Source: Dehalococcoidia bacterium (GTDB lineage: Bacteria; Chloroflexota; Dehalococcoidia; Lucifugimonadales; Lucifugimonadaceae). From it: a DNA stretch of 64,000 nucleotides. The translations under genes were made by a program, and so were the position numbers. The notes beneath the pieces are model-generated. The model was not told the origin of the DNA. It saw nothing but the letters and a program-made list of their open reading frames with translations, and ran no database searches. The DNA lies in the NCBI GenBank assembly GCA_022819585.1, contig JAJEGY010000009.1, positions 62,001 through 126,000 of the forward strand. The letters run 5' to 3'. Within the stretch, counting starts at the first letter, position 1, and every line of letters starts with the position of its first letter. This document shows positions 1 through 64,000 of the stretch, piece after piece.

Positions 1-1029
1 GACCCAACGGATTTTGCCGCCGCGTGATTTCTTGTCGGAAGTGGTGGCCTGTATCAAGGTGTCGGCATCTATTCCGCTCAAGGTTACGGGCAGTTCAAAA
101 CGCTTCAACAGGGCGCGTTGTCGGTCAACCAGTTCCTCGGAGATCAAGCCCATCCTGTGTGAGATCCCGGCGGCTACCATCATTCCGATGCTGACCGCTT
201 CGCCGTGCAGATAGGTGCCGTATTCGGTGACGGCTTCGATGGCGTGGCCGATTGTGTGGCCGTAGTTGAGCAACACCCTTTCGTTGCCGGTTTCGAACTC
301 GTCGGCTGAGACGATCTCCGCTTTTATCTCGACAGAGCGGCGGATTACAGGTTCTACCAAATCGCCGGATAGTGCGGCTAGGTCTTCGGCGTTGGCTTCA
401 AAGACCTCCAACAGGTCGTCGTCGAGAATCAGGGCTTTCTTGATCGCTTCTGCCCAACCGGCTGCGAGTTCGCGACGTGGCAACGTGTCGAGGAAGTTGA
501 TGTCGTGGACAACCAAGCGTGGTTGTTTGAATGATCCGACTAGGTTTTTGCCGATAGGAAGGTTGACTGCCGCTTTGCCTCCGATGGATGCATCGACCAT
601 GGCTGCTAAAGATGTTGGGACGTGGACGACTGGAACGCCGCGAAGCCAAGTCCCTGCTACGAATCCGACCAAGTCGGTTGTGACGCCACCACCCATACCG
701 ACTAAGCAGTCGATGCGTTCGGCACGCTGCTCTCCTAGCCATTCGTAGATTCTGGTTGCGGTTTCGATCGATTTTGCCGCTTCGCCGAGTTCTAGGATGA
801 GCGCGTGTGTCTCGTAACCACCGCGTTCCAAGGCTTCGTGCGCGCGCCGAACCAAGAGTGGGAACATTGAGTAGTCGGCGATCAGGAATGCTCGTCCAGT
901 GATGCCAGCTTGGCGCATCTCAGGTCCGATGTTTTCGATAGCGCCGCGCGAAACCATGACGCGATAGTCGCCTTGGGAGGTCCGCACGGTAGCCGCGGGT
1001 TCGTTGGCTGCCGGTCTGTAGTTAAGCAT
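1..1029 (-). CDS. aroB: 3-dehydroquinate synthase AroB (3' end cut by window edge)
   Basis: Second step of the shikimate pathway: closes DAHP to 3-dehydroquinate using NAD+ and a divalent metal, in the cytoplasm. The frame is open from an ATG at 1029 to the window edge (343 codons seen). It shows the nucleotide-binding GMGGGVTTDLVG (about residues 111-122), PTSLAAMVDASIGGK (138-152), GWAEAIKKA, NYGHTIGHA and LHGEAVSIGM, which supply the metal-binding Glu and His residues. The last visible residues (KIRWV) match the family near its C-terminus, so only a little is missing. The start overlaps the aroK stop (ATGCTTAA), suggesting translational coupling as last gene of aroE-aroC-aroK-aroB. Confidence 0.96.
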   Translation of the reverse strand, partial: MLNYRPAANEPAATVRTSQGDYRVMVSRGAIENIGPEMRQAGITGRAFLIADYSMFPLLVRRAHEALERGGYETHALILELGEAAKSIETATRIYEWLGEQRAERIDCLVGMGGGVTTDLVGFVAGTWLRGVPVVHVPTSLAAMVDASIGGKAAVNLPIGKNLVGSFKQPRLVVHDINFLDTLPRRELAAGWAEAIKKALILDDDLLEVFEANAEDLAALSGDLVEPVIRRSVEIKAEIVSADEFETGNERVLLNYGHTIGHAIEAVTEYGTYLHGEAVSIGMMVAAGISHRMGLISEELVDRQRALLKRFELPVTLSGIDADTLIQATTSDKKSRGGKIRWV

Positions 1030-1591
1030 TTGCGGTCTCGTTGGCCCGACAAGCCTCAGATGACAGTTCACGCCATGCGCTTTCGATCGCGGCTGCGACT
1101 TGGCGATGGGTCAAGCCCTCGGTGTCTATAGATCGATCTGCACAGGCGTAGGCCTCGCTTCTCCTGGCGAGCAAGTCAGCGACTCGTTTTTCAGGCGCAT
1201 CGTCTCCCAGCAACGGACGCAAAGTTCGGTTTCGGCTCCGCCTAGTGGTCAAGCGTTGGTGGATCGTCTCAGGTGTTGCCGTGAGAAGGAGGATGATGCC
1301 GCTAGATCGCATGATTCGGCGGTTTTCTTCTTGTACCGGCACTCCTCCACCAGTGGATACTACTCGGCTCGGTTTTTGGGAGAGTTCACGGAGGATGTTG
1401 GTCTCGATCCTTCTGAACTCGTCTTCGCCGTCCTGCTCGAATATCTCTGGGATCGATTTCTTCATTCGGTACTCGATGAGGTCGTCCATGTCCACAAACG
1501 GCAGACGCAGCAGTTCTGCGGCCCTGATTCCACTGAGTGACTTTCCAGTGCCCGAGAACCCGATGAGGTAGATGTTTCCGGACGGTTCCAC
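1022..1591 (-). CDS. aroK: Shikimate kinase AroK
   Basis: Phosphorylates shikimate at the 3-hydroxyl with ATP, the fifth step towards chorismate. The 189-residue protein has the P-loop GFSGTGKS (residues 11-18), the DMDD shikimate/Mg site (34-37), Arg60-Arg61 in EFRRIE, the GGG loop in STGGGVP, and a lid-region RPLL. Length is usual for the family plus a slightly longer tail. The start is GTG at 1591, 2 bp after the aroC stop, and the end overlaps aroB by 8 nt, so it is tightly coupled in the aro operon. Confidence 0.96.
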   Translation of the reverse strand: MEPSGNIYLIGFSGTGKSLSGIRAAELLRLPFVDMDDLIEYRMKKSIPEIFEQDGEDEFRRIETNILRELSQKPSRVVSTGGGVPVQEENRRIMRSSGIILLLTATPETIHQRLTTRRSRNRTLRPLLGDDAPEKRVADLLARRSEAYACADRSIDTEGLTHRQVAAAIESAWRELSSEACRANETANA

Positions 1592-1593
1592 GC

Positions 1594-2784
1594 CTATACG
1601 GCTGCTTTCACGCCGAACTCTTGGTGGGATGCTATGTAGGCATCGTAGTTGCGTCGGGTTTCGGCGATCGAGTCGCCGCCAAACTTCTCCAAGAAGGCAT
1701 CAGCGAGGACGAGTGCCATCATCGCTTCGCCGATTGGACAGGCTCGTGCGATCTGGCAGATGTCGGACCGGTTGTAAGCCGCTTCAATGACTTCGCCCGT
1801 GTTGATATCGATGCTCGGCAAAGGACGTGTCATGGTTGCGATCGGTTTGACCGCTACGTGGGCAATGACAGGATTGCCGTTCGACATCCCGCCTTCAATC
1901 CCGCCGGCGTGGTTGGTCAACTGCCGGAAGCGACGGCGATCTGACGGGTCGGGGACGATGACATCGTGAACGTCCCTGCCCAATTTGGCAGTGTTATCGA
2001 ACCCGAACCCGATTTCGACGCCTTTCACGGCGTTGATGCTCATCATGGCTTGAGCGAGGCGCCCGTCGAGTTTGCGGTCCCACATGACATGGCTTCCAAG
2101 GCCGACAGGCACACCGAAGGCGACGATCTCCATCACACCGCCGATTGTTGTGCGTTCCTTCTTGGCGGTGTCAATCGCAGCTCTGAAGCGTTCGTCTGCA
2201 TCGGCGTCCCAAGCACGTACCTCTGATGCCTCTACGGCGGTCCAGTCGATATCCGAAGGATCGATGACTGGGGCCTTCTCAGCGCCGCAGCTGATCACGT
2301 GTGCCCGGATCTCGATGCCAAATTGTTCAAGAATGCAGCGTGCCACCGCGGACGCTGCTACACGAGCTGCAGTTTCCCGCGCCGAGGCGCGTTCCAACAC
2401 ATTTCTGACGTCGTGATGCAGATATTTGAGCGCGCCTGGGAAGTCGGCGTGACCCGGGACGATACGCGTATGGGTCTTCTTGTCGACATCGTCGCCGACT
2501 GCCGCGACTGACATGGCATCGGTCCAGTTGGCGAAGTCCTTGTTTTCGATCCACATGGCGATGGGAGAGCCGAGGGCCATGCCGTGACGCACTCCTCCTC
2601 GGATGACGGCGCGATCCTTTTCGATCTTCATGCGGCCACCGGAGCCGTATCCCTGTTGACGCCGAGCCATCTGCTCTTCGACGTAGTCCTCGTCGATTGG
2701 GAGCCCAGCGGGTACGCCCTCCACTATCACGGTCAAGCCAGGGCCGTGAGATTCTCCCGCGGTGAGGTATCGGAAGTGTGTCAT
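1594..2784 (-). CDS. aroC: Chorismate synthase AroC
   Basis: Converts 5-enolpyruvylshikimate-3-phosphate to chorismate with reduced FMN, the last step of the common aromatic pathway. The 396-residue protein starts with the signature AGESHGPG (residues 9-16), followed by RRQQGYGSGGRM and the GGMSNGNP region, all typical of AroC. The ATG at 2784 lies 1 bp after the aroE stop, and the gene ends 2 bp before aroK, so the three genes form one transcript. aroA (EPSP synthase), which acts between AroK and AroC, is not in the window. Confidence 0.97.
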   Translation of the reverse strand: MTHFRYLTAGESHGPGLTVIVEGVPAGLPIDEDYVEEQMARRQQGYGSGGRMKIEKDRAVIRGGVRHGMALGSPIAMWIENKDFANWTDAMSVAAVGDDVDKKTHTRIVPGHADFPGALKYLHHDVRNVLERASARETAARVAASAVARCILEQFGIEIRAHVISCGAEKAPVIDPSDIDWTAVEASEVRAWDADADERFRAAIDTAKKERTTIGGVMEIVAFGVPVGLGSHVMWDRKLDGRLAQAMMSINAVKGVEIGFGFDNTAKLGRDVHDVIVPDPSDRRRFRQLTNHAGGIEGGMSNGNPVIAHVAVKPIATMTRPLPSIDINTGEVIEAAYNRSDICQIARACPIGEAMMALVLADAFLEKFGGDSIAETRRNYDAYIASHQEFGVKAAV

Positions 2785-2785
2785 G

Positions 2786-3634
2786 TCAGGAAGTGGCCCG
2801 TTTCACGGCTGCGAACATTTCGCCGACCGGCGCTGGTTTGCCAGTTGCCAACTCGAAACCGACAGCGCCTTGGAGGAGGAGCATCGTTGAACCGCCGAGG
2901 GTTTTGCCGCCTGCTTTTTCGACCTCTTTGAGGAAGGGAGTCATTGGAGGGGCGTATACCGCATCGTATGCGACCACGTTGGAACGGATCATTTTGGCGT
3001 TGACCGGGGTCGCGTCGGGTGCGGGGCCGCCGTCCATTCCCATTGATGAGGTGTTGACGAGGAGATCAGCGTACTCGACGGCTTTGTTCATTTGATGTGA
3101 CGCCAATTCGCAGGATTCGATTTTCAGCGAGCTGTCTGAGAAGTGGTTTGCGAGTTCGTGCGCTCGTGAGAGAGTGCGGTTGGCGATGGTAATGGAGCGA
3201 ATGCCTGCAGATTTCAACGCGTGAACGATTGCACGGGCCGCTCCTCCGGCACCGAATACGACCGACGATTTGCCAGCAGGATCGAATTCTCCGAGTTCGG
3301 TGAGCGCACGCAGGAAACCGGGCGAGTCGGTGTTGTGTCCTGTCAAACGTCCGTTGTCGTTGATGATCCAGTTGACCGCGCCGACTGCAACCGCGGTATC
3401 GGCGAGTTCATCGATCAAGGGGATCACTGCCTGCTTGTGGGGCAATGTCACGCAACTTGCGAGAAAGCCCTCGGCTCGGAACGATTCAACCTTGGCAACC
3501 AGATCGTCTGGATGCGTTGGCCAGGCCTCGAAGACCTCGTCGATTCCGTGGTACTGCAAGGCCGCATTTTGGAATACGGGGGACAGGGTGTGTCCCAACG
3601 GGTAACCGATGATGCCGAAGTTGCTGGTGGTCAT
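2786..3634 (-). CDS. aroE: Shikimate dehydrogenase AroE
   Basis: NADPH-dependent reduction of 3-dehydroshikimate to shikimate. The 282-residue protein carries the substrate-binding YPLGHTLSP (residues 11-19), the catalytic Lys in LPHKQA (about 64-69), GHNTDSPG, the Rossmann loop GAGGAARA and the NADP-preferring NRT stretch. It is the first gene of the aro operon. No good Shine-Dalgarno is visible before the ATG, and a possible promoter lies only about a dozen bases upstream, so the message may be nearly leaderless. Confidence 0.96.
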   Translation of the reverse strand: MTTSNFGIIGYPLGHTLSPVFQNAALQYHGIDEVFEAWPTHPDDLVAKVESFRAEGFLASCVTLPHKQAVIPLIDELADTAVAVGAVNWIINDNGRLTGHNTDSPGFLRALTELGEFDPAGKSSVVFGAGGAARAIVHALKSAGIRSITIANRTLSRAHELANHFSDSSLKIESCELASHQMNKAVEYADLLVNTSSMGMDGGPAPDATPVNAKMIRSNVVAYDAVYAPPMTPFLKEVEKAGGKTLGGSTMLLLQGAVGFELATGKPAPVGEMFAAVKRATS

Positions 3635-3646
3635 TAGTTGTTAACA

Positions 3647-3674
3647 GGGATAGTTTGTAGGTGCGTCGCGTCAA
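3647..3674 (-). promoter_or_regulatory. Possible promoter of the aro operon
   Basis: On the minus strand TTGACG (3674-3669) is followed after 16 bp by TATCCC (3652-3647), 12 nt before the aroE ATG. The -35 is good and the -10 weak. It is the only recognisable pair in the 157-bp gap between ruvX and aroE. If real, the leader would be only a few bases long. Confidence 0.3.
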
Positions 3675-3791
3675 GATAAATGCTATATCGCTGCAATGCG
3701 GCTCTTGGCGACTTGGTCTGTAGATAAGACCTAGTCGTGTCTCAGTTCGATGCGGCGCGATCGCCGTTTGGATCGACTTTGGCGACGGTGG

Positions 3792-4229
3792 TTAATCGCC
3801 GTCGAGATACGACTGCAGGATAATCGCGGCTGCAGCGGAGTCGACTCTGCCCTTTGGTCTACTGCGTCTGCGTGCGGCTGAATCTACCGAGTTCAGCGCT
3901 CTTTCAGCTTCAACGGTGCTCAGGCGTTCGTCCCGGGTCACGACTGGTACGCCGACAACGGCCCTGAGTTGAACCACGAACGCCATCACCTCTTCGCCCA
4001 TCTCAGACATGCTGCCGTCCATATTCAGGGGTATCCCGACCACGATCTCGGTGATTCCGCGTTCATCAACAAGCGATTTGACGCGGATGAGAGCGTCTTC
4101 CGTCGCGACTGCCTTCGAAGGCGAAGCGATGGTGCGGGAAGGGTCGGAGATGGCGAGTCCGACTCGAGCTAGTCCATAATCGACGCCCATGCACCTGCCG
4201 GTGCGGCGCTTTCGGTCAATACTGGTCAT
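3792..4229 (-). CDS. ruvX: Holliday junction resolvase-like RuvX/YqgF
   Basis: RNase H-fold nuclease family implicated in 16S rRNA 5'-end maturation and/or junction resolution. It shows the family blocks GVDYGLARVGLAISD near the N-terminus, VGIPLNMDGS, DERLSTVEAE and a C-terminal DSAAAAIILQSYLD containing the acidic residue. A TTG at 4235 would give 147 residues, but the ATG at 4229, just after the alaS stop, is more likely (145 residues). It sits directly downstream of alaS; alaS-ruvX adjacency is common in bacteria. Confidence 0.93.
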   Translation of the reverse strand: MTSIDRKRRTGRCMGVDYGLARVGLAISDPSRTIASPSKAVATEDALIRVKSLVDERGITEIVVGIPLNMDGSMSEMGEEVMAFVVQLRAVVGVPVVTRDERLSTVEAERALNSVDSAARRRSRPKGRVDSAAAAIILQSYLDGD

Positions 4230-4231
4230 GA

Positions 4232-6940
4232 TCAACCTGCCGTTTCTAAAGCTGTTTTGACAAGAGATTCGACGACAGTCTGGGCGTTGCCAAGCGCTTC
4301 GTCAATTCGTGATGCGTCGCGAGCTCCGGCTTGTGCGGAGTCTGGTCTTCCGCCTCCTCCGCCTCCGATAGTGGCGCTGATGCCTTTGGCGATATCGCCG
4401 GCGTGGACGACTTTGCCCGCGATGTCCCGAGTGGCCATGACTATGATCACGGGGCGCTCGTCGATCACGCTACCCAGAACCACAACGCCGCTTTTCAGCC
4501 GATCGCGCATGTGGTCTCCCGTGCGTCGCATCGCGTCGACATTCGATGCAGGGATATTACGAACTTGGATGGGGAAGTTGCGGCCATTCACGTCGAGCTG
4601 AAAATCGAGCGCGTCGGCAGTCGTGGATGAACCGTCCACAGACCGTCGTAGGAGCTGTTCTTCAAGTTGAGTTGCACGACGTCGGGACTGCTCCAACTCG
4701 GCAAGCAATGCTTGGGTTCGGTCCAACACTCTGTCGTTGTCTACTCGGAGCGCGGCTGCCACGTCGTCGACTATGCCGAAACGTCGTTGCACTTCCAATT
4801 CGGCACCGATGCCTGTCAGGGCCTCGATACGTCGTATCCCCGAACCGATGCCCGATTGCGAGACGATAACGAAGAGGCCGATACCGCCGGTGGCGTCCAT
4901 ATGGGTGCCGCCGCAAAGCTCGTAGCTCCACGGCGCATCGATCTTGATCGTGCGGACGTCATGCTCGTAGGTGTCGCCGAAGAACGCCAACGCGCCTTCT
5001 TCGACCGCCTTGCCGTAGGTGGTCCAGTGGACTTCGACAGGTAGATTCTCGCGGATGGCGAGGTTAACGCGGTCTTGGAGCTTGACGATCTCTTCAGGAG
5101 TGAGGGCATCCATGTGGGTGAAGTCGAAGCGTAGGTAATCGGGGGCGACAAGCGATCCGGATTGACGGACGTGTGAGCCGAGAACTTCCCTCAGCGCCGC
5201 GTGAACGAGATGTGTCGCGGTGTGATTGCGGCGTAACTTTTCCCGGCGATCGCCGTCGACTTCCACCGTCAAAATATCACCGACGGAGGCTGTGCCTTGG
5301 ACTATTTCGGAGGAGTGGATGTTGAGGTGTCCGTACGGAGCTTGACAATCGTCGACGCGAACCACGGTGTCCCCGCTTCGCATCCAACCGGTATCGCCTA
5401 TCTGTCCGCCGCGGGCCGCATAGAACGGTGTCTCGGCGAGTAGGATTTCGACCTTGTCATCTCGGGAAGCCTTTTCAACCAGTTCGCCATCTTTGACGAT
5501 GCCGAGGATCTCGGCATCGGCGGTCAGAGTCCTATAGCCGAGAAAAGGGACTTCCTCAATGCCAAATGATCGGTAGAGCGATTCGGTGTCGGCATCAGAA
5601 GAGAACATGCTCGCGGAGGACCGCGACTGTTCTCGAAGACTTTCCAGCTCTGCCTCAACGGCATCGTCGTCGACGTTGATGCCTCGTTCAACTGCGACTT
5701 CCGCGGTCATCTCGGTTGGAAATCCGAATGTGTCGTAGAGCCGTACCACCGACGCGCTGGGGACGGTATCTTCGCCAGCCGCCTTTGCTTCGGCGATTAC
5801 CTCGTCGAGCATCCGAGAGCCTTGATCCAAGGTGGTTTCAAAAGATTCCTCTTCGCGTTGCAGGACGTGCTGAGTGAAGGAAAGATTGTTACCCAGTTCC
5901 GGGTAGACGTGGGACATCTGGGAGGATGTCGCCTCGGCGATATTGGGAAGGATGGGGCCTGATAGACCTAGTTCGCGTCCGAAAAGCATTCCCCGGCGGA
6001 TGACCCGGCGGAGAACGTAGCCCCTGCCCGTGTTTCCTGGCACGACGCCATCTGAGATGAGGAAGGACGCCGATCGGCCATGTTCTGCCACGACGCGGAT
6101 TGCTCGGTCGGCTTCCTCGTCGTCCCCGTAACGCAATCCAGCGCGGTTGGCCACTAATTCAATCAGCGGGGAAAAGACATCGGTCTCGTAGACATTACTC
6201 TTACCTTGGAGTATCTGGCATGTCCGCTCGAAGCCCATGCCTGTGTCGATGTTCTTGTTGGGCAAGAGTTCGTCGTTGCCGTCTCGATCTCGGTAGTACT
6301 GGGTAAATACGAGGTTGTAGAACTCGAGGAAGTCGTCGCTGATGCCTGGTCCCCAAGTGGTGCCACGTGCAGGGGAATCGATGGGCGGCAGGTCGTCAAA
6401 GTCGCCCAAGTAGTAGTTGAGTTCGCTGCACGGCCCGCATGCGCCTTCGTCTCCAGCAGGTCCCCACCAGTTGTCTTCGTCTCCGAGCCGCGAGATCCGC
6501 TCGGCCGGGAAGCCTAGATCCCGCCAAATCTCGTATGCCTCATCGTCGTTTGTGTAGATCGTGGGGTAAATCCGCTCGAATTCGATGCCGTAGACGCCGA
6601 CACAAAGCTCAAGGGCCCATTTGCAGGATTCGGCCTTGAAGTAGTCGCCGAATGAGAAGTTGCCGAGCATCTCGAAGAGCGTCAGGTGTGAGACGTCTCC
6701 GACCTCCTCGATGTCGGTCGTGCGGAAACTCTTCTGCGCCGTCGTGATGCGCGGCGATGGTGGGGTCAACTCTCCCGAGAAGTAGGCTTTGAACGGCACC
6801 ATGCCCGCGGTGGTGAGAAGCAGAGTGGGGTCGCCGGCGGGAATTAGAGATGCGGATGGTAGGCGCAGGTGCGCTCTTTCCTCGTAGAACTTGAGGAATT
6901 GTTCTCGGATTTCGTCGGCGGTGAATGTTCGATCAGGCAT
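4232..6940 (-). CDS. alaS: Alanine--tRNA ligase AlaS
   Basis: Charges tRNA-Ala and edits mischarged Ser/Gly. About 902 residues from the ATG at 6940 (an upstream TTG at 6946 is also in frame), slightly longer than the typical 875. The N-terminal class II catalytic core has LLLTTAGMVPFK and GNFSFGDYFK. The editing domain has the zinc-binding HTATH (about residue 572) and CGGTH (about residue 675). The C-terminal DHHA1 segment has the Gly-rich GGGGGGRPDSAQAG. It is the first gene of a two-gene unit with ruvX. Confidence 0.98.
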   Translation of the reverse strand: MPDRTFTADEIREQFLKFYEERAHLRLPSASLIPAGDPTLLLTTAGMVPFKAYFSGELTPPSPRITTAQKSFRTTDIEEVGDVSHLTLFEMLGNFSFGDYFKAESCKWALELCVGVYGIEFERIYPTIYTNDDEAYEIWRDLGFPAERISRLGDEDNWWGPAGDEGACGPCSELNYYLGDFDDLPPIDSPARGTTWGPGISDDFLEFYNLVFTQYYRDRDGNDELLPNKNIDTGMGFERTCQILQGKSNVYETDVFSPLIELVANRAGLRYGDDEEADRAIRVVAEHGRSASFLISDGVVPGNTGRGYVLRRVIRRGMLFGRELGLSGPILPNIAEATSSQMSHVYPELGNNLSFTQHVLQREEESFETTLDQGSRMLDEVIAEAKAAGEDTVPSASVVRLYDTFGFPTEMTAEVAVERGINVDDDAVEAELESLREQSRSSASMFSSDADTESLYRSFGIEEVPFLGYRTLTADAEILGIVKDGELVEKASRDDKVEILLAETPFYAARGGQIGDTGWMRSGDTVVRVDDCQAPYGHLNIHSSEIVQGTASVGDILTVEVDGDRREKLRRNHTATHLVHAALREVLGSHVRQSGSLVAPDYLRFDFTHMDALTPEEIVKLQDRVNLAIRENLPVEVHWTTYGKAVEEGALAFFGDTYEHDVRTIKIDAPWSYELCGGTHMDATGGIGLFVIVSQSGIGSGIRRIEALTGIGAELEVQRRFGIVDDVAAALRVDNDRVLDRTQALLAELEQSRRRATQLEEQLLRRSVDGSSTTADALDFQLDVNGRNFPIQVRNIPASNVDAMRRTGDHMRDRLKSGVVVLGSVIDERPVIIVMATRDIAGKVVHAGDIAKGISATIGGGGGGRPDSAQAGARDASRIDEALGNAQTVVESLVKTALETAG

Positions 6941-7050
6941 CGGCAAGGCAGAATGGAGACGGTCTACGAATCAATTCTAAGAAAAGGGGCACATCCGACA
7001 CATGGCCAAATCCGCCGGGGCGAATGTATTCCATAGGATACGATTGTGTT

Positions 7051-7342
7051 ATGATTGAGATTAGACAGACGGAGAGTTACGCTCGTTGGTTCAGGAGGCT
7101 GCGCGATCGGCAAGCCAAAGCGAGGATCAACGTTCGGATACGGAGATTGTCGATAGGCAATCGGGGAGATGCCAAGTCGGTGGGGCCGAGGAGTCTCAGA
7201 ACTGCGGATACCGTACGGTCCTGGATACCGGGTCTACTTCTGCGAACGCGGAAGCGAGTTGATGATCCTGCTTGCTGGAGGCGACAAAGGATCGCAACGG
7301 CGGGATATCCGGCTCGCGCAGGATTTGGCGAAAGATGTCTGA
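7051..7342 (+). pseudogene. HigB/RelE-type toxin (upstrm_HI1419 family), frameshifted
   Basis: Toxin of the type II pair whose antitoxin follows at 7355. The first part reads MIEIRQTESYARWFRRLRD then [17 protein letters not shown], as in the 'putative addiction module killer' family. From about 7184 the matching frame shifts by one base and continues [16 protein letters not shown], then [14 protein letters not shown], up to a TGA at 7340-7342. Removing one G from the GGGG run at about 7181-7184 restores a single frame of about 96 codons. In the unshifted frame the reading runs to 7350 without family similarity. It is either a genuine inactivating +1 insertion or a homopolymer error in the assembly. 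Confidence 0.8.
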
Positions 7343-7354
7343 GACAGTGAAAAG

Positions 7355-7714
7355 ATGACGAAAGCAAAGACAACATTATGGGATGCAGCCGATCATCTCG
7401 AAAGCGATGAAGATGTGGCGGCCTACCTCGAAGCGGCGCTCGAAGATGGCGATCATCGCGTCATTGCCGCGGTGCTCGGGGATATTGCACGCGCCAAGGG
7501 GATGACTTGGATGTCACGCGAAACGGGGCTCGGGCGTGAGAGTCTTTACAAATCGCTTTCGGCCGATGGGAATCCCGAATTCGCGACGATTTTGAAGGTG
7601 ATCCGTGCGTTGGGTTTGCGGCTGCAGGCAACCGTCGCGGGCAGGAGTTCACAAGTCTCATTCAATCCGTCTTCGGCATCCGTGCTGGCCGATGACGGAG
7701 AACCCTACGGTTAG
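7355..7714 (+). CDS. HigA-like antitoxin (dnstrm_HI1420 family)
   Basis: Helix-turn-helix antitoxin of the addiction-module antidote family; in such pairs it neutralises the RelE-fold toxin and represses the operon. The 119-residue protein has LWDAADHLESDEDVAAYLEAA, the family's N-terminal block, then an HTH around MSRETGLGRESLYKSL with ILKVIRALGLRLQA after it. It is intact and starts 12 nt after the frameshifted toxin's stop. The 25-residue tail after the HTH looks unstructured. An intact antitoxin beside a broken toxin would fit a decaying module. Confidence 0.88.
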   Translation: MTKAKTTLWDAADHLESDEDVAAYLEAALEDGDHRVIAAVLGDIARAKGMTWMSRETGLGRESLYKSLSADGNPEFATILKVIRALGLRLQATVAGRSSQVSFNPSSASVLADDGEPYG

Positions 7715-7730
7715 AATCGAAGTGCAGCGC

Positions 7731-7807
7731 GGGCCTGTAGCTCAGTTCGGCAGAGCAGCGGACTTTTAATCCGAAGGTCGTGGGTTCGAATCCCACCGGG
7801 CCCACCA
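7731..7807 (+). tRNA. tRNA-Lys (anticodon TTT)
   Basis: 77 nt including an encoded CCA. The acceptor stem pairs GGGCCTG with CGGGCCC, followed by discriminator A and CCA. The D arm is GCTC...GAGC, the anticodon stem GCGGA/TCCGA is closed around loop CTTTTAA (anticodon TTT at 7765-7767), and the T arm is GTGGG TTCGAAT CCCAC. It starts 16 nt after the antitoxin gene. Such tRNA genes are common integration sites, but no integrase or att repeat is visible here. Confidence 0.97.
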
Positions 7808-7872
7808 CGATTTGCATGTGTTCGCACCATCGGTCCACCTATCCGGGGACCCAGCGCAGTGCGCCGACGCGC

Positions 7873-8115
7873 CTAGAAACCGACGCAGGCGTTGCTGACG
7901 ACTTTCAACACCGATTCCTGATCGAACTGTCGCTTATACTCCTCTGACACTTCGTCGATCAGGTAGTTCGCTTCGTCGCCCCGTGGCGACAAGATGATCA
8001 GCACTTTGCTGTTCGATACACATGGATCGGAACGATGTTGAACGAGCCGCGCGCACGTGACGATCCAGGCGTTAATGCCTCTTTGCCGGATGTCCAAGGT
8101 CGTAGCGCAGATCAT
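7873..8115 (-). pseudogene. C-terminal remnant of a DUF3574 protein
   Basis: 80 codons from an ATG at 8115. The last 45 residues (SKVLIILSPRG, then IDEVSEEYKRQFDQESVLKV and a CVGF end) match what I recall of the C-terminal half of DUF3574 proteins, which are usually 130-150-residue secreted proteins of unknown function. The N-terminal half, with signal peptide and the YFGRS-like region, is absent: sequence upstream has stops in this frame. The first 35 residues do not resemble the family. It is best read as a truncated remnant, though a short expressed protein cannot be excluded. Confidence 0.5.
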
Positions 8116-8210
8116 GCCAGTAGAACGGTGTAACCTAGCACACGAGAAAGTTCGCTACTCTAGGAAAATGCTCCCAAACTGCCCCGACTCAAACTACACA
8201 GAGTAAATCC

Positions 8211-9086
8211 ATGCAAAAACGAACCTTAGGACGAACCGGTCACCAAAGCACCGTGGTCACGTTCGGCACTTACGCCGTCGGTTACGTCGAACAAGACAAA
8301 GCGGACCGTGCCATCCAACTGGTGCTCGACCATAACGTGAACCATTTCGACATCGCGCCGACCTACGGCCACGCCATGGAACGCGTCGCTCCTTGGATGC
8401 CTGAAATTCGAGATCGCATCTTCTTGGGTGCCAAGACGGCGGTGAGAGACCGCGAAGGCGCATGGCGAGACGTCGAAAGCATCTTGAAGAGAATGAATGT
8501 CGAGGATTTCGACCTGTTCCAGCTCCATTCCGTCGGCACAATGGAGCAATTGGATCTGGCGGCCGCACCGGGCGGTTCTCTGGAAACCCTCGTCGAGATG
8601 CGGGAACAAGGCATGACAAAGTGGCTCGGAATCACGGGGCATGGACCGCATGCCCCCGCGACGATCCTCGAGGCGTTGAATCGCTTCGACTTTGACACGA
8701 TCATGTTCCCGTTGAATCCTGCGGCGGCAAGAGATGCGGCGTATCGCGAGGTAACGACCCGCCTTCTTGCGGAGTGTGAAGAGCGCGATATCGGCGTGCA
8801 GACGATAAAGATGATCGCGCGCGGCGGTTGGGGCGACGGCGAAAAGCAGATGAACACTTGGTACGACCCGCACCGTGAGCAGTCAGATATCGACGCTTCG
8901 CTGTGGTGGGTGCTTTCTCATGCCGTGCACACGGCGCCGAGTTGCGGTGAGATCAGCCTGTTGCCGAAGGTCTTGGACGCTGCGGAACGTTTCGCACCTC
9001 TATCTGGAGAGCAGATGCGAATTGTTGAGGAGTCGCAACGTCCTCCCCTGCCCTTACCCGATCTGGCTATACCAGCAGCGGCTTAA
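8211..9086 (+). CDS. Aldo/keto reductase
   Basis: NAD(P)H-dependent oxidoreductase with a TIM-barrel fold, substrate unknown. 291 residues. The catalytic tetrad is visible: Asp47 (HFDIAPTYG), Tyr52, Lys75 (LGAKTA) and His106 (LFQLHS). It belongs to the shorter bacterial subgroup with a degenerate C-terminal cofactor region, and the C-terminal 20 residues are Pro-rich. It is a single gene between the DUF3574 remnant and an AI-2E permease, with no obvious operon partner. Confidence 0.9.
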   Translation: MQKRTLGRTGHQSTVVTFGTYAVGYVEQDKADRAIQLVLDHNVNHFDIAPTYGHAMERVAPWMPEIRDRIFLGAKTAVRDREGAWRDVESILKRMNVEDFDLFQLHSVGTMEQLDLAAAPGGSLETLVEMREQGMTKWLGITGHGPHAPATILEALNRFDFDTIMFPLNPAAARDAAYREVTTRLLAECEERDIGVQTIKMIARGGWGDGEKQMNTWYDPHREQSDIDASLWWVLSHAVHTAPSCGEISLLPKVLDAAERFAPLSGEQMRIVEESQRPPLPLPDLAIPAAA

Positions 9087-9132
9087 GGCAACTTTTGCAT
9101 CCCAAGTCCGATAATCAACTCTGATCCGAGTC

Positions 9133-10290
9133 TTGCCATTGAACCAAGAACTAAAGCGCAAGCGCTTTCTCATGCTGAGCGCGGTTGCTGTTTTCGTGGT
9201 GGCGCTCTTAGTGCTTTACGTGTTGAGGACAACGTTGATCACGGTGCTCTTCAGCGCGTTGATCGCGTATGTTTTGATTCCATTGACGACCTTGATCGTT
9301 AGGCCGATGCCGTGGCGCGAAAGTCGTCCGGGGCTGAGTCGCGGGATCGCCGTAGGTTTGATATTCGCGGTATCGGTTGGAATATTCATCGGTTCGATGG
9401 CGATTGTGATTCCACCAACAATCGAACAAGGTGAAAAGTTCATCGAAGAATTTCCGACTTTCTTCAACGCGGCCCGCGGGACGATTGAAGAGTGGATTGG
9501 GGACCATCGAGAGCTGGTTTCAGATGACTTGCGAGCGCAGATCGAGGAGATTCTGGCAAACATGGGCAGGATCGTTGTGGAAGCGGCATGGGGTGTTCTT
9601 CCGAGGACGCTCGGGATTATTTCGAGCACCTTTGCGTTGGTCATCGGATTTGCGACGATGCCGTTATTGATCTTCTACATGGCGAAGGATTCCAGACAGA
9701 TCGGCTCTGCTCTCCCCGCGCCATTTCCGAAGGCTATGAGGACATATCTCGTAGACCTAGCCAAGATAGCTGATCGAACCATCGGCGGTTACTTGCGTGG
9801 ACAACTCATCTTGGCGTTGACAATCGGTATAGCCGTAACCGTCGGGTTGCTGGCTATGGGTGTGCCGTTCGCATTCTTGCTCGGGGTCGTAGCTGCGTTA
9901 ACCGCCTTGATCCCGATCGTCGGTCCGTTCATCGGAGCTGCGGCAGCGATATTGGTGACTTTGGCGACAGCACCTGAAAAGCTGCTTTGGGTTGCGGGTC
10001 TCTATTTGTTCGTGCAGTTAGTTGAAAACACGTTTCTCGCGCCGCGAGTGCAGGCGAACGTTCTGAATCTTCATCCCATTGTCGTGATACTCGTGATCAT
10101 TCTCGGCGGTCATTTCTTTGGGATTTGGGGAATAGTATTCGGGGCGCCACTGGTTTCGATGGGCAAGGATGTCGTTCGCTACTTGGCAGACGAATGGGAC
10201 CGACCGCCGAACATCTTGAACCCGACCGATGGCGCTGAAGAAAACACGTCTGATATAGAGTCGCAATTCGATTCCGAGGCAATTGAGTGA
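9133..10290 (+). CDS. AI-2E family transporter (PF01594-type permease)
   Basis: Polytopic membrane protein of 385 residues in the TqsA/YdiK/PerM family. Members have been linked to autoinducer-2 export or to cation/proton antiport, so the substrate cannot be assigned. A hydrophobic pair lies at the N-terminus (from residue 14), there is a long soluble segment around residues 95-150 (IEQGEKFIEEFPTFF), then several more membrane segments including the conserved GxxxA-rich ALIPIVGPFIGA block and NTFLAPRVQ...LHPIVVIL near the end. The start is TTG at 9133; an ATG at residue 14 would cut into the first helix. Confidence 0.88.
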   Translation: MPLNQELKRKRFLMLSAVAVFVVALLVLYVLRTTLITVLFSALIAYVLIPLTTLIVRPMPWRESRPGLSRGIAVGLIFAVSVGIFIGSMAIVIPPTIEQGEKFIEEFPTFFNAARGTIEEWIGDHRELVSDDLRAQIEEILANMGRIVVEAAWGVLPRTLGIISSTFALVIGFATMPLLIFYMAKDSRQIGSALPAPFPKAMRTYLVDLAKIADRTIGGYLRGQLILALTIGIAVTVGLLAMGVPFAFLLGVVAALTALIPIVGPFIGAAAAILVTLATAPEKLLWVAGLYLFVQLVENTFLAPRVQANVLNLHPIVVILVIILGGHFFGIWGIVFGAPLVSMGKDVVRYLADEWDRPPNILNPTDGAEENTSDIESQFDSEAIE

Positions 10291-10518
10291 CGGGGCCAAC
10301 CCAGTGCAACATCTTCTCCTCAAAATCATCGTGACCGCCGTCATATCAACGACGTTGTTGAGTTGCCAGCTGTATATCCAGTAGAGTTACTTCGAAATCC
10401 CGCTGATCAATCGCGGCTTTGTCTCAGCGAACCTTGACTCACTTAGAAGCGTAAAGATGAACGCGTGGGACAGCGAACTTTGGAACATCGCCGAGTGGCA
10501 TCGCTGAGCGAAACTGGC
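10291..10518. other. Intergenic region, nothing recognised
   Basis: 228 bp between the convergent AI-2E permease and enolase-superfamily genes. I see no ORF of note, no convincing stem-loop with a T-run and no repeat. Confidence 0.5.
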
Positions 10519-11691
10519 TCAATCAACCACAACGGTATCCAACCGATACTGTTCCAATCCGTCCCAGTCGTACTCGACTCCTAGTCCTGGACCCTCGGGC
10601 ACTGACACGTTCCCATCCTTGTCAATTGAGTCGATCTGGTCGGCGTAGTCGGATCTGTAGAGGCTAGGTCCGGTCTCCACGATCTTGGGATGGACGAGGC
10701 CAATCTCGTTGAAGTTGGAGTTGCGGATGGCGGCCATGCAGTGGCGATGCGGCGGGCTCGAGATATGGAGTTCAAGGTCCTGGCCGAATCCCTCTGCGGC
10801 GTGGGCGATCTTCATCACTCCGGTTATTCCGCCGTCGTATTCAACGTCTGCACGCCAGAAATCGGTCGCTTCGGCGATTGCCATATCGGTGTGCGCCTCG
10901 ACCATGTGCAGATGCTCGCCTTGAAGCAACGGCGTTTTGATCATCTTTTTGAGCTGCTTGTGCGCATAAAGCGAAACGCCACCATCCCGCATCGGGTCCT
11001 CGTACCAGAAATAGTCGTATTCGTCGCAAGCTCTGCCCACCGCGAGCGTGTCTGCGAAGGTGTCGTAGACGCAACACGGGTCGGTCATCAAGGCCATCTT
11101 GCCGCCCACTCTCTCCCCTACCGCAAGCACCGTCGCAATCTCCCGGTCGATGTCGACCTCTCCCCACGAATGAATCTTGAAACCCGGATAGCCCATCTCC
11201 AAACACTGTTCGGCGAAATCGGCATACGCGTCGGGGCTGCTCAACCCGTCCGGTTCGCGATCGGCGTGATACGTGCTGGCGTAGCACGGCAGCTTCTTAC
11301 GATGACCACCGAGTAATTGATAGATCGGCGCGTTGTGGAATTTTCCGGCAAGATCCCACAGCGTAATATCAATCGGACCGACACCCATCCTGTCGTTTTT
11401 TCTCAGGATCGATTTTGCTTGGTTGTAAAACCGCTCGCGCTCCAAAGCGCTTTTGCCGATCAGAAAGTTGACGAACATCAACATCTGCTCATACGCGGCC
11501 GGTGCACCGCTCATATACTCGCCGATCACTCCGATGTCGGTGTAGATCTTGATGCCTACTCTTGATCGCACACCGTTAGCGCCGGGCTGGTAAAACTGCC
11601 CCATGGCGAAGCCGACGTCGGTAGCCAAGTCGAACGTGGGTATGCGGTACCTCGATAGTTCGATCCGGGTGATTATTGGCGCGTTGCCCAT
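10519..11691 (-). CDS. Enolase-superfamily enzyme (mandelate racemase/muconate lactonizing type)
   Basis: Probably a sugar-acid dehydratase or epimerase; substrate unassigned. 390 residues: N-terminal capping domain, then a (beta/alpha)7 barrel. Visible landmarks are the GPIDITLWDLAGK block, the KxH motif in GFKIHSWGE where mandelate racemase has KxK, metal-ligand candidates Asp in MTDPCC, Glu in WYEDPM and Glu in LQGEH, and a late His in HISSPPHRHC that may be the second general base. Paralogue-rich enolase-superfamily repertoires are a known hallmark of SAR202 Chloroflexota, which supports the taxonomic guess. Confidence 0.85.
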   Translation of the reverse strand: MGNAPIITRIELSRYRIPTFDLATDVGFAMGQFYQPGANGVRSRVGIKIYTDIGVIGEYMSGAPAAYEQMLMFVNFLIGKSALERERFYNQAKSILRKNDRMGVGPIDITLWDLAGKFHNAPIYQLLGGHRKKLPCYASTYHADREPDGLSSPDAYADFAEQCLEMGYPGFKIHSWGEVDIDREIATVLAVGERVGGKMALMTDPCCVYDTFADTLAVGRACDEYDYFWYEDPMRDGGVSLYAHKQLKKMIKTPLLQGEHLHMVEAHTDMAIAEATDFWRADVEYDGGITGVMKIAHAAEGFGQDLELHISSPPHRHCMAAIRNSNFNEIGLVHPKIVETGPSLYRSDYADQIDSIDKDGNVSVPEGPGLGVEYDWDGLEQYRLDTVVVD

Positions 11692-11919
11692 GATTGTGCT
11701 CCCGATCTAATGGCTTGGGACTGATGCCCACAGGTTATCGCAGGCAACCGCGCCGAAATTTCCCCGCGTACCTGTGAATTAAGGCAAATGAAAACTCTTT
11801 TGGAGAGCCTTGCCGGACCAGGAAAAGCCCAAATCTACGAACTGCCTCGATGAAAAGTCACATGACGCGCACGCGTATTCGATGCAGCGACCATAGAGCC
11901 TTCCGGCCCTTTTCAACGT

Positions 11920-12654
11920 TTAGTGTTCGGGAGTTACACCGATTTGGAGGCCGAAGCGTTCCTGATAGACCCCGATCCCTATAACTATCCACCAGACCAA
12001 GTAGAGCAACGACAAAGCAGTGAAAATCGGCCCCAAGGTATTGATGAGTTCGTGGAAAGGCTCCGTCAGGGCAAAGCCGATCAATGAGACGATCGCACCG
12101 ATGCCAACAATCAGCGCCAAAATCCTGTACCCGCCCGGCTGGAACTTCCTAGCCAACGCGAATCCAAGCACCAAATATCCCAGCAGGCCTGCAACCGAAG
12201 CCATCGCCCGTGCGGCCCCAGCAACCGACTGCATGTGTACGCCTATGGTTCTAAGGGAGTCCGACTGATCTGGACCGGCACCGGCACCAATGCCGTGTTC
12301 AACCACGTGCGAAGTCGCGTAAGTAAATGCATGGGCCATCAACAAAGAGATCACGGCCAACATCACACCCGCCAATCCGAACTTCACGAACGTGTCCAAA
12401 GCACACTTGCTCTGCGCGGTCTGCCACATCACAATCAGTCCCCATAGCAATATCAACGACGCCACAGCGCCCAGCATTGCCGAGAAACCCGCTAACAGCG
12501 GAGCATCGGCAATTGCGTCGACATACCCGTAAAGATCTGATGCGTCAGCCCCGTCAACCACGATTCCGGGTGACATAAATGTCGAAATGATGTAAAGCGC
12601 CGCACCGATTATCAGCGCCAAACCACCCACCCTAGGCACAGTGATCATTGCCAT
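11920..12654 (-). CDS. Hypothetical polytopic membrane protein (DUF4386-like)
   Basis: 244 residues with about six hydrophobic segments: residues 7-30, 55-78, 88-112, 140-165, 175-198 and 205-232. The opening VGGLALIIGAALYIISTF recalls DUF4386-type proteins, but I am not sure of the family. No enzymatic motif is visible. A good Shine-Dalgarno (GGAGAAAAAG) precedes the ATG at 12654. It is a single gene, convergent to none. Confidence 0.7.
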   Translation of the reverse strand: MAMITVPRVGGLALIIGAALYIISTFMSPGIVVDGADASDLYGYVDAIADAPLLAGFSAMLGAVASLILLWGLIVMWQTAQSKCALDTFVKFGLAGVMLAVISLLMAHAFTYATSHVVEHGIGAGAGPDQSDSLRTIGVHMQSVAGAARAMASVAGLLGYLVLGFALARKFQPGGYRILALIVGIGAIVSLIGFALTEPFHELINTLGPIFTALSLLYLVWWIVIGIGVYQERFGLQIGVTPEH

Positions 12655-12832
12655 CGCTTTTTCTCCAGATGGTTCCGATTCGATCGCCGTTTAGCGTGCC
12701 TGAAATTGTACCACGTTTCGCTGAATGGTTTTGAACTGATCCGCTGCGAGTTGTTTCGAGGTCAATTGAGATATCAATGAAAGCGTCTCTGCAAAATTCC
12801 TTGCGTGAAGCTTTTTTGGACGAGACATTCAT

Positions 12833-13525
12833 TCATGTGTTTGTGAACAGAGTTAACTGAGGCTCTATCAGATAAGGCCCATCGTTCCGCGTCGAACCCA
12901 CCGCCGGGTTCGCCTCACGCGCTTCCATCATGGGCCACTCCCGCGGTTTGCATGCTTCTATCAATGCATCCCGGTCAGCAGAATCGTCCAACCAGATCTC
13001 AGCCCAGTCTCGGTCCACAATCACCGGCATACGGTTGTGGATTCGATCCATCAGAGAGTTGGAAGCGGTCGTCAAGATCGCACACGACTCAACCGGCCCA
13101 TTTGGACTGAGCCAAACGCTCCAGATCCCCGCAAGCGTGATCACCCTGGAATCGACTGCGCGTATCCACCACGGCTTCTTCTTATCCGACGAACCAGAAC
13201 TCCACTCGAAGAATCCATTAGCCGGTATCAAACACCGCCTGCTCGCAAACGAATCTTGAAACATCGGACGCTCCGCCACCGTCTCGGATCTAGCGTTAAA
13301 CATCGGACGTTTGAAAGCGTTCTCTTGCTTGGCCCATCGGGGTATCAATCCCCAACGCATCATTGAGCCGACGCGCCTATCATCTGTGTCTGTGATCACC
13401 AAAACATCCGAAGTGGGCGCGATGTTCCATCGCGGTTCGTAACCATCCGCCGTCATGCCAATCTCAAAGCCAAGAAGCTCAGCCAACTCCGATAGATCTG
13501 TGAACAACCCGAAACGGCCACACAT
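12833..13525 (-). CDS. SOS response-associated peptidase / abasic-site crosslinker (SRAP, YedK/HMCES family)
   Basis: Forms a thiazolidine crosslink to abasic sites in single-stranded DNA and so protects replication forks. 230 residues starting MCGRFG, where Cys2 becomes the catalytic N-terminal residue after Met removal. Other conserved parts present: WNIAPTS, RWGLIP, NARSETV, the Glu in GFFEW and the His in HNRMPVI. A full-length, apparently active copy. It is divergent from the epimerase at 13652 and not clustered with other SOS genes. Confidence 0.95.
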   Translation of the reverse strand: MCGRFGLFTDLSELAELLGFEIGMTADGYEPRWNIAPTSDVLVITDTDDRRVGSMMRWGLIPRWAKQENAFKRPMFNARSETVAERPMFQDSFASRRCLIPANGFFEWSSGSSDKKKPWWIRAVDSRVITLAGIWSVWLSPNGPVESCAILTTASNSLMDRIHNRMPVIVDRDWAEIWLDDSADRDALIEACKPREWPMMEAREANPAVGSTRNDGPYLIEPQLTLFTNT

Positions 13526-13651
13526 TGCGAATCAACCTTCTCTCGATCTCTTCCGTACGCCCTGCCCCAAACGGTTACAGAGTAGCATCCCTTGACATCC
13601 ACGCGATATCATCATCCGAGAACGTAAAACTGGACTGAAACGCTACTGCCC

Positions 13652-14329
13652 ATGAACCTGCTAATCAACGGATCACCCACTGAAACAGGAAGGGCCGTAC
13701 TCGCGCAACTTGCCGAATCAGGGCACCAACTGCGCTTGACGGCGATGGCCCCCTACGAGCCACAAGACGTAGTCGTATGCGCCTTGGAACACGACGACGC
13801 CACCGACGAACTCGTATCGGGAATCGACGCAATTATCAATGTCGGTTACCAAGACGAGGTCGAGATGCCCCCCACGTTTCACCTCGACTACTACACGCGC
13901 CGCACCTACAACCTCTTCTGGGCAGCGACCAATGCTGGCGTCAAGCGCGTCATCAATCTGAGCACACTCCGTCTGATGGCCGAATATGAAGAGAACCTGG
14001 TAGTGACCGAAAACTGGCGCAGCAAGCCATTGGCCAGCGATATCAACCTCCTCTGCGCCCATCTCGTCGAGATCATCTGCAAAGAGTTCGCACGAGATCG
14101 CAAATTCGAGGTCGCAAATCTGCGACTTGGTTGGCCGTTGATCGAAGGGGGGAGTGACTCTCTTGGTGCTAATGCAGGCGACTCAGCATTGTGTTCGGAA
14201 GATTTGGGGCGCGCCGTGCTCTCAGCCCTCGGAGCCGACCTTGAACAGTGGCAAGACATCCACATCCAATCGGACGTCCCTAACCAGCGCTATACGACGG
14301 CGAAGGCTGCCGAACTGCTGGGCTTCTAA
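13652..14329 (+). CDS. NAD-dependent epimerase/dehydratase-like protein
   Basis: 225 residues with an extended-SDR fold. It shows an N-terminal beta strand (MNLLINGSP) with a degenerate Gly motif (GSPTETG instead of GGxGxxG), a mid-region GVKRVINLSTLRL typical of the family, and HIQSDVPNQRYTTAKAAELLGF at the C-terminus. The usual YxxxK catalytic pair is not apparent, so it may bind NAD(P) without classical SDR catalysis. It is followed 29 bp later by a second epimerase on the same strand, so the two probably act together. Confidence 0.75.
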   Translation: MNLLINGSPTETGRAVLAQLAESGHQLRLTAMAPYEPQDVVVCALEHDDATDELVSGIDAIINVGYQDEVEMPPTFHLDYYTRRTYNLFWAATNAGVKRVINLSTLRLMAEYEENLVVTENWRSKPLASDINLLCAHLVEIICKEFARDRKFEVANLRLGWPLIEGGSDSLGANAGDSALCSEDLGRAVLSALGADLEQWQDIHIQSDVPNQRYTTAKAAELLGF

Positions 14330-14358
14330 CCCAAGCTTCGAATCGAAGGAAACATCAA

Positions 14359-15153
14359 ATGAAAGTTCTCATACTAGGCGGATGCGGAATGTTGGGACCT
14401 TGGGTCGTCAAGGCGCTGAAACACCGGCACGACATCATCCTCACTGACATCAATCCCCCGAGCGACGGGTTCAAAGGCGACTTCCGCCAAATCAGTTCTG
14501 ACGACATCGACGCAGTCGTCGCGGCGGCAGAAGGTTGCGACGCGATCATCAACCTTTCCGTTCTCCGAGAAGACCGTAAATTAGCGTTCGACGTCAGCAC
14601 TCGCGGCAACTACAACATGATGATCGCGGCCGTCGAACACAACATCGAAAGGGTAATCAACACCGGCCCGCACTTCCAACTCGTCGGGGAGACATACGAG
14701 AACTGGGATTTCGACCTCAACCCCGACATGCCGCCTCAGTTCGGAACTCGCCTTTACGCCCACAGCAAAGGCTTGGGACAAGAGATCTGCCGCGTCTTCA
14801 GCGAGCAGTACGGCATCTACGTCATAACGATGCTCTACTACAACATGCGCCACACCTGGAACTGGGGCCTCGGCCGCGGCATCCCCGAAGCAGATCACCA
14901 CGAAGACATGACTCCATTCACTACCGCTTGGACCGACTGTGGCACCGCCATCCGAGCCGCGCTGGAAGTGCCATTGGAACGTCTGCCCTCTCGTTGCGAA
15001 AACTTCTTCACATTCCCAGACGCCGCTCCGCACCACAAATTCAACAGCGAAAAAACCCGGCGCATCCTAGGTTGGGAACCACGATACACCCTCGAAACCC
15101 TCTGGAACAAACCACCGATGACGCCTCCCGACCACCTGCACGGCGCTTGGTGA
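14359..15153 (+). CDS. NAD-dependent epimerase/dehydratase family protein
   Basis: 264 residues, extended SDR. The dinucleotide loop GGCGMLG (residues 7-13) and acidic ILTDIN are clear, and YAHSK gives the YxxxK catalytic pair. Near the end, FNSEKTRRILGWEPRYTL matches the C-terminal helix of sugar-nucleotide epimerase-like proteins. The preceding AAGGAAAC serves as a ribosome site. It pairs with the gene at 13652. Substrate unknown. Confidence 0.85.
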   Translation: MKVLILGGCGMLGPWVVKALKHRHDIILTDINPPSDGFKGDFRQISSDDIDAVVAAAEGCDAIINLSVLREDRKLAFDVSTRGNYNMMIAAVEHNIERVINTGPHFQLVGETYENWDFDLNPDMPPQFGTRLYAHSKGLGQEICRVFSEQYGIYVITMLYYNMRHTWNWGLGRGIPEADHHEDMTPFTTAWTDCGTAIRAALEVPLERLPSRCENFFTFPDAAPHHKFNSEKTRRILGWEPRYTLETLWNKPPMTPPDHLHGAW

Positions 15154-15194
15154 ACATTCCACCGATCGTCCGCATCTAAACGGACTAGAATCGA

Positions 15195-15476
15195 TTGAAC
15201 ACTAACCTTGGTCGGAACCAACCCGACAACGATCGCAGACGGTCTGAACGTCCCGTTCGCCCATTCCGCGTCTACCACTCCCAATTCAGCTTCGGAGCGA
15301 ACAGAAACTATCGTATGGCAAGACTCGGATGTGGAATGATCTTTCTCGGCCTTGGGGTGTGGATACTCCTTTGGGCCCTTGACATCATTCCGTTCTCTCC
15401 CCGCTACGTTTGGATCCCGATCGCAGTAGTTCTCGCAGCCGTCGGCGTACGTTTGCTGCTCGTCGACCGGAAGTGA
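15195..15476 (+). CDS. Small membrane protein, two TM segments
   Basis: 93 residues from a TTG start, with a charged N-terminal 40 residues and two hydrophobic segments (about 44-63 and 70-87), ending LLLVDRK. An alternative ATG at 15315 gives a 53-residue version containing just the membrane hairpin and also has a purine-rich stretch upstream. It resembles small LiaF-like or DUF5668-type membrane hairpins, without a firm match. Confidence 0.5.
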   Translation: MNTNLGRNQPDNDRRRSERPVRPFRVYHSQFSFGANRNYRMARLGCGMIFLGLGVWILLWALDIIPFSPRYVWIPIAVVLAAVGVRLLLVDRK

Positions 15477-15497
15477 CAATGCGGCGCGGCGGACGCA

Positions 15498-15881
15498 TCA
15501 CCCCATCAAATCTCCCTCTTCGCTCATCACCGCCATCAGATTGTCATCGGGATCCCTGAAAAACGCCATCCACAGCGTGTAATTCTCAGTTTGATGGATG
15601 ATGTGTGGCTCGGACTCCAACGCGACGCCCCTCGATTTCAACTCCTCGGCTGCTTCATGCGCTGATTCCACCGTGAAATAGATCACTGAAGAACCGACAT
15701 TGTCAGGGTTTTCAGGCTGCACGATATAGAGCCGCGTACCATCGCAGTCGAAGAACGCCATCCCAGGACTGCCCGGAACCTGAAACAGGAAGGGAATCTC
15801 CAGCACGTCTCGATAAAACTCGACCGCCCTGCTAACGTCAGAAACCGATATCGATATCTGTCCTACTCCATCTATCTGCAT
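15498..15881 (-). CDS. Single-domain VOC (glyoxalase/bleomycin-resistance fold) protein
   Basis: 127 residues, one vicinal-oxygen-chelate domain of two beta-alpha-beta-beta-beta modules: VGQISISVSDVSRAVEFYRDVL at the start and FFRDPDDNLMAVMSE at the end, the typical closing strand. The usual first-strand His is replaced (QISISV). A strong Shine-Dalgarno (GGAGG) precedes the ATG. It is distinct from the two-domain VOC proteins at 28-33 kb. Confidence 0.88.
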   Translation of the reverse strand: MQIDGVGQISISVSDVSRAVEFYRDVLEIPFLFQVPGSPGMAFFDCDGTRLYIVQPENPDNVGSSVIYFTVESAHEAAEELKSRGVALESEPHIIHQTENYTLWMAFFRDPDDNLMAVMSEEGDLMG

Positions 15882-15903
15882 GACAAACCTCCACTCCTTT
15901 CAG

Positions 15904-17310
15904 CTAAAGCTCCTTCATCTCCGTAATTAGGTCCTCCACCGACGCCCTGGCATCACCGAAAAGCATCATTGTGTTCTCCAGATGGAAAAGTTCATTCTCC
16001 ACGCCAGCGAATCCTGACGCCATCGACCTTTTCATTACGATCGTCGAACGCGCCTGATCCACATTCAAGATCGGCATCCCGTAGATCGGACTGCTTCGAT
16101 CCGTTCTCGCCGCCGGGTTGGTCACGTCGTTCGCGCCCACAACAACCGCCACGTCCGCACGCCTGAAATCGTCGTTGATCTCATCCAGATCCTTCAACTC
16201 GTCATACGGCACATCCGCCTCCGCAAGCAGCACATTCATATGCCCCGGCATCCGACCCGCAACTGGATGAATCGCATATCGGACCTCTGCACCGCGCTCC
16301 TTCAACATGTCTGCCAAATCCCTCACCTGATGCTGAGCCTGGGCAACAGCCAAACCGTAACCCGGAACAAATATCACTGAGTTGGCATATCCCAACACGA
16401 TCGCCGCTTCAGTGGCGTTAACCGAGCGAACAGGCCGATCAGCCGCGGATGCTCCCGGAGCTGCGACACCAGTCGAGTCTGCCACTCCAAATCCACCGAA
16501 CATCACATTCCCCAACGACCGATTCATCGCCCGCGTCATGATCCGCGTCAAAATCAACCCCGACGCGCCAACAAGCGATCCCGCAATAATCAACATCGGA
16601 TTGTCAATCACAAATCCCGTCGCAGCAGCCGCAAGCCCTGAGTAAGAGTTCAACAGCGCAATCACTACCGGCATATCCGCCCCGCCAATCGGGATCACGA
16701 TCAACACTCCGATGATCAACGCGATCACTGCCATCGCGACCAATGCCCACTCCAGCGAAGGATCGAAGATCATCAATGCCGCCATCGCCACGGCGCCAAC
16801 CCCTAAAACCACATTGACCACGTGCCGTAGCGGTATCAAGACCGGCTGCGTCGCAACGATGCCCTGCAACTTCCCAAATGCGATCAAACTGCCTGTAAGC
16901 GTCAACGACCCGATTAACACCGAGAGCGCAACCGTCACGCTTACGACCGGATCGACATCTCCGCTGTCGTTCTGATGAAGTATCTGTGCCGCCGCAACAA
17001 CCGCCGACGCCGCTCCACCAAATCCGTTGAAGATCGCCACCATCTGTGGCATCGCCGTCAATTGCACCTGTCGGGCAGCTATCGCTCCAATCAACGCACC
17101 AACCACTAACCCAATGATGATCCACTCGTAGCTCACGATATCGCGGTCAATCACTGTAAAGACAACAGCAATCAACATCCCCAAGGCAGACAATCTGTTC
17201 CCTGCCCTAGCCGTCTCAGGAGAACGCAACCACAACAACCCAGTGATGAACATGACCGAAGCCACGATATACGCAGCCAGCGTCAGGTTGTCTAATGATT
17301 CGCTATCCAT
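15904..17310 (-). CDS. pntB: NAD(P) transhydrogenase subunit beta PntB
   Basis: Membrane plus NADP-binding (dIII) subunit of the proton-translocating transhydrogenase, which uses the proton-motive force to make NADPH from NADH. 468 residues: about nine membrane helices over residues 1-265, then the soluble domain with IVLGYANSVIFVPGYGLAVAQAQH, GRMPGHMNVLLAEADVPY and VVVGANDVTNPAA, the NADP site. It starts 2 bp after pntAB and is the last gene of the three-gene operon. Confidence 0.97.
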   Translation of the reverse strand: MDSESLDNLTLAAYIVASVMFITGLLWLRSPETARAGNRLSALGMLIAVVFTVIDRDIVSYEWIIIGLVVGALIGAIAARQVQLTAMPQMVAIFNGFGGAASAVVAAAQILHQNDSGDVDPVVSVTVALSVLIGSLTLTGSLIAFGKLQGIVATQPVLIPLRHVVNVVLGVGAVAMAALMIFDPSLEWALVAMAVIALIIGVLIVIPIGGADMPVVIALLNSYSGLAAAATGFVIDNPMLIIAGSLVGASGLILTRIMTRAMNRSLGNVMFGGFGVADSTGVAAPGASAADRPVRSVNATEAAIVLGYANSVIFVPGYGLAVAQAQHQVRDLADMLKERGAEVRYAIHPVAGRMPGHMNVLLAEADVPYDELKDLDEINDDFRRADVAVVVGANDVTNPAARTDRSSPIYGMPILNVDQARSTIVMKRSMASGFAGVENELFHLENTMMLFGDARASVEDLITEMKEL

Positions 17311-17312
17311 GC

Positions 17313-17612
17313 CTAACGTCGCTCATCATCGCTGCGGTGGAACATTCGCAACATCCGATCCGTCACTAGATATCCCCCCACGACGTTGATCGTCGCCAGT
17401 GTCACAGCGACTACCCCCAATATCGCTCCCAACAGACCGCCGACCGTCCCGGCGACGATGATCGCGCCTACGATCACAATCCCCGAAATCGCATTCGACC
17501 CCGACATCAAAGGCGTATGCAACGTAGGCGGCACTCGCGTAATCGTCAGATACCCGACGAAAATCGCCAACACGAATACTGTGACGGCTACCAGCAGCTC
17601 CTCAATCGACAT
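17313..17612 (-). CDS. pntAB: NAD(P) transhydrogenase alpha subunit, membrane part PntAB
   Basis: 99 residues with three hydrophobic segments (4-24, 36-60, 62-86), corresponding to the membrane C-terminus of the long PntA of enterobacteria. Here it is a separate gene, as in the three-subunit transhydrogenases. The sequence TPLMSGSNAISGIVIVGA is the conserved helix. It lies 15 bp after pntAA and 2 bp before pntB. Confidence 0.95.
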   Translation of the reverse strand: MSIEELLVAVTVFVLAIFVGYLTITRVPPTLHTPLMSGSNAISGIVIVGAIIVAGTVGGLLGAILGVVAVTLATINVVGGYLVTDRMLRMFHRSDDERR

Positions 17613-17627
17613 GTCCGCCTCCTGAGA

Positions 17628-18749
17628 TCATCGCCCTATCGTATTCCCCCGAATCTCGCCGTTATATGTCACACACATCGCATCAACCACCTCATCCTCG
17701 AAATCCAACACCAAACCCAGATCATCGCCAATGATCAAATCCAGCAACGATTCCAAATTCCGCGCGTACGTAACCGACGCATGGTAAGGCATCGATGATG
17801 GCACATTCACAGGTCCCTTCACAGTGACGCCGTTCACCACAACATCCTCGCCCGCAACAGTCGCCTCCACATTCCCTCCCGTCTCCGCCGCCAGATCAAT
17901 CACGATACTCCCTGACCTCATCCTTCCAACCGTTTCCGTGTTGATCAACAATGGTGCCTGTCGACCAGGTATAGCCGCGGTGGTAATCACCGCGTCTGCC
18001 CTGACGATATGCTCTGCGAGAAACTCACGCTGCCGTTCATTTTCATCCTCAGTCTGCGCTCTTGCATATCCCCCCGTAGCCTCCGCATCATCCGCATCCC
18101 GCGGCGCAATGAACCGAGCGCCCAGACTTTCGACCTGCTCACCTGCTGCTGCACGAACATCAAAAGCGTAGACATCCGCTCCCAGCCTCTTCGCCGTCGC
18201 TATCGCCTGCAATCCAGCAACACCAGCGCCCAACACCAGCACTCTAGCCGGCGGAATCGTTCCAGCTGCCGTCATCATCATCGGAAAGAAACGACTCAGC
18301 GAGTCGGCCGCCATCAACGCGCATTTATACCCCGCAATCGAGGCCTGGGAAGACAACACGTCCATGCTCTGTGCTCGAGCTATGCGGGGCACCAGATCCA
18401 TCGCGAAAGCCGTCACACCAGCCTTTGCCAACGCCTCTATCACCTCAATATCGCGTCTGGCGTCCAACGTGCCTGCCACCGTCGTCCCCACGCGCATAGC
18501 CCCCAACTCTTCGACACTCGGTTTCCCGACGTGCAACAGCAAATCAGACGATGTAGCCACTTCCTTGGCCGATCCGACGATAGACGCACCGACATCCGTG
18601 TAGGTATCGTCAGGAAATCCAGCTTTCACACCCGCACCACCCTCAACGAGCACCTCATGCCCTGCCGAAACCAATTTTGACGCCAAGTCGGGCGTTGCCG
18701 CAACCCGATTTTCGCCGGGCGCGTTCTCTCGATTTATGCCTATCTTCAA
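17628..18749 (-). CDS. pntAA: NAD(P) transhydrogenase alpha subunit, NAD-binding part PntAA
   Basis: NAD(H)-binding dI subunit, related to alanine dehydrogenase. The family N-terminus KIGINRENAPGENRVAATP begins at a TTG at 18749, giving 373 residues. The frame stays open to 18977, but those extra 76 codons do not look like the family and reach into the divergent gene's start region. Visible: QASIAGYKCAL, the Rossmann loop VLVLGAGVAGLQA, and the TTAAIPGRQAPLLI mobile-loop region. First gene of pntAA-pntAB-pntB. Confidence 0.94.
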   Translation of the reverse strand: MKIGINRENAPGENRVAATPDLASKLVSAGHEVLVEGGAGVKAGFPDDTYTDVGASIVGSAKEVATSSDLLLHVGKPSVEELGAMRVGTTVAGTLDARRDIEVIEALAKAGVTAFAMDLVPRIARAQSMDVLSSQASIAGYKCALMAADSLSRFFPMMMTAAGTIPPARVLVLGAGVAGLQAIATAKRLGADVYAFDVRAAAGEQVESLGARFIAPRDADDAEATGGYARAQTEDENERQREFLAEHIVRADAVITTAAIPGRQAPLLINTETVGRMRSGSIVIDLAAETGGNVEATVAGEDVVVNGVTVKGPVNVPSSMPYHASVTYARNLESLLDLIIGDDLGLVLDFEDEVVDAMCVTYNGEIRGNTIGR

Positions 18750-18871
18750 CTGGGTCAGACGGGTAAGTCGGCGAATTCCGAATATTATGGTACCCGCAAT
18801 GCCTAACCAGCGTTTTTCACGAACCAACCTCCAGCTTTCGAGTTGAGTTGATCGAGAATCGAGGAACCCGA

Positions 18872-19192
18872 ATGTACATGCTCCGAAGGGTCTACAAAGC
18901 CAATTACCGCGAAGGCAAACTTGTGGCATCCCTAGTCCGCAAGCAACAGGACATCTACGAGTCCGCAGGGCGATCAAAAGGAACGGTCTACTTCAACGCT
19001 GGAACGGTCCCCGGCGAACCCGACACGGTGGTCCTCGAGTGGACGCAAGACACCCTCGGCTCACCGTATGTGTCGAGCGGTGGTATCCCAGCAGAAGCAT
19101 TGCAAGTAGGCGCACAAGTCCGTGAACACATCGAAAGCCAACACATCGAGTTCTGGGAACTCATGACTCCCGAAAAAATGGACAAAGTCTAG
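18872..19192 (+). CDS. Conserved hypothetical protein, possible dimeric alpha/beta barrel
   Basis: 106 residues from the ATG at 18872, chosen because GAGGAA stands 5 nt before it (an in-frame TTG at 18848 is less likely). MYMLRRVYKANYREGKLVASLVRKQQ and GEPDTVVLEW suggest alternating strands and helices as in ABM/NIPSNAP-like ferredoxin folds, but I do not recognise a family. It is divergent from pntAA and precedes the Mo-oxidoreductase by 38 bp, possibly in one transcript. Confidence 0.65.
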   Translation: MYMLRRVYKANYREGKLVASLVRKQQDIYESAGRSKGTVYFNAGTVPGEPDTVVLEWTQDTLGSPYVSSGGIPAEALQVGAQVREHIESQHIEFWELMTPEKMDKV

Positions 19193-19230
19193 ACAACTCT
19201 CCGTCTGGACTCCCCACTTTCGGTCTTGAC

Positions 19231-20274
19231 ATGCGGCACAAGTGGGTAAATCTCATCCTCCTCACGCTCGTCGCCGGCGAGCTGGTGACTGGTGCATACG
19301 GTCTCATGAGCGGCAACGCACGCAACGAGATCGTCCTACAGATCCACAGCATCCTCGGCTACAGCATCATCGCCGTCCTAGCGTGGAAATCCGCACTCGC
19401 CCTCTACTCCCTCAAACGACCAGCCCGCGGACGACCACGAAACGTCGCCATCGTTCTCTCCATCCTTCTGCTGACCGCGCTCAGCATCGGTGTCGTCTGG
19501 AGCACAGGTGGTTTCTGGGCGGTAGAAGGCATCACCGGCATGAGCCTCCACATCTACGCAGGAGCCGCAATCCTCCCATTCATCGTCTGGCACGCATGGG
19601 CATACACATCTCGCTTTCGAGTCGGTTACAGCACCGAACGTCGAGATGCCCTGAGATTCGGCTCTACCCTTGCCGTAGGCGCCGGTGTGTGGCTCATCGC
19701 AGAGAACCTCATCCGCGCAATCCCAACCGCCGGGGCTGACCGTCGCTTCACAGGTTCGCACGAACGACGATCCTACGAAGGCAATCGCTTTCCTACGACA
19801 TCCTGGCTGAATGACAAACCTGCACAAATCGACATTGCTGAATGGCGACTCAAAATCATCGAAAACGACGGCAAAACCCACAAACTCTCACTTTTGGACA
19901 TCGAAAACGACGGCACTGACCTACCCTACTCCGAGATCGAAGCCACGCTCGACTGTACTGGCGGCTGGTACTCCCATCAAATCTGGAGTGGCGTGATGCT
20001 GTCCGATCTCCTAGAAAACCTCGAGATAGACGCCGATGGAAAGACCTGCATCTTCCACTCCGTAACTGGATACACGCGACGTTACGCGTCGAAAGACTTC
20101 GACAACCTCATGCTCGCCACCCGCGTCGGCGGCGATCCCCTCTGGCACGGCCACGGTGCCCCACTACGCCTAGTTGCCCCCGGAAGACGCGGCTATGACT
20201 GGGTCAAATGGATAGACGAAATCCGCCTGACCGACTCGCCTGCATGGCTCCAACCATGGTTGCCATTGCAGTAA
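19231..20274 (+). CDS. Molybdopterin-dependent oxidoreductase fused to a cytochrome b561-like membrane domain
   Basis: 347 residues. Residues 1-170 form about four membrane helices with histidines in the right places for heme (LQIHSILGY, LHIYAGAAILPFIVWHAWAY). Residues about 190-347 form a sulfite-oxidase-type molybdopterin domain: the ATLDCTGGW segment carries the Cys expected to bind Mo, and HGHGAPLRLVAPGRRGYDWVKWI is the conserved end of this domain. The order is reversed compared with the separate YedY/YedZ (MsrP/MsrQ) pair, here in one chain. It probably passes electrons between the quinone pool and an extracytoplasmic substrate; the substrate is unknown. Confidence 0.85.
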   Translation: MRHKWVNLILLTLVAGELVTGAYGLMSGNARNEIVLQIHSILGYSIIAVLAWKSALALYSLKRPARGRPRNVAIVLSILLLTALSIGVVWSTGGFWAVEGITGMSLHIYAGAAILPFIVWHAWAYTSRFRVGYSTERRDALRFGSTLAVGAGVWLIAENLIRAIPTAGADRRFTGSHERRSYEGNRFPTTSWLNDKPAQIDIAEWRLKIIENDGKTHKLSLLDIENDGTDLPYSEIEATLDCTGGWYSHQIWSGVMLSDLLENLEIDADGKTCIFHSVTGYTRRYASKDFDNLMLATRVGGDPLWHGHGAPLRLVAPGRRGYDWVKWIDEIRLTDSPAWLQPWLPLQ

Positions 20275-20291
20275 CTAGCCGCTGTTCGGCC

Positions 20292-22349
20292 TCAATACTC
20301 CAACCCAAACCCGAACGGATACAACAAGTCCTCCTCCGCATACCCTGGAGCATCCGAATCCTGCCGCAGTATCGCCTCGGCACTCTCAGCCAACGCAAAC
20401 GGCAACTTCGCTTCGGGCTTGACCTTGCCTGTCAACACGTCCATCAAAGCCGCGTCGCTAACCCCGAACGTTGACAATATCGCACCTGCATCTCTGAACC
20501 CGCTCTCCGCATCCAACACAAACGGCTGTCGGAATCGAACTGCCAATACCGTCCGCTCTGCCCCAATCTCCGACATCACACCCTCTATGTCCGCCAACGA
20601 CGGGCGAACTACCCAAGAATCCGACGCCTCCATGTCGGAAAACGCTATCAAGTCAAGCTCTTCAGGGTCAGGAACCGGCAAAAACCCGCCGCCAACCTTG
20701 CTGCTATTCCCAACAACGACCCGAATTACCGCATAGTCGGTTCCTTCAGGGACTGGCGGGCGAGTCTCACCATTCTCCGCATCGTAATCGCCCGACACGA
20801 CTTCGAACTCGTTCCAAGCTGGTCCGCTGACCACATCGGCATCCAAACCCATGACGTAGATCTGCTTACTGATTGGATCGCTGACTGGTTCGTCGACCTT
20901 ACCATCGGTGTGCATACCCAAAGCCGCGAACATGTTGGGCTGCGGTTTCGGAGATGGCATCTCCAACGGCAACAATTCGTCCGAATTTTGAAGCACCACC
21001 ACCGCCCGGCGCTGAGCCGCTTCTGCCTTCAACTGCGTGATCCGATCACCGAGAATATAGCCTGCCCGGTTCGAATCTACGAACGGGTTCTCGAAAAGAC
21101 CCAACTTGAACTGCTCAGTCAACAACCGCGTTACCGCCTCATCGACACGTTCCTCTGAAATCAATCCCTCATTAATGTTCTCCAGCATCTGAAGGTGATC
21201 GCTGAAGCCGGAAAGCACGTCTACACCTGCATTGATAGCCATCGCCACGCGTTCGCCTACGCTCTTGTCCTCGACTCCCCAAGGCATCGTCGTCGCGATC
21301 GCCGTATCCGAGTTCACGTTCCCCTCAAATCCCAGCCTCTCTCTCAGCAACTCGGTCACGATCCCCTTCGAGAACGACATTCCCACATCGTTCGGAAGAT
21401 ACCGCTGCCCTACCGGCACGCCGTAATACGGCATGATCGATGACACTCCCGCCTCGATCGCCGCGATAAACGGCCTTAGGTGATACTCGAAATTGTCCGA
21501 CGGATAAGTTTGGTGCTTGCCGAATGGGAAGTGCGGGTCTGATCCGCCCTCCTGCGGCCCGCCGCCCGGGAAATGCTTCATCGTCACCGCCACGCTACGA
21601 TGATCGAGTTCATCGCCCTGAATGCCCTTCACCAACACAGTCGCAATCTCGCTAACCAATCCCGCGTCTTCCGCAAACGTCTCGGTGATCCGGAACCACC
21701 GCGGTTCCGTCGAAAGATCGAGGCAATACCCGTACATGCCCCTGATGCCTACTGCAACCCACTCCCTAGCTACGGCACGAGCAAACTCGCCGATCAAGTC
21801 CAAGTCCCGCGTCGCCGCCAGCCCCGCTTCCTTCGGCCAAGCCGAAAACGCACCGACGGTCGCATCCAATCCACCCATCCAACCTTCCTCAAAGTGGTTG
21901 CGAGGGTTCGACTTGAACAACGCAGGTATCCCTAGCCGTGTCGACTCGCAAAGCTCTTGGATCGCGTTCGTGAACTGCGCGGTTTCGTACGGCGTGATCT
22001 GCGCGCCGAAAAACGGATTACCCGCTGCCTCACTCGGAGTATTCGTGATGGTATTCCGAAAGATGAAACGCCTCATCTGCGCTCCATTGATCAACGTGCC
22101 CGCGAGTTCAGGAACTTGACCACCACTATCAGCGTTCAACTGATCGATCATCAACATACCCGCCTTCTCCTCAAGCGTCATTTGAGAAAGCAGATCTGCG
22201 ACCCGAGCCTCAACTGGTCGTCGCCAGTCCTCGTAGACATCGATTCGGCCGTTTTTATTCAGGTCCCGAAACGGCAACCCTTCGTTGTACAGAAGCTCAA
22301 TCGATCTCGCCTCGACTGAGGGACGCGTTCCATTAAAACCAGTAGTCAT
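20292..22349 (-). CDS. Glycoside hydrolase family 3 protein
   Basis: 685 residues. The N-terminal (beta/alpha)8 domain contains EEKAGMLMIDQL, KHFPGGGPQEGG and the probable nucleophile Asp in GNVNSDTA. A second alpha/beta sandwich domain (QRRAVVVLQNSDELLPL) continues to the C-terminus, where a short GFGLEY ends the protein. Residues about 29-41 (DLNKNGRIDVYED) form an EF-hand/dockerin-like calcium loop ahead of the barrel. No signal peptide is visible, so it may act in the cytoplasm on beta-glucosides or beta-xylosides. It lies 36 bp downstream of the lactonase gene. Confidence 0.9.
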   Translation of the reverse strand: MTTGFNGTRPSVEARSIELLYNEGLPFRDLNKNGRIDVYEDWRRPVEARVADLLSQMTLEEKAGMLMIDQLNADSGGQVPELAGTLINGAQMRRFIFRNTITNTPSEAAGNPFFGAQITPYETAQFTNAIQELCESTRLGIPALFKSNPRNHFEEGWMGGLDATVGAFSAWPKEAGLAATRDLDLIGEFARAVAREWVAVGIRGMYGYCLDLSTEPRWFRITETFAEDAGLVSEIATVLVKGIQGDELDHRSVAVTMKHFPGGGPQEGGSDPHFPFGKHQTYPSDNFEYHLRPFIAAIEAGVSSIMPYYGVPVGQRYLPNDVGMSFSKGIVTELLRERLGFEGNVNSDTAIATTMPWGVEDKSVGERVAMAINAGVDVLSGFSDHLQMLENINEGLISEERVDEAVTRLLTEQFKLGLFENPFVDSNRAGYILGDRITQLKAEAAQRRAVVVLQNSDELLPLEMPSPKPQPNMFAALGMHTDGKVDEPVSDPISKQIYVMGLDADVVSGPAWNEFEVVSGDYDAENGETRPPVPEGTDYAVIRVVVGNSSKVGGGFLPVPDPEELDLIAFSDMEASDSWVVRPSLADIEGVMSEIGAERTVLAVRFRQPFVLDAESGFRDAGAILSTFGVSDAALMDVLTGKVKPEAKLPFALAESAEAILRQDSDAPGYAEEDLLYPFGFGLEY

Positions 22350-22385
22350 TGGTCATTTACCTTTCCGATTAAACGAGATCGATGC

Positions 22386-23480
22386 CTATGCATCCATCAT
22401 CTGAATACACACTGGCCCCGGTATCGAGATCATGTGCCCGGTGTGCGACAGCTTGCCCGTCTCGGCATCCCGTCTGAACGTGTGAATCGTTCCCGAATCC
22501 TGATTCTCAGCAAGCACCCAAGTCCCCGTCGGATCAATAGCAAAGTTCCTAGGCGTGTTGCCACGCGTCGACTCGTTCCCGATGTAGTAGAGCATCCTCG
22601 CGTACTCATCCCACCCATAAATCGCTAGCGTGTCATGACCGCGATTAGACCCGTAAACATGCTTCCCGTCGGGCGAAACATGAATATCCGCCGTGCTGTT
22701 CCCATCCTCATACGTCACATCAGGCCGCACCGTCCCGACCCAATGCGTCTCCGTCAATCCGCCCGTCTCCTGATCAACGTCATAGCAACTGATCGTCAAT
22801 CCGATTTCGTTGATCGCGAAAGCATTCTCGCCATTTGGGTGGAATGCGAAATGGCGCGGACCTCCCCCAGGAGGCGAATCGACAGACGCGCCCTCGTTCA
22901 AGACCAGCTTCCCGCCGTCGTGGTCGATGTCGTACACCAATACCTTGTCCAAACCCAAGTCGCACACGATCAGCTGATTGTTCCCCGGCGACACCGTCAC
23001 CGAGTGCGCATGAGGCTCATTCTGACGGCTTGGCTCCACCATGCTCCCACCGACATGCTGATGAAAATCACAAGCCTCGTTCAAACTCCCGTCATCGTTC
23101 ACCTCAAACATCGCCACCGAACCGCCGGCATAATTCGCAACGAACAGGTACTTTCCATTCGCCTCGACAACCAAGTGGCACGGACCCGTCCCCTTGGTCG
23201 ACTGCTTGTTGATCAGCGACAACTTCCCATTCTCACCGATGCTGTAAGCGTGGACACCACCTGCATCATCGCCTTCGAAATCGTTGATCTCAGCAACCGA
23301 ATAGAGATACTTCCCATTCGGGTGAATCGTCACGAATGAAGGATTCGGCCCGCTGTCCGTCGCCACCGACAACTCGGTCAATCGACCTGTAGCACCGTTT
23401 AACCTACACGTGTAGATCCCCTTCGCGCCCAGATTGGTGTACGTCCCTACGAAGATTAGCTGGTCTTTGGGATGCCCCAT
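22386..23480 (-). CDS. Lactonase family beta-propeller (6-phosphogluconolactonase/CMLE type)
   Basis: 364 residues of a seven-bladed propeller, with repeated blades such as PNPSFVTIHPNGKYLYSVAE, GPCHLVVEANGKYLFVANY, GGPRHFAFHPNGENAFAINE and TPRNFAIDPTGTWVLAENQ. The family (PF10282) includes 6-phosphogluconolactonase and carboxy-cis,cis-muconate cyclase. The neighbouring GH3 gene on the same strand suggests sugar catabolism, in which it would hydrolyse an aldonolactone. The ATG at 23480 is the start. Confidence 0.9.
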   Translation of the reverse strand: MGHPKDQLIFVGTYTNLGAKGIYTCRLNGATGRLTELSVATDSGPNPSFVTIHPNGKYLYSVAEINDFEGDDAGGVHAYSIGENGKLSLINKQSTKGTGPCHLVVEANGKYLFVANYAGGSVAMFEVNDDGSLNEACDFHQHVGGSMVEPSRQNEPHAHSVTVSPGNNQLIVCDLGLDKVLVYDIDHDGGKLVLNEGASVDSPPGGGPRHFAFHPNGENAFAINEIGLTISCYDVDQETGGLTETHWVGTVRPDVTYEDGNSTADIHVSPDGKHVYGSNRGHDTLAIYGWDEYARMLYYIGNESTRGNTPRNFAIDPTGTWVLAENQDSGTIHTFRRDAETGKLSHTGHMISIPGPVCIQMMDA

Positions 23481-23630
23481 GCTTGCGATCCGCCTTTCGA
23501 TCTCAGTTCAATTGCTACACGCTATGCGCTTGAAAATGATATGCGACAATCTCCATCTCAGGTTCACTGGTAAATTAGAAGTCAGTGTCTTAAACGCTCA
23601 GAATCCTCGACAAACACTCAAGAGTAGCGC

Positions 23631-26288
23631 ATGAAACCAGCACCATTCAACGCCGTCAAGAAGCTCGAAGTCCAAGGGCGAAGCTACTCATATTACGACT
23701 TGGCAACACTCGAAGACGCCGGCCTCGGCACCATCGCCAACTTGCCATTCTCGATTCGCGTTCTGCTGGAAAACGCACTGCGTAACGCTCACATCGGCCC
23801 CGCAACTGAAGATGATGTTCGACTCGTTGCGTCATGGTCACCCGACCAAGCTCCTGCCAAAGAGTTCCCATACATGCCGGGGCGCGTCACCTTACAAGAC
23901 TTCACCGGCGTCCCCGTCGTAGTCGACCTTGCTTCGATGCGTGACGCCGTCGCCGAAAAAGGCGTTGACCCAGGCGTCATCAACCCCGTAGTCCACTCCG
24001 ATCTAGTCATCGATCACTCCGTTCAAGTCGACTACTTCGCATCCGAAGGCGCACTTGCACGAAATATCGACCTGGAATTCGAACGCAACGTCGAGCGTTA
24101 CAAGCTGTTGAAATGGTCTCAGTCCGCCTTCAACAACATGCTCGTTGTACCTCCCGGAACCGGAATCGTCCACCAAGTGAACCTCGAGTTCCTCGCGTCC
24201 ACCGTTCTCACAACCGAGGTCGAAGGCGAATCCATCGCCTATCCCGACACCTGCGTAGGCACCGACTCCCACACGACCATGATCAATGGCCTTGGTGTCC
24301 TAGGTTGGGGCGTCGGCGGCATCGAAGCAGAAGCAGTAATGCTCGGTCAGCCCTACTACATGCTCGTACCCGAAGTCGTAGGCGTAAAACTAACCGGCAG
24401 ACTCGCCGAAGGCGCAACAGCCACCGACCTTGTTCTCGCCGTGACCGAAATGCTCCGCAACGTTGGGGTCGTCGAGAAATTCGTCGAGTTCTACGGCCCC
24501 GGACTAGCAAACCTCCCTGTCGCCGACCGCGCAACCATCGGCAACATGTCCCCCGAATACGGCGCAACATGCGGCTTCTTCCCCATCGACGACCAGACTC
24601 TCGACTATCTCCGTCGCACCGGTCGCTCAGAAGAAACCGTCGCACTAGTCGAAGCCTACGCCAAAGCCAACTATCTCACCCCATCCGAAACCGACAACCC
24701 TCAATACACAATCGCCCTTGAGTTCGACCTCGGCGACGTAGAGCCCAGCATGGCCGGACCCAAACGTCCGCAAGACCGCGTAACCCTCAACAACGTAGCC
24801 GGCAACTTCCGCGACGCCTTTCCCAAAGAAACATCAACTACTTCCTCCAACGGTGCCGATGTGAAGGACGGATCAGTAGTCATCGCCGCCATCACGAGCT
24901 GCACCAACACCTCAAACCCATCCGTAATGGTCGGCGCTGGACTTCTCGCTCGCAACGCCGTAGAACGTGGACTTGACCGCAAATGGTGGGTCAAGAGCAG
25001 CTTGGCCCCCGGATCCAAGGTCGTCTCCGACTACCTAGACCGCGCTGGACTAACCGAATCGCTCGAAACTCTTGGCTTCCAGACCGTAGGTTACGGATGC
25101 ACAACCTGCATCGGCAACTCCGGCCCTCTACCTCAGGAAGTCTCCGACACTGTAACCGACCACGACCTCGCCGCTGTAGCCGTTCTCAGCGGAAACCGTA
25201 ACTTCGAAGGCCGAGTCCACCCCCAAGTCAAAGCCAACTACCTCGCTTCCCCCATGCTGGTAGTCGCCTATGCCCTAGCCGGACACATCGACATCGATCT
25301 AACCTCAGACCCACTAGGCTCGGACCCCGACGGAAACGACATATTCCTCTCCGACATCTGGCCCAGCCAAAACGAAATCGCCCAGACCGTAGCGTCAGCC
25401 GTTGGCGTCGACCAGTTCAACGACCGCTATGGCGCCGTCTACGAAGGCCCCGAACAGTGGCAAGAGCTAGAAGCTGCAACCGGCGAGCTCTTCCAATGGG
25501 ACCCGGGCAGCACCTACATCCAACCTCCGCCTTACTTCGAAGGATTTGAACTGGAGCCCGACGCCCGTGAGAGCATCGAAAACGCCCGAGTGCTAGTAAG
25601 CGTTGGCGACTCCGTCACCACCGACCACATCTCCCCTGCTGGCAGTATCCCGCCATCCGCACCCTCCGGACAGCACCTCATCGGCAACGACGTCCCGCGA
25701 CGAGCCTTCAACTCTTACGGCTCCCGACGCGGAAACCACAACGTCATGATGCGCGGCACATTCGGGAACATCCGACTCCGCAACACACTCACCCCGGACT
25801 ACGAAGGCGACTTCACCATCTACCACCCTACCGGCGAAACCATGCGCATCTTCAACGCCGCCGAACGCTACCGCGAAGACGGCACTCCGCTAATCGTCAT
25901 CGCCGGCAAAGAATACGGTACCGGCTCCTCCCGAGACTGGGCCGCCAAAGGCCCCATGCTACTCGGAGTCCGAGCCGTCATCGCCGAATCATTCGAACGC
26001 ATCCATCGATCCAATCTCATTGGCATGGGCGTAATCCCTCTCCAATTCACAAACGGCGAATCCGCACAATCTCTCGGATTGGACGGCACCGAAACCTACA
26101 CCATCGAAGGCGTAACCGGAACCGTCAAACCCGGAGCAACCCTGACCGTCACCGCCAGATCGGAAGACGGCTCAACCAAGACCTTCAACGTCCTCTGCCG
26201 AGTCGATACCGCCATAGAAGCCGAATACTACGAGCACGGCGGACTACTCCCCTACGTCCTCCGCCAGATGATCACACAAAACATCTAG
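23631..26288 (+). CDS. acnA: Aconitate hydratase AcnA
   Basis: Isomerises citrate and isocitrate in the TCA cycle. 885 residues, usual for the AcnA/IRP1 type. The 4Fe-4S ligands are Cys424 (SCTNTSNP), Cys490 and Cys493 (GCTTCIGNSGPL). Other landmarks: VGTDSHTTMINGLGVLGWGVGG, DHISPAGSIP and GKEYGTGSSRDWAAKGP in the swivelling C-terminal domain. It is monocistronic, with a 150-bp divergent gap to the lactonase gene. Confidence 0.98.
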   Translation: MKPAPFNAVKKLEVQGRSYSYYDLATLEDAGLGTIANLPFSIRVLLENALRNAHIGPATEDDVRLVASWSPDQAPAKEFPYMPGRVTLQDFTGVPVVVDLASMRDAVAEKGVDPGVINPVVHSDLVIDHSVQVDYFASEGALARNIDLEFERNVERYKLLKWSQSAFNNMLVVPPGTGIVHQVNLEFLASTVLTTEVEGESIAYPDTCVGTDSHTTMINGLGVLGWGVGGIEAEAVMLGQPYYMLVPEVVGVKLTGRLAEGATATDLVLAVTEMLRNVGVVEKFVEFYGPGLANLPVADRATIGNMSPEYGATCGFFPIDDQTLDYLRRTGRSEETVALVEAYAKANYLTPSETDNPQYTIALEFDLGDVEPSMAGPKRPQDRVTLNNVAGNFRDAFPKETSTTSSNGADVKDGSVVIAAITSCTNTSNPSVMVGAGLLARNAVERGLDRKWWVKSSLAPGSKVVSDYLDRAGLTESLETLGFQTVGYGCTTCIGNSGPLPQEVSDTVTDHDLAAVAVLSGNRNFEGRVHPQVKANYLASPMLVVAYALAGHIDIDLTSDPLGSDPDGNDIFLSDIWPSQNEIAQTVASAVGVDQFNDRYGAVYEGPEQWQELEAATGELFQWDPGSTYIQPPPYFEGFELEPDARESIENARVLVSVGDSVTTDHISPAGSIPPSAPSGQHLIGNDVPRRAFNSYGSRRGNHNVMMRGTFGNIRLRNTLTPDYEGDFTIYHPTGETMRIFNAAERYREDGTPLIVIAGKEYGTGSSRDWAAKGPMLLGVRAVIAESFERIHRSNLIGMGVIPLQFTNGESAQSLGLDGTETYTIEGVTGTVKPGATLTVTARSEDGSTKTFNVLCRVDTAIEAEYYEHGGLLPYVLRQMITQNI

Positions 26289-26294
26289 GATCAG

Positions 26295-27218
26295 CTAAGC
26301 GGCTTCCGCTGTTTGATCGCCTAACTCGTTGCGCAAACATTCGCGCAGATCACGATATCTGAATTCGAACCCTGCATCCATCAATTTCTCGGGTATCACT
26401 AACTTGCTGTCAATCGCCAACTCTTGGATGTAGTTGCCAATCACGATCCGCGCCACTGTCGCCGGCATCCAACCGAAACTGGGTTTGCCTAAAACCTCCC
26501 CGATCGCCTGCGTCAGATCGCGGTTTCGCACCAGTCCGGGAGATACGACGTTCACCGGCCCGTCCAATCGTTCATCCTCAGTGATGAACAGCAATGCCGA
26601 CACTGCATCGTCGAGATGAATCCACGGCGTCCATTGACGACCATCTCCAAGCCTGCCTCCGAGACCCCATTTGAAAGGTCTGACCAACACCGGCAATGCA
26701 CCGTCATCGGCACTCATCACTATCCCGAAACGCGCAGTAGCGGTTCGAACGCCAAACTCTAAGGCCTTTGCCGTTGCCGCCTCCCAAGGCACCGCTATCT
26801 CCGCAAGGATTCCTTCTCCTCGTTTGCTCGCTTCGGTCAGTTGCTCGTCACCACGATCACCGTAAACGGCGACGCCGGAAGCGGTAACCAACACAGACGG
26901 GGGTGATTCCAGACGCCGACATATCTCCACCAGCGTCTCAGTCGTCACGATCCGGCTGTCGGCGATTACCTTCAGATAGTCGCTATTCCACCGCTTCGCA
27001 ACCGTTGCACCGGAAAAGTTGAATACTGCATCTACAACACCAATATCCTCAACATCTACAGAATCGGGATCGGAAGCATCCCATCGAACCTCGGTGACAT
27101 CAACATCTGAATCGGCTTCACGACGAACCAGATGGACCACTTCGTCCCCACGTTCGAGCAAGCTTTTGGTCAGTGCCTGACCGATGTACCCGCTCGCGCC
27201 TGATATGAGGGCTCTCAT
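26295..27218 (-). CDS. TIGR01777-family (YfcH/SULA-like) epimerase
   Basis: 307 residues from the ATG at 27218, which has GAGGG upstream and directly follows the SDR stop. Atypical SDR with GASGYIG (7-13) for NAD(P), NFSGATVAKRWN, the ASGVAVYGDRG active-site strand, PFKWGLGGRLGDGRQWTPWIHLDD, and a C-terminal DUF1731-like PATVARIVIG...FRYRDL. Function of the family is not settled. It is downstream of and probably coupled to the SDR gene at 27226. Confidence 0.92.
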   Translation of the reverse strand: MRALISGASGYIGQALTKSLLERGDEVVHLVRREADSDVDVTEVRWDASDPDSVDVEDIGVVDAVFNFSGATVAKRWNSDYLKVIADSRIVTTETLVEICRRLESPPSVLVTASGVAVYGDRGDEQLTEASKRGEGILAEIAVPWEAATAKALEFGVRTATARFGIVMSADDGALPVLVRPFKWGLGGRLGDGRQWTPWIHLDDAVSALLFITEDERLDGPVNVVSPGLVRNRDLTQAIGEVLGKPSFGWMPATVARIVIGNYIQELAIDSKLVIPEKLMDAGFEFRYRDLRECLRNELGDQTAEAA

Positions 27219-27225
27219 ACCCTCA

Positions 27226-28023
27226 TCATAAAGCCGCGCCACCATCCACTGTAATCATCGAACCCGTAACTCCGCTCGCTTCATCCGACGCCGCAAACAA
27301 AAACGCGTTCGCTAAGTCCTCCGGCATCATCATGCGACCCATCGGGGTACCAGACACTCGTTTTGCGAGGTTTTCTGGATTGTCGATACTCGTCGACTCA
27401 TCGTTGGGGCTGTATTCGTTGTTCCCTCGGATGAACGGCGTATCCACATGCCCCGGCGAGATGATCACCGAGCGGATGTTTTCTTTCGCGTAACTTGCAG
27501 CAGCCGCACGGTTCAGTCCCACCATCCCCATCTTCTGAGCGGCATAACCCGGCGATCCGCGACCCGGCCGTATAGAAGCCAACGATCCGATATTCAGAAT
27601 CGCTCCGCCGCCTGCCTTGCGCATCGACGGCACAACCGCCTTGATCCCCAAAAACGCACCCGTCAGACCCGTCTCCATGATGATGTTCCACATATCCAAC
27701 GACTGGTCATCAAAACTCACTCGGAAATTAGCTCCAGCGTTGTTGCACAAAATACTCACTGGCCCAAACGCATCCTCTGTAGTGCTCACACAATCCGCCC
27801 AAGCATCCTCATCTCGCACATCCAACTCATAAGGGATCGCCTTACCACCATCCTCACCGATCTCGGCAACCACCGCCTCAGCTGCATCCATCCTAAAGTC
27901 GGCCACACACACCGCCGCACCATGCGCGGCAAACAATCGGCACTGCGCACCTCCCATAGCACCACCACCACCGGTGACAATTGCAACTTTCCCCTCAAGT
28001 CGCGGACCGAAATTCGCCGTCAT
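27226..28023 (-). CDS. SDR family oxidoreductase
   Basis: 265 residues from the ATG at 28023 (AGAGGG upstream); the frame is open to 28089 but the SDR domain starts here. Classical short-chain dehydrogenase with TGGGGAMGG (17-25), NNAG (94-97), Ser147, Tyr160 and Lys164 (GYAAQK), and GSMITVDGGAAL at the end. Substrate unknown. Its stop lies 7 bp before the start of the TIGR01777 epimerase. Confidence 0.92.
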   Translation of the reverse strand: MTANFGPRLEGKVAIVTGGGGAMGGAQCRLFAAHGAAVCVADFRMDAAEAVVAEIGEDGGKAIPYELDVRDEDAWADCVSTTEDAFGPVSILCNNAGANFRVSFDDQSLDMWNIIMETGLTGAFLGIKAVVPSMRKAGGGAILNIGSLASIRPGRGSPGYAAQKMGMVGLNRAAAASYAKENIRSVIISPGHVDTPFIRGNNEYSPNDESTSIDNPENLAKRVSGTPMGRMMMPEDLANAFLFAASDEASGVTGSMITVDGGAAL

Positions 28024-28096
28024 TGTGAACCCTCTAGCTGAGACTGTGTGTTCCGCATGAAATCTTACACACAAATCTCTCTCTACCATAGCGTCA

Positions 28097-28900
28097 TCAA
28101 CTGACAGGAGTGATCAAACCCAACAGAGCGCCTTGAGGACCATAAATCCAAGCCATCCGTCCGACTCCCGGCACATCCCAAGGCGGATCCGGCAACTCGC
28201 CGCCATGCTCGATCCCACGTTCCACCGCCGCGTCGACATCATCCACATTGAAATACGTCACCCACATCGGACCACCAGCACGTTCAATCAACTCCGCCGA
28301 CAGACCACTCAACGCTGAGATGCTCGCTACCGGTGCCTCCTCGACCATCACAAGCGAATTGACCGAACCATCTCCCATCTCCATCGGCTCCGTCTTCACC
28401 TTCAAAACACCCCGAAAAAACGCCGCCGTGGCTACAGGATCATTCGTCATCAACTCCGCCCATTGCAACGATCCATGCTCGTGTTGAACGACCGGAGTCG
28501 ATCCATTAGACTGCCAAAGCGCCAACCTCCCTCCACCAGGTTCAACTACCTCAGCGCTTCTACCAGCATCCGCCACATCGAACGGTTCAATCGCAACTTT
28601 TCCACCATAGTCGCTGACACGCCCCTCAACTTCGTCCAAGTCGTCAACCGAAAGATAGACCTTCCATCGCGGTCGCGTCCCTGAAGCCATCTCGCCTGCA
28701 TCCTGCTCCGAAATGCTCGCTGAATACCCAGATGAGTTCTTCGCCCAGACATTACGCCCTCCACCATCGTCTCCCGGCGGCTCCTCTTCGTAGCTCCAAC
28801 CGAACAGATGCCCGTAAAACGCTATCGAAGCATCAATTTCCGGAGAACCCAGCTCTACCCAAAACGGCCTTCCTTGACTGAAATCGGTGTACTGAGGCAT
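28097..28900 (-). CDS. Two-domain VOC protein 1 of six
   Basis: 267 residues, two glyoxalase-fold domains: residues about 1-130 begin with RPFWVELGSPEIDASIAFYGHLFGW and end LALWQSN; residues about 140-267 begin with LQWAELMTNDPVATAAFFRGVL and end GPQGALLGLITPVS. It belongs to the CFP30B-like two-domain group. The first-strand metal His of classical VOC enzymes is missing. It is the most downstream of the tandem array and one of its more divergent members. Confidence 0.9.
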   Translation of the reverse strand: MPQYTDFSQGRPFWVELGSPEIDASIAFYGHLFGWSYEEEPPGDDGGGRNVWAKNSSGYSASISEQDAGEMASGTRPRWKVYLSVDDLDEVEGRVSDYGGKVAIEPFDVADAGRSAEVVEPGGGRLALWQSNGSTPVVQHEHGSLQWAELMTNDPVATAAFFRGVLKVKTEPMEMGDGSVNSLVMVEEAPVASISALSGLSAELIERAGGPMWVTYFNVDDVDAAVERGIEHGGELPDPPWDVPGVGRMAWIYGPQGALLGLITPVS

Positions 28901-28911
28901 GACTAACTCGA

Positions 28912-29718
28912 TTATTCCCTTTGCCGATGCGGCTCGATTGCACAGAAGTCGGCACCTTGTGGATCGCGTAACACGATGAAGCGACCGACCGCGTTGACTA
29001 CCGGAGCCTCGGCCATAGCCTTACCGCCATTGGATTCCACGTAGTCCACCGCCGCATCGAGATCGCTCACCTGAAAGTAGACGAACCACATGGACGGCAC
29101 ACCATCCGCGATCATCTCATCAGGCCACTGAAACATGCCTGCCACCAGTATATCGCCCACAATCCACATCGTGTATTCGTCCAGATCGCCTTGAGGAGCC
29201 GTTACAGTCTCAACTCCGAGCACATCTTCGTAGAAGCCCTTCGATCGTTTGAGATCGGTGCTCACGTGTTCGAGCCAGGTCAACGCGCCCGGCTCCGCGC
29301 GGATAAGGCTGCCTTGAAACTCTTCCGGTTGCCAAAGGGTGGTCTGGCAGCCGCTCGGATCTTCGACCACTGCAACACGCCCAGCGCGATCGACATCGGT
29401 CGCATCGACTACAACGGTGCCGCTGTTCTCCTGAACGCTTTTGACGGCTGCTTCAATGTCATTCACCACAACGTAGACATTCCACGCGGGTTTGGCTACA
29501 GGCCGCAGCTGGTCCGGGCCTAGCTCGTAGATCGTCGCTGTTGCGATGTCGTCGACCATCGCCATCGAATACGTGTCGATGCCCATCTCCCCCATCTCCT
29601 CGTCGATGTAGCTCCAGCCGAACAGCCCCGAGTAGAACTTTTTGGCAGCGTCGAGATCAGACGTTGCGAGATCAACCCAACACGGCGTTCCGTGTTCATA
29701 TCGGTCAAGCAACGGCAT
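28912..29718 (-). CDS. Two-domain VOC protein 2 of six
   Basis: 268 residues with two VOC domains. The opening GTPCWVDLATSDLDAAKKFYSGLFGW closely resembles members 3 and 4. Domain 2 starts LTWLEHVSTDLKRSKGFYEDVLG and ends RDPQGADFCAIEPHRQ. It is 19 bp after member 3 and 11 bp before member 1, so it is clearly co-transcribed. No substrate is known for this group; in actinobacteria similar proteins are annotated only by fold. Confidence 0.9.
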   Translation of the reverse strand: MPLLDRYEHGTPCWVDLATSDLDAAKKFYSGLFGWSYIDEEMGEMGIDTYSMAMVDDIATATIYELGPDQLRPVAKPAWNVYVVVNDIEAAVKSVQENSGTVVVDATDVDRAGRVAVVEDPSGCQTTLWQPEEFQGSLIRAEPGALTWLEHVSTDLKRSKGFYEDVLGVETVTAPQGDLDEYTMWIVGDILVAGMFQWPDEMIADGVPSMWFVYFQVSDLDAAVDYVESNGGKAMAEAPVVNAVGRFIVLRDPQGADFCAIEPHRQRE

Positions 29719-29737
29719 CAGGTGGCCCGATTTCGAA

Positions 29738-30535
29738 TCAACCAGCCGGGGCTTGCTGAATCCCGAACACCGCGCCTTGCGGATCTTGCACTACCGCGAA
29801 CGTGCCAACCATGGGCAACACCTCAGGACCGAACATCACCTGAGCACCCATCGACTTCGCATTCTCTACTACCGCGTCGGCGTCATCGACGTTGAAGTAG
29901 ACCTCCCAGTGCGGAGGGACGCCCATCTCGACTAGGTGAGGCGGTGAAACCATGATTCCGGCTGCTGGCATTCCGTCCACCGTCAACATGTGATAGTCCC
30001 CGCCTTCGGGCGTCGGCATCGTCTCTTTGTCGACATCTATCCCGAGCAGTTCGGAGTAAAACTTCTCCGAGCCTTCTTGATCCGATGTCAGCAACTCCGC
30101 CCAGGTCAACGCTCCATGTTCATCTCGCACCTCGGCACCGATGTTTTCTTTGGCCTGCCAGAACGAGATAAACGCACCATACGGGTCTTGCGCTACCAGC
30201 ATCCGTCCAGAATCGTCCTCATCCAACTCATCAACCATCACCGTTCCACCAAGATCAGACACTTTGGAAGCGATCGCATCAATGTCATCAACCGCCAAGT
30301 AAACGTTCCAGTGTGGCGGGACCCCAGCCTCAGCCTCTTGAGACACCTGCGTGAAGATCGCTCCTGCATCTGAGCCGTCGATCCGCGCTATGGAGTAGAC
30401 CTGACCCTCGCCCATGGGGATGTCCTGATATTCCCAACCGAATATCTGCGAGTAAAACTCCTTTGCCGCGTCCTGATCCGTCGTCGACAGATCGACCCAA
30501 CACGGCATCCCCTGCTTGTAACTCTCAACTTTCAT
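29738..30535 (-). CDS. Two-domain VOC protein 3 of six
   Basis: 265 residues. It begins KVESYKQGMPCWVDLSTTDQDAAKEFYSQIFGW, and domain 2 begins LTWAELLTSDQEGSEKFYSELLGID. It is visibly the closest relative of member 4, sharing most of the N-terminal 40 residues and the IGAEVRDEHGALTW linker, so the two arose by a fairly recent duplication. It lies 24 bp after member 4. Confidence 0.9.
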   Translation of the reverse strand: MKVESYKQGMPCWVDLSTTDQDAAKEFYSQIFGWEYQDIPMGEGQVYSIARIDGSDAGAIFTQVSQEAEAGVPPHWNVYLAVDDIDAIASKVSDLGGTVMVDELDEDDSGRMLVAQDPYGAFISFWQAKENIGAEVRDEHGALTWAELLTSDQEGSEKFYSELLGIDVDKETMPTPEGGDYHMLTVDGMPAAGIMVSPPHLVEMGVPPHWEVYFNVDDADAVVENAKSMGAQVMFGPEVLPMVGTFAVVQDPQGAVFGIQQAPAG

Positions 30536-30559
30536 GGCGAGTTTCCTTTCGCTGTTTCA

Positions 30560-31360
30560 CTACCCGGCTGGCGGAGACTGCACTCCGAACTGCGCGCCTT
30601 GCGGGTCCTGCATGCAGCCAATCGTTCCCATCGGTCCCAAATCCGCCGGCCCCATGAAGACCTGCCCACCATTCGCCGTGGTCTTGTCGCAGACTGCCTG
30701 CGCGTCATCGACTCGGAAGTAGACCTCCCAGTGAGACGGGACGCCCATGTCGACTAGCTGCTGCGGCATGTTCATGATGCTCGCCACGGGTTGGCCATTG
30801 ACAAGCAACTGATGAACAGTTCCATCGTCCGGCGACGACATTGCGTCTCTTGCAACCTCGATATCAAGCAACTCCGAGTAGAAGTTGGCAGTCGCATCTT
30901 TGTCAGTGGTCAGCACCAGAGTCCAAGTCAGCGCTCCATGCTCGTCACGGACTTCTGCTCCGATGTGTTGCTTCGGCTGCCAAAACATGACTACAGCGCC
31001 AACCGAATCCTGTGCGACGATCATGCGCCCGGCATCGAACACGTCCATCGGAGCCATGAGCACATTACCGCCCAACGAAGGCACTCGTTCAGCAACTGCG
31101 TCCACATCATCTACTGTGATGTAAACGTTCCAATGAGGCGGTACACCCTGCTGAGCCTCTTCTGGCTGCTGAGGAGCGATGGCCCCTGCAGGAGAATCAT
31201 CGATTTGGGCCATGGAATAGATCATCCCGTTACCCGCATCGTTGTCTTCGTACTTCCACCCGAACAGCGTGGCGTAAAAATCCTTTGCCGCTGATTGGTT
31301 GGAGGTGGATAGGTCGACCCACGACGGTGTCCCCTGAGCGTAACTTTCAACTTTCGGCAT
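30560..31360 (-). CDS. Two-domain VOC protein 4 of six
   Basis: 266 residues, opening KVESYAQGTPSWVDLSTSNQSAAKDFYATLFGW, with the linker HIGAEVRDEHGALTW shared with member 3 and the end MQDPQGAQFGVQSPPAG. It heads the tightly packed 4-3-2-1 group. Upstream lie a perfect 10-bp inverted repeat and short tandem repeats (31400-31452) that could hold its control region. Confidence 0.9.
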   Translation of the reverse strand: MPKVESYAQGTPSWVDLSTSNQSAAKDFYATLFGWKYEDNDAGNGMIYSMAQIDDSPAGAIAPQQPEEAQQGVPPHWNVYITVDDVDAVAERVPSLGGNVLMAPMDVFDAGRMIVAQDSVGAVVMFWQPKQHIGAEVRDEHGALTWTLVLTTDKDATANFYSELLDIEVARDAMSSPDDGTVHQLLVNGQPVASIMNMPQQLVDMGVPSHWEVYFRVDDAQAVCDKTTANGGQVFMGPADLGPMGTIGCMQDPQGAQFGVQSPPAG

Positions 31361-31399
31361 GTGTTTTTGGCCTTTCTCGCCTTAGTGTTTTTTCGCTTT

Positions 31400-31429
31400 G
31401 GATGCGTCGAAATGAGCTGCGACGCATCC
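31400..31429. repeat. Perfect 10-bp inverted repeat upstream of VOC protein 4
   Basis: GGATGCGTCG (31400-31409) and CGACGCATCC (31420-31429) are exact reverse complements around a 10-nt spacer, 40 bp upstream of the VOC4 start. No T-run follows on either strand, so it is not a standard terminator. Either an operator for a dimeric regulator or an RNA hairpin separating VOC5 from the VOC4-1 group would fit. Confidence 0.65.
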
Positions 31430-31452
31430 TATCGCCCTATCGCCCTATCGCC
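31428..31452. repeat. Three 8-bp tandem repeats
   Basis: The unit CCTATCGC occurs three times in a row right after the inverted repeat, just downstream of the VOC5 stop. It is a short microsatellite-like run with no known role. Confidence 0.6.
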
Positions 31453-31461
31453 AGATTGTGA

Positions 31462-32295
31462 TTACTCCATCGGTCGCAACGACATGATGCTAAACGTCGC
31501 ACCTTGAGGATCGTCAATAACCGAGAACTTCCCCGGCGGTATCTCAGTCGGCGGAACACAAACAACCCCGCCAAGCTCGGCCGCCTTGGCCGCCGATGCA
31601 TCGCAGTCCTCGACCCGGAAATACGTCATGAAGTGCGACGGCATATCGCCCCAACTCTCATCCATATCCATCATCCCGCCACGATCCGGCTCCAAACCCG
31701 GCACCTTCAACCAGTGATACTCATACTCGATATCACCCTCTGCATCCTCAAAATCAGTCGGCGGTCGAGTCAAGTCCACACGCTGATACCTAGACCCAAA
31801 CACATGCCCGATAAACTCATTCAACCCCTTCACATCACTAGTGTAGTACTCCACCCAACAAACACCGCCAGTCTCCCAAAACGCCTCATTCTCAAGACCC
31901 TTATCCCCGCTCCAGACCACAAACGGCGCACCCTCCGGCGTCAACAACAACGACTTCTTTCCCCCACTCGCAGGATCATCACAAGCAGGCATAATCACCT
32001 TCCCGCCCTTCGCAACTGCACGGTTCATCGCCGCCTCAGCATCATCCACCCAAAACGCGTTCACCCAGTTCAGCGGTCCATCCGGCAAAGGCATCCCCTC
32101 TTGATACGTGTAGACACCACCCACCGTCTTCCCTCCAACCGTCGCCACCGAATAGACGCCCTCCGAACTCGACATTAAATCCTCCCACTCCCAACCAAGC
32201 AACCCCGAATAAAACGCCCTGGTCGCATCCACATCTCTCGACGCCAAATCCCACCACACCGGCGTCCCCTGCACATGCACAGATGAACTACCCAA
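31462..32295 (-). CDS. Two-domain VOC protein 5 of six
   Basis: About 277 residues from a TTG at 32295, chosen because AGGAG lies 6 nt upstream; another TTG sits at 32301. Domain 1 begins GTPVWWDLASRDVDATRAFYSGLLGW; domain 2 begins VCWVEYYTSDVKGLNEFIGHVFG and has a longer insert (LKVPGLEPDRGGMMDMD). It is separated from member 4 by 101 bp holding an inverted repeat, and from member 6 by about 130 bp, so it may have its own promoter. Confidence 0.88.
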   Translation of the reverse strand: MGSSSVHVQGTPVWWDLASRDVDATRAFYSGLLGWEWEDLMSSSEGVYSVATVGGKTVGGVYTYQEGMPLPDGPLNWVNAFWVDDAEAAMNRAVAKGGKVIMPACDDPASGGKKSLLLTPEGAPFVVWSGDKGLENEAFWETGGVCWVEYYTSDVKGLNEFIGHVFGSRYQRVDLTRPPTDFEDAEGDIEYEYHWLKVPGLEPDRGGMMDMDESWGDMPSHFMTYFRVEDCDASAAKAAELGGVVCVPPTEIPPGKFSVIDDPQGATFSIMSLRPME

Positions 32296-32427
32296 TATCA
32301 ACTCCTGACTTGCTGATAGGTCAAGCGAAAATCACTCTCGACCAGTTTCCAACGGTAACTGTCAAACGAAATTATCTAATGTCGAACCGTGATACACCAA
32401 CTCAACAACCCCGAAAATCCAACGCAC

Positions 32428-33222
32428 TTACCAACCCGCAGGCTGCCATAAGTTGAACCGCACTCCTTGAGGATCGGTGAGCGACGCCAGTGACCCCGGC
32501 GGGACATCCATCACCGGAAACACTACCTTGGCTCCAAGCGATTCGGCCTTTGCCACCGATGCGCGCACATCTTCAACCATGAAATACGTCGCCCATCGCG
32601 CCGTAGATTCCCCCTCCATCAACTCGAAAAACGCACATGACATCTGCTCACCGCCGATGGAAAGCATCGTCACCGTGTAGTCCGATCCAGCGTCATCATC
32701 CATCGAAATCGTTACCGTGTCGAAACCTGCGCCGAAAGTCTCAGAATAGAACCGCTTTGCGGCCTCAAGGTCGCCGCTGTGATACTCGATCCAACACACC
32801 GAACCAGTCTCCGCAAACACGTCGGCACCGTGCCCCATCAAGCTCTGCCACAGACCGAACACCGCACCCTCCGGCGTCGCCACCCTAGCCGTCACACCCC
32901 ATCCGTCGGCATTGTGCGGCGCGGAAAGCACGCTACCCCCGTTCGCCTCAATGCGCTTGGCGACGTACTCTGCATCCTCGACATAAACGCTGTTGATCCA
33001 CACACCCGCAATCCCATTGGCATCATCATCCGCAGACATCCCCGCGATATTCGCATCACCCTTAATCGCCATGTGATACGTGTTGCCACCAGACATCGGA
33101 ACATCAGCCCACTCCCAGCCAAAGAGGCCGGTATAGAACTCTTTAGCGCCATCCGGATCAGGAGTGACCAGATCGAACCAGATCGGGTTGCCTTGCAGTT
33201 GGGACATTCTGGGGTTGGACAT
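32428..33222 (-). CDS. Two-domain VOC protein 6 of six
   Basis: 264 residues. It begins QGNPIWFDLVTPDPDGAKEFYTGLFGW; domain 2 begins VCWIEYHSGDLEAAKRFYSETFGA and ends LTDPQGVRFNLWQPAGW. It is the most upstream member of the array. The start could be either of two ATGs five codons apart (33222 or 33207). Confidence 0.9.
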   Translation of the reverse strand: MSNPRMSQLQGNPIWFDLVTPDPDGAKEFYTGLFGWEWADVPMSGGNTYHMAIKGDANIAGMSADDDANGIAGVWINSVYVEDAEYVAKRIEANGGSVLSAPHNADGWGVTARVATPEGAVFGLWQSLMGHGADVFAETGSVCWIEYHSGDLEAAKRFYSETFGAGFDTVTISMDDDAGSDYTVTMLSIGGEQMSCAFFELMEGESTARWATYFMVEDVRASVAKAESLGAKVVFPVMDVPPGSLASLTDPQGVRFNLWQPAGW

Positions 33223-33309
33223 GGTGTTAGGGGAGTTGAACTAGATACTTTTGCATCATTGACGCGATTTTAGCGCCTCGGGTTGCCACATATCCGATGC
33301 GCAGTTTGT

Positions 33310-33888
33310 TCACCAGTTAACCGGTTTTGTGACCCACCTACCGGAAGCATCTTGGATTCGAGGTGGGAGTTGGCTGGCGATCAGGTGTTTTGTTTCGATC
33401 TCAATAACGTCGGTCGCCACGGCTTCAAGGTCATTATGGGTAGTTTGACCCAAAACTGGATTAACAACCGTCACTCGTAGACCCAATTCATCACTGATCC
33501 TTCGAACAGGACTGACAAGATCGGTATCGTTCGATATCAGCACTGCATGCGTACATCGATTCAAGAACGCGTCAAAGACCATTTCCGTAGCGATGTTTAC
33601 ATCGGTCTGCTTCTCTTCCCAAGACTTGCCGCGTTTTTTGTGCGTACCGTAGACAACTGTGACATTAGGCAAAGCCGACAACGCACGTAAATATATGTCT
33701 TGACGTTGACGCTGTCCGCCGTCGCCGCGTTTCGTCCTCATTTTCGCCGTGAAATAACATATGTCCCCAACGTCATCTCCCTGGAACAACTCCTGTGCAA
33801 GGCACCGAATATCAAGCCATTTGTATTCGGATCCTTCTAACGCCCCGTAATACAGATTGAGCCCATCTATGTAAACCTTCATCGACAT
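33310..33888 (-). CDS. NYN domain (LabA-like PIN) protein
   Basis: 192 residues, putative metal-dependent RNase. MKVYIDGLNLYYG holds the first Asp; KQTDVNIATEMV and ISNDTDLVSPVRRI supply further acidic residues. Some relatives are part of phage defence or toxin systems, others act in RNA turnover. It lies alone between the VOC array and the DinB operon, isolated from the latter by a terminator, so no function can be read from context. Confidence 0.9.
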   Translation of the reverse strand: MSMKVYIDGLNLYYGALEGSEYKWLDIRCLAQELFQGDDVGDICYFTAKMRTKRGDGGQRQRQDIYLRALSALPNVTVVYGTHKKRGKSWEEKQTDVNIATEMVFDAFLNRCTHAVLISNDTDLVSPVRRISDELGLRVTVVNPVLGQTTHNDLEAVATDVIEIETKHLIASQLPPRIQDASGRWVTKPVNW

Positions 33889-33908
33889 TCGCTATCACCA
33901 CAAAAAGC

Positions 33909-33930
33909 GACCGCCGCTTTCGCGGCGGTC
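33909..33930 (-). terminator. Rho-independent terminator after the DinB operon
   Basis: GACCGCCGC TTTC GCGGCGGTC is a perfect 9-bp stem with a 4-nt loop. On the minus strand it is followed by GCTTTTTG, so it stops transcription coming from the DinB genes (last stop at 33966) before the NYN gene at 33888. Confidence 0.85.
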
Positions 33931-33965
33931 TTAACCCCATCACCGAAGATCAGGGGGCGTTAGCT

Positions 33966-34523
33966 TCATTTTATCACAATTACTTCACTCTTGTGTTGCC
34001 CATCCAACCCCCTCATCATCCCCCGCAGATACTCGATCTGACCAAGATGCTCCGCCTCCTCACATAGCAAATGCCCAAGCACCCACGCATACGTCAACGG
34101 CGGGTCCCCCGTATCTTCAACTCCCTTCGACAGATCCTCCTCTCGCATCTCATTCGAAAAATACTCCCGCGTCCCGTGCCTGACCGCCTCGTAATACTCC
34201 ACCACCATCGCCACATCAAACGCTGGCATCGCAAGTATCTCTTCACGCGTCTGCCCGCCATGCTCCGCAACCTCCGCACCTTGCGGCAGCCGTGCCGCCC
34301 ATCCATCCTGCTCCCAAATCATCTCTGACCGACGCAACCCGATATTCACCCATCCATCCTCAACCTGTGCCATGTGCATCACCATCCAATCGATCGTGTT
34401 CGACTCCAACGTTGGACGCCAATGCAATTCATCCTCACTCAACCCATCTAACGCCCTCTTCAGCTTCTCAAAAGCCTCATTCAACCCCGAATCTATCGCA
34501 ACCAAGAACGGTTTCATTACCAT
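33966..34523 (-). CDS. DinB-like protein 1 of four
   Basis: 185 residues from the ATG at 34523, which overlaps the stop of the upstream DinB gene (TAATG); another ATG is at 34517. The open frame to 34613 is not part of it. Four-helix DinB fold: KPFLVAIDSGLNEAFEKL, WMVMHMAQVED (first metal His) and HLLCEEAEHLGQIEYLRGMMRGL. In the last motif the usual His-x3-His is Glu-x3-His. Most DinB-family proteins are thiol-dependent transferases or of unknown role. Confidence 0.9.
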   Translation of the reverse strand: MVMKPFLVAIDSGLNEAFEKLKRALDGLSEDELHWRPTLESNTIDWMVMHMAQVEDGWVNIGLRRSEMIWEQDGWAARLPQGAEVAEHGGQTREEILAMPAFDVAMVVEYYEAVRHGTREYFSNEMREEDLSKGVEDTGDPPLTYAWVLGHLLCEEAEHLGQIEYLRGMMRGLDGQHKSEVIVIK

Positions 34524-35044
34524 TACTTGTCCAACCCCCTCATCATCCCTCGCAGATACTCGATCTGTCCTAGATGCTCCGCCTCCTCGCATAGCAGGTG
34601 TCCCAAAATCCACGCGTAGCTGACCGGGTCATACCGAGGATGCGTAATCTCTTTCTTGAGGTCTTCCTCCTGCATCTCGTTCGCGAAGTAGCTCCGCGTG
34701 CCTTCTCGAACCGCAGAGTAATACTCCATCACCTTCGGCACGTCAAAAGCAGGCATTGCACGTATCGCCTCGCCGGTCAGTCCGAATCCGTTGCTCGGCT
34801 CCTCCACTCCTGTCTGTTCCGCCCAGCCGTCACGGTCCCAAATCGACTCCGACTCCCGCATCCGCACATTCACCCAGTTGTCCTCCACCCGCGCCATGTG
34901 CCACACCATCCAGTCGATCGTGTTCGATTCCAGAGCGGGACGCCAGTGCAGCTCATCTTCACTCAACCCGTCCAACGCCCTCTTCAACTTCTCAAAGGCC
35001 TCATTCAGACCAGAATCTATCGCTATCAGGAAAGGTCTCATCAT
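34523..35044 (-). CDS. DinB-like protein 2 of four
   Basis: 173 residues, highly similar along its length to proteins 1 and 3 (FLIAIDSGLNEAFEKLKRALDG, WMVWHMARVED, LLCEEAEHLGQ). Its start overlaps the stop of protein 3 by ATGA, and its stop overlaps the start of protein 1. This is the middle gene of a three-gene translationally coupled array. Confidence 0.92.
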   Translation of the reverse strand: MMRPFLIAIDSGLNEAFEKLKRALDGLSEDELHWRPALESNTIDWMVWHMARVEDNWVNVRMRESESIWDRDGWAEQTGVEEPSNGFGLTGEAIRAMPAFDVPKVMEYYSAVREGTRSYFANEMQEEDLKKEITHPRYDPVSYAWILGHLLCEEAEHLGQIEYLRGMMRGLDK

Positions 35045-35559
35045 TTGTTCAGTCCTCTCATCATGCCTCGGAGGTACTCGATCTGCCCGAGATGTTCAGC
35101 CTCTTCGCACAGTAGGCGACCCAAGATTTGAGCGCCGGTCCAACCTCGAAAGTTGGTATGCTCGATGGTTCGTGACAGGTCGGATTCGCTCATGCCATCT
35201 TCGAAGTAATCCGCTGTTGATTGTCGCACGGAACGGTAGTATTCCAATACCTTTGGCACGTCGATCCTGCCCATCTCGCCGATCTCACGCATCGTCATCC
35301 CCGCACCGGCGCCTGCGTATGTGATCGCCAGACGCCCACTCCAGTTGTCGCGCTCCCAGATGGCTCCGTGATTTTGAAGCACGACATTGATCAGATTGTC
35401 CTCCACCCGCGCCATGTGCCACACCATCCAATCGATGCTGTTCGACTGCAAAGTTGGACGCCAATTCAACTCATCCTCACTCAACCCGTCCAACGCCCTC
35501 TCCAACTTCTCAAAGGCCTCCTGCAACCCTGAATCGATCGCAACCAAAAACGGTTTCAT
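35041..35559 (-). CDS. DinB-like protein 3 of four
   Basis: 172 residues from the ATG at 35559. The frame is open to 35763 but would run into the IS element, and only from MKPFLVAIDSG does it resemble the family. It has the same motifs as its two neighbours, with QILGRLLCEEAEHLGQ replacing the first His of the last helix by Arg. It is the first gene of the operon; its upstream region is cut by the IS insertion 118 bp away. Confidence 0.9.
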   Translation of the reverse strand: MKPFLVAIDSGLQEAFEKLERALDGLSEDELNWRPTLQSNSIDWMVWHMARVEDNLINVVLQNHGAIWERDNWSGRLAITYAGAGAGMTMREIGEMGRIDVPKVLEYYRSVRQSTADYFEDGMSESDLSRTIEHTNFRGWTGAQILGRLLCEEAEHLGQIEYLRGMMRGLNK

Positions 35560-35668
35560 GCCAATTCCTTCACCTGTTGATCGGCTACATGACAGGCAAT
35601 CCAGTCTATCAACACTCAAAAGTGCTATTAATAGGCGTGTTTGTATGGCCACTTGTGGGTGGCTGTGT

Positions 35669-35676
35669 TTTTTTGG
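35669..35676 (+). repeat. Left target-site duplication of the IS element
   Basis: TTTTTTTG directly abuts the left inverted repeat and is identical to 38059-38066. Eight-bp duplications are usual for the IS1595 family. It is preceded by a short hairpin, GCCAC/GTGGC at 35649-35664. Confidence 0.9.
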
Positions 35677-35702
35677 GGAACTATATGGAATGCTACGCGA
35701 TT
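35677..35702 (+). repeat. Left terminal inverted repeat
   Basis: Begins GGGAACTATATGGAATGCTA and runs 26 bp. It differs from the right repeat at one position (T versus C at base 11). Confidence 0.92.
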
Positions 35703-35706
35703 GGGT

Positions 35707-35735
35707 TGACAAACGCGGATGTGCGTAGTAAACTG
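35707..35735 (+). promoter_or_regulatory. Transposase promoter
   Basis: TTGACA (35707-35712), 17 bp, TAAACT (35730-35735), 7 nt before the transposase ATG. It lies inside the left end of the element, so the -10 almost touches the start codon and the message may be near-leaderless, which would limit transposase synthesis. Confidence 0.6.
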
Positions 35736-35742
35736 AATAATT

Positions 35743-36693
35743 ATGAAGACAGCGCAGAGACAAGGCATCACACTCGTCGAAGCCGTCAAGATGTTCAGCA
35801 CCGAACTCAAGGCGGAAGACTGGTTCGTCAAGCAGAGATGGTCGGACGGACTACGTTGCCCTCGTTGCGATTCCGACAGGGTTCGCAGACAGAAGACGCG
35901 CAAACCCATGCCCTTCTATTGCAACCCTTGCCGCAAGTATTTCAGCGTCAAGACCGGCACTCCCATGCAGGATTCCAACATCCCGCTCTCCAAGTGGGCT
36001 ATAGCGTTCTATCTCTACAGCACGAACCTCAAGGGCGTGAGTTCCAACAAACTGCATCGAGACTTGGGTATCACGCAATCGAGCGCATGGCACATGGCTC
36101 ACCGCATCCGAGAGATTTGGAACGAAGACTCGCCCAAGTTCTTGGGCCCCGTCGAAGTCGATGAGACTTACATCGGCGGCAAAGAGCGCAACAAGCACGA
36201 GTCCAAGAAACTGCACGCGGGACGCGGCGCGGTGGGCAAAACCGCCGTCGTAGGCATCAGAGATCGTGACACGAACCGAGTGGACGCGGAAGTCGTAGCG
36301 TCCACAGACAGAGGCACGTTGCAGGGATTCGTCCGTGAACACACCGACACCGACGCTATGGTCTACACGGACGATGCGGCGGCTTACATCAACATCAACC
36401 GTCCGCATCAAGCGGTGAAACATTCAGTCAAAGAGTACGTACGAGGGCAGGCGCACACCAACGGCATAGAGTCGTTCTGGTCTATGCTCAAACGCGGATA
36501 CGTAGGCACGTACCACCACATGAGCCCCAAGCATCTGCATCGCTACGTCGATGAGTTCGCGGGACGGCACAACGTTCGCCCTATGGACACGGAAGTTCAG
36601 ATGTCCGAGATGGTCAAGTCCTCGCAGGGCAAACGTCTGCGCTATCGAGACTTGGTGGGCAATGCTCCCAATCGTCAATCCGCGCTGGTCTGA
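35743..36693 (+). CDS. IS1595 family transposase (ISXO2-like DDE)
   Basis: 316 residues. N-terminal zinc ribbon Cys39/Cys42/Cys60/Cys63 (CPRC...CNPC), followed by a HTH-like region (LHRDLGITQSSAWHMAHRI). The catalytic core has Asp140 in EVDETYIGG, Asp210 in YTDDAAAY and Glu243 in HTNGIESFWSMLKRG, as in ISXO2-like proteins. No frameshift or stop is present, so it is probably active. Its 3' end overlaps the convergent coiled-coil gene by 19 bp. Confidence 0.95.
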   Translation: MKTAQRQGITLVEAVKMFSTELKAEDWFVKQRWSDGLRCPRCDSDRVRRQKTRKPMPFYCNPCRKYFSVKTGTPMQDSNIPLSKWAIAFYLYSTNLKGVSSNKLHRDLGITQSSAWHMAHRIREIWNEDSPKFLGPVEVDETYIGGKERNKHESKKLHAGRGAVGKTAVVGIRDRDTNRVDAEVVASTDRGTLQGFVREHTDTDAMVYTDDAAAYININRPHQAVKHSVKEYVRGQAHTNGIESFWSMLKRGYVGTYHHMSPKHLHRYVDEFAGRHNVRPMDTEVQMSEMVKSSQGKRLRYRDLVGNAPNRQSALV

Positions 36694-36893
36694 CTCGGAA
36701 GTGGCGGGGGAGGTGGCGGCAAGCGTTTCTCGATGCTGTCAAGACGTTTCAGAACTTCGTCGAAACGTTTGTCCATCCGGGTTTCCAACGCGCCCAGACG
36801 TGTGACAACCTGTTGCTGACTGTCTTCAACACGCGCCAACCGTCCATGAAGATTCTCAAGTGTGATCTGCTTGGAGATTTCTTCGAGTGCCAT
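36675..36893 (-). CDS. Small coiled-coil protein carried by the IS
   Basis: 72 residues: a heptad-patterned helix (LENLHGRLARVEDSQQQVV, then LETRMDKRFDEVLKRLDSIEKRL) followed by a Pro-rich tail PPPPPPLP. It has the ATG at 36893 with GGAG upstream. Convergent with the transposase gene, whose last codons it overlaps. The long coiled coil suggests oligomerisation or a regulatory partner of the transposase; this is a guess. Confidence 0.7.
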   Translation of the reverse strand: MALEEISKQITLENLHGRLARVEDSQQQVVTRLGALETRMDKRFDEVLKRLDSIEKRLPPPPPPLPSQTSAD

Positions 36894-37015
36894 TCAGACT
36901 CCAATCTTTGTTCTGCCAATATCGGCGATTCTATACGCAACTGCCAACTTAAGTGTTCAGTTGCACTTCAAAAACTGTCACATCTAGGTATCTGAACTGT
37001 GTTAATGTTCGTACT

Positions 37016-37115
37016 GCTACATCAATCGTCTCTTGTTCGGGTGTTTCCGTTCAAGCGAGAACAGGGGCGCGTCGTGCCCCCTTCGTCGGCACACCCGAAC
37101 GACGGTTGATGTAGC
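37016..37115. ncRNA. 100-nt branched hairpin inside the IS
   Basis: The arms GCTACATCAATCGTC (37016-37030) and GACGGTTGATGTAGC (37101-37115) pair over 15 bp with one G-T. Next inside, GTTCGGGTGT pairs with ACACCCGAAC over 10 bp. Between them are two small hairpins, GTTC/GAAC and GGGGC/GCCCC, so the whole folds as a branched, cloverleaf-like structure. No T-run follows, so it is not a terminator. It sits in the 258-bp gap between divergent passenger genes, 36 bp before the GTG at 37152. It could be an RNA, an mRNA leader structure or a DNA-level recombination site; the strand is uncertain. Confidence 0.6.
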
Positions 37116-37151
37116 AAACGACCACTGTTCTAGCCGCGAGGGGGTGCCAAG

Positions 37152-37826
37152 GTGTGGAGGAAAGCGATTCTATGGATCGTAGGAATCTTCGTCGTTCTGC
37201 TTGTGGCATGGCTAGGCGCGCGTCAATGCGCCGTCAGGGAGCATCCCGACTTGGACTGGCTGGAAGGGCGGATCGATCTGTCAGAGGCGCAACTCGATTT
37301 GGCTGACGCCTACGCGGTGGGATGCAGGACTGACATTGCCCTGTGGGTTGAGAAAGCCGCGGTGGAGGACGAGCTCCGCACGGTCAGAGGCATGATCGTC
37401 ATGGTGCCGGACGCGGGACTCACGGGGGAATACGGACGGTGGCTGGCCGATCAGGTCATGGACGTGTCTGACAGGGCGGCGATTGTAAGCGAACAGATAA
37501 GCTACGCCTGCGACGATCAGTCGGCAGGTACGCGGGGGAATGCGCCAGTCGAGCCGGAATTGGTGGCAACCGCCGTGTCGGTGCCTGCCGAGACCGGATC
37601 AGACGAAACCGAGCCTGACGAACTCCCGTCCGTCATTCTCGTCAAAGATGTCATCTTCGGATGCGACTGGCTTTTCGAGCAGTTCGAGGATATGACTCCC
37701 GAGGAAGTATCGGACCCGTGGGAGCGCATGGCATACCTGATGACGCGCTATTGGGACTTGTCGGGACGCTACGCGGACTTCAACAGAGATGAGGCAAAAG
37801 CGGCTTACATGGAATGCAGAGGATAG
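37152..37826 (+). CDS. Membrane-anchored hypothetical passenger protein of the IS
   Basis: 224 residues from a GTG start, with GAGGGGG upstream. Residues about 5-23 (ILWIVGIFVVLLVAWLG) form a signal anchor; the rest is acidic and helical, ends DEAKAAYMECRG, and has four further Cys residues (CAVRE, GCRTD, ACDDQ, GCDWL). A low-complexity acidic/Pro stretch lies at residues 130-160. I recognise no family. It may be cargo unrelated to transposition. Confidence 0.65.
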   Translation: MWRKAILWIVGIFVVLLVAWLGARQCAVREHPDLDWLEGRIDLSEAQLDLADAYAVGCRTDIALWVEKAAVEDELRTVRGMIVMVPDAGLTGEYGRWLADQVMDVSDRAAIVSEQISYACDDQSAGTRGNAPVEPELVATAVSVPAETGSDETEPDELPSVILVKDVIFGCDWLFEQFEDMTPEEVSDPWERMAYLMTRYWDLSGRYADFNRDEAKAAYMECRG

Positions 37827-37835
37827 CGGAGAGAG

Positions 37836-38000
37836 TCACGCTCTCCCTTCGCGCTTCGCCGCTTCCTCCATGTATCGCCACTTGGTCTTTGGCTTCGCAT
37901 TCATAAAAACCCGCGCGATGTCCTCCGGCGACGCGTCGATGCGTTCCGGCATCTCGTGTTTGCGCGGTCTTCCGACCGGACGTTTGGCATTCGTGGACAT
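37836..38000 (-). CDS. 54-residue AT-hook-like small protein of the IS
   Basis: Short frame from ATG 38000 to TGA 37836. It reads MSTNAKRPVGRPRKHEMPER, then DASPEDIARVFMNAKPKTKW and RYMEEAAKREGRA. RPVGRPRKH is an AT-hook-like DNA-binding core, and IDASPEDIARVFM looks like a short helix. From memory, very similar short GRPR-HEMPE proteins occur near mobile genes in uncultivated bacteria. It ends 9 bp from the 224-residue gene (convergent). It may bind the inverted repeats or regulate the element. Confidence 0.7.
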   Translation of the reverse strand: MSTNAKRPVGRPRKHEMPERIDASPEDIARVFMNAKPKTKWRYMEEAAKREGRA

Positions 38001-38032
38001 ACCTAGATGTTACATGTAAAGTCTAGGTTCTT

Positions 38033-38058
38033 ATCGCGTAGCATTCCGTATAGTTCCC
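38033..38058 (-). repeat. Right terminal inverted repeat
   Basis: Read on the minus strand it begins GGGAACTATACGGAATGCTA, matching the left end at 25 of 26 positions. Confidence 0.92.
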
Positions 38059-38066
38059 TTTTTTTG
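38059..38066 (+). repeat. Right target-site duplication
   Basis: TTTTTTTG, identical to 35669-35676. Confidence 0.9.
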
Positions 38067-38780
38067 CTCCTCCCCCTGCGCCTTTTCAGGGGCGCAGGGT
38101 CGCTTTCGCCTTGCGGCTCAGCTAGGAGGTCGGGTCATGGGGCCGAATATACTGCCCTGGTCCTTGAGCTTCGGTCTTTGTACTTCGACTTCGGCTCCTT
38201 CCCTCTCCATCGCCTCTTCCGTTGCCGGTTGAGGACGACCCCGGAGAGGGGTCAGATGCTGCGCAGAGCGGTGTGTCAGACCGCTAGCTTCCAGATCCAG
38301 ACGCGGCACGCGTCGCCAGACCGCGTGCTTGGTCGTCGGCGCGGTGCTTTGGTGCACCGTTCGGAGTACGCCGCCTTCCTTCGATTCACCCTCGCGGGAT
38401 CCTCTCGCGCTGTAGCCTCCCTCCTGTGATGGGCAGGAGTAGACGTCTGTCGGCTCCACGTGCGGTCTCCCGGCCCTTGGCACGACGTCCGTTAGTAACG
38501 AACGCCTGCTGGCTCGCTCTGCGGCGCAGGACTGCTGCGCCGCGCTCCGGGAACTGTGCCTCCCACGCTTCGGCACGGACCCTCGCGGTCTTGCGGCGGA
38601 CTTCCGATCCGCCGAGGGACGCCACCAGAGAACATTTAGACGCGGGGATACTGCGCGGTGGTTCGCGCTTTTTTGTGTATCGATCTTTGCCTTCATGTCC
38701 TCACGCTTTCTCCCTGTGACCGTCTGGGTCGGGGGTCTGCACACGTCTGCGCAGCACTGTTTTCGATCCGTCGATCTGGT
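38067..38780 (-). ncRNA. Candidate large structured noncoding RNA of unknown class
   Basis: About 710 bp with no credible gene. Perfect local hairpins: 38074-38099 (9 bp), 38237-38253 (6 bp), 38343-38358 (5 bp), 38421-38439 (6 bp), 38521-38543 (9 bp), 38580-38618 (two-part stem) and 38653-38668 (5 bp). A long-range helix pairs 38734-38755 with 38258-38282 through 6, 5 and 10 bp, enclosing 451 nt. A strong minus-strand promoter (38785-38812) points into it. I looked for RNase P, tmRNA, group II domain V and riboswitch signatures and found none. The 3' end is undefined and may have been altered by the adjacent IS insertion. A 192-codon minus frame exists but has an Arg/Ser-rich composition typical of spurious reading. 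Confidence 0.55.
38653..38674 (+). terminator. Terminator-like hairpin on the plus strand
   Basis: GCGCG GTGGTT CGCGC followed by six T (38669-38674). On the plus strand it would stop any read-through from the IS. On the minus strand the same bases form an internal hairpin of the candidate RNA. Confidence 0.5.
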
Positions 38781-38784
38781 ATCT

Positions 38785-38812
38785 ATATTACTACGAATGT
38801 TCGCGATGTCAA
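38785..38812 (-). promoter_or_regulatory. Strong sigma70-type promoter reading into the structured region
   Basis: On the minus strand TTGACA (38812-38807), 16 bp, TAATAT (38790-38785): near-consensus in both boxes. The nearest downstream sequence is the structured region, not a gene. Transcription would start near 38778. It lies 33 bp from the stop of the DinB-like gene at 38845, which is transcribed in the same direction, so it is a separate promoter. Confidence 0.7.
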
Positions 38813-38844
38813 GCGCGTTTTTGTCTGAACGGAGATTGTTGGCC

Positions 38845-39363
38845 CTACTGATCCAATCCCCGCATCATGCCCCTCAGATACGCGATCTGGCCTAGGTGCT
38901 GTGCTTCCTCGACCAAGATGTGTCCCCAAACCCATGCGCCGCTTACCGCAACCTTTCTGCGTGGGTGGTAGAACTCTTTGTCCAAATCCTCCACCGGCAT
39001 CGAATCGAGATGCGCCAGCGTGACCTCCCGAGCCGCCCGGTAGTAGTCCATCATCTCGTTGATGTCCGTCTTGGGCATCGCTCGCATCTTCTCCGCCGTG
39101 TCCTCACGACCGTAATCGTCCGGGTCCATCCCGAAACGCTTATACCACCCGTACTTGACCCAGATGTCATCATCCTGCCGGAGCACCAAGTTCACCCAAC
39201 GGTCCTCCACCCTCGCCATGTGCCACACGATCCACTCGATGAAGTTCGCATGGAGCGCCGGTTGATACCGCAACTCATCTTTACTCAAACCATCCAAAGC
39301 TTTCTCAAGCCCCTCCATATACTCGATCAGCCCGCTCCGGACGGCATCCCGAAAATCACTCAT
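38845..39363 (-). CDS. DinB-like protein 4 of four
   Basis: 172 residues, the most divergent of the local set: WIVWHMARVEDRWVNL and WGHILVEEAQHLGQIAYLRGMMRGLDQ. It keeps the Glu-x3-His form of the last motif. It was probably part of one DinB cluster with 33966-35559 before the IS and structured region came to lie between them, or arose by separate duplication. The 44-bp gap to the UxuA-like gene upstream suggests a common transcript. Confidence 0.9.
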   Translation of the reverse strand: MSDFRDAVRSGLIEYMEGLEKALDGLSKDELRYQPALHANFIEWIVWHMARVEDRWVNLVLRQDDDIWVKYGWYKRFGMDPDDYGREDTAEKMRAMPKTDINEMMDYYRAAREVTLAHLDSMPVEDLDKEFYHPRRKVAVSGAWVWGHILVEEAQHLGQIAYLRGMMRGLDQ

Positions 39364-39407
39364 CGCCTATCTTCTTATCTCCTTTTGTATCGACATCAAC
39401 GACGACT

Positions 39408-40385
39408 TCATCCCGTCGCCGATCCCTTCGTCACCGCCTCGATCATCGCTTGAATATACCCGTTCGCAAACGCCCTGCCCCGGTGTCCCCATTGTGTATC
39501 CCCGAACGTCTGAGGAACGTGATCATCGATGAAGAAGCCATCAAACCCGACCTCGTGATAGATCTTCATCGCTTTGTACATGTCCACATGCCCCGTGTTG
39601 ATGAACTCCTCATGGAACTTCGGAACCGTTCCCGAGACATTGCGGAAGTGGACGTAGAGAATCTTCTTCCGCTTTCCGAAATACCGGATCATGTCATAGA
39701 TTCCACCATCCGCCGCATCTTCCATCTCCGAGAAAGTGCCCTGACAGAACTCGATTCCGTTGCATGGCGAGTCGACGATCTCGATCAACCGCTTGTAGGA
39801 CTCGAACGATCTGAAGAGAAACGGAATCCCACCCAGCTTCTCCACCGGCGGGTCACATGGATGGATTCCGCGCCGGACTCCCGCCTCCTCAGCGACCGGC
39901 GTGATGATCCGAATCCACTCCTCCAGTCGTTCCCACATCCCCTCCTCGTCATAGTCCTCGCCATGCGTAACCGGGTACTTCTTCCCCTCCTCATAGTCAA
40001 AGGCCGTGGCAAGCGCACCAGCGCGAATCAGCTCCGGTTGAGTGCGCCATACCTTCTGAGGCATCCAGCTGTACCCAAAGATAGGAATTCCGGCGGTGCC
40101 GATGTTCCTGATCGTCTCGATCATGTTCTCGATCTGCTGTTCCCGGTTTGGGCCACCCAAAACGATTTGATCGTAGAAATGCGACGGAACGTTCTCAAGC
40201 GCCGTGAGGCTTAAGCCTTCGCTCTCCACCTGCAAGCGCAGCTTCACCAGATCGTTCACCGCCCACTTCCCACCAGCCTCCGGCAGCTTGGGCCTATTCA
40301 ACAGCACATCGGTCGCGCCGAACTGCGCCGCAAACCTCAAATACTCACGGCTCGGAGTATCGAACTGTCCGAATCCCGCACGCAT
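39408..40385 (-). CDS. UxuA-like (mannonate dehydratase family) TIM-barrel protein, copy 1
   Basis: 325 residues, shorter than the roughly 390 of true UxuA. Family blocks: IENMIETIRNIGTAGIPIFGYSWMP, GIHPCDPPVEKLGGIPFLFRS, VDSPCNGIEFCQGTFSEM, KILYVHFRNVSG and NTGHVDMYKAM. The GIHPCDPP and FCQG segments carry the expected His/Cys metal-ligand region. Likely a sugar-acid dehydratase or isomerase of unassigned substrate. It is a tandem copy of the gene at 40417, 31 bp away. Confidence 0.88.
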   Translation of the reverse strand: MRAGFGQFDTPSREYLRFAAQFGATDVLLNRPKLPEAGGKWAVNDLVKLRLQVESEGLSLTALENVPSHFYDQIVLGGPNREQQIENMIETIRNIGTAGIPIFGYSWMPQKVWRTQPELIRAGALATAFDYEEGKKYPVTHGEDYDEEGMWERLEEWIRIITPVAEEAGVRRGIHPCDPPVEKLGGIPFLFRSFESYKRLIEIVDSPCNGIEFCQGTFSEMEDAADGGIYDMIRYFGKRKKILYVHFRNVSGTVPKFHEEFINTGHVDMYKAMKIYHEVGFDGFFIDDHVPQTFGDTQWGHRGRAFANGYIQAMIEAVTKGSATG

Positions 40386-40416
40386 CGCGTATCCCCTTAC
40401 TTCGCCTACCTCACTG

Positions 40417-41385
40417 CTATCCCTGCTTCGTCACCGCTTCGATCATCGCTTGGATGTAGCCGTTCGCGAACGCCCTGCCGCGGTGTCCCCACTGGGTATC
40501 CTCGAACGTCTGAGGGACATGGTCATCGATGAAGAACGAGTCGTATCCCACCTCGTGATAGATCTTCATCGCCTTGTACATGTCGACGTGGCCGGTGTTG
40601 ATGAACTCCTCACGGAACTTCGGCACGGGCCCCGACACGTTGCGGAAGTGGACATATAGGATCTTTTTTCGTTCGCCGAAGTAGCGGATCATGTCGTAGA
40701 TGCCGCCATCCGCCGCGTCCTCCATCTCCGAGAATGTTCCCTGACAGAACTCGATGGCGTTGCATGGGGAGTCGACGATCTCGATCAATCGCTTGTAAGA
40801 GTCGAACGACCTGAAGAGTTGCGGGATTCCTCCCAACTTCTCGACGGGCGGGTCGCATGGGTGAATGCCACATCGGACACCGGCTTCCTCGGCGACCGGC
40901 GTGATGATCCGAATCCATTCCTCCAATCGCTCCCACATCTCCTCCTCCGTGTGCTCGCGACCATGGGTGTTCGCCATCTTCTGAGCTTCCTCATTGTCGA
41001 AGGCCGTCGCCAATGCCCCGCCTCTGATGATCGCAGGTGTCGTCCGCCAGACATGCGAGGGCATCCAGTTGTAGCCGAAGATCGGAATCCCGGCCGCCCC
41101 GATGTTCCGCACGGTCTCGATCATGTTCTCGATCTGCCGCTCCCGGTTCGGACCACCAAGCATGATCTCCAAGTAGAAATGCGTCGGCACATTCTCCAGC
41201 GCCATCAACTTCAACCCCTCGCTCTCGACCTGCAACCGCAGCTTCACCAGATCGTTCACTGCCCACTTTCCACCTGCATCCGGCAACTGTGGGGTGTTCA
41301 GCAACACATCCTTGACCCCGTACTGCGCCGCGAACCGCAGATACTCACGGCTCGGGTTATTGAACTGCCCAAATCCTGCTCGCAT
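40417..41385 (-). CDS. UxuA-like TIM-barrel protein, copy 2
   Basis: 322 residues, identical to copy 1 at most positions by eye, including long unbroken blocks such as KWAVNDLVKLRLQVESEGL and DSPCNAIEFCQGTFSEMED. Differences concentrate around residues 120-150 (TAFDNEEAQKMANTHGREH versus YEEGKKYPVTHGEDYDEEG), a loop near the likely active-site entrance. First gene of the pair. Changed loop with conserved core suggests substrate divergence after duplication. Confidence 0.88.
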   Translation of the reverse strand: MRAGFGQFNNPSREYLRFAAQYGVKDVLLNTPQLPDAGGKWAVNDLVKLRLQVESEGLKLMALENVPTHFYLEIMLGGPNRERQIENMIETVRNIGAAGIPIFGYNWMPSHVWRTTPAIIRGGALATAFDNEEAQKMANTHGREHTEEEMWERLEEWIRIITPVAEEAGVRCGIHPCDPPVEKLGGIPQLFRSFDSYKRLIEIVDSPCNAIEFCQGTFSEMEDAADGGIYDMIRYFGERKKILYVHFRNVSGPVPKFREEFINTGHVDMYKAMKIYHEVGYDSFFIDDHVPQTFEDTQWGHRGRAFANGYIQAMIEAVTKQG

Positions 41386-41478
41386 TTTCGTGGTGCCTTT
41401 CGTTCCTATTCCTTTTCCAGTTCACTCAAGGTTAACCCTGAGCTACGAGACCTCTTGGTCGCCGCGCGAATAGCACGG

Positions 41479-42117
41479 TCACGCTCGCCGCATTCTAAGG
41501 CGAGCCAACCTTACGTTCCACCACACAATGACCGGAGTAATCACCACTGTTGGGGCGATCCAAGTGATCCATGCGGGCTCGAAATCCAAGTTGACCACTG
41601 CTACGGCGGTTACCGTGGCAATGGTGCCAGCAAGCATGTTGGTCAGGTGTCGCTGGATCCGCTGGGCAGTCGATTCAGACCAGTTGCGGTGATATTGCAC
41701 ATCCGCCAAGCTGAGAGCTATCGCGATGGTTCCAAACACGGCGAGTGGCACCCATATCGAATCGCCCGATAGTCCCAAGACAGCGCCGAATCCCCACATT
41801 GACAAACCTGTAAGCCCCATGATGCCTACCGCCGTCCAGTCAACCCACAAAGGTTGTCCCCTGCTGTTTCGAGCGAATCGCCAACCTGCAAACACGAAGT
41901 AAAAACTGAAGATGGCGATTATCAGCAAGAAGATGTCAGCGCCCAGAATCGCTAGCGGCAACGCCGTTATGAACACTATCGTCATCGCCACCGCATACAC
42001 CCTTCCGGCTCGCACGTGGTTCGTCGCACCCTTCTTAGTCACAACCGGAATCACGGCCGCCAACAACGCGATGGAACCAGCGAGGATATGAACGTAGAGC
42101 AAAGCGGTTTCAAACAT
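41479..42117 (-). CDS. DUF2306-like membrane protein
   Basis: 212 residues with about six to seven membrane helices. The opening YVHILAGSIALLAAVIPVVTKKGATNHVRAGRVY is typical of DUF2306-type proteins, with conserved His in the first helix and the H-x-RAGR segment. Role unknown. Divergent from the flavodoxin gene. Confidence 0.8.
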   Translation of the reverse strand: MFETALLYVHILAGSIALLAAVIPVVTKKGATNHVRAGRVYAVAMTIVFITALPLAILGADIFLLIIAIFSFYFVFAGWRFARNSRGQPLWVDWTAVGIMGLTGLSMWGFGAVLGLSGDSIWVPLAVFGTIAIALSLADVQYHRNWSESTAQRIQRHLTNMLAGTIATVTAVAVVNLDFEPAWITWIAPTVVITPVIVWWNVRLARLRMRRA

Positions 42118-42228
42118 TTTTCCTACTCAAGCCGATAGAGATCTCTTGGCATCTTGAAGGTACCTTTGATTCGTGCGTTCAGCATACCCCAATCCGCGAG
42201 GTCACGTTATCGCTGTACCCTGTTGAAC

Positions 42229-42783
42229 ATGGCACGAATTCTAGTGGCGTACGGCACGAAGCATGGCTCGACCGCCGAGATAGCCGCACACATCGCTACC
42301 CGCTTCACCTTGGCCGGTTTCGATACCGATACCCTAGAGGCAAATCTTGGCATCGACATCACCAAATACGACGCGCTAATCGTCGGCTCCCCGGTCTATG
42401 CTGCACGTTGGCTCCCCGAACCCACTCTCATCCTAGTCGCCAACCACCAGCGCATCCAAAACATACCCATCGCCCTATTCAGCGTCGGCATGATTGACGT
42501 TAAACACCCGGGCAAACTCCGCGAAGAACACGACGCTTGGATTGAGAAGGCTTTCACCCAAGAGGACATCAACCTCAACATCTTCGCCTCCACCGCCTTC
42601 AACGGTGCATACCACCGACGCAACTTCCCACTCTGGATGCGCATCGTCGATTCCATTCTCCGCATCACCCCACAAGGCGACTATCGACAGTGGGATGCGA
42701 TCGAAAACTGGGCCGACGAAACTGCCGAAACCCTCTGCGACATGCTTAAAGACACCGGCGAAACTGTCACCTCTACATGCTGA
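42229..42783 (+). CDS. Flavodoxin-domain protein (HemG-like)
   Basis: 184 residues from the ATG at 42229 (the frame is open from 42154 but the flavodoxin fold begins here). FMN P-loop YGTKHGSTAEIA (8-19), ALIVGSPVYAARW, and IPIALFSVGM match menaquinone-dependent protoporphyrinogen oxidase (HemG)-like flavodoxins. The C-terminal RRNFPLWMRIVDSILR...DYRQWDAIENWADE also fits HemG. The heme role is only suggested, as no other heme genes are near. Its stop overlaps the TatD gene start (ATGCTGA). Confidence 0.85.
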   Translation: MARILVAYGTKHGSTAEIAAHIATRFTLAGFDTDTLEANLGIDITKYDALIVGSPVYAARWLPEPTLILVANHQRIQNIPIALFSVGMIDVKHPGKLREEHDAWIEKAFTQEDINLNIFASTAFNGAYHRRNFPLWMRIVDSILRITPQGDYRQWDAIENWADETAETLCDMLKDTGETVTSTC

Positions 42784-43535
42784 TCGACATCCACACCCAC
42801 ATCCAGCAACACGACCCGTCAGAAGTCGATGGCATGATCCAACGCGCCAAAGAAGCAGGCGTCTCCACAATCATTGCCGCCGGAACCACGATCGAAGACT
42901 CCAAGAAGGCCATCGCTTTAGCAGAAACCTATTCCAACATCTTCGCCGGAGTGGGAATCCATCCCGCGGACTTGGAAGCACCGATCAGCCGAGAAGACAT
43001 CAACACTCTCAACGAACTCGCGGGCCACGAACGCGTCATCGTGATGAGCGAAATCGGCATTGACTTTATGCCAAAGAGCCCTGACCACGACTGGCAAGAA
43101 GAGGCTTTCGCGGCGCAAATCGAAATCGCAAGGAATCACAACCTGCCTGTCGTCTTCCACATCCGCGAACATCTCGACGATCTTACGCGCTTTGAAGCTC
43201 GATCTGCTGCCCTATCCATCCTCGCTGATCTCGACGCCGGAGAACTCGGCGGTGCTGCACACTACTTCCAAGGAGATTACGACTACGCCCGGAAGGTCCT
43301 GGACCTAGGCTTCAAAATCTCCTTTGCCAAACCACTCCTGCGATCTCCCGAACTCCAAGAAGTGGCAAAACGCGTTCCTCTCGACAGCATCGTCCTAGAA
43401 ACTGACTCCTACCCACAGCCGTTTAAGAAGAATCGCGCTAGGTGGACGGAGCCGAAGGACACCCGTCAAGTGGCCGAGTGCCTAGCCCAACTCAAAAACA
43501 TCCCGCTCAAGCAATTCCACAACCGCAACGTTTGA
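42777..43535 (+). CDS. TatD-like metal-dependent hydrolase
   Basis: 252 residues of the amidohydrolase-like TIM barrel. Metal ligands: His6 and His8 (DIHTH), Glu in MSEIGID, His in VVFHIREH, His in AAHYFQG and Asp in LETDSYP. TatD proteins are DNA exonucleases/deoxyribonucleases, but this divergent copy could act on other substrates. It overlaps the flavodoxin gene by 7 nt, so the pair is co-translated. Confidence 0.88.
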   Translation: MLIDIHTHIQQHDPSEVDGMIQRAKEAGVSTIIAAGTTIEDSKKAIALAETYSNIFAGVGIHPADLEAPISREDINTLNELAGHERVIVMSEIGIDFMPKSPDHDWQEEAFAAQIEIARNHNLPVVFHIREHLDDLTRFEARSAALSILADLDAGELGGAAHYFQGDYDYARKVLDLGFKISFAKPLLRSPELQEVAKRVPLDSIVLETDSYPQPFKKNRARWTEPKDTRQVAECLAQLKNIPLKQFHNRNV

Positions 43536-43599
43536 GCCGGACCTCTATCCCAAGCGTCAAAACTAGAATCGAGACAATAAACGTATTCCCTACCGATCG

Positions 43600-44196
43600 A
43601 TGTCCGCATCAACCCTAAACATCGCGCTCAAAGAATGGTCCGCCACCATCGACGCCTTGGCGTCTGGCGACCAGATTTTCATCCTGCGAAAAGGCGGCAT
43701 CCGCGAGCCGAACCGCCATTTCGAATTGCCGCATAACCGTTTCCTCCTCTACCCCACTCACTACCACGAAGCTGACCAACTACTCAAACCTGAGTTTCGG
43801 CACCTCTTAGAGCCAGAACCATCAAACTCAACCGATTACGTTTCGATTCGAGCGTGGGCAGAAGTAACTGACGTCATATCCGTTGACTCCGCTGAACACC
43901 TAGCCGCACTATCCGATCATCACGTCTGGACGGACCAATTCGTCACCAAACGCATCGCCTGGAAACCACGCCATGCTGCCGATCTCATCATCCTTAAGAC
44001 TTACGCACTCGCCACTCCATTCAAACTGACTGTCGAGCCGTACCATCGCGGCTGCAAGTCTTGGGTCGACATTGATCCTCCGGTCGATACAACCGGGGCC
44101 AAGCCAGCGATCCTCGATACCGAATGGGAACAACGCTCCCGAGAAATCAACCGATTGCTTTCCCAAACGACATCCCAAGCCGTGCCAACGACATGA
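43600..44196 (+). CDS. DUF1802 family protein
   Basis: 198 residues. [30 protein letters not shown] at the N-terminus is the DUF1802 signature, and later [17 protein letters not shown] and [23 protein letters not shown] follow it. Function unknown; the family often sits beside mobile or restriction genes. Its stop overlaps the start of the next aldo/keto reductase (ATGA). Confidence 0.9.
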
Positions 44197-45263
44197 ATCA
44201 CCGACAACTCAAAGGAACCGACCTCTCCCTATCCGAAGTCGGATTCGGGGTTTGGAGCGTCGCCACTACATGGTGGGGCGTGACGGACCACGACTTCGGC
44301 GTTGACCTGCTCCGAAAAGCGCGCGACCTAGGCATCACATTCTTCGACACCGCTCCTGCATACGGGGATGGATACGGCGAGACAGTCCTTGCCGAAGCCT
44401 TCACGCCGCCTGACATGTCCGACTTGGTGATCGGCACCAAGTTCGGCTACGACATGGCGGCACCTCGAACTGGCCACCGAGAACGTCCGCATGACTGGTC
44501 GCCTCAAGCCGTGATGGATTCCTGCGAAGAATCGCTACGCCGATTGAATATCGACTGCATCGACCTTTATCAGATGCACAACCCTCGCTTGGACGCCATC
44601 CGCCGAGACGACACCTTTGAAGCCTTGGAAAATCTCAAATCACAGGGCAAGATCCGTCACTATGCCGCAGCCATCGGCCCTGACCTGGGTTGGCAGGATG
44701 AAGGCATTGCCGCCGTGTCAGAGCGTCAGATACCCGCGCAGATCATCTACTCCATCCTCGAACAAGATCCTGCACGCGTGATCCTTAACGCCGCGACCAA
44801 GAATAACGTCGGTGTGTTCACCAGAGTCCCTCACGCGTCCGGGATGTTAGACGGCACCTACACCAAAGACACTGTCCTTGACGAATCACCCTTCGCATCG
44901 TCCGATCATCGCTCCTACCGACGTTTGATGTGGATGCGGTCCACGATCCAGAAGCTCGCCAAGATCGACTTTCTGCTAGAAAACTACGACGCGACGATCG
45001 GTCAGCTAGCCATCCGCTTCTGCCTGATGCCGGAAACTGTCGCTTCTTGCACTCCTACCATCACCAGCTATGAGATGCTCGAAGAATACGTCGCAACATC
45101 AACAATCCCTGAAATCTCCTCGACCGATATGGGGGAACTGGACCGCCTATACACCAGCAACTTCGATATTGAAGAGCAGCCGGCGCGCATGAAGTCTAGC
45201 ACCTCGGAAACCGGGTTCGTATTGATGGACGGCGTTACCGAAGCGGAACCTCTTACGGCATAA
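44193..45263 (+). CDS. Aldo/keto reductase
   Basis: 356 residues from the ATG at 44193, which overlaps the DUF1802 stop; the upstream part of the frame is a shadow of that gene. Catalytic tetrad Asp52 ([11 protein letters not shown]), Tyr57, Lys83 (GTKFGYD) and His129 (LYQMHNP). Longer than the copy at 8211, with an intact C-terminal lobe ([27 protein letters not shown]). Substrate unknown. Confidence 0.92.
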
Positions 45264-45272
45264 CCGTCGTCC

Positions 45273-45797
45273 TTATGCGGCAGCTTCCACTTCTACTTCA
45301 TCCTGCTCCGTCTCCTCATCCTCGTCCTCGTCCACTGCCTCGTATTCTTCGACCTCATCGTCCGCGTACCGGCTCAATTCCCCTTCCAATAGATCGAAGT
45401 CACGCTTCGAAATGATGTGCACCATCCCGAACAATGCCAAGTCCCACATCTCCGGAGGCCAACGCTTCACATACTCCAGCGTCGGGCCCACTTGCAGTCC
45501 GTCTACCCAGTGCTCTTCATCAGGCAAGACATCCAACTCGATGTTTACCCGACTGCGAAAACGCTCCCGATTTGAATGATGCTTCCAGATCTTGGATCCG
45601 TTCTGAAAACCCTTGCCCTTGACCGTCGCAGTTGCCGCGAATTTCCGATAGTCACTGACGTAGAACAAGAGACGATCACCCGACACCATCTGCGACGCCT
45701 TTCGTCTATTAGGCGCATCAACACCCAGAAGCTTGAAGCCGCGCTGCCGCGTGATTTCGAAGTTCTCCCGAGTTGTATTGATCATCCAGCAGGTCAT
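45273..45797 (-). CDS. EVE domain protein with an acidic tail
   Basis: 174 residues. EVE/PUA-like fold: CWMINTTRENFEITRQRGFKLLGV, QMVSGDRLLFYVSDYRKFAATATV and MVHIISKRDFDLLEGEL. EVE domains bind modified bases or RNA. The last 30 residues are almost entirely Asp/Glu (DEDEDEETEQDEVEVEAAA), a tail that could mimic nucleic acid or bind basic proteins. Convergent with the aldo/keto reductase gene (9-bp gap). Confidence 0.88.
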   Translation of the reverse strand: MTCWMINTTRENFEITRQRGFKLLGVDAPNRRKASQMVSGDRLLFYVSDYRKFAATATVKGKGFQNGSKIWKHHSNRERFRSRVNIELDVLPDEEHWVDGLQVGPTLEYVKRWPPEMWDLALFGMVHIISKRDFDLLEGELSRYADDEVEEYEAVDEDEDEETEQDEVEVEAAA

Positions 45798-45863
45798 CTT
45801 CTTTCAAGATAATACGCTAGGAATGTAGGCATCCCATAAATCGCAGCCCTGACGAGGTGAGCA

Positions 45864-46358
45864 TTGACAGATCAAAGCCGCGAAATCGAAGAACGCGTCA
45901 TGTCCTTTCTTGACGGAATCGGTGCGGAGTACGAAATCGTAGAGATCGATCCTGATTTCGCAGACACACTCAACTTCTGCGAGAAATACGGCTTCCCAAT
46001 CGAGACATCAGGCAACACCATCATCGTAGCCAGCAAGCGCGGTGCAACGCAACACTCCGCATCCGTCGTACGTGCCGACAAACGCCTCGACGTTAACCAT
46101 AAAGTCTGCGAACTCATGGGCATCAAACGCGCTTCGTTTGCCAAGGCTGAGGAAACGGTTGAACTCACCGGGATGATGATTGGCGGCGTAACTTGCCTTG
46201 CCCTACCACCCGAGATTCCTATCTATATCGACGCCTCGCTTCTCGATCAGCCCTATGTCATTCTCGGCGGTGGCAGCAGATCCACCAAGATCAAAGCGGA
46301 TCCCAACGTCCTCGAAAAGATCCCCAACGCCACGGTCCTTGACGACCTGACGCTCTAA
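45864..46358 (+). CDS. YbaK/EbsC (prolyl-tRNA editing-like) protein
   Basis: 164 residues from TTG 45864, supported by GAGGTGA just upstream. The fold's landmarks are present: KRGATQHSASVVRADKRLDVNHKV, a strand-turn with GMMIGGVTCLALP and a C-terminal VILGGGSRSTKIKADP. Members deacylate mischarged tRNAs such as Cys-tRNA-Pro. A Lys in the catalytic position (SVVRADKRLD) is plausible. Convergent with pstA. Confidence 0.85.
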   Translation: MTDQSREIEERVMSFLDGIGAEYEIVEIDPDFADTLNFCEKYGFPIETSGNTIIVASKRGATQHSASVVRADKRLDVNHKVCELMGIKRASFAKAEETVELTGMMIGGVTCLALPPEIPIYIDASLLDQPYVILGGGSRSTKIKADPNVLEKIPNATVLDDLTL

Positions 46359-46379
46359 CGCTCCCAATTCAGTAGACAA

Positions 46380-46407
46380 AAACTGGGCACGGAGACGTAC
46401 CCAGTTT
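46380..46407 (-). terminator. Terminator of the pst operon
   Basis: AAACTGGG (46380-46387) and CCCAGTTT (46400-46407) form a perfect 8-bp stem. On the minus strand it continues CCCAGTTTTTGTC, a T-run, so it ends the pstA transcript. It lies between convergent pstA and YbaK genes. Confidence 0.8.
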
Positions 46408-46436
46408 CCATCGTCGAGTCGCACAGAATCGTCGAC

Positions 46437-47318
46437 CTAGTACTCAGCTCGACGCTGGAACTTGGCCCGGATGTAGATCGCTGCGGCGTTCATGGTGAGC
46501 AACATGATGAGAAGGATGACGATTGCTGCTGCCGAGATGTGACGGAAATCGTCTTGAGGTTGCGAGACCCAAGTCACGATCTGAAGCGGGAGAACCGTGA
46601 AGCGGTCGAATGGCGAGGTGGGTACGTAAGTGATGAAGACGAGAGAACTTACTACTAAGATCGGCGCGGTTTCGCCGATGGCTCGTGACATCGCCAAGAT
46701 GATGCCGGACATCATGCTTGGTATCGCTTGGGGCAACACAACCATCTTTACCACCTGCCATCGTGTCGCTCCCATTGCGTAGGCGGCGTCACGATAGCTG
46801 GGCGGCACTGCTCGGATCGCCTCTTGCGACGCTATGATCACGATCGGCATCACCAACAACGACAAGGTCAGCGCTCCAGCCAAAAGGCTCCTCTGCCCAT
46901 CGAAGAGGTACTGGACGAATATCGCCAGACCTAACAGGCCGTAAACGACGGAAGGCACGCCGGCCAAATTCGAGATATTGAGTTGGATCAATCTAGTGAC
47001 TCGGTTGTCGGGTGCGAACTCTTCCAGATACAGCGCGGTTGCGATACCTACAGGGACTGTCATGATCGCCGTCAGGATGATCACCCAGAACGTGCCAGCG
47101 ATCGGCGCGAGTATTCCCGCCTCCTCGGGATGTCGTGATGAATAGTTCGAAAGGAATTGCCAGTCCAACCAACCGATGCTGTCGATGAAAACCTCGATCA
47201 GCAACCAAGCGAGAACCAGCACTCCGACGATGACCGAGCCTAAAAACAGAGCCGCGAATGCGTTGTCTCGCGCCAGTCGGTAGGTCTTTCGTGTGTTGCT
47301 TTGAGTTTGCATTGCCAT
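46437..47318 (-). CDS. pstA: Phosphate ABC transporter permease PstA
   Basis: About 293 residues from the ATG at 47318 (AGGTG upstream); a GTG at 47327 is also in frame. Six membrane helices, with the family block LNISNLAGVPSVVYGLLGLAIFVQYL and the EAA-type loop SYRDAAYAMGATRWQVVKMVVLPQAIPSMMSG that contacts the ATPase. Last gene of the operon; the next gene downstream is on the opposite strand, so pstB must be elsewhere. Confidence 0.96.
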   Translation of the reverse strand: MAMQTQSNTRKTYRLARDNAFAALFLGSVIVGVLVLAWLLIEVFIDSIGWLDWQFLSNYSSRHPEEAGILAPIAGTFWVIILTAIMTVPVGIATALYLEEFAPDNRVTRLIQLNISNLAGVPSVVYGLLGLAIFVQYLFDGQRSLLAGALTLSLLVMPIVIIASQEAIRAVPPSYRDAAYAMGATRWQVVKMVVLPQAIPSMMSGIILAMSRAIGETAPILVVSSLVFITYVPTSPFDRFTVLPLQIVTWVSQPQDDFRHISAAAIVILLIMLLTMNAAAIYIRAKFQRRAEY

Positions 47319-47375
47319 CTCAAGCACCTGTCTTTGATTCCGCTGCCATATTCATGCTTGCGCTTAACTTGCTGA

Positions 47376-48479
47376 TCACTCGTACTTCTGACGGAAACGT
47401 TGCACGACCCATCTTCCCAAAATGTTCATCACCAGCGTCACCAAGAAGAGCAATAGGCCAACCACGAATATCGTGTAGTACTCGATCTCGCCGTGCGGTG
47501 TATCGCCCAATGCCACGTTCACGATGAATGCGGTCATGGCTTGGACAGCCTCGAGAGGGTTGAAGGTCAAGTTGGGACGTCCGCCCGCGGCCAAGTAGAC
47601 GATCATTGTTTCGCCGACCGCACGTGATACGGCGAGGATGAACGATGAAACGATACCGGACAGTGCGGCGGGGACTACTACTTTGGTCGCCACCTCAAAC
47701 CTTGTAGCGCCAAGGGCATACGCGGCGTCTCTGAGTGAGCGAGGAACTGAAATCATCGCGTCCTCGCTTAATGTCGTCACCATCGGCATGATCATGATGC
47801 CCATCACTAATCCTGCGCTCAACGCACTGAATGTGCCTAGATTGTCGTCGCCGATCAAAAAACGCAAGGCCGGTCCGACAGTCAGCAACGCGAAGTATCC
47901 GTAGACAACCGTGGGTATGCCGGCCAACACCTCCAATATCGGTTTGATCACCCGTCGTACGCTCTCTGGCGCATATTCAGAGAGGAATATCGCAGCGCCA
48001 ATTCCCAATCCCAAAGAGACGATACCCGCTACCGCAGCAACTAAGAATGTGCCGGTCAGGAGAGGGATTACACCGAAGGATTGCCCTACTTCGCGATACG
48101 GCTTGAACAGCGGCGCCCATTTCGTCCCGGTCAGAAAATCCCACACTCCGACATGTGTCAGGGTGCCGTTGACGCCCGGCTCGCAAGGCTTGATCGGCTC
48201 TCCCTCGTTGAGTACACAGACTTCTTCTTGGAAAAAACCGATGCTTTGGGAAACCAAGACGGCCACAATGCCAATCGTGGTCAAAATCGAGATCACTGCT
48301 GCGGCACGCAGCACCCATGTCACTGCAGCCTGTTCGAAGTGTCGTCGAGCACGATGGCTCGCTAGCTGTGATTCGTCTTTCTTCAACGACATAGTCGTCG
48401 GACGCGTCTGCTTGTCGATGCTCTGTTCGATCGCGCCCGCGTCAGATCCAAAATTCGGGATGCTCTGGTCTACGGCCAT
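47376..48479 (-). CDS. pstC: Phosphate ABC transporter permease PstC
   Basis: 367 residues, six membrane helices. The family motifs LEVLAGIPTVVYGYFALLTV and SLRDAAYALGATRFEVATKVVVPAALSGIVSSFILAVSRAVGET are clear. A periplasmic insert of about 50 residues (CVLNEGEPIKPCEPGVNGTLTHVG) follows the first helix and contains two Cys. It lies 57 bp before pstA and 163 bp after pstS. Confidence 0.96.
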   Translation of the reverse strand: MAVDQSIPNFGSDAGAIEQSIDKQTRPTTMSLKKDESQLASHRARRHFEQAAVTWVLRAAAVISILTTIGIVAVLVSQSIGFFQEEVCVLNEGEPIKPCEPGVNGTLTHVGVWDFLTGTKWAPLFKPYREVGQSFGVIPLLTGTFLVAAVAGIVSLGLGIGAAIFLSEYAPESVRRVIKPILEVLAGIPTVVYGYFALLTVGPALRFLIGDDNLGTFSALSAGLVMGIMIMPMVTTLSEDAMISVPRSLRDAAYALGATRFEVATKVVVPAALSGIVSSFILAVSRAVGETMIVYLAAGGRPNLTFNPLEAVQAMTAFIVNVALGDTPHGEIEYYTIFVVGLLLFLVTLVMNILGRWVVQRFRQKYE

Positions 48480-48605
48480 AGCCTGCCTTTCGGTATGGAT
48501 TCCGAAGTCGGTTCAATTCGGCAATTGATCCAAACGCGGAAAAATCCCGGTTTCCGGGCAGTTTCTATGACAGCAACGGTTTTCATAACTGATTCTAGAA
48601 GCTAA

Positions 48606-48632
48606 GGGGATGGCGATTCGATCGCCATCCCC
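48606..48632 (-). promoter_or_regulatory. 12-bp hairpin between pstS and pstC
   Basis: GGGGATGGCGAT (48606-48617), loop TCG, ATCGCCATCCCC (48621-48632): a perfect stem right after the pstS stop, without a good T-run. Such hairpins protect the upstream message or attenuate the downstream one, which would give much more binding protein than permease. Confidence 0.6.
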
Positions 48633-48642
48633 CAAGTTTTGA

Positions 48643-51609
48643 TCAGCGTTGAACTTTCTCGTCGGGCACTGGGTTCGCTATTAGAGCTAGCCCTGCGTCG
48701 TAGAGGTGTTGAGGCAGGCCGACGTAACCCACGCTGGCAGCCAAGTCGGCAGCGTTGCGGAGGTAGAAGTCGACGAATGCTCGCACTTCTTCACGCTCAA
48801 GCGATGCGATGCTCACGTAGATGAAGAGCGGTCGGCTCAACGGCGAGTACGCACCGTTGTTGATCGTCTCTTCGTTAGGTTCGATACAACTGGAGCCACC
48901 GTCAACGCTTACGAGCTTGAGCTTGTCGGTGTTCGCGATGTAGTAGGCGTAACCGAAGTAGCCTAGCGCGCCGCGGTCGCCTGCGATGCCCTGCACCAGC
49001 ACGTTGTCGTCAACTGCCGGGAAGAAGTCGTCGCGGATCACGCCGGTGTCGCCGTTGATCTCTTCCGTGAAGTAGTCGAACGTTCCGGAGTCTGCGTCAG
49101 GACCGTAAAGTACGATCTCTAAGTTCGGGTAGCTCGAGTCCACCTGGTTCCAGTTCGTGATCGTGCTGTCTGGCTTCCAGATCTCGTTCAATTGGTCAAC
49201 CGATAAACAGGTCGCCCAGTCGTTGCCAGGGTTGACGAGGACGGAGAGACCGTCGTACGCAACCGTCAACTCGATGAAGTCGACACCGTTCTCGGCGGCT
49301 AACTCACGCTCCGAGTCTTTGATCGGTCGCGACGCGTCGGAGATAACAGTTTCGCCGGCAGCGAACTTCTTGAAACCTCCACCAGTTCCGGAAATGCCGA
49401 CGGGAACCTGAACGTTCGGGTGGTCCTTGCGGAAATCCTCGGCTGCTGCCACCGTGACCGGGTAGACCGTCGATGAGCCATCAATGATGATCTCGCCAGA
49501 CAACGGGCCGGAAGGCTCGAACGGCTTATGTGCCATCATCGCAGTCTCAAGAACATCCGGGACTGGGTTGTTCAGCAACACCAAACCCGCGTCGTAGAGC
49601 GGCTGGGGAAGACCGACATAGCCTACGCTGGCAGCCAGATCGGCGGCGTTGCGGAGGTAGTAATCCACGAAAGCCTTGACTTCTTGGCGTTGGAGCGAGG
49701 CAATGTTCACGTAGATGAACAGCGGTCGACTCAGAGGGGTGTAAGTGCCGTTGTTGATCGTCTCTTCGTTGGGTTCGATACAACCGTCTCCAGCATCGAC
49801 GCCCACGAGCTTCAACTTGTCAGCATTGGCAATGTAGTAGGCGTAGCCGAAGTAGCCCAGTGCACCTCGGTCACCTGCGATGCCCTGCACTAGCACGTTG
49901 TCGTCAACTGCCGGGAAGAAGTCGTCGCGGATAACGCCGGTGTCGCCGTTGATCTCTTCCGTGAAGTAGTCGAATGTCCCGGAGTCAGCGTCAGGACCGT
50001 AAAGGACAATCTCTTGGTTAGGGAAGCTGGAGTCAACTTGATTCCAGTTCGTGATCGCGCTGTCTGGCTTCCAGATCTCGTTCAGCTGATCGACTGTCAA
50101 ACAGGTAGCCCAGTCGTTGTCAGGATTGACGAGGACGGATAGACCGTCGTAAGCAACCGTCAACTCGATGAACTCGACACCGTTTTCTGCTGCCAGTTCG
50201 CGCTCGGAGTCTTTGATCGGCCGAGAAGCATCGGAGATTACCGTCTCACTGGCGGCGAACTTCTTGAAACCACCGCCTGTGCCTGAAATGCCAACTGGGA
50301 TCTGAACATTCGGGTGATCCTTGCGGAACTCTTCCGCAGCGGCAACGGTAACTGGATATACCGTAGATGAGCCATCGATCAAGATCTCACCACCCAAGGT
50401 GATCGAGATTTCCGGTGCCTCAGGGACAACTAGCTTCACGTCAGGCTCAGGGTTGGCAACCTTGGCCTCCATTTGGTCATACAGAGGTTGGGGTAGACCG
50501 ACGTAGCCGACGCTGGCAGCCAAGTCCGACGCGTTTTCGAGGTAGTAGTCAATGAATGCCTTCACCTCTGGACGTCCTAGCGCCTGGATGTTGACGTAGA
50601 AGTAGAGCGGGCGGCTCAACGGCGTGTAGGTACCGTTGTTGATCGTCTCTTCGCTGGGTTCGACACAACCATCACCAGCATCGACGCCAACTAGCTTGAG
50701 CTTGTCGGTGTTGGCAATGTAGTAGGCGTAGCCAAAGTAGCCCAATGCCCCACGGTCGCCTGCGATGCCCTGCACCAGCACGTTGTCGTCAACCGCCGGG
50801 AAGAAGTCATCACGGATCACACCAGTGTCGCCGTTGATCTCCTCGGTGAAGTAGTCGAATGTGCCGGAGTCTGCGTCGGGACCGTAAAGAACGATCTCTA
50901 GGTTCGGATAGCTCGGGTCGATCTGGCTCCAGTTCGTAACCGTGCTGTCCGGCTTCCATATCTCGTTCAATTGATCGACGGTCAGGCAGGTTGCCCAGTC
51001 GTTGTCAGGGTTGACGAGGACGGAGAGCCCGTCGTATGCAACGGTCAACTCGATGAAGGTGATGCCATTCTGGGCGGCGAGTTCCCGCTCGGAGTCCTTG
51101 ATCGGCCGCGATGCGTCCGAGATAACAGTTTCGCCGGCAGCGAACTTTTTGAATCCTCCGCCGGTGCCGGAAATGCCGACGGGAATCTGCACTTCAGGGT
51201 GTTCCTTGCGAAAATCCTCAGCGGCGGCGACCGTCACTGGGTAAACGGTCGATGAACCGTCGATGATGATTTCACCAGACAACGGGCCGGCCACAGGGTC
51301 TGCACCTTCTCGACCGGGTCTTGCGGTGGCTGCGGGTGCCGCAGTAGCTGCGGCTCGGGCTGCTTCGCCTCGCTGCGCTGGGGCAGCCGTGGCGGCGGCA
51401 GCTGCAGCCTCGGGCGCATCGCCTGGGCGAGGAGTCGCGGCGGCGGCAGCCGGAGCAGCCGTGGCTGCCGGATCTGACCGGCGCGCGGTTGCCGGGGATT
51501 GAGGCTCTTGTTCGTCGCTGCTGCAGGCGGCGAAAATCATCGCTGCCAGCAGACCGATAATCAGTAGGCTCTTGGTGTTCACCATTCGCCTAACGAATTG
51601 ATATTGCAT
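48643..51609 (-). CDS. pstS: Triple-domain phosphate-binding lipoprotein PstS
   Basis: 988 residues from ATG 51609 (another ATG at 51585; the frame is open to 51741 but that part is intergenic). Lipoprotein signal: basic N-terminus, [15 protein letters not shown] with the lipobox Cys. Then an Ala/Pro-rich linker of about 90 residues, then three complete PstS domains at about 51290-50450, 50400-49560 and 49510-48660. Each has [29 protein letters not shown] and [10 protein letters not shown], the residues expected to bind phosphate. A typical PstS has one domain. The three are nearly identical, so they could be recent duplications or homogenised by gene conversion. It faces outward on the membrane and feeds PstCA. 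Confidence 0.95.
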
Positions 51610-51737
51610 CGGGTCTCGGGTCTCCTGATACCTATCTTGTTTTCTTAGCGAAACGCACAGTTCGTGCGCCCACCAAGGATCAAGATGCAACATCACTTTT
51701 AATCGCGATTTACATAGGGCACGAAGCCGAAGCGATC

Positions 51738-53102
51738 TCACGGTATCGGTAGTTTGACAGTAAAGGTCGAACCCTCTCCCACGACGCTTGACACTTCGAC
51801 GCTGCCTTGATGCTTCTCAACGATGTTCTTCGTGATCGCCAAGCCTAATCCGAACCCTGTGCGATCCCCGCCTGAACGCTGTGACTTGTAGAAACGCTCG
51901 AAAATGTGCGGCAACTCGTCGGGATCGATACCCTCGCCCGTGTCCCCTACCGCGATTGCCACAGCATCGTCTTCACGCCAACACGATATTCGTATGTTGC
52001 CGCCGGGCGGCGTGAATTTCTGCGCGTTTCCCAGCAGATTGCCAATCGCACGTTCCATCTTCTCGCGATCTATCAGTACCGTCGGCACTTCCCCAATGAC
52101 TTCTTTTTCGATCTTGTGGATAGACGCGACACCAACCGGCCCATGACTCGCCAAGACTCGGTCTAGAAACTCTGAAGGCCTTGTCATCTGAGTGTGCAAC
52201 GGTGATCGGCCAGTCTCAAGCATCGTCAAGTCCATCATCTCGCTCACTAAGTCCGCCATGCGTTGTGCACTGTCATCGATGCGGTCTAGAAACTGCACCG
52301 TAGTTTCAGGATTTGATGAGCCTCCTAGTTTCAGGGTGTCCACCGACGCTTGGATCGACGCAATCGGGGTTCTAAGCTCGTGCGATGCGTTGGCCACGAA
52401 TTCACGCATAGACGCAGCGAGACGGATTTCATCGGTGCGATCGTTGATGATCACGATCGCACGACCAACGCCTTGATCTTCAGACGGCAATGCGCGCGAA
52501 ATAACTTCGAGGTGTCGCTGAGAGTCATACAACACCACGTTCCGCAAAACCGTTTCCCCAATCGTTGCGCTGGTAGCAACCGCGTCATTGATCTCGTAGA
52601 TATTCACCTTGGAAGCCATCGGTGTTGGAACTGGAGCATTCGGATCGAAAGCAAAGTCAAGCATGGATCTTGCGGCGGGATTCGCGTACTGCATGATCCC
52701 TTCGGCATCCACCACCAGTATCCCCACCGTCAACTCATTCAAGATCGTCTCGTGGTAAACACGGTTGCGAGCCGATTCGTTCAAGATCGTCTCGACACTG
52801 TCGGCGAGACGGTTTACCGCGTTGATGATCCGTTGCTGCTCAGCAGGCCCATCAACCGCTAGTCTATTTGCCCGATCAATGGACTGCGTCCGCAATATCC
52901 CGATCGCGGTTCGCAAGAAAAAGTCCGATTGACGACGTGCCAGAAACCACACTCCCAAAACGGCAACAACCGCCCCGACCAAGACCGTAACAAAGCCAAA
53001 AAAGAAGTAGGCGACTGATCCGATTATCAGCGGGACCGCTGCGATGGTCGCGTACCGCCATCTGAGCGGGAGAAAATCAACGATGCGGCAAAGATCAGGC
53101 AT
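51738..53102 (-). CDS. phoR: Phosphate sensor histidine kinase PhoR
   Basis: 454 residues. Two N-terminal membrane helices (residues 15-54), a linker, a PAS-like domain ([27 protein letters not shown]), then the kinase: phospho-acceptor His241 in [12 protein letters not shown] box LLGNAQKF, G1 DTGEGID, F box FERFYK, G2 GFGLGLAI. The pattern is PhoR-like, with no large extracytoplasmic domain. It lies 3 bp downstream of phoB and upstream of pstS; in the PhoR model, Pst/PhoU conveys the phosphate signal. Confidence 0.94.
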
Positions 53103-53105
53103 CTA

Positions 53106-53825
53106 TCACGGTACGAACCGATAACCGACGCCTCTCACCGTCACTAGACGCTCGGGATGCGAAGGATTGTCTTCGATCTTCCGCCTGAGAAGCGATACGT
53201 GAACGTCAATTGTCCTCGACTCGCCTGAACCTTCATCACCCCAAACCCCCTTCAATAGTTGAGAGCGCGAGAAGACTCGTCCGGGCTGAGATGCGAGGTG
53301 CACTAGCAGATCGAACTCTTTATTTCTCAGATCGAGGTCATATCCCTCAAGAAGGACTGTCCGACGTACGAGGTCGATCTCCAAATCACCGACTTCGATC
53401 TTGTGCTTGCCGTCGTTGCCAGACGAAGCGCTCGAAAACTCTTGGGAGCGACGCAGTTGAGCCACCACGCGGGCCATCAATTCCTGCAAACTAAACGGCT
53501 TGGTCACGTAATCGTCCGCGCCGCTGCGCAGACCGTTGACGCGGTCATGTTCCTCGTGCCATGCGGTCAGCATGATTATCGGAACGACGTCTCCGGTTTC
53601 TCGCAGTGCTTTGCACACCTGCATACCACCCATCACTGGCAACGACAGATCGAGGATTATCAGATCAACATGATTTGATCTGCGGATGTCTAAAGCCGTC
53701 GCTCCGTCGGAGGCAGTTAGGGCACGGTAACCAGCAACTTCAAGATTGAACTCCAGCGTGGCAAGGAGGCCGGGATCGTCCTCAACTACCAAAATCGTTT
53801 TCTGGGTGCCGTTCTCTGTTGCCAA
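53106..53825 (-). CDS. phoB: Phosphate response regulator PhoB
   Basis: 239 residues from a TTG start (GGAAACGG upstream). Receiver domain with acidic pair Asp16/17, phosphorylation Asp59 (LIILDLSLPV), Thr87 and Lys109 (VTKPF). C-terminal winged helix of OmpR/PhoB type (LRNKEFDLLVHLASQPGRVFSR, RTIDVHVSLLRRKIE, VRGVGYRF). Its placement directly before phoR and pstS makes the phosphate role likely, and it probably activates the pst genes. No clear Pho box is seen. Confidence 0.93.
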   Translation of the reverse strand: MATENGTQKTILVVEDDPGLLATLEFNLEVAGYRALTASDGATALDIRRSNHVDLIILDLSLPVMGGMQVCKALRETGDVVPIIMLTAWHEEHDRVNGLRSGADDYVTKPFSLQELMARVVAQLRRSQEFSSASSGNDGKHKIEVGDLEIDLVRRTVLLEGYDLDLRNKEFDLLVHLASQPGRVFSRSQLLKGVWGDEGSGESRTIDVHVSLLRRKIEDNPSHPERLVTVRGVGYRFVP

Positions 53826-53847
53826 TTCCGTTTCCCGTGCCTTTGCG

Positions 53848-54915
53848 CTAGACCTTTTCGATCACGCCAGACGTTGCCGATCGATATGCAGCGTCGATCA
53901 TCTCTATCGCTCTCATTCCTGCCCATCCCGGTGCATAGTTGGGCACGTCCTTGCCACCCAAGATGTCTGCGAAGTTGTCGGGCGGTCCGCCGCCGTAATA
54001 TTCGCCGGCCTCTTCGCCAACATCGACCTTTATATGGTCGCCGTCGTGGCGCTGCACTTCGAGACGCGCACGATCGATGTCCAACACGAACGCACCTTCG
54101 TCGCCAAACACGCGGATGTCCAACTGGAAAGTCTGGTCCTGCGGCAATGCACCGGCGCCTGAGAACGTGCCTATCGCACCTCCCTCGAATCCGACGGAAA
54201 ACGCGTTGTAGAGCTCAACCTGCGCTGTCGGAGCCGAGTTGTAAGCAAAGACCGTTTCGGCTTTGAGGCCTGTCAACCAATAGGCCATCCCTGCCGAGTG
54301 CGTCATCTGAGCAAAAGCGTAACCGCCACCAGCCACAACGGGGTCCGCCCAAGTTTCGGCGGCAGGTTCAAACATATTGTCCCCTGCTCCTCCGCCCTCT
54401 GCCAGGAATCGCTTCCCTTCCAACAGGCTCCTGACGGGCGATGCCATGTGACACATCACGAACTCGATGTTGCCTACCGGTCGCTGATCCATGATCTCCT
54501 TGGCTTTTTGGATGTAAGGAGCGTAGTGCCATCCATGGGGGATGAGCAACTGCACGCCTTGCTTTTCGGCCTCTGCGACCATGGCCCTAGCATCGGCCGC
54601 ACTGGTAGCCAACGGCTTTTCGCACATCACATGCAAGCCGCGCTTTAGAGCAGCCATCGAGTGTTCGTAATGCAGAGAGTGAGGAGTGGCCACCACTACA
54701 CCGTCCAAACCTTCTATCTCCAACAGCTCCTCGTAGCTTTCGGTGGCGTGGACGAAACCGAAAGTGTCTTTCACCAGCTGCAATTCATCTGCGCCTAACC
54801 GGCACACCGCCGTCATCTCCACATCATCTCGGGCGGCGAAGACAGGCATATGGTTTGCGGTCGCCCACCAGCCAGCGCCGATGAATCCGATCTGTACCGT
54901 TCCGTCAGGTTTCAT
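53848..54915 (-). CDS. Gfo/Idh/MocA family oxidoreductase
   Basis: 355 residues from the ATG at 54915 (a GTG one codon before is also possible). N-terminal Rossmann fold with IGFIGAGWWATANHMP and the EKPLATSAADA block whose Lys is the catalytic residue of this family; C-terminal alpha/beta domain with AAETWADPVVAGGGYAFAQMTHSAGMAYWLTG, containing the second conserved His region. Acts on an unknown sugar or cyclitol. Downstream, in the same direction, lies phoB 22 bp away, but function appears unrelated. Confidence 0.9.
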   Translation of the reverse strand: MKPDGTVQIGFIGAGWWATANHMPVFAARDDVEMTAVCRLGADELQLVKDTFGFVHATESYEELLEIEGLDGVVVATPHSLHYEHSMAALKRGLHVMCEKPLATSAADARAMVAEAEKQGVQLLIPHGWHYAPYIQKAKEIMDQRPVGNIEFVMCHMASPVRSLLEGKRFLAEGGGAGDNMFEPAAETWADPVVAGGGYAFAQMTHSAGMAYWLTGLKAETVFAYNSAPTAQVELYNAFSVGFEGGAIGTFSGAGALPQDQTFQLDIRVFGDEGAFVLDIDRARLEVQRHDGDHIKVDVGEEAGEYYGGGPPDNFADILGGKDVPNYAPGWAGMRAIEMIDAAYRSATSGVIEKV

Positions 54916-55056
54916 CACATTGACCCTTTCGACGATATCGATCGCGAGTTAATTCACGTCAACAATCGATTGTTGCAAAATAGACCTTTGGCGCGCGTAA
55001 TTGTAAGCGAGTTTACGCCAACCGCTCCTTCACACTCTCGCTGACCACACTTCAAC

Positions 55057-55656
55057 ATGGACCTCTGGCTAGTTAGACACGGAGACACGATCGTCGGTGA
55101 GGATGGTCTGTATAAACCTCACCATGGTCTTACCGAACTAGGTTTTCAACAAGCGCGGTCCGTAGCGAAGGTGTTGGCAGATATCGAGTTCGACGCTTGC
55201 TATTCCAGTGTCCTGCCCCGCGCGATCCAGACTGCTCGAGTCTTCACCGATTTGATCTCATGCGAATTCACAATGGTCGAAGACTTGAATGAGATCGAGG
55301 TCGGCCAGATCGAAGAAGCCTCGGTCGAATTCAAGAGCAAGGTCGTGAATCACCGAGTCGATTTGGACTTTTCCCAATTCGGTGGGGAAGACCCGATGCA
55401 GTTCTCTTCACGTATCAAGCGGGGATTCGACCAACTAATGGACGATGCTAGAGGCAAAACCGCAGGAAGAATCGTCTGTTTCCTCCACGGCGGGACAATC
55501 GGCGCGATCTTGGATCATATGCAAGGCCGCGACTTCGACTATCGCAGCAGACCGCGCATGCCAAACTGCTCTTACACCGTCGTTAGCGAAACATCGGACG
55601 ATGTTTGGACGGAATGGTCAGGATGGCACTCTGACCATCTCGAAATCCTGACTTGA
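55057..55656 (+). CDS. Histidine phosphatase (phosphoglycerate mutase-like) protein
   Basis: 199 residues. RHG at residues 7-9 holds the catalytic His8; the second His is in FLHGGTIGAI, and the acidic catalytic residue is near LNEIEVGQIE. Arg in SSVLPRAIQTA is the conserved phosphate ligand. It could be a small-molecule phosphatase (for example alpha-ribazole or sugar phosphate); the substrate is open. Convergent with the zinc-ribbon gene. Confidence 0.9.
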   Translation: MDLWLVRHGDTIVGEDGLYKPHHGLTELGFQQARSVAKVLADIEFDACYSSVLPRAIQTARVFTDLISCEFTMVEDLNEIEVGQIEEASVEFKSKVVNHRVDLDFSQFGGEDPMQFSSRIKRGFDQLMDDARGKTAGRIVCFLHGGTIGAILDHMQGRDFDYRSRPRMPNCSYTVVSETSDDVWTEWSGWHSDHLEILT

Positions 55657-55663
55657 AAAACGG

Positions 55664-55921
55664 TTAAACCGCGAAAGCGGCCGGCGTGTAGCTACATTCT
55701 TCTGATGCGAGGTCCGCATTGGAGCACTCGCAGGCGCGGCAATAGATCACCGGTGCGCCATTGCTCAGGTCTACGGCAATGCTCGGGGCTTCGCAATGCG
55801 GGCATCGCGTCACCATCGAAGCGCCGCATGTAATGCACGTGAAATATGCGCTGTACGCGTCTTGTTGCAACCGCATCACGCCAGAAGTGCACTTCGGGCA
55901 CTCGTTTTTTGAAAGCAACAT
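55664..55921 (-). CDS. Double zinc-ribbon protein
   Basis: 85 residues from the ATG at 55921 (GGAG upstream). Cysteine pairs CPKC...CITC and CPHC...CRAC make two zinc ribbons; further Cys near the end (CSNADLASEECS). Such small proteins bind nucleic acids or act as adaptors; nothing here says which. The reading frame extends to 55990 but with no Shine-Dalgarno. Confidence 0.75.
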   Translation of the reverse strand: MLLSKNECPKCTSGVMRLQQDAYSAYFTCITCGASMVTRCPHCEAPSIAVDLSNGAPVIYCRACECSNADLASEECSYTPAAFAV

Positions 55922-56079
55922 CGGGATCGCTCCTTTCCCGAATGTAGAAGCCGATAAGCAGGATGCGGCAAATCTTATGGCTTCGATCAAACGCGTTTCA
56001 ACGCATTCGAACGCGTTTGGGAAACGATCCGTCGAATGAGACTAGGGATCGGAGCGTGGTTCGCCTGACGAGATCGACT

Positions 56080-57744
56080 TTATTCGTATGGCAACAACCC
56101 GTCTTGCGGTTTGGTCCAAGGTGCCCTTGCTGACCAGGCTTTGGGTCGAGGAAGTCGCCCGATTTGCACTTCAACGATGCTCGGAGCGTCGGCATCCACC
56201 GCGGACCGTATCGCCGTCGTAAGCTCTTCTGGACTTGTCGCCAAAAAAGCCTCCGCGCCGTACGCCTTGGCCATCGCCACGAAATCCGGGTTTACGAAAT
56301 CCGCTTCGTAGGTCCCGCCGAAGTCTTGGTCAAGATCGCGAGCCACGTTGCCATACGCACCGTCATTGAACACCACCGTGACAAGATTGATACCGTACTT
56401 GACCGCCGTCGACAGCTCACCTGACGCGTACATGAAGCCGCCGTCACCTACGATGCAGATCACCGGACGGTCCGGCACACCTACCTTCGCGCCCAATGCA
56501 GTCGGAAATGCATAGCCCAAAGTGCCCATGTAGCCAGAGTCGATGTATGACCACGGACGGTTAACCTCGAAGTGCTGGCGAGAGTAGTAACCCAGCTGCG
56601 TCATACCCCAAATCCCGGTCGCATCTTCAGGATAAGCGTCGCGGATCGCCACTAGCCACGGATACGCGGCATCTTCGCTTCGGTCCTTCTCACGCGTCTC
56701 CTCCAACGCCGCCTTGTCGAACGCGTGGCGCTCCGCCATCATCTCCGAGTCACATCCAGCATCCTTTAGAGCTGCATTCAACTTCGTCAACGTTGCCTTC
56801 GCATCGCCATGCAACTTCAGCTTGTTCGGATGTGGACGACCCAGAATCGTTTCGTCAGGATCGATATGGATCACTTTGGATCCGCTTCCCGCTGGATTGC
56901 GCGGCGTGAAGCGAGTGCCGATCGCCAGAATCACCTCTGCACTATCGATCATGTCCTTGATCGGCCCTGCCGCGCCGACCCACGAACCGATGCTGTTCGG
57001 GTGAGAGTAGGGAATGACGCCCTTACCTCCCGCAGAGTTGACCACTGGCAGCCCCGTCAGCTCCGCCAACTCGATCAATTCGTCGAAAGCGTCGGATCGT
57101 GCGATGCCCCCACCTGCGAAGATGATGGCTGACTTGGCGTTGAGGATGTCGTTCGCCGCTTCATCGATCAGGCTGTCGTCACACACCATTCTTTCCCCTG
57201 GCGCGCTCTCCAACAACTCGACCTCTTCCCTCTCGACCATGCCTTCAGGCGGCATATCGATATAGGTCGGCCTCGGTCGACCTGAGCGCATCTGTCTGAA
57301 AGCCTCTTGAACCGCACTCGGAGCCTCGTGAGGCCGCCTCGTGCAAGCCTGATACTTCGTGACGGGTTTAAGCAGATTCACTTGGTCAACTATCTCGTGC
57401 AGCCCGTCTAGTCCCTTATTGATCTGAGCGCGCGGGACCTCGCCAGCTAGGAGGAGAACGGGAGAAGATCGTGCATACGCAGTCGACAGCCCCGATCCAG
57501 CGTTGTATAGACCAACGCCGGGGACCACCATCGCTACACCGGGTTTACCCGTAGCTCGAGCGTATCCATCGGCCATGTGCGTAGTGGCGAACTCATGCCG
57601 CGTTGTGATCATGCGGAGACCAGGTTCGTCACGAATTCCGGTCACCAAGCCGTACATCTGCACACCGGGCAACCCGAATATGACCTCTACACCCTCCCTC
57701 ACCAAAGATTTCGCCAGTGCTTCTCCGCCTGATAGTTTTGCCAC
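56080..57744 (-). CDS. Thiamine pyrophosphate-dependent enzyme (acetolactate synthase-like)
   Basis: 554 residues from a GTG at 57744 with GGGAGAG upstream. Three-domain ThDP enzyme: PYR domain with Glu51 (TTRHEFATTHMADGYAR), a central FAD/CoA-type domain (IFAGGGIARSDAF) and a PP domain with GDGGFMYASGELSTAV...NDGAYGN binding Mg-ThDP. The gene lacks a regulatory ilvN subunit nearby, so a catabolic role (oxalyl-CoA or benzoylformate decarboxylase-like, acetolactate synthase-like) is as likely as branched-chain synthesis. Confidence 0.9.
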   Translation of the reverse strand: MAKLSGGEALAKSLVREGVEVIFGLPGVQMYGLVTGIRDEPGLRMITTRHEFATTHMADGYARATGKPGVAMVVPGVGLYNAGSGLSTAYARSSPVLLLAGEVPRAQINKGLDGLHEIVDQVNLLKPVTKYQACTRRPHEAPSAVQEAFRQMRSGRPRPTYIDMPPEGMVEREEVELLESAPGERMVCDDSLIDEAANDILNAKSAIIFAGGGIARSDAFDELIELAELTGLPVVNSAGGKGVIPYSHPNSIGSWVGAAGPIKDMIDSAEVILAIGTRFTPRNPAGSGSKVIHIDPDETILGRPHPNKLKLHGDAKATLTKLNAALKDAGCDSEMMAERHAFDKAALEETREKDRSEDAAYPWLVAIRDAYPEDATGIWGMTQLGYYSRQHFEVNRPWSYIDSGYMGTLGYAFPTALGAKVGVPDRPVICIVGDGGFMYASGELSTAVKYGINLVTVVFNDGAYGNVARDLDQDFGGTYEADFVNPDFVAMAKAYGAEAFLATSPEELTTAIRSAVDADAPSIVEVQIGRLPRPKAWSARAPWTKPQDGLLPYE

Positions 57745-57875
57745 GTTCTACTCTCCCGATCTTTTGCGCTGCACGTCGACACGAAGAACCCGCGCCGGAC
57801 TATTTCATTGTCGATTTACCGAATCGAAGGTTATATGGGTTGTGTGGATTATACGAGCAGGGATTCGCCCCGCAT

Positions 57876-58748
57876 TTAGCTGACCATCGACGGAAGCAGG
57901 AGCATCGGCATCAACTCATCCGGCACATCGACAAGATCTTCGGGGGTAGTCCACCGAGTGATGCCAGTTCCGATAAGCACAGAGTCAAGGCCGGCTCGAT
58001 TCGCTCCCGCGATGTCGGTTTGCAACTGGTCACCCACGAACGCCACCTTACGGTATCCGCTCAACCTCTCCTTGATTGCGTCAAACATCGGTTCGTATGG
58101 TTTTCCCAGCTTCGCGAACTTAACCGCGGAGTCTTCGCCAAACCTCCTCGAAACCGCCACCTCCAACATTTCCGCCAGACCTCCAGGACCTATAGCAAAT
58201 CGGTCCAATCCGTCCGGATAAAGGACATCCGGGTTTGGTACAGCCAGATGAAGAGGATTGCCCTCGTCCATTCGACGGATAATCAACGTGAGCATCTCCG
58301 AAGTCGCCTCGAACCAGTCGTACCCCGTAATACCCGCTATGACAAGTGAAGCGGATGCTTCGTCTGTTGAGGTCAATGGGACCGGTTCGCAGCCAGCCAG
58401 TCGAACCCACTCAACCGCCTCGCCACGCCCTGTGGCTATGCAGGGCGATCCGACAATGTCGCGTTCCTCGAAAAACCGCGGCAAAAGTGATCCCGCAGAT
58501 ATGACTTGTTCGTCGTTGATACTGAACCCCTGGCTACGCATCACCGCCAACCGGCTCTCATTCAACCGAGAAGCGTCATTGGTGGCCAGCACCCAAGGTT
58601 TACCCAGTTCCGTAAGTCGATCAGTAAGTTTGATCGCGCCGGGCAACGGGTCGACCCCATCCACTAGAACCCCATAAGAATCAAACGCGATCGCGTCGTA
58701 CCGCTCAACCAACTCGTGAATCGATATAACAGATGGCGGATTCCTCAA
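57876..58748 (-). CDS. HAD-IIA family hydrolase
   Basis: 290 residues from a TTG start. Motif I is DSYGVLVDG instead of DxDGTL, as in the TIGR01459 HAD-IIA-like subgroup. Motif II is in ATNDAS, and motif III/IV is KLGKPYEPMF...FVGDQLQTDIAGANRAGLDSVLIGTG. NagD-like cap domain between. Likely a phosphatase for sugar phosphates. 131 bp upstream of the TPP-enzyme gene, same strand. Confidence 0.88.
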   Translation of the reverse strand: MRNPPSVISIHELVERYDAIAFDSYGVLVDGVDPLPGAIKLTDRLTELGKPWVLATNDASRLNESRLAVMRSQGFSINDEQVISAGSLLPRFFEERDIVGSPCIATGRGEAVEWVRLAGCEPVPLTSTDEASASLVIAGITGYDWFEATSEMLTLIIRRMDEGNPLHLAVPNPDVLYPDGLDRFAIGPGGLAEMLEVAVSRRFGEDSAVKFAKLGKPYEPMFDAIKERLSGYRKVAFVGDQLQTDIAGANRAGLDSVLIGTGITRWTTPEDLVDVPDELMPMLLLPSMVS

Positions 58749-58887
58749 GCTTCTCGCACCTTTGCGTTATTCCATGGGAAACGGCACTGCACATTTATGC
58801 TGAGTCCGCTTTGATTTGGCGATTTCTCCGATGACATGAGCCCCCGGATCGCGATCACGGGGCGCTGATACCGCCGACTGAAACAGA

Positions 58888-60075
58888 TCACCACTTGGTC
58901 GATAGCTCGTCGTAAACGTGGTCCGGCGACGCGTACGAGATGCCTGCTTCGTCAAACGCAGACACTTGTATCAGACCCGCGAATTGATCGTACATCTGTC
59001 GGTCGATCCGGCTGAGTACAGGCAACTTGCGCAGAGTCGTATTGCGTATCAACCGCTCGTATCGCTGCTGTATCCTGAACCAAGCCAACACCCCGATCGT
59101 GGAGGTCTTAGGGTAATTCAACTGGTCGGCCAACTTGTTGCCGATCACCGCCCTCGAAACACCGTAGATGTACTTCGCGAACTTCCGACGAATCTCAGGT
59201 TCAGTCATATCTCCCAACAGCGGCGCCGAATTCACGAGCGAGTTCGCCATCGCGATCGATTCAATCCCCGGTTCGGGCTCGCACATGCCACCGATTTCGA
59301 AAAGTTTGAGCGCTTCGGCTTCATCGTGGAAAAGTATCGTCTCCGGGATACCCATCAACCAGCCGATGTAACGCCACGCCGCCATGAAACTCTCCGCCTC
59401 TTCCTCCGTGTAACTCGCTCCCAACCTTCTCATATGTGCGAGCAACCTCGCGGAAAACGCAGTGATCGCGAAACCTAAATGCGCCGAACTCAACGGGACG
59501 CCCCAAGCCTCCGAGTCCCAGTCGTCCGATTCGTCCAGAAGCCGCCTGACTTGCGCGTGAATCAAGCGAATCCTCACAGATAATTTCCATCCGTCACCAT
59601 GCCTCTCCAGCCCACCAGGTATAAAACACTCGACCAAATGCCGGTTGTTCTGCTGCAAACGCCTCACGCCTTCATCACGCACTCGTCCAGTGATGAAGAA
59701 CGATTTCGATATGTTGGTCATAAAGCCTTCGATTAGCACTCCGCTTACGAAAGAGGCCAAGATCACCTTCGAGTTCCGATGAAACATTCGAACACCGGGG
59801 GAAAACTCTGATACATCTACCCAATCGGGCGGAGTCATGCTGTCAAAGAAGTCTCGGAGAATTGTGGGCGCGCCCTTTAATCCGTCCTCATCACTGTCCA
59901 TCGCCGCTTGTATGAACTGCTGCATCTCAAACGGATTCAGTTTTGAAAGCTCCAACATCAACGCGTCGGCTTCTGGATCGGCGACGTAGGTGTGGGCGAT
60001 GTAGTTTCTGGCTATGTCCGGCTCAACAACTCGAGCGCGTTCATAGCCTGCCTTGTTGTCAGATGGAATTCGCAT
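58888..60075 (-). CDS. MpaB/Lcp-like oxygenase (DUF2236)
   Basis: 395 residues. The family of ER-bound oxygenase MpaB and latex-clearing protein: GRVRDEGVRRLQQ, VRIRLIHAQVRRLL (the conserved R-x3-HA-x-VR region with a likely heme His) and AWGVPLSSAHLGFAITAFS, then WRYIGWLMGIPETIL and YERLIRNTTLRKLP. Members oxidise isoprenoid or fatty substrates. A single gene, separate from the neighbouring transporter by 66 bp. Confidence 0.88.
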   Translation of the reverse strand: MRIPSDNKAGYERARVVEPDIARNYIAHTYVADPEADALMLELSKLNPFEMQQFIQAAMDSDEDGLKGAPTILRDFFDSMTPPDWVDVSEFSPGVRMFHRNSKVILASFVSGVLIEGFMTNISKSFFITGRVRDEGVRRLQQNNRHLVECFIPGGLERHGDGWKLSVRIRLIHAQVRRLLDESDDWDSEAWGVPLSSAHLGFAITAFSARLLAHMRRLGASYTEEEAESFMAAWRYIGWLMGIPETILFHDEAEALKLFEIGGMCEPEPGIESIAMANSLVNSAPLLGDMTEPEIRRKFAKYIYGVSRAVIGNKLADQLNYPKTSTIGVLAWFRIQQRYERLIRNTTLRKLPVLSRIDRQMYDQFAGLIQVSAFDEAGISYASPDHVYDELSTKW

Positions 60076-60140
60076 TGAAATACAGATCTTGTAACTTGTG
60101 GCGCATAAGCTGTGATCTCTTCATTGCTAGATATCGTAGA

Positions 60141-62369
60141 TTATTCTTCTGCTTCGACTCTCAGATCAGGCAGCCAATGCAGCCAGGACGGCAAGTACCA
60201 GTTCCCCTTGCCGAGCATCTCCATACTCGCCGGCACTAGCACTGAACGCACCAATGTCGCGTCTAAAAAGATTGCAACAGCGAGACCAAACCCTACTTGT
60301 TGATTAATTATCGTTTTCCCAGCCGCAAACGCTCCGAACACCGCCACCATGATCAATGCCGCACCGGTGATGAGGTTCGCTGTCGAGCGCAATCCGTAAC
60401 TCACCGCCTCCGTGTTGTTTCCTGTCTGGTCGAAGCGTTCCCTAACCCGGCTCAAAAGGAATACGTGGTAGTCCATCGAGAGTCCGAAAAGAATCGTGAA
60501 CAGGAACAGCGGTATCCACGCGTCGATTACATCCGCTCGCTGGAAACCTAGCAGATCCGTGGCGAATCCCTTTTGGAAAACTAGGACCAGCAGACCATAA
60601 GCAGTTCCCACGGACAGCAGGTTCATGATTACCGCTTTGATCGGAATCACTATCGACCTGAACACCAGCAATAGCACGATGAAGCTGAAACCCAGGACGA
60701 ACACGAAAACTATCGGCGTGTACTGGTCGATCACTTGGAAGATCTCCGCCGATGCCGCGCTCTGCCCTCCTACGTTTACCTCTACAGGAACTCCGGAGAA
60801 CGCGGCTGGTATGTGTTCGTCTCGCAGAACCGACATTAGCGCTACAGCATCCTCTCCGGTGGGATGGCCGGGCAAAGCCAGTTTGATCAACGCGATCTCA
60901 CTCGAAGACGACGGGTCGAGCAACGGCGGTATCGGGAACCTCGGATCCTCTATCAGAAGCTGATTCAACTTTGCGATCGCACCTTGTACCTGAGGATCGC
61001 CGATGTTGCCCTCGATGACAATATCCGACGGGCTGGCTAGACCGAACGCGAACTCCTCCTCCAGAACGAAGAACGCTTCTTTGGTCACCGAACCATCGGG
61101 CAACGTCTCAACTCCGTTCAACCCGGTCTCGATCTGGAAGTAGTAAACGATGGCTACAACCATCGGCACGGCCACTATCAAGAAGCTGAGCCAAGGCACT
61201 TTGGTAACGATCACCGTGGTGCGCTCCCAGAAACCGTGCTCGCGATGTTCATGAGATTCTTCGACACCCTTCCGACGGAAGAACGGTATCGACAGCAGAT
61301 CGACCTTCGGGCCCAGCAACGCCAGTATCGCCGGTAACAGAGTCAGCGTGGCAGCCATCTCGATGATGACGACCAATATCGCTCCTAGACCCAGCGATTG
61401 GAAGAACCCCATCGGGATTATGAACATGCCGCACAACGCAATCACCACGGTCAAACCACTGAACAGTACTGTCCTACCTGCCGTCTCCCCTGCGCGGGCG
61501 ACAGCCTCTTGCACGCTCAAACCGCGGTCCATCTCTTCACGGAAACGGGAGATGATGATCAACGAGTAGTCGATCCCCACCGCCAATCCGATCATCGTGA
61601 TCATCAACGTCACGAAAAAGACCAAGTCGAACACTTGCCCGATGATGGCAACCAATCCCAAGGCGATGATGATGGCGACGATGGCCAAGCCGATCGGTAT
61701 CAAAGCCGCGACGACGGCGCCGAACAGTGCCAGCAGAATCAGCAAGGCAACCGGGATACCCACTCGTTCCCCCTGCTCCAGATCGTGAGTCGCAAACTCG
61801 TTCGTCTCGTATGAAACGCTGGCCGCACCGCTGATCAACACTCTGAAATCATCGGCTTCATCCGCACGTTCAACAACCTGGATCACCTCTTTGACATTCA
61901 CCGCCGCTTCATCGAAATCGCCCGCGATCGGTATCGTCATCAACGTCGTCCGTCGATCCGCTGACACCAAGTTCTCCGCGGCTTCGGGAGCCAACGCGCT
62001 CAGGAGGTAGTAGTTGACCGCTCCCTCACCAACGATCTCCTCACCCAGCCCAGCGATCTCCTGAAAAACCGTATTCACCTTCGCCGCAAACGCCGGGTCA
62101 TCCACGGTCAGCGTCTCCGATTGAATGATGATGACTTCAGATATCGGTTCAGGACCGCCGCGCAGTCTCTCCAAAGCAGCCACGGCTTTCGCCGACTCGA
62201 ATCCGCCGCTGAGCTTCAGTTCGGTCGTCGTCGCGGATCCAAGTAGTTGCCCGACAATTGCTAGGGCAATTACGACTAAAGCGATCCAAGCACCGATGGT
62301 AACAATCGGTCTTCGCGCACTGAAACGCGCCAGCGTTTGAGTCAAGCGGAAACTCCCTTGAGTCGACAA
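60141..62369 (-). CDS. MMPL family RND transporter
   Basis: 742 residues from a TTG at 62369; a second TTG at 62345 has AAGGGAG upstream and may be the real start. Two halves each with a large soluble loop after the first helix and a block of five or six membrane helices: GIDYSLIIISRFREEMDRG and GLSMDYHVFLLSRVRERFDQTG are the twin motifs containing the proton-relay Asp. Related to YdgH/MmpL exporters of lipids or drugs. Neighbouring genes do not reveal the cargo. Confidence 0.93.
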   Translation of the reverse strand: MSTQGSFRLTQTLARFSARRPIVTIGAWIALVVIALAIVGQLLGSATTTELKLSGGFESAKAVAALERLRGGPEPISEVIIIQSETLTVDDPAFAAKVNTVFQEIAGLGEEIVGEGAVNYYLLSALAPEAAENLVSADRRTTLMTIPIAGDFDEAAVNVKEVIQVVERADEADDFRVLISGAASVSYETNEFATHDLEQGERVGIPVALLILLALFGAVVAALIPIGLAIVAIIIALGLVAIIGQVFDLVFFVTLMITMIGLAVGIDYSLIIISRFREEMDRGLSVQEAVARAGETAGRTVLFSGLTVVIALCGMFIIPMGFFQSLGLGAILVVIIEMAATLTLLPAILALLGPKVDLLSIPFFRRKGVEESHEHREHGFWERTTVIVTKVPWLSFLIVAVPMVVAIVYYFQIETGLNGVETLPDGSVTKEAFFVLEEEFAFGLASPSDIVIEGNIGDPQVQGAIAKLNQLLIEDPRFPIPPLLDPSSSSEIALIKLALPGHPTGEDAVALMSVLRDEHIPAAFSGVPVEVNVGGQSAASAEIFQVIDQYTPIVFVFVLGFSFIVLLLVFRSIVIPIKAVIMNLLSVGTAYGLLVLVFQKGFATDLLGFQRADVIDAWIPLFLFTILFGLSMDYHVFLLSRVRERFDQTGNNTEAVSYGLRSTANLITGAALIMVAVFGAFAAGKTIINQQVGFGLAVAIFLDATLVRSVLVPASMEMLGKGNWYLPSWLHWLPDLRVEAEE

Positions 62370-62431
62370 CTAACAGGTAATAGGTACATGTTACGCCTCT
62401 GGATCATCTATCAATACGTTTTGCCATGCAA

Positions 62432-63016
62432 CTACGCGACTGAACTTAGACCTTTATCAAGTCTCAGCATCCAGTTGAACTCCACTTCACCTGGCCAGCC
62501 GGGGTACGCATCTGGAATAACGTTCACCAGCCGACATCCCTGCTTCGCATAGAAATCGCAAGCATTCACGTTGACGTCCTGCGTCTCGACCTTCAACTCC
62601 ACGCAACCTACACTCTTTGCATATCCGACGACGTGTTCAAACAACCTTGTGCCCACGCCTTGCCTCCGCCACGCTGGCGAAACACGTAAATCCCACAACG
62701 CCGCGAGATCTTTTCGCCCCTCTAGGAAATGCAGCTGCGGCGAATCGTGTACAACGATTGCACCACCCACTCGATTACCCTTCGAAAACGCTGAAATCAG
62801 CCGCCAGTTGGTGTTGTCCCATCGCAACCACCGAGTCGGCGGTTCGCCACCATCGTAATCCTTGATCCAAGGCGGATCGACCGGCTCTTCCGTCAATGTC
62901 CATCCCGGAGCATGCTCATTCGGCACCGCCACATACTTGGATTCGACAGTGAACGCGATCGAAACCTTCGCATACTCGCTCAGCGATGCCATCGATTCTT
63001 CTCGGGTCGTGATCAT
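62432..63016 (-). CDS. GNAT family N-acetyltransferase
   Basis: 194 residues; a second ATG at 62992 has AGAAGAA upstream and may be the true start. The acetyl-CoA motif is LRVSPAWRRQGVGTRLFEHVV, followed by CVELKVETQDVNVNACDFYAKQGCRLVN, as in streptothricin-acetyltransferase-like GNATs. It may acetylate an amine, a peptide or an antibiotic. It stands 20 bp downstream of the VapC-like gene, same strand. Confidence 0.9.
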   Translation of the reverse strand: MITTREESMASLSEYAKVSIAFTVESKYVAVPNEHAPGWTLTEEPVDPPWIKDYDGGEPPTRWLRWDNTNWRLISAFSKGNRVGGAIVVHDSPQLHFLEGRKDLAALWDLRVSPAWRRQGVGTRLFEHVVGYAKSVGCVELKVETQDVNVNACDFYAKQGCRLVNVIPDAYPGWPGEVEFNWMLRLDKGLSSVA

Positions 63017-63036
63017 TGCAGACGGCTTGGAGCGAC

Positions 63037-63483
63037 CTACAACTCTGGAGCAACGAACTCGTTCAAGAGGCGCAATCTTGTGGCTCTAGGACTTGCAGAT
63101 CGATAAAACCGCTCATCCGCAGTCCACATCTCGCAATCGAGGATTTCGGCCAAAGCCAAGTAATGACAGTCGTAGACAGCACCTTGTCCAAGTTGGCTTG
63201 CCAGTTCTAAGGCTTGGCGATGAAGCCTCGCGGTGTAGCGGAGTTCGACCTCCGGCACCAATACGCTCTCGATTAGGTACGCACCCTCTTCGATTGTCAG
63301 TTCATCTCGGGCAATTCTTCGGTGGAGAGCGTTAGCTACTTCAAAGGGCATGAAGGACGGTGCCGTTGGCTTTAGGTTTTGGTGTTCCCACGACTGAAGA
63401 ATCGTTTGGGCTTTGTCAGAGTCTTTCTCCTCGACCAACCATTTGAAGGCCAAGCTGGCGTCAACAACGACGAAGCCGCTCAT
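63037..63483 (-). CDS. PIN-domain toxin (VapC-like)
   Basis: 148 residues from the ATG at 63483, which overlaps the antitoxin stop (TGATG). PIN acidic residues: Asp8 (VVVDASLAFKW), Glu in PFEVANAL, Asp in YDCHYLALAE and Asp in WTADERFY. VapC toxins cut specific tRNA or rRNA. Intact, unlike the toxin at 7051. Confidence 0.9.
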   Translation of the reverse strand: MSGFVVVDASLAFKWLVEEKDSDKAQTILQSWEHQNLKPTAPSFMPFEVANALHRRIARDELTIEEGAYLIESVLVPEVELRYTARLHRQALELASQLGQGAVYDCHYLALAEILDCEMWTADERFYRSASPRATRLRLLNEFVAPEL

Positions 63484-63782
63484 CACCAACGATCCATTTG
63501 GGCGTCCCGTTCCTCGCGGGCCTCACGAATCAAGTCAACTGAATTCCCCGACAACACCCTGTCTCCGAATACTTTCCTCCGAGCCTCCTTGAACCTATCA
63601 GACATAGGGGTCTTAGATGCCGTTTCTTCCACGCCGTTCGCTTGGTCCCTATCCAGTTCCTTACCAATGGCACTCAAACAATACTGCCGCATACTTATCC
63701 CCTTCAGTGCCGCAACAGCCTTCAAGCGACGCTGAAACATGGGATCCATATCAAGTGTGAGTCTCTTCTTCTTGACTTGCAT
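63483..63782 (-). CDS. RHH-type antitoxin of the PIN toxin
   Basis: 99 residues. RLTLDMDPMFQRRLKAVAALKGISMRQYCLSAI is a ribbon-helix-helix segment at the N-terminus; the C-terminal half (FKEARRKVFGDRVLSGNSVDLIREAREERDAQMDRW) is likely the toxin-binding tail. First gene of the pair; stop and toxin start overlap. It probably represses its own operon. Confidence 0.85.
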   Translation of the reverse strand: MQVKKKRLTLDMDPMFQRRLKAVAALKGISMRQYCLSAIGKELDRDQANGVEETASKTPMSDRFKEARRKVFGDRVLSGNSVDLIREAREERDAQMDRW

Positions 63783-63876
63783 CGCGAAACTCCCGCTGAT
63801 TACCTAGTAACGACTATGATAGCGCAAACACAGAAATACACATTTGCTCTCTTTGAATACCAGCTTGAAACCACAA

Positions 63877-64000
63877 TCATTCTTGTGGCACACCCCAAGC
63901 GATCACTAGTTTCAACGTCTCATCTCCGACGCAACGAAATCCATGATCAACGCCTGGAGGCGCCAAAACCGCATCACCGGCCTCAACCACCTGCTCCTTG
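63877..64000 (-). CDS. Cupin-domain protein, C-terminal part (cut by window edge)
   Basis: About 41 codons end at TGA 63877-63879. GDAVLAPPGVDHGFRCVGDETLKLVIAWGVP is the second half of a cupin barrel, with the metal His in PPGVDHGFR. The gene begins beyond the window. Function unknown. Confidence 0.75.
   Translation of the reverse strand, partial: KEQVVEAGDAVLAPPGVDHGFRCVGDETLKLVIAWGVPQE

Follow-up and report, generated by a model that had tools for sequence, protein, structure and literature searches.

A Multicopy Family of Candidate Large Structured RNA Genes in One Genus of SAR202 Chloroflexota

Introduction

Bacterial RNAs that are large, structured and without known function are few, and strongly covarying ones have led to new RNA biochemistry. 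ROOL and GOLLD, two such RNAs, are reported to assemble into RNA homo-oligomers (PMC12286853). OLE RNA usually occurs in a single copy with linkage to protein partners, and RNAs of the HEARO and omega-RNA type are structured and may be multicopy in one genome.

The family described here resembles ROOL and GOLLD in size class, in its many conserved stems and long-range closing pairing, in the absence of a coding frame, and in its unresolved function; it meets the criterion of a large noncoding RNA with a covarying multi-stem fold. Unlike ROOL and GOLLD, it has no Rfam match and no blastn match in phage and plasmid collections, and it occurs as 17–33 dispersed chromosomal copies in one genus only. 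It shares with OLE its size class and its highly structured, noncoding character, but it is present in many copies with unrelated neighbours and no Rfam match. The possibility of many copies per genome is shared with the structured HEARO and omega-RNA types; the present RNA is several times longer, has no Rfam match, and shows no TnpB/IscB-like gene among its listed neighbours, which were not inspected systematically. Multicopy ribosomal RNA genes offer a further parallel, being dispersed at shared sites and more alike within a genome than to their counterparts elsewhere. The present RNA is unrelated to them, however, and its diverged subfamilies coexist while sites gain and lose copies.

Results and Discussion

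A Conserved Fold

The window, a stretch of 64,000 nucleotides, contains one copy of the putative RNA gene on its minus strand (Table 1). Its promoter matches the consensus at 10 of 12 positions, where 0.3 promoter-like sites would be expected in the region by chance. Transcription is expected to start near 38778, an inference from sequence alone for which there are no transcript data. The minus strand folds with a minimum free energy of −323.7 kcal/mol (z = −4.55), and none of 20 shuffles was as low.

Table 1. Features of the RNA gene and of the insertion sequence in the window
Feature	Position	Strand	Evidence
Promoter of RNA gene	38785..38812	-	TTGACA 38812-38807, 16-nt spacer, TAATAT 38790-38785; consensus scan
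RNA gene body, 5' and central parts, to IS insertion point	38059..38778 (5' end approximate)	-	repeat family, alignment, covariation, fold z-score
Long-range helix, 5' arm	38735..38759	-	helix alignment test
Long-range helix, 3' arm	38253..38282	-	helix alignment test
Most conserved core domain (covariance models R2/R3)	38302..38477	-	198.5 bits R2, 124.3 bits R3
Open frame, judged noncoding	38118..38744	-	208 codons from GTG, 192 from inner ATG
Severed 3' tail of RNA gene	35634..35675	-	hairpin CCACCCACAAGUGG and conserved end AAACACGCC
IS1595-family insertion	35676..38058		26-bp terminal inverted repeats, Pfam DDE_Tnp_IS1595 2.4e-40, 8-bp duplication
ISXO2-like transposase inside IS	35743-36693	+	Pfam DDE_Tnp_IS1595 2.4e-40
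Target-site duplication TTTTTTTG, left copy	35668..35675		direct repeat in IS flanks
Target-site duplication TTTTTTTG, right copy	38059..38066		direct repeat in IS flanks

The two arms of the long-range helix pair across 25 bp with bulges; over seven sequences, 93.6% of cells are paired, against 20–46% in slid controls. In alignments made with MAFFT only and not fitted to any structure, four pairs of this helix are compensated by changes on both sides, and in 16 of the 37 core pairs predicted, both sides have changed with pairing kept. Two model-fitted alignments give higher counts: 29 of 37 pairs compensated in A5 (covariation 0.392, versus 0.141 when shuffled) and 27 of 33 core pairs in A6 (0.462 versus 0.168), with slid-control values of at most 0.086. 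The pair counts of A5 and A6 favour the model structure, because these alignments were fitted to it. Entire helices have been replaced by equally well pairing ones, as in CACGCG/CGCGTG versus CCCATG/CATGGG and CTCCTG/CAGGAG versus CCCTTG/CAAGGG.

Several sequence subfamilies have one common fold: a multidomain body closed by the long-range helix, with variable outer hairpins. The core motifs CCGGCAGACGUC and GGCUACAGC and the loop GGUCUGGCGAC are conserved across subfamilies, and the core domain of the window copy includes the hairpin that bears this almost invariant loop. A short 3' tail, present in many copies, ends in AAACGCGCCC or AAACACGCCC.

In type-I copies (for example L009, L015 and L018), palindromic repeats of intergenic type occur in one variable hairpin, after GAGCCAGC. 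They lengthen these copies by several tens of nucleotides and leave the fold unbroken.

Coding Potential and Known RNA Families

The locus might be a decayed or overlapping protein-coding gene whose folding is incidental. In favour of this view, those type-I copies that are readable as far as their stop codon carry an open frame of 192–223 codons. Against it, variable sites are spread over the three codon positions of this frame without bias (0.41, 0.45 and 0.43), and indel lengths modulo 3 (21/20/10) show no clear preference for multiples of three (21 of 51). The ATG is lost in the relative G002, a Pfam search of the frame gave no match, and compensatory changes are extensive. The criterion of codon-position bias and frame conservation is not met, and a coding gene can be all but excluded.

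Rfam 15, tested with families that include ROOL, GOLLD, OLE, HEARO, RNase P, tmRNA, group I and II introns and riboswitches, gives no match over the element in the window at gathering thresholds and none near gathering at E ≤ 5. Over loci of other subfamilies no model matches across the element, and permissive matches fall far below gathering. An ORF-less group II intron was considered and rejected, there being no Intron_gpII match (domain V/VI) even at permissive thresholds. A cobalamin riboswitch match of 34.8 bits (L182:1-83) lies about 5 kb from one copy in G005.

A preliminary description of the locus had proposed a large structured RNA transcribed from a promoter of its own, a proposal supported by covariation, promoter conservation, the lack of a coding signal and the lack of an Rfam match. 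Its near-consensus minus-strand promoter was recovered in a consensus scan and is conserved over subfamilies; the structure that it noted is borne out by the fold z-score; and its long-range helix of 21 bp is confirmed and extended, with compensated pairs. Its statement that there is no plausible gene stands, though no stop interrupts the 192-codon frame in type-I copies, as does its failure to see signatures of known RNAs, at gathering and permissive thresholds alike. The resemblance that it saw to OLE, GOLLD and ROOL holds in style only, no sequence–structure match having been found. The observations that it had named as refuting the proposal (coding conservation, no conservation of pairing, a match to a known RNA) were sought and not met.

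Copy Number and Distribution

A BLAST search of the source genome (G000) with the DNA of the element returned 28 pieces; leaving aside the window copy, they are 78–95% identical, and many of them sit at contig ends. Because a contig break halves a copy, the 28 pieces represent some 15 copies of the type found in the window. Among relatives, BLAST gave clear matches in two more members of the genus and a weak one in a third. Modelling the 3' core by covariance (R1) brought in extra diverged copies from G004 and G005. With these included, the next model (R2) detected copies in 7 of 7 genomes of the genus, in 0 of 69 further genomes from the family and in 0 of 243 further genomes from the order. 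The model built from 46 copies (R3) has 33 matches in G000, 25 in G006, 17 in G005 (a complete, single-contig relative), 10 in G002, 6 in G004, 2 in G001 and 1 in G003; some matches in G000 and G006 are two halves of one copy. R3 has no match in the tested sister genus.

Covariance searches of class and phylum samples, about 400 genomes each, found nothing outside the genus, and the element is absent from about 850 other genomes sampled by such searches across family, order, class and phylum. A pattern scan of the genome collection gave 91 stretches, of which only those of this genus passed the covariance model, the rest being chance; a pattern scan of viral contigs gave two stretches, neither of which passed. 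Genome sets larger than 40 were searched with stricter filters, so that weak distant relatives might escape, and covariance E-values are rough owing to short calibration. No earlier description was found in the open-access literature searched, which is weak evidence of absence. Within the genomes sampled, the family is likely to be previously unrecorded and confined to one genus of SAR202 Chloroflexota.

The genus is placed in the SAR202 cluster of the Dehalococcoidia, and its members are inferred to be sponge symbionts from record names and from literature on SAR202 in sponges (PMC6306507). Copies are about 0.79–0.87 kb long (0.94–1.04 kb in one subfamily). Up to about 30 of them are present, making up some 1% of the 2.5 Mb of a symbiont genome. 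Most genomes of the genus are fragmented MAGs broken at RNA copies; many contig ends of the source MAG fall inside them. With copies in every member of the genus examined and found nowhere else, function, expression in sponge metatranscriptomes and evolution are directly testable.

Promoters of the Copies

A TTGACA/TATAAT-type site is present in 57 of the 63 copies with enough upstream sequence. In 56 of these it lies at the 5' end, in a context of CTTGAC or TTTGAC type; the exception, at G006:C15, is an apparent chance match. It is thus inferred that a sigma-70-like promoter opens about 56 of 63 testable copies, in all subfamilies, and the criterion for an independent noncoding RNA gene, that its own promoter be kept over copies, is met.

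A TTCAGAC-like motif precedes 30 of the 63 copies. A low-complexity intergenic repeat of the AATCCCAAAAATCCCAGTTCAGACAAA type adjoins many copies, as it does upstream of 38820 in the window, and it is also present at the copy-free polA site of G004. Flanking repeats of this type might conceivably provide homology for cassette exchange.

Genomic Sites and Evolution

Judged by neighbouring genes, whose names we take from their translations, the same intergenic sites are occupied in different species. The site upstream of ilvE holds a copy in G000, G004, G005 and G006, and that upstream of rpsP in G000, G005 and G006; other common sites adjoin a radical-SAM gene, a racemase gene and an acyl-CoA synthetase-like gene, among others. 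Common sites span two to four species. The tree of copies groups them by subfamily and genome and not by site, and rpsP, polA and other sites carry different subfamilies in different species. Since copies occupy common sites yet group by genome, they are inferred to be homogenised or exchanged. Shared sites, homogenisation within genomes and several coexisting subfamilies make an unusual mode of evolution.

The RNA could be a long cis-acting leader, that is, a 5' part of an mRNA that controls the downstream gene by attenuation or in the manner of a riboswitch. At most species-shared sites (11 of 12 in G005 and 9 of 10 in G000, for example), the RNA and its downstream gene share a strand, though these counts depend on simple ORF calling. 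A DinB gene on the same strand begins about 75 nt past the severed tail in the window, and two mutually exclusive pairings of CCCUCUCC, read from the alignment, are possible in type I. Several features speak against a leader. Although the majority of downstream genes are same-strand, the expectation that every one be so is not met: they are convergent at several sites, one of which is preserved in at least three species (G002, G004 and G005), and for most copies in G002. The downstream genes are unrelated, comprising ilvE, rpsP, ligA, polA, a sulfatase and dehydrogenases. At polA there is a copy in G005, a weak match in G000 (32 bits, diverged subfamily) and no copy in G001, G002, G004 or G006; ligA has a copy in G000 and G006 and none in G002, G004 or G005. 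In species without the RNA, polA and ligA keep the same proximal promoter-like sequence, and the RNA is therefore not a required leader. We regard the leader hypothesis as unlikely.

A second alternative, which remains possible, is a mobile, nonautonomous RNA-bearing element, in which the RNA would be the guide or substrate of an enzyme acting in trans and the copies would be intergenic insertions. High copy number, species-specific sets of copies, presence and absence at polA and ligA, and pairs of copies in G005 that are 96–99% alike though far apart are all in keeping with mobility. In the nine copies with both ends defined, however, terminal inverted repeats (4.0 nt, against 4.3 for the null) and direct repeats that would mark target duplications (mean 4.1 nt, against 3.9) do not rise above expectation, and the criterion for a DNA transposon or MITE, terminal inverted repeats with target-site duplications, is not met. 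Many sites are common to several species, and a nonsystematic look at the nearest neighbours listed revealed no linked mobility gene. The near-identity of the G005 pairs L177/L180 and L183/L184 stops just after the long helix and does not extend over the whole unit, which suggests gene conversion.

We lean, by a modest margin, toward a family of independent noncoding RNA genes that act in trans. Homology, fold, promoter-like site, copy number, restriction to the genus, shared intergenic sites and absence of a coding signal are shown; expression and function in trans are inferred. The case for an RNA gene is strong, and there are no transcript data. Under this hypothesis each copy would be transcribed from its own sigma-70-like promoter, and the RNA, by analogy with the other large ornate RNAs of bacteria, may act in trans, either as a folded molecule or as an RNA–protein particle. 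The many copies would serve dosage, and their likeness within a genome may be maintained by gene conversion or cassette exchange. Two observations count against independent RNA genes. The same-strand bias of downstream genes is not predicted by independence and is unexplained, so that some role in cis cannot be dismissed; and the presence and absence of copies at polA and ligA among close relatives also suits mobility.

A bolder reading is that the ornate RNA gene is a cassette held at fixed intergenic stations, that cassettes of different subfamilies are swapped between stations by recombination, and that the RNA takes an active part in keeping its copies alike or in spreading them. Such an element would be a novel sort of genomic resident, but this reading as a whole seems improbable to us.

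Interruption of the Window Copy by an Insertion Sequence

The window copy is split near its 3' end by an insertion of the IS1595 family. The flanks of the IS share the 8-bp repeat TTTTTTTG and, when rejoined, restore the 3' tail, which places the IS inside the RNA gene: read together, they bring in the segment 35675-35634, which matches the tail of uninterrupted copies. The preliminary description had the RNA directly beside an IS insertion site, and in this it was mistaken. The gene is interrupted at 38058/38059 and resumes at 35675; what had been taken as the 3' boundary is the insertion point and not the end of the gene. Neither the split nor the family of 17–33 copies in one genus had been seen. 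The interruption may have impaired this copy.

The IS is complete (2.4 kb), and its two ends (35676-35701 and 38033-38058) form imperfect inverted repeats of 26 nt. Its passenger ORFs encode 224 aa (37152-37826; no match in a Pfam search), 72 aa and 54 aa. A near-perfect palindrome, ACCTAGATGTTACATGTAAAGTCTAGGT, lies within the IS at 38001-38028, and one half of it recurs, inverted, about 1 kb off at 36976-36991.

The DinB gene past the severed tail is assigned as a paralogue of the DinB gene upstream from the likeness of their translations. The two belong to a run of DinB/mycothiol-transferase-like paralogues on the minus strand at 33966-35571 and 38845-39363, and the RNA gene lies between two members of this run. 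Two neighbouring UxuA-like mannonate dehydratase genes, tandem paralogues and also on the minus strand, occupy 39408-41385.
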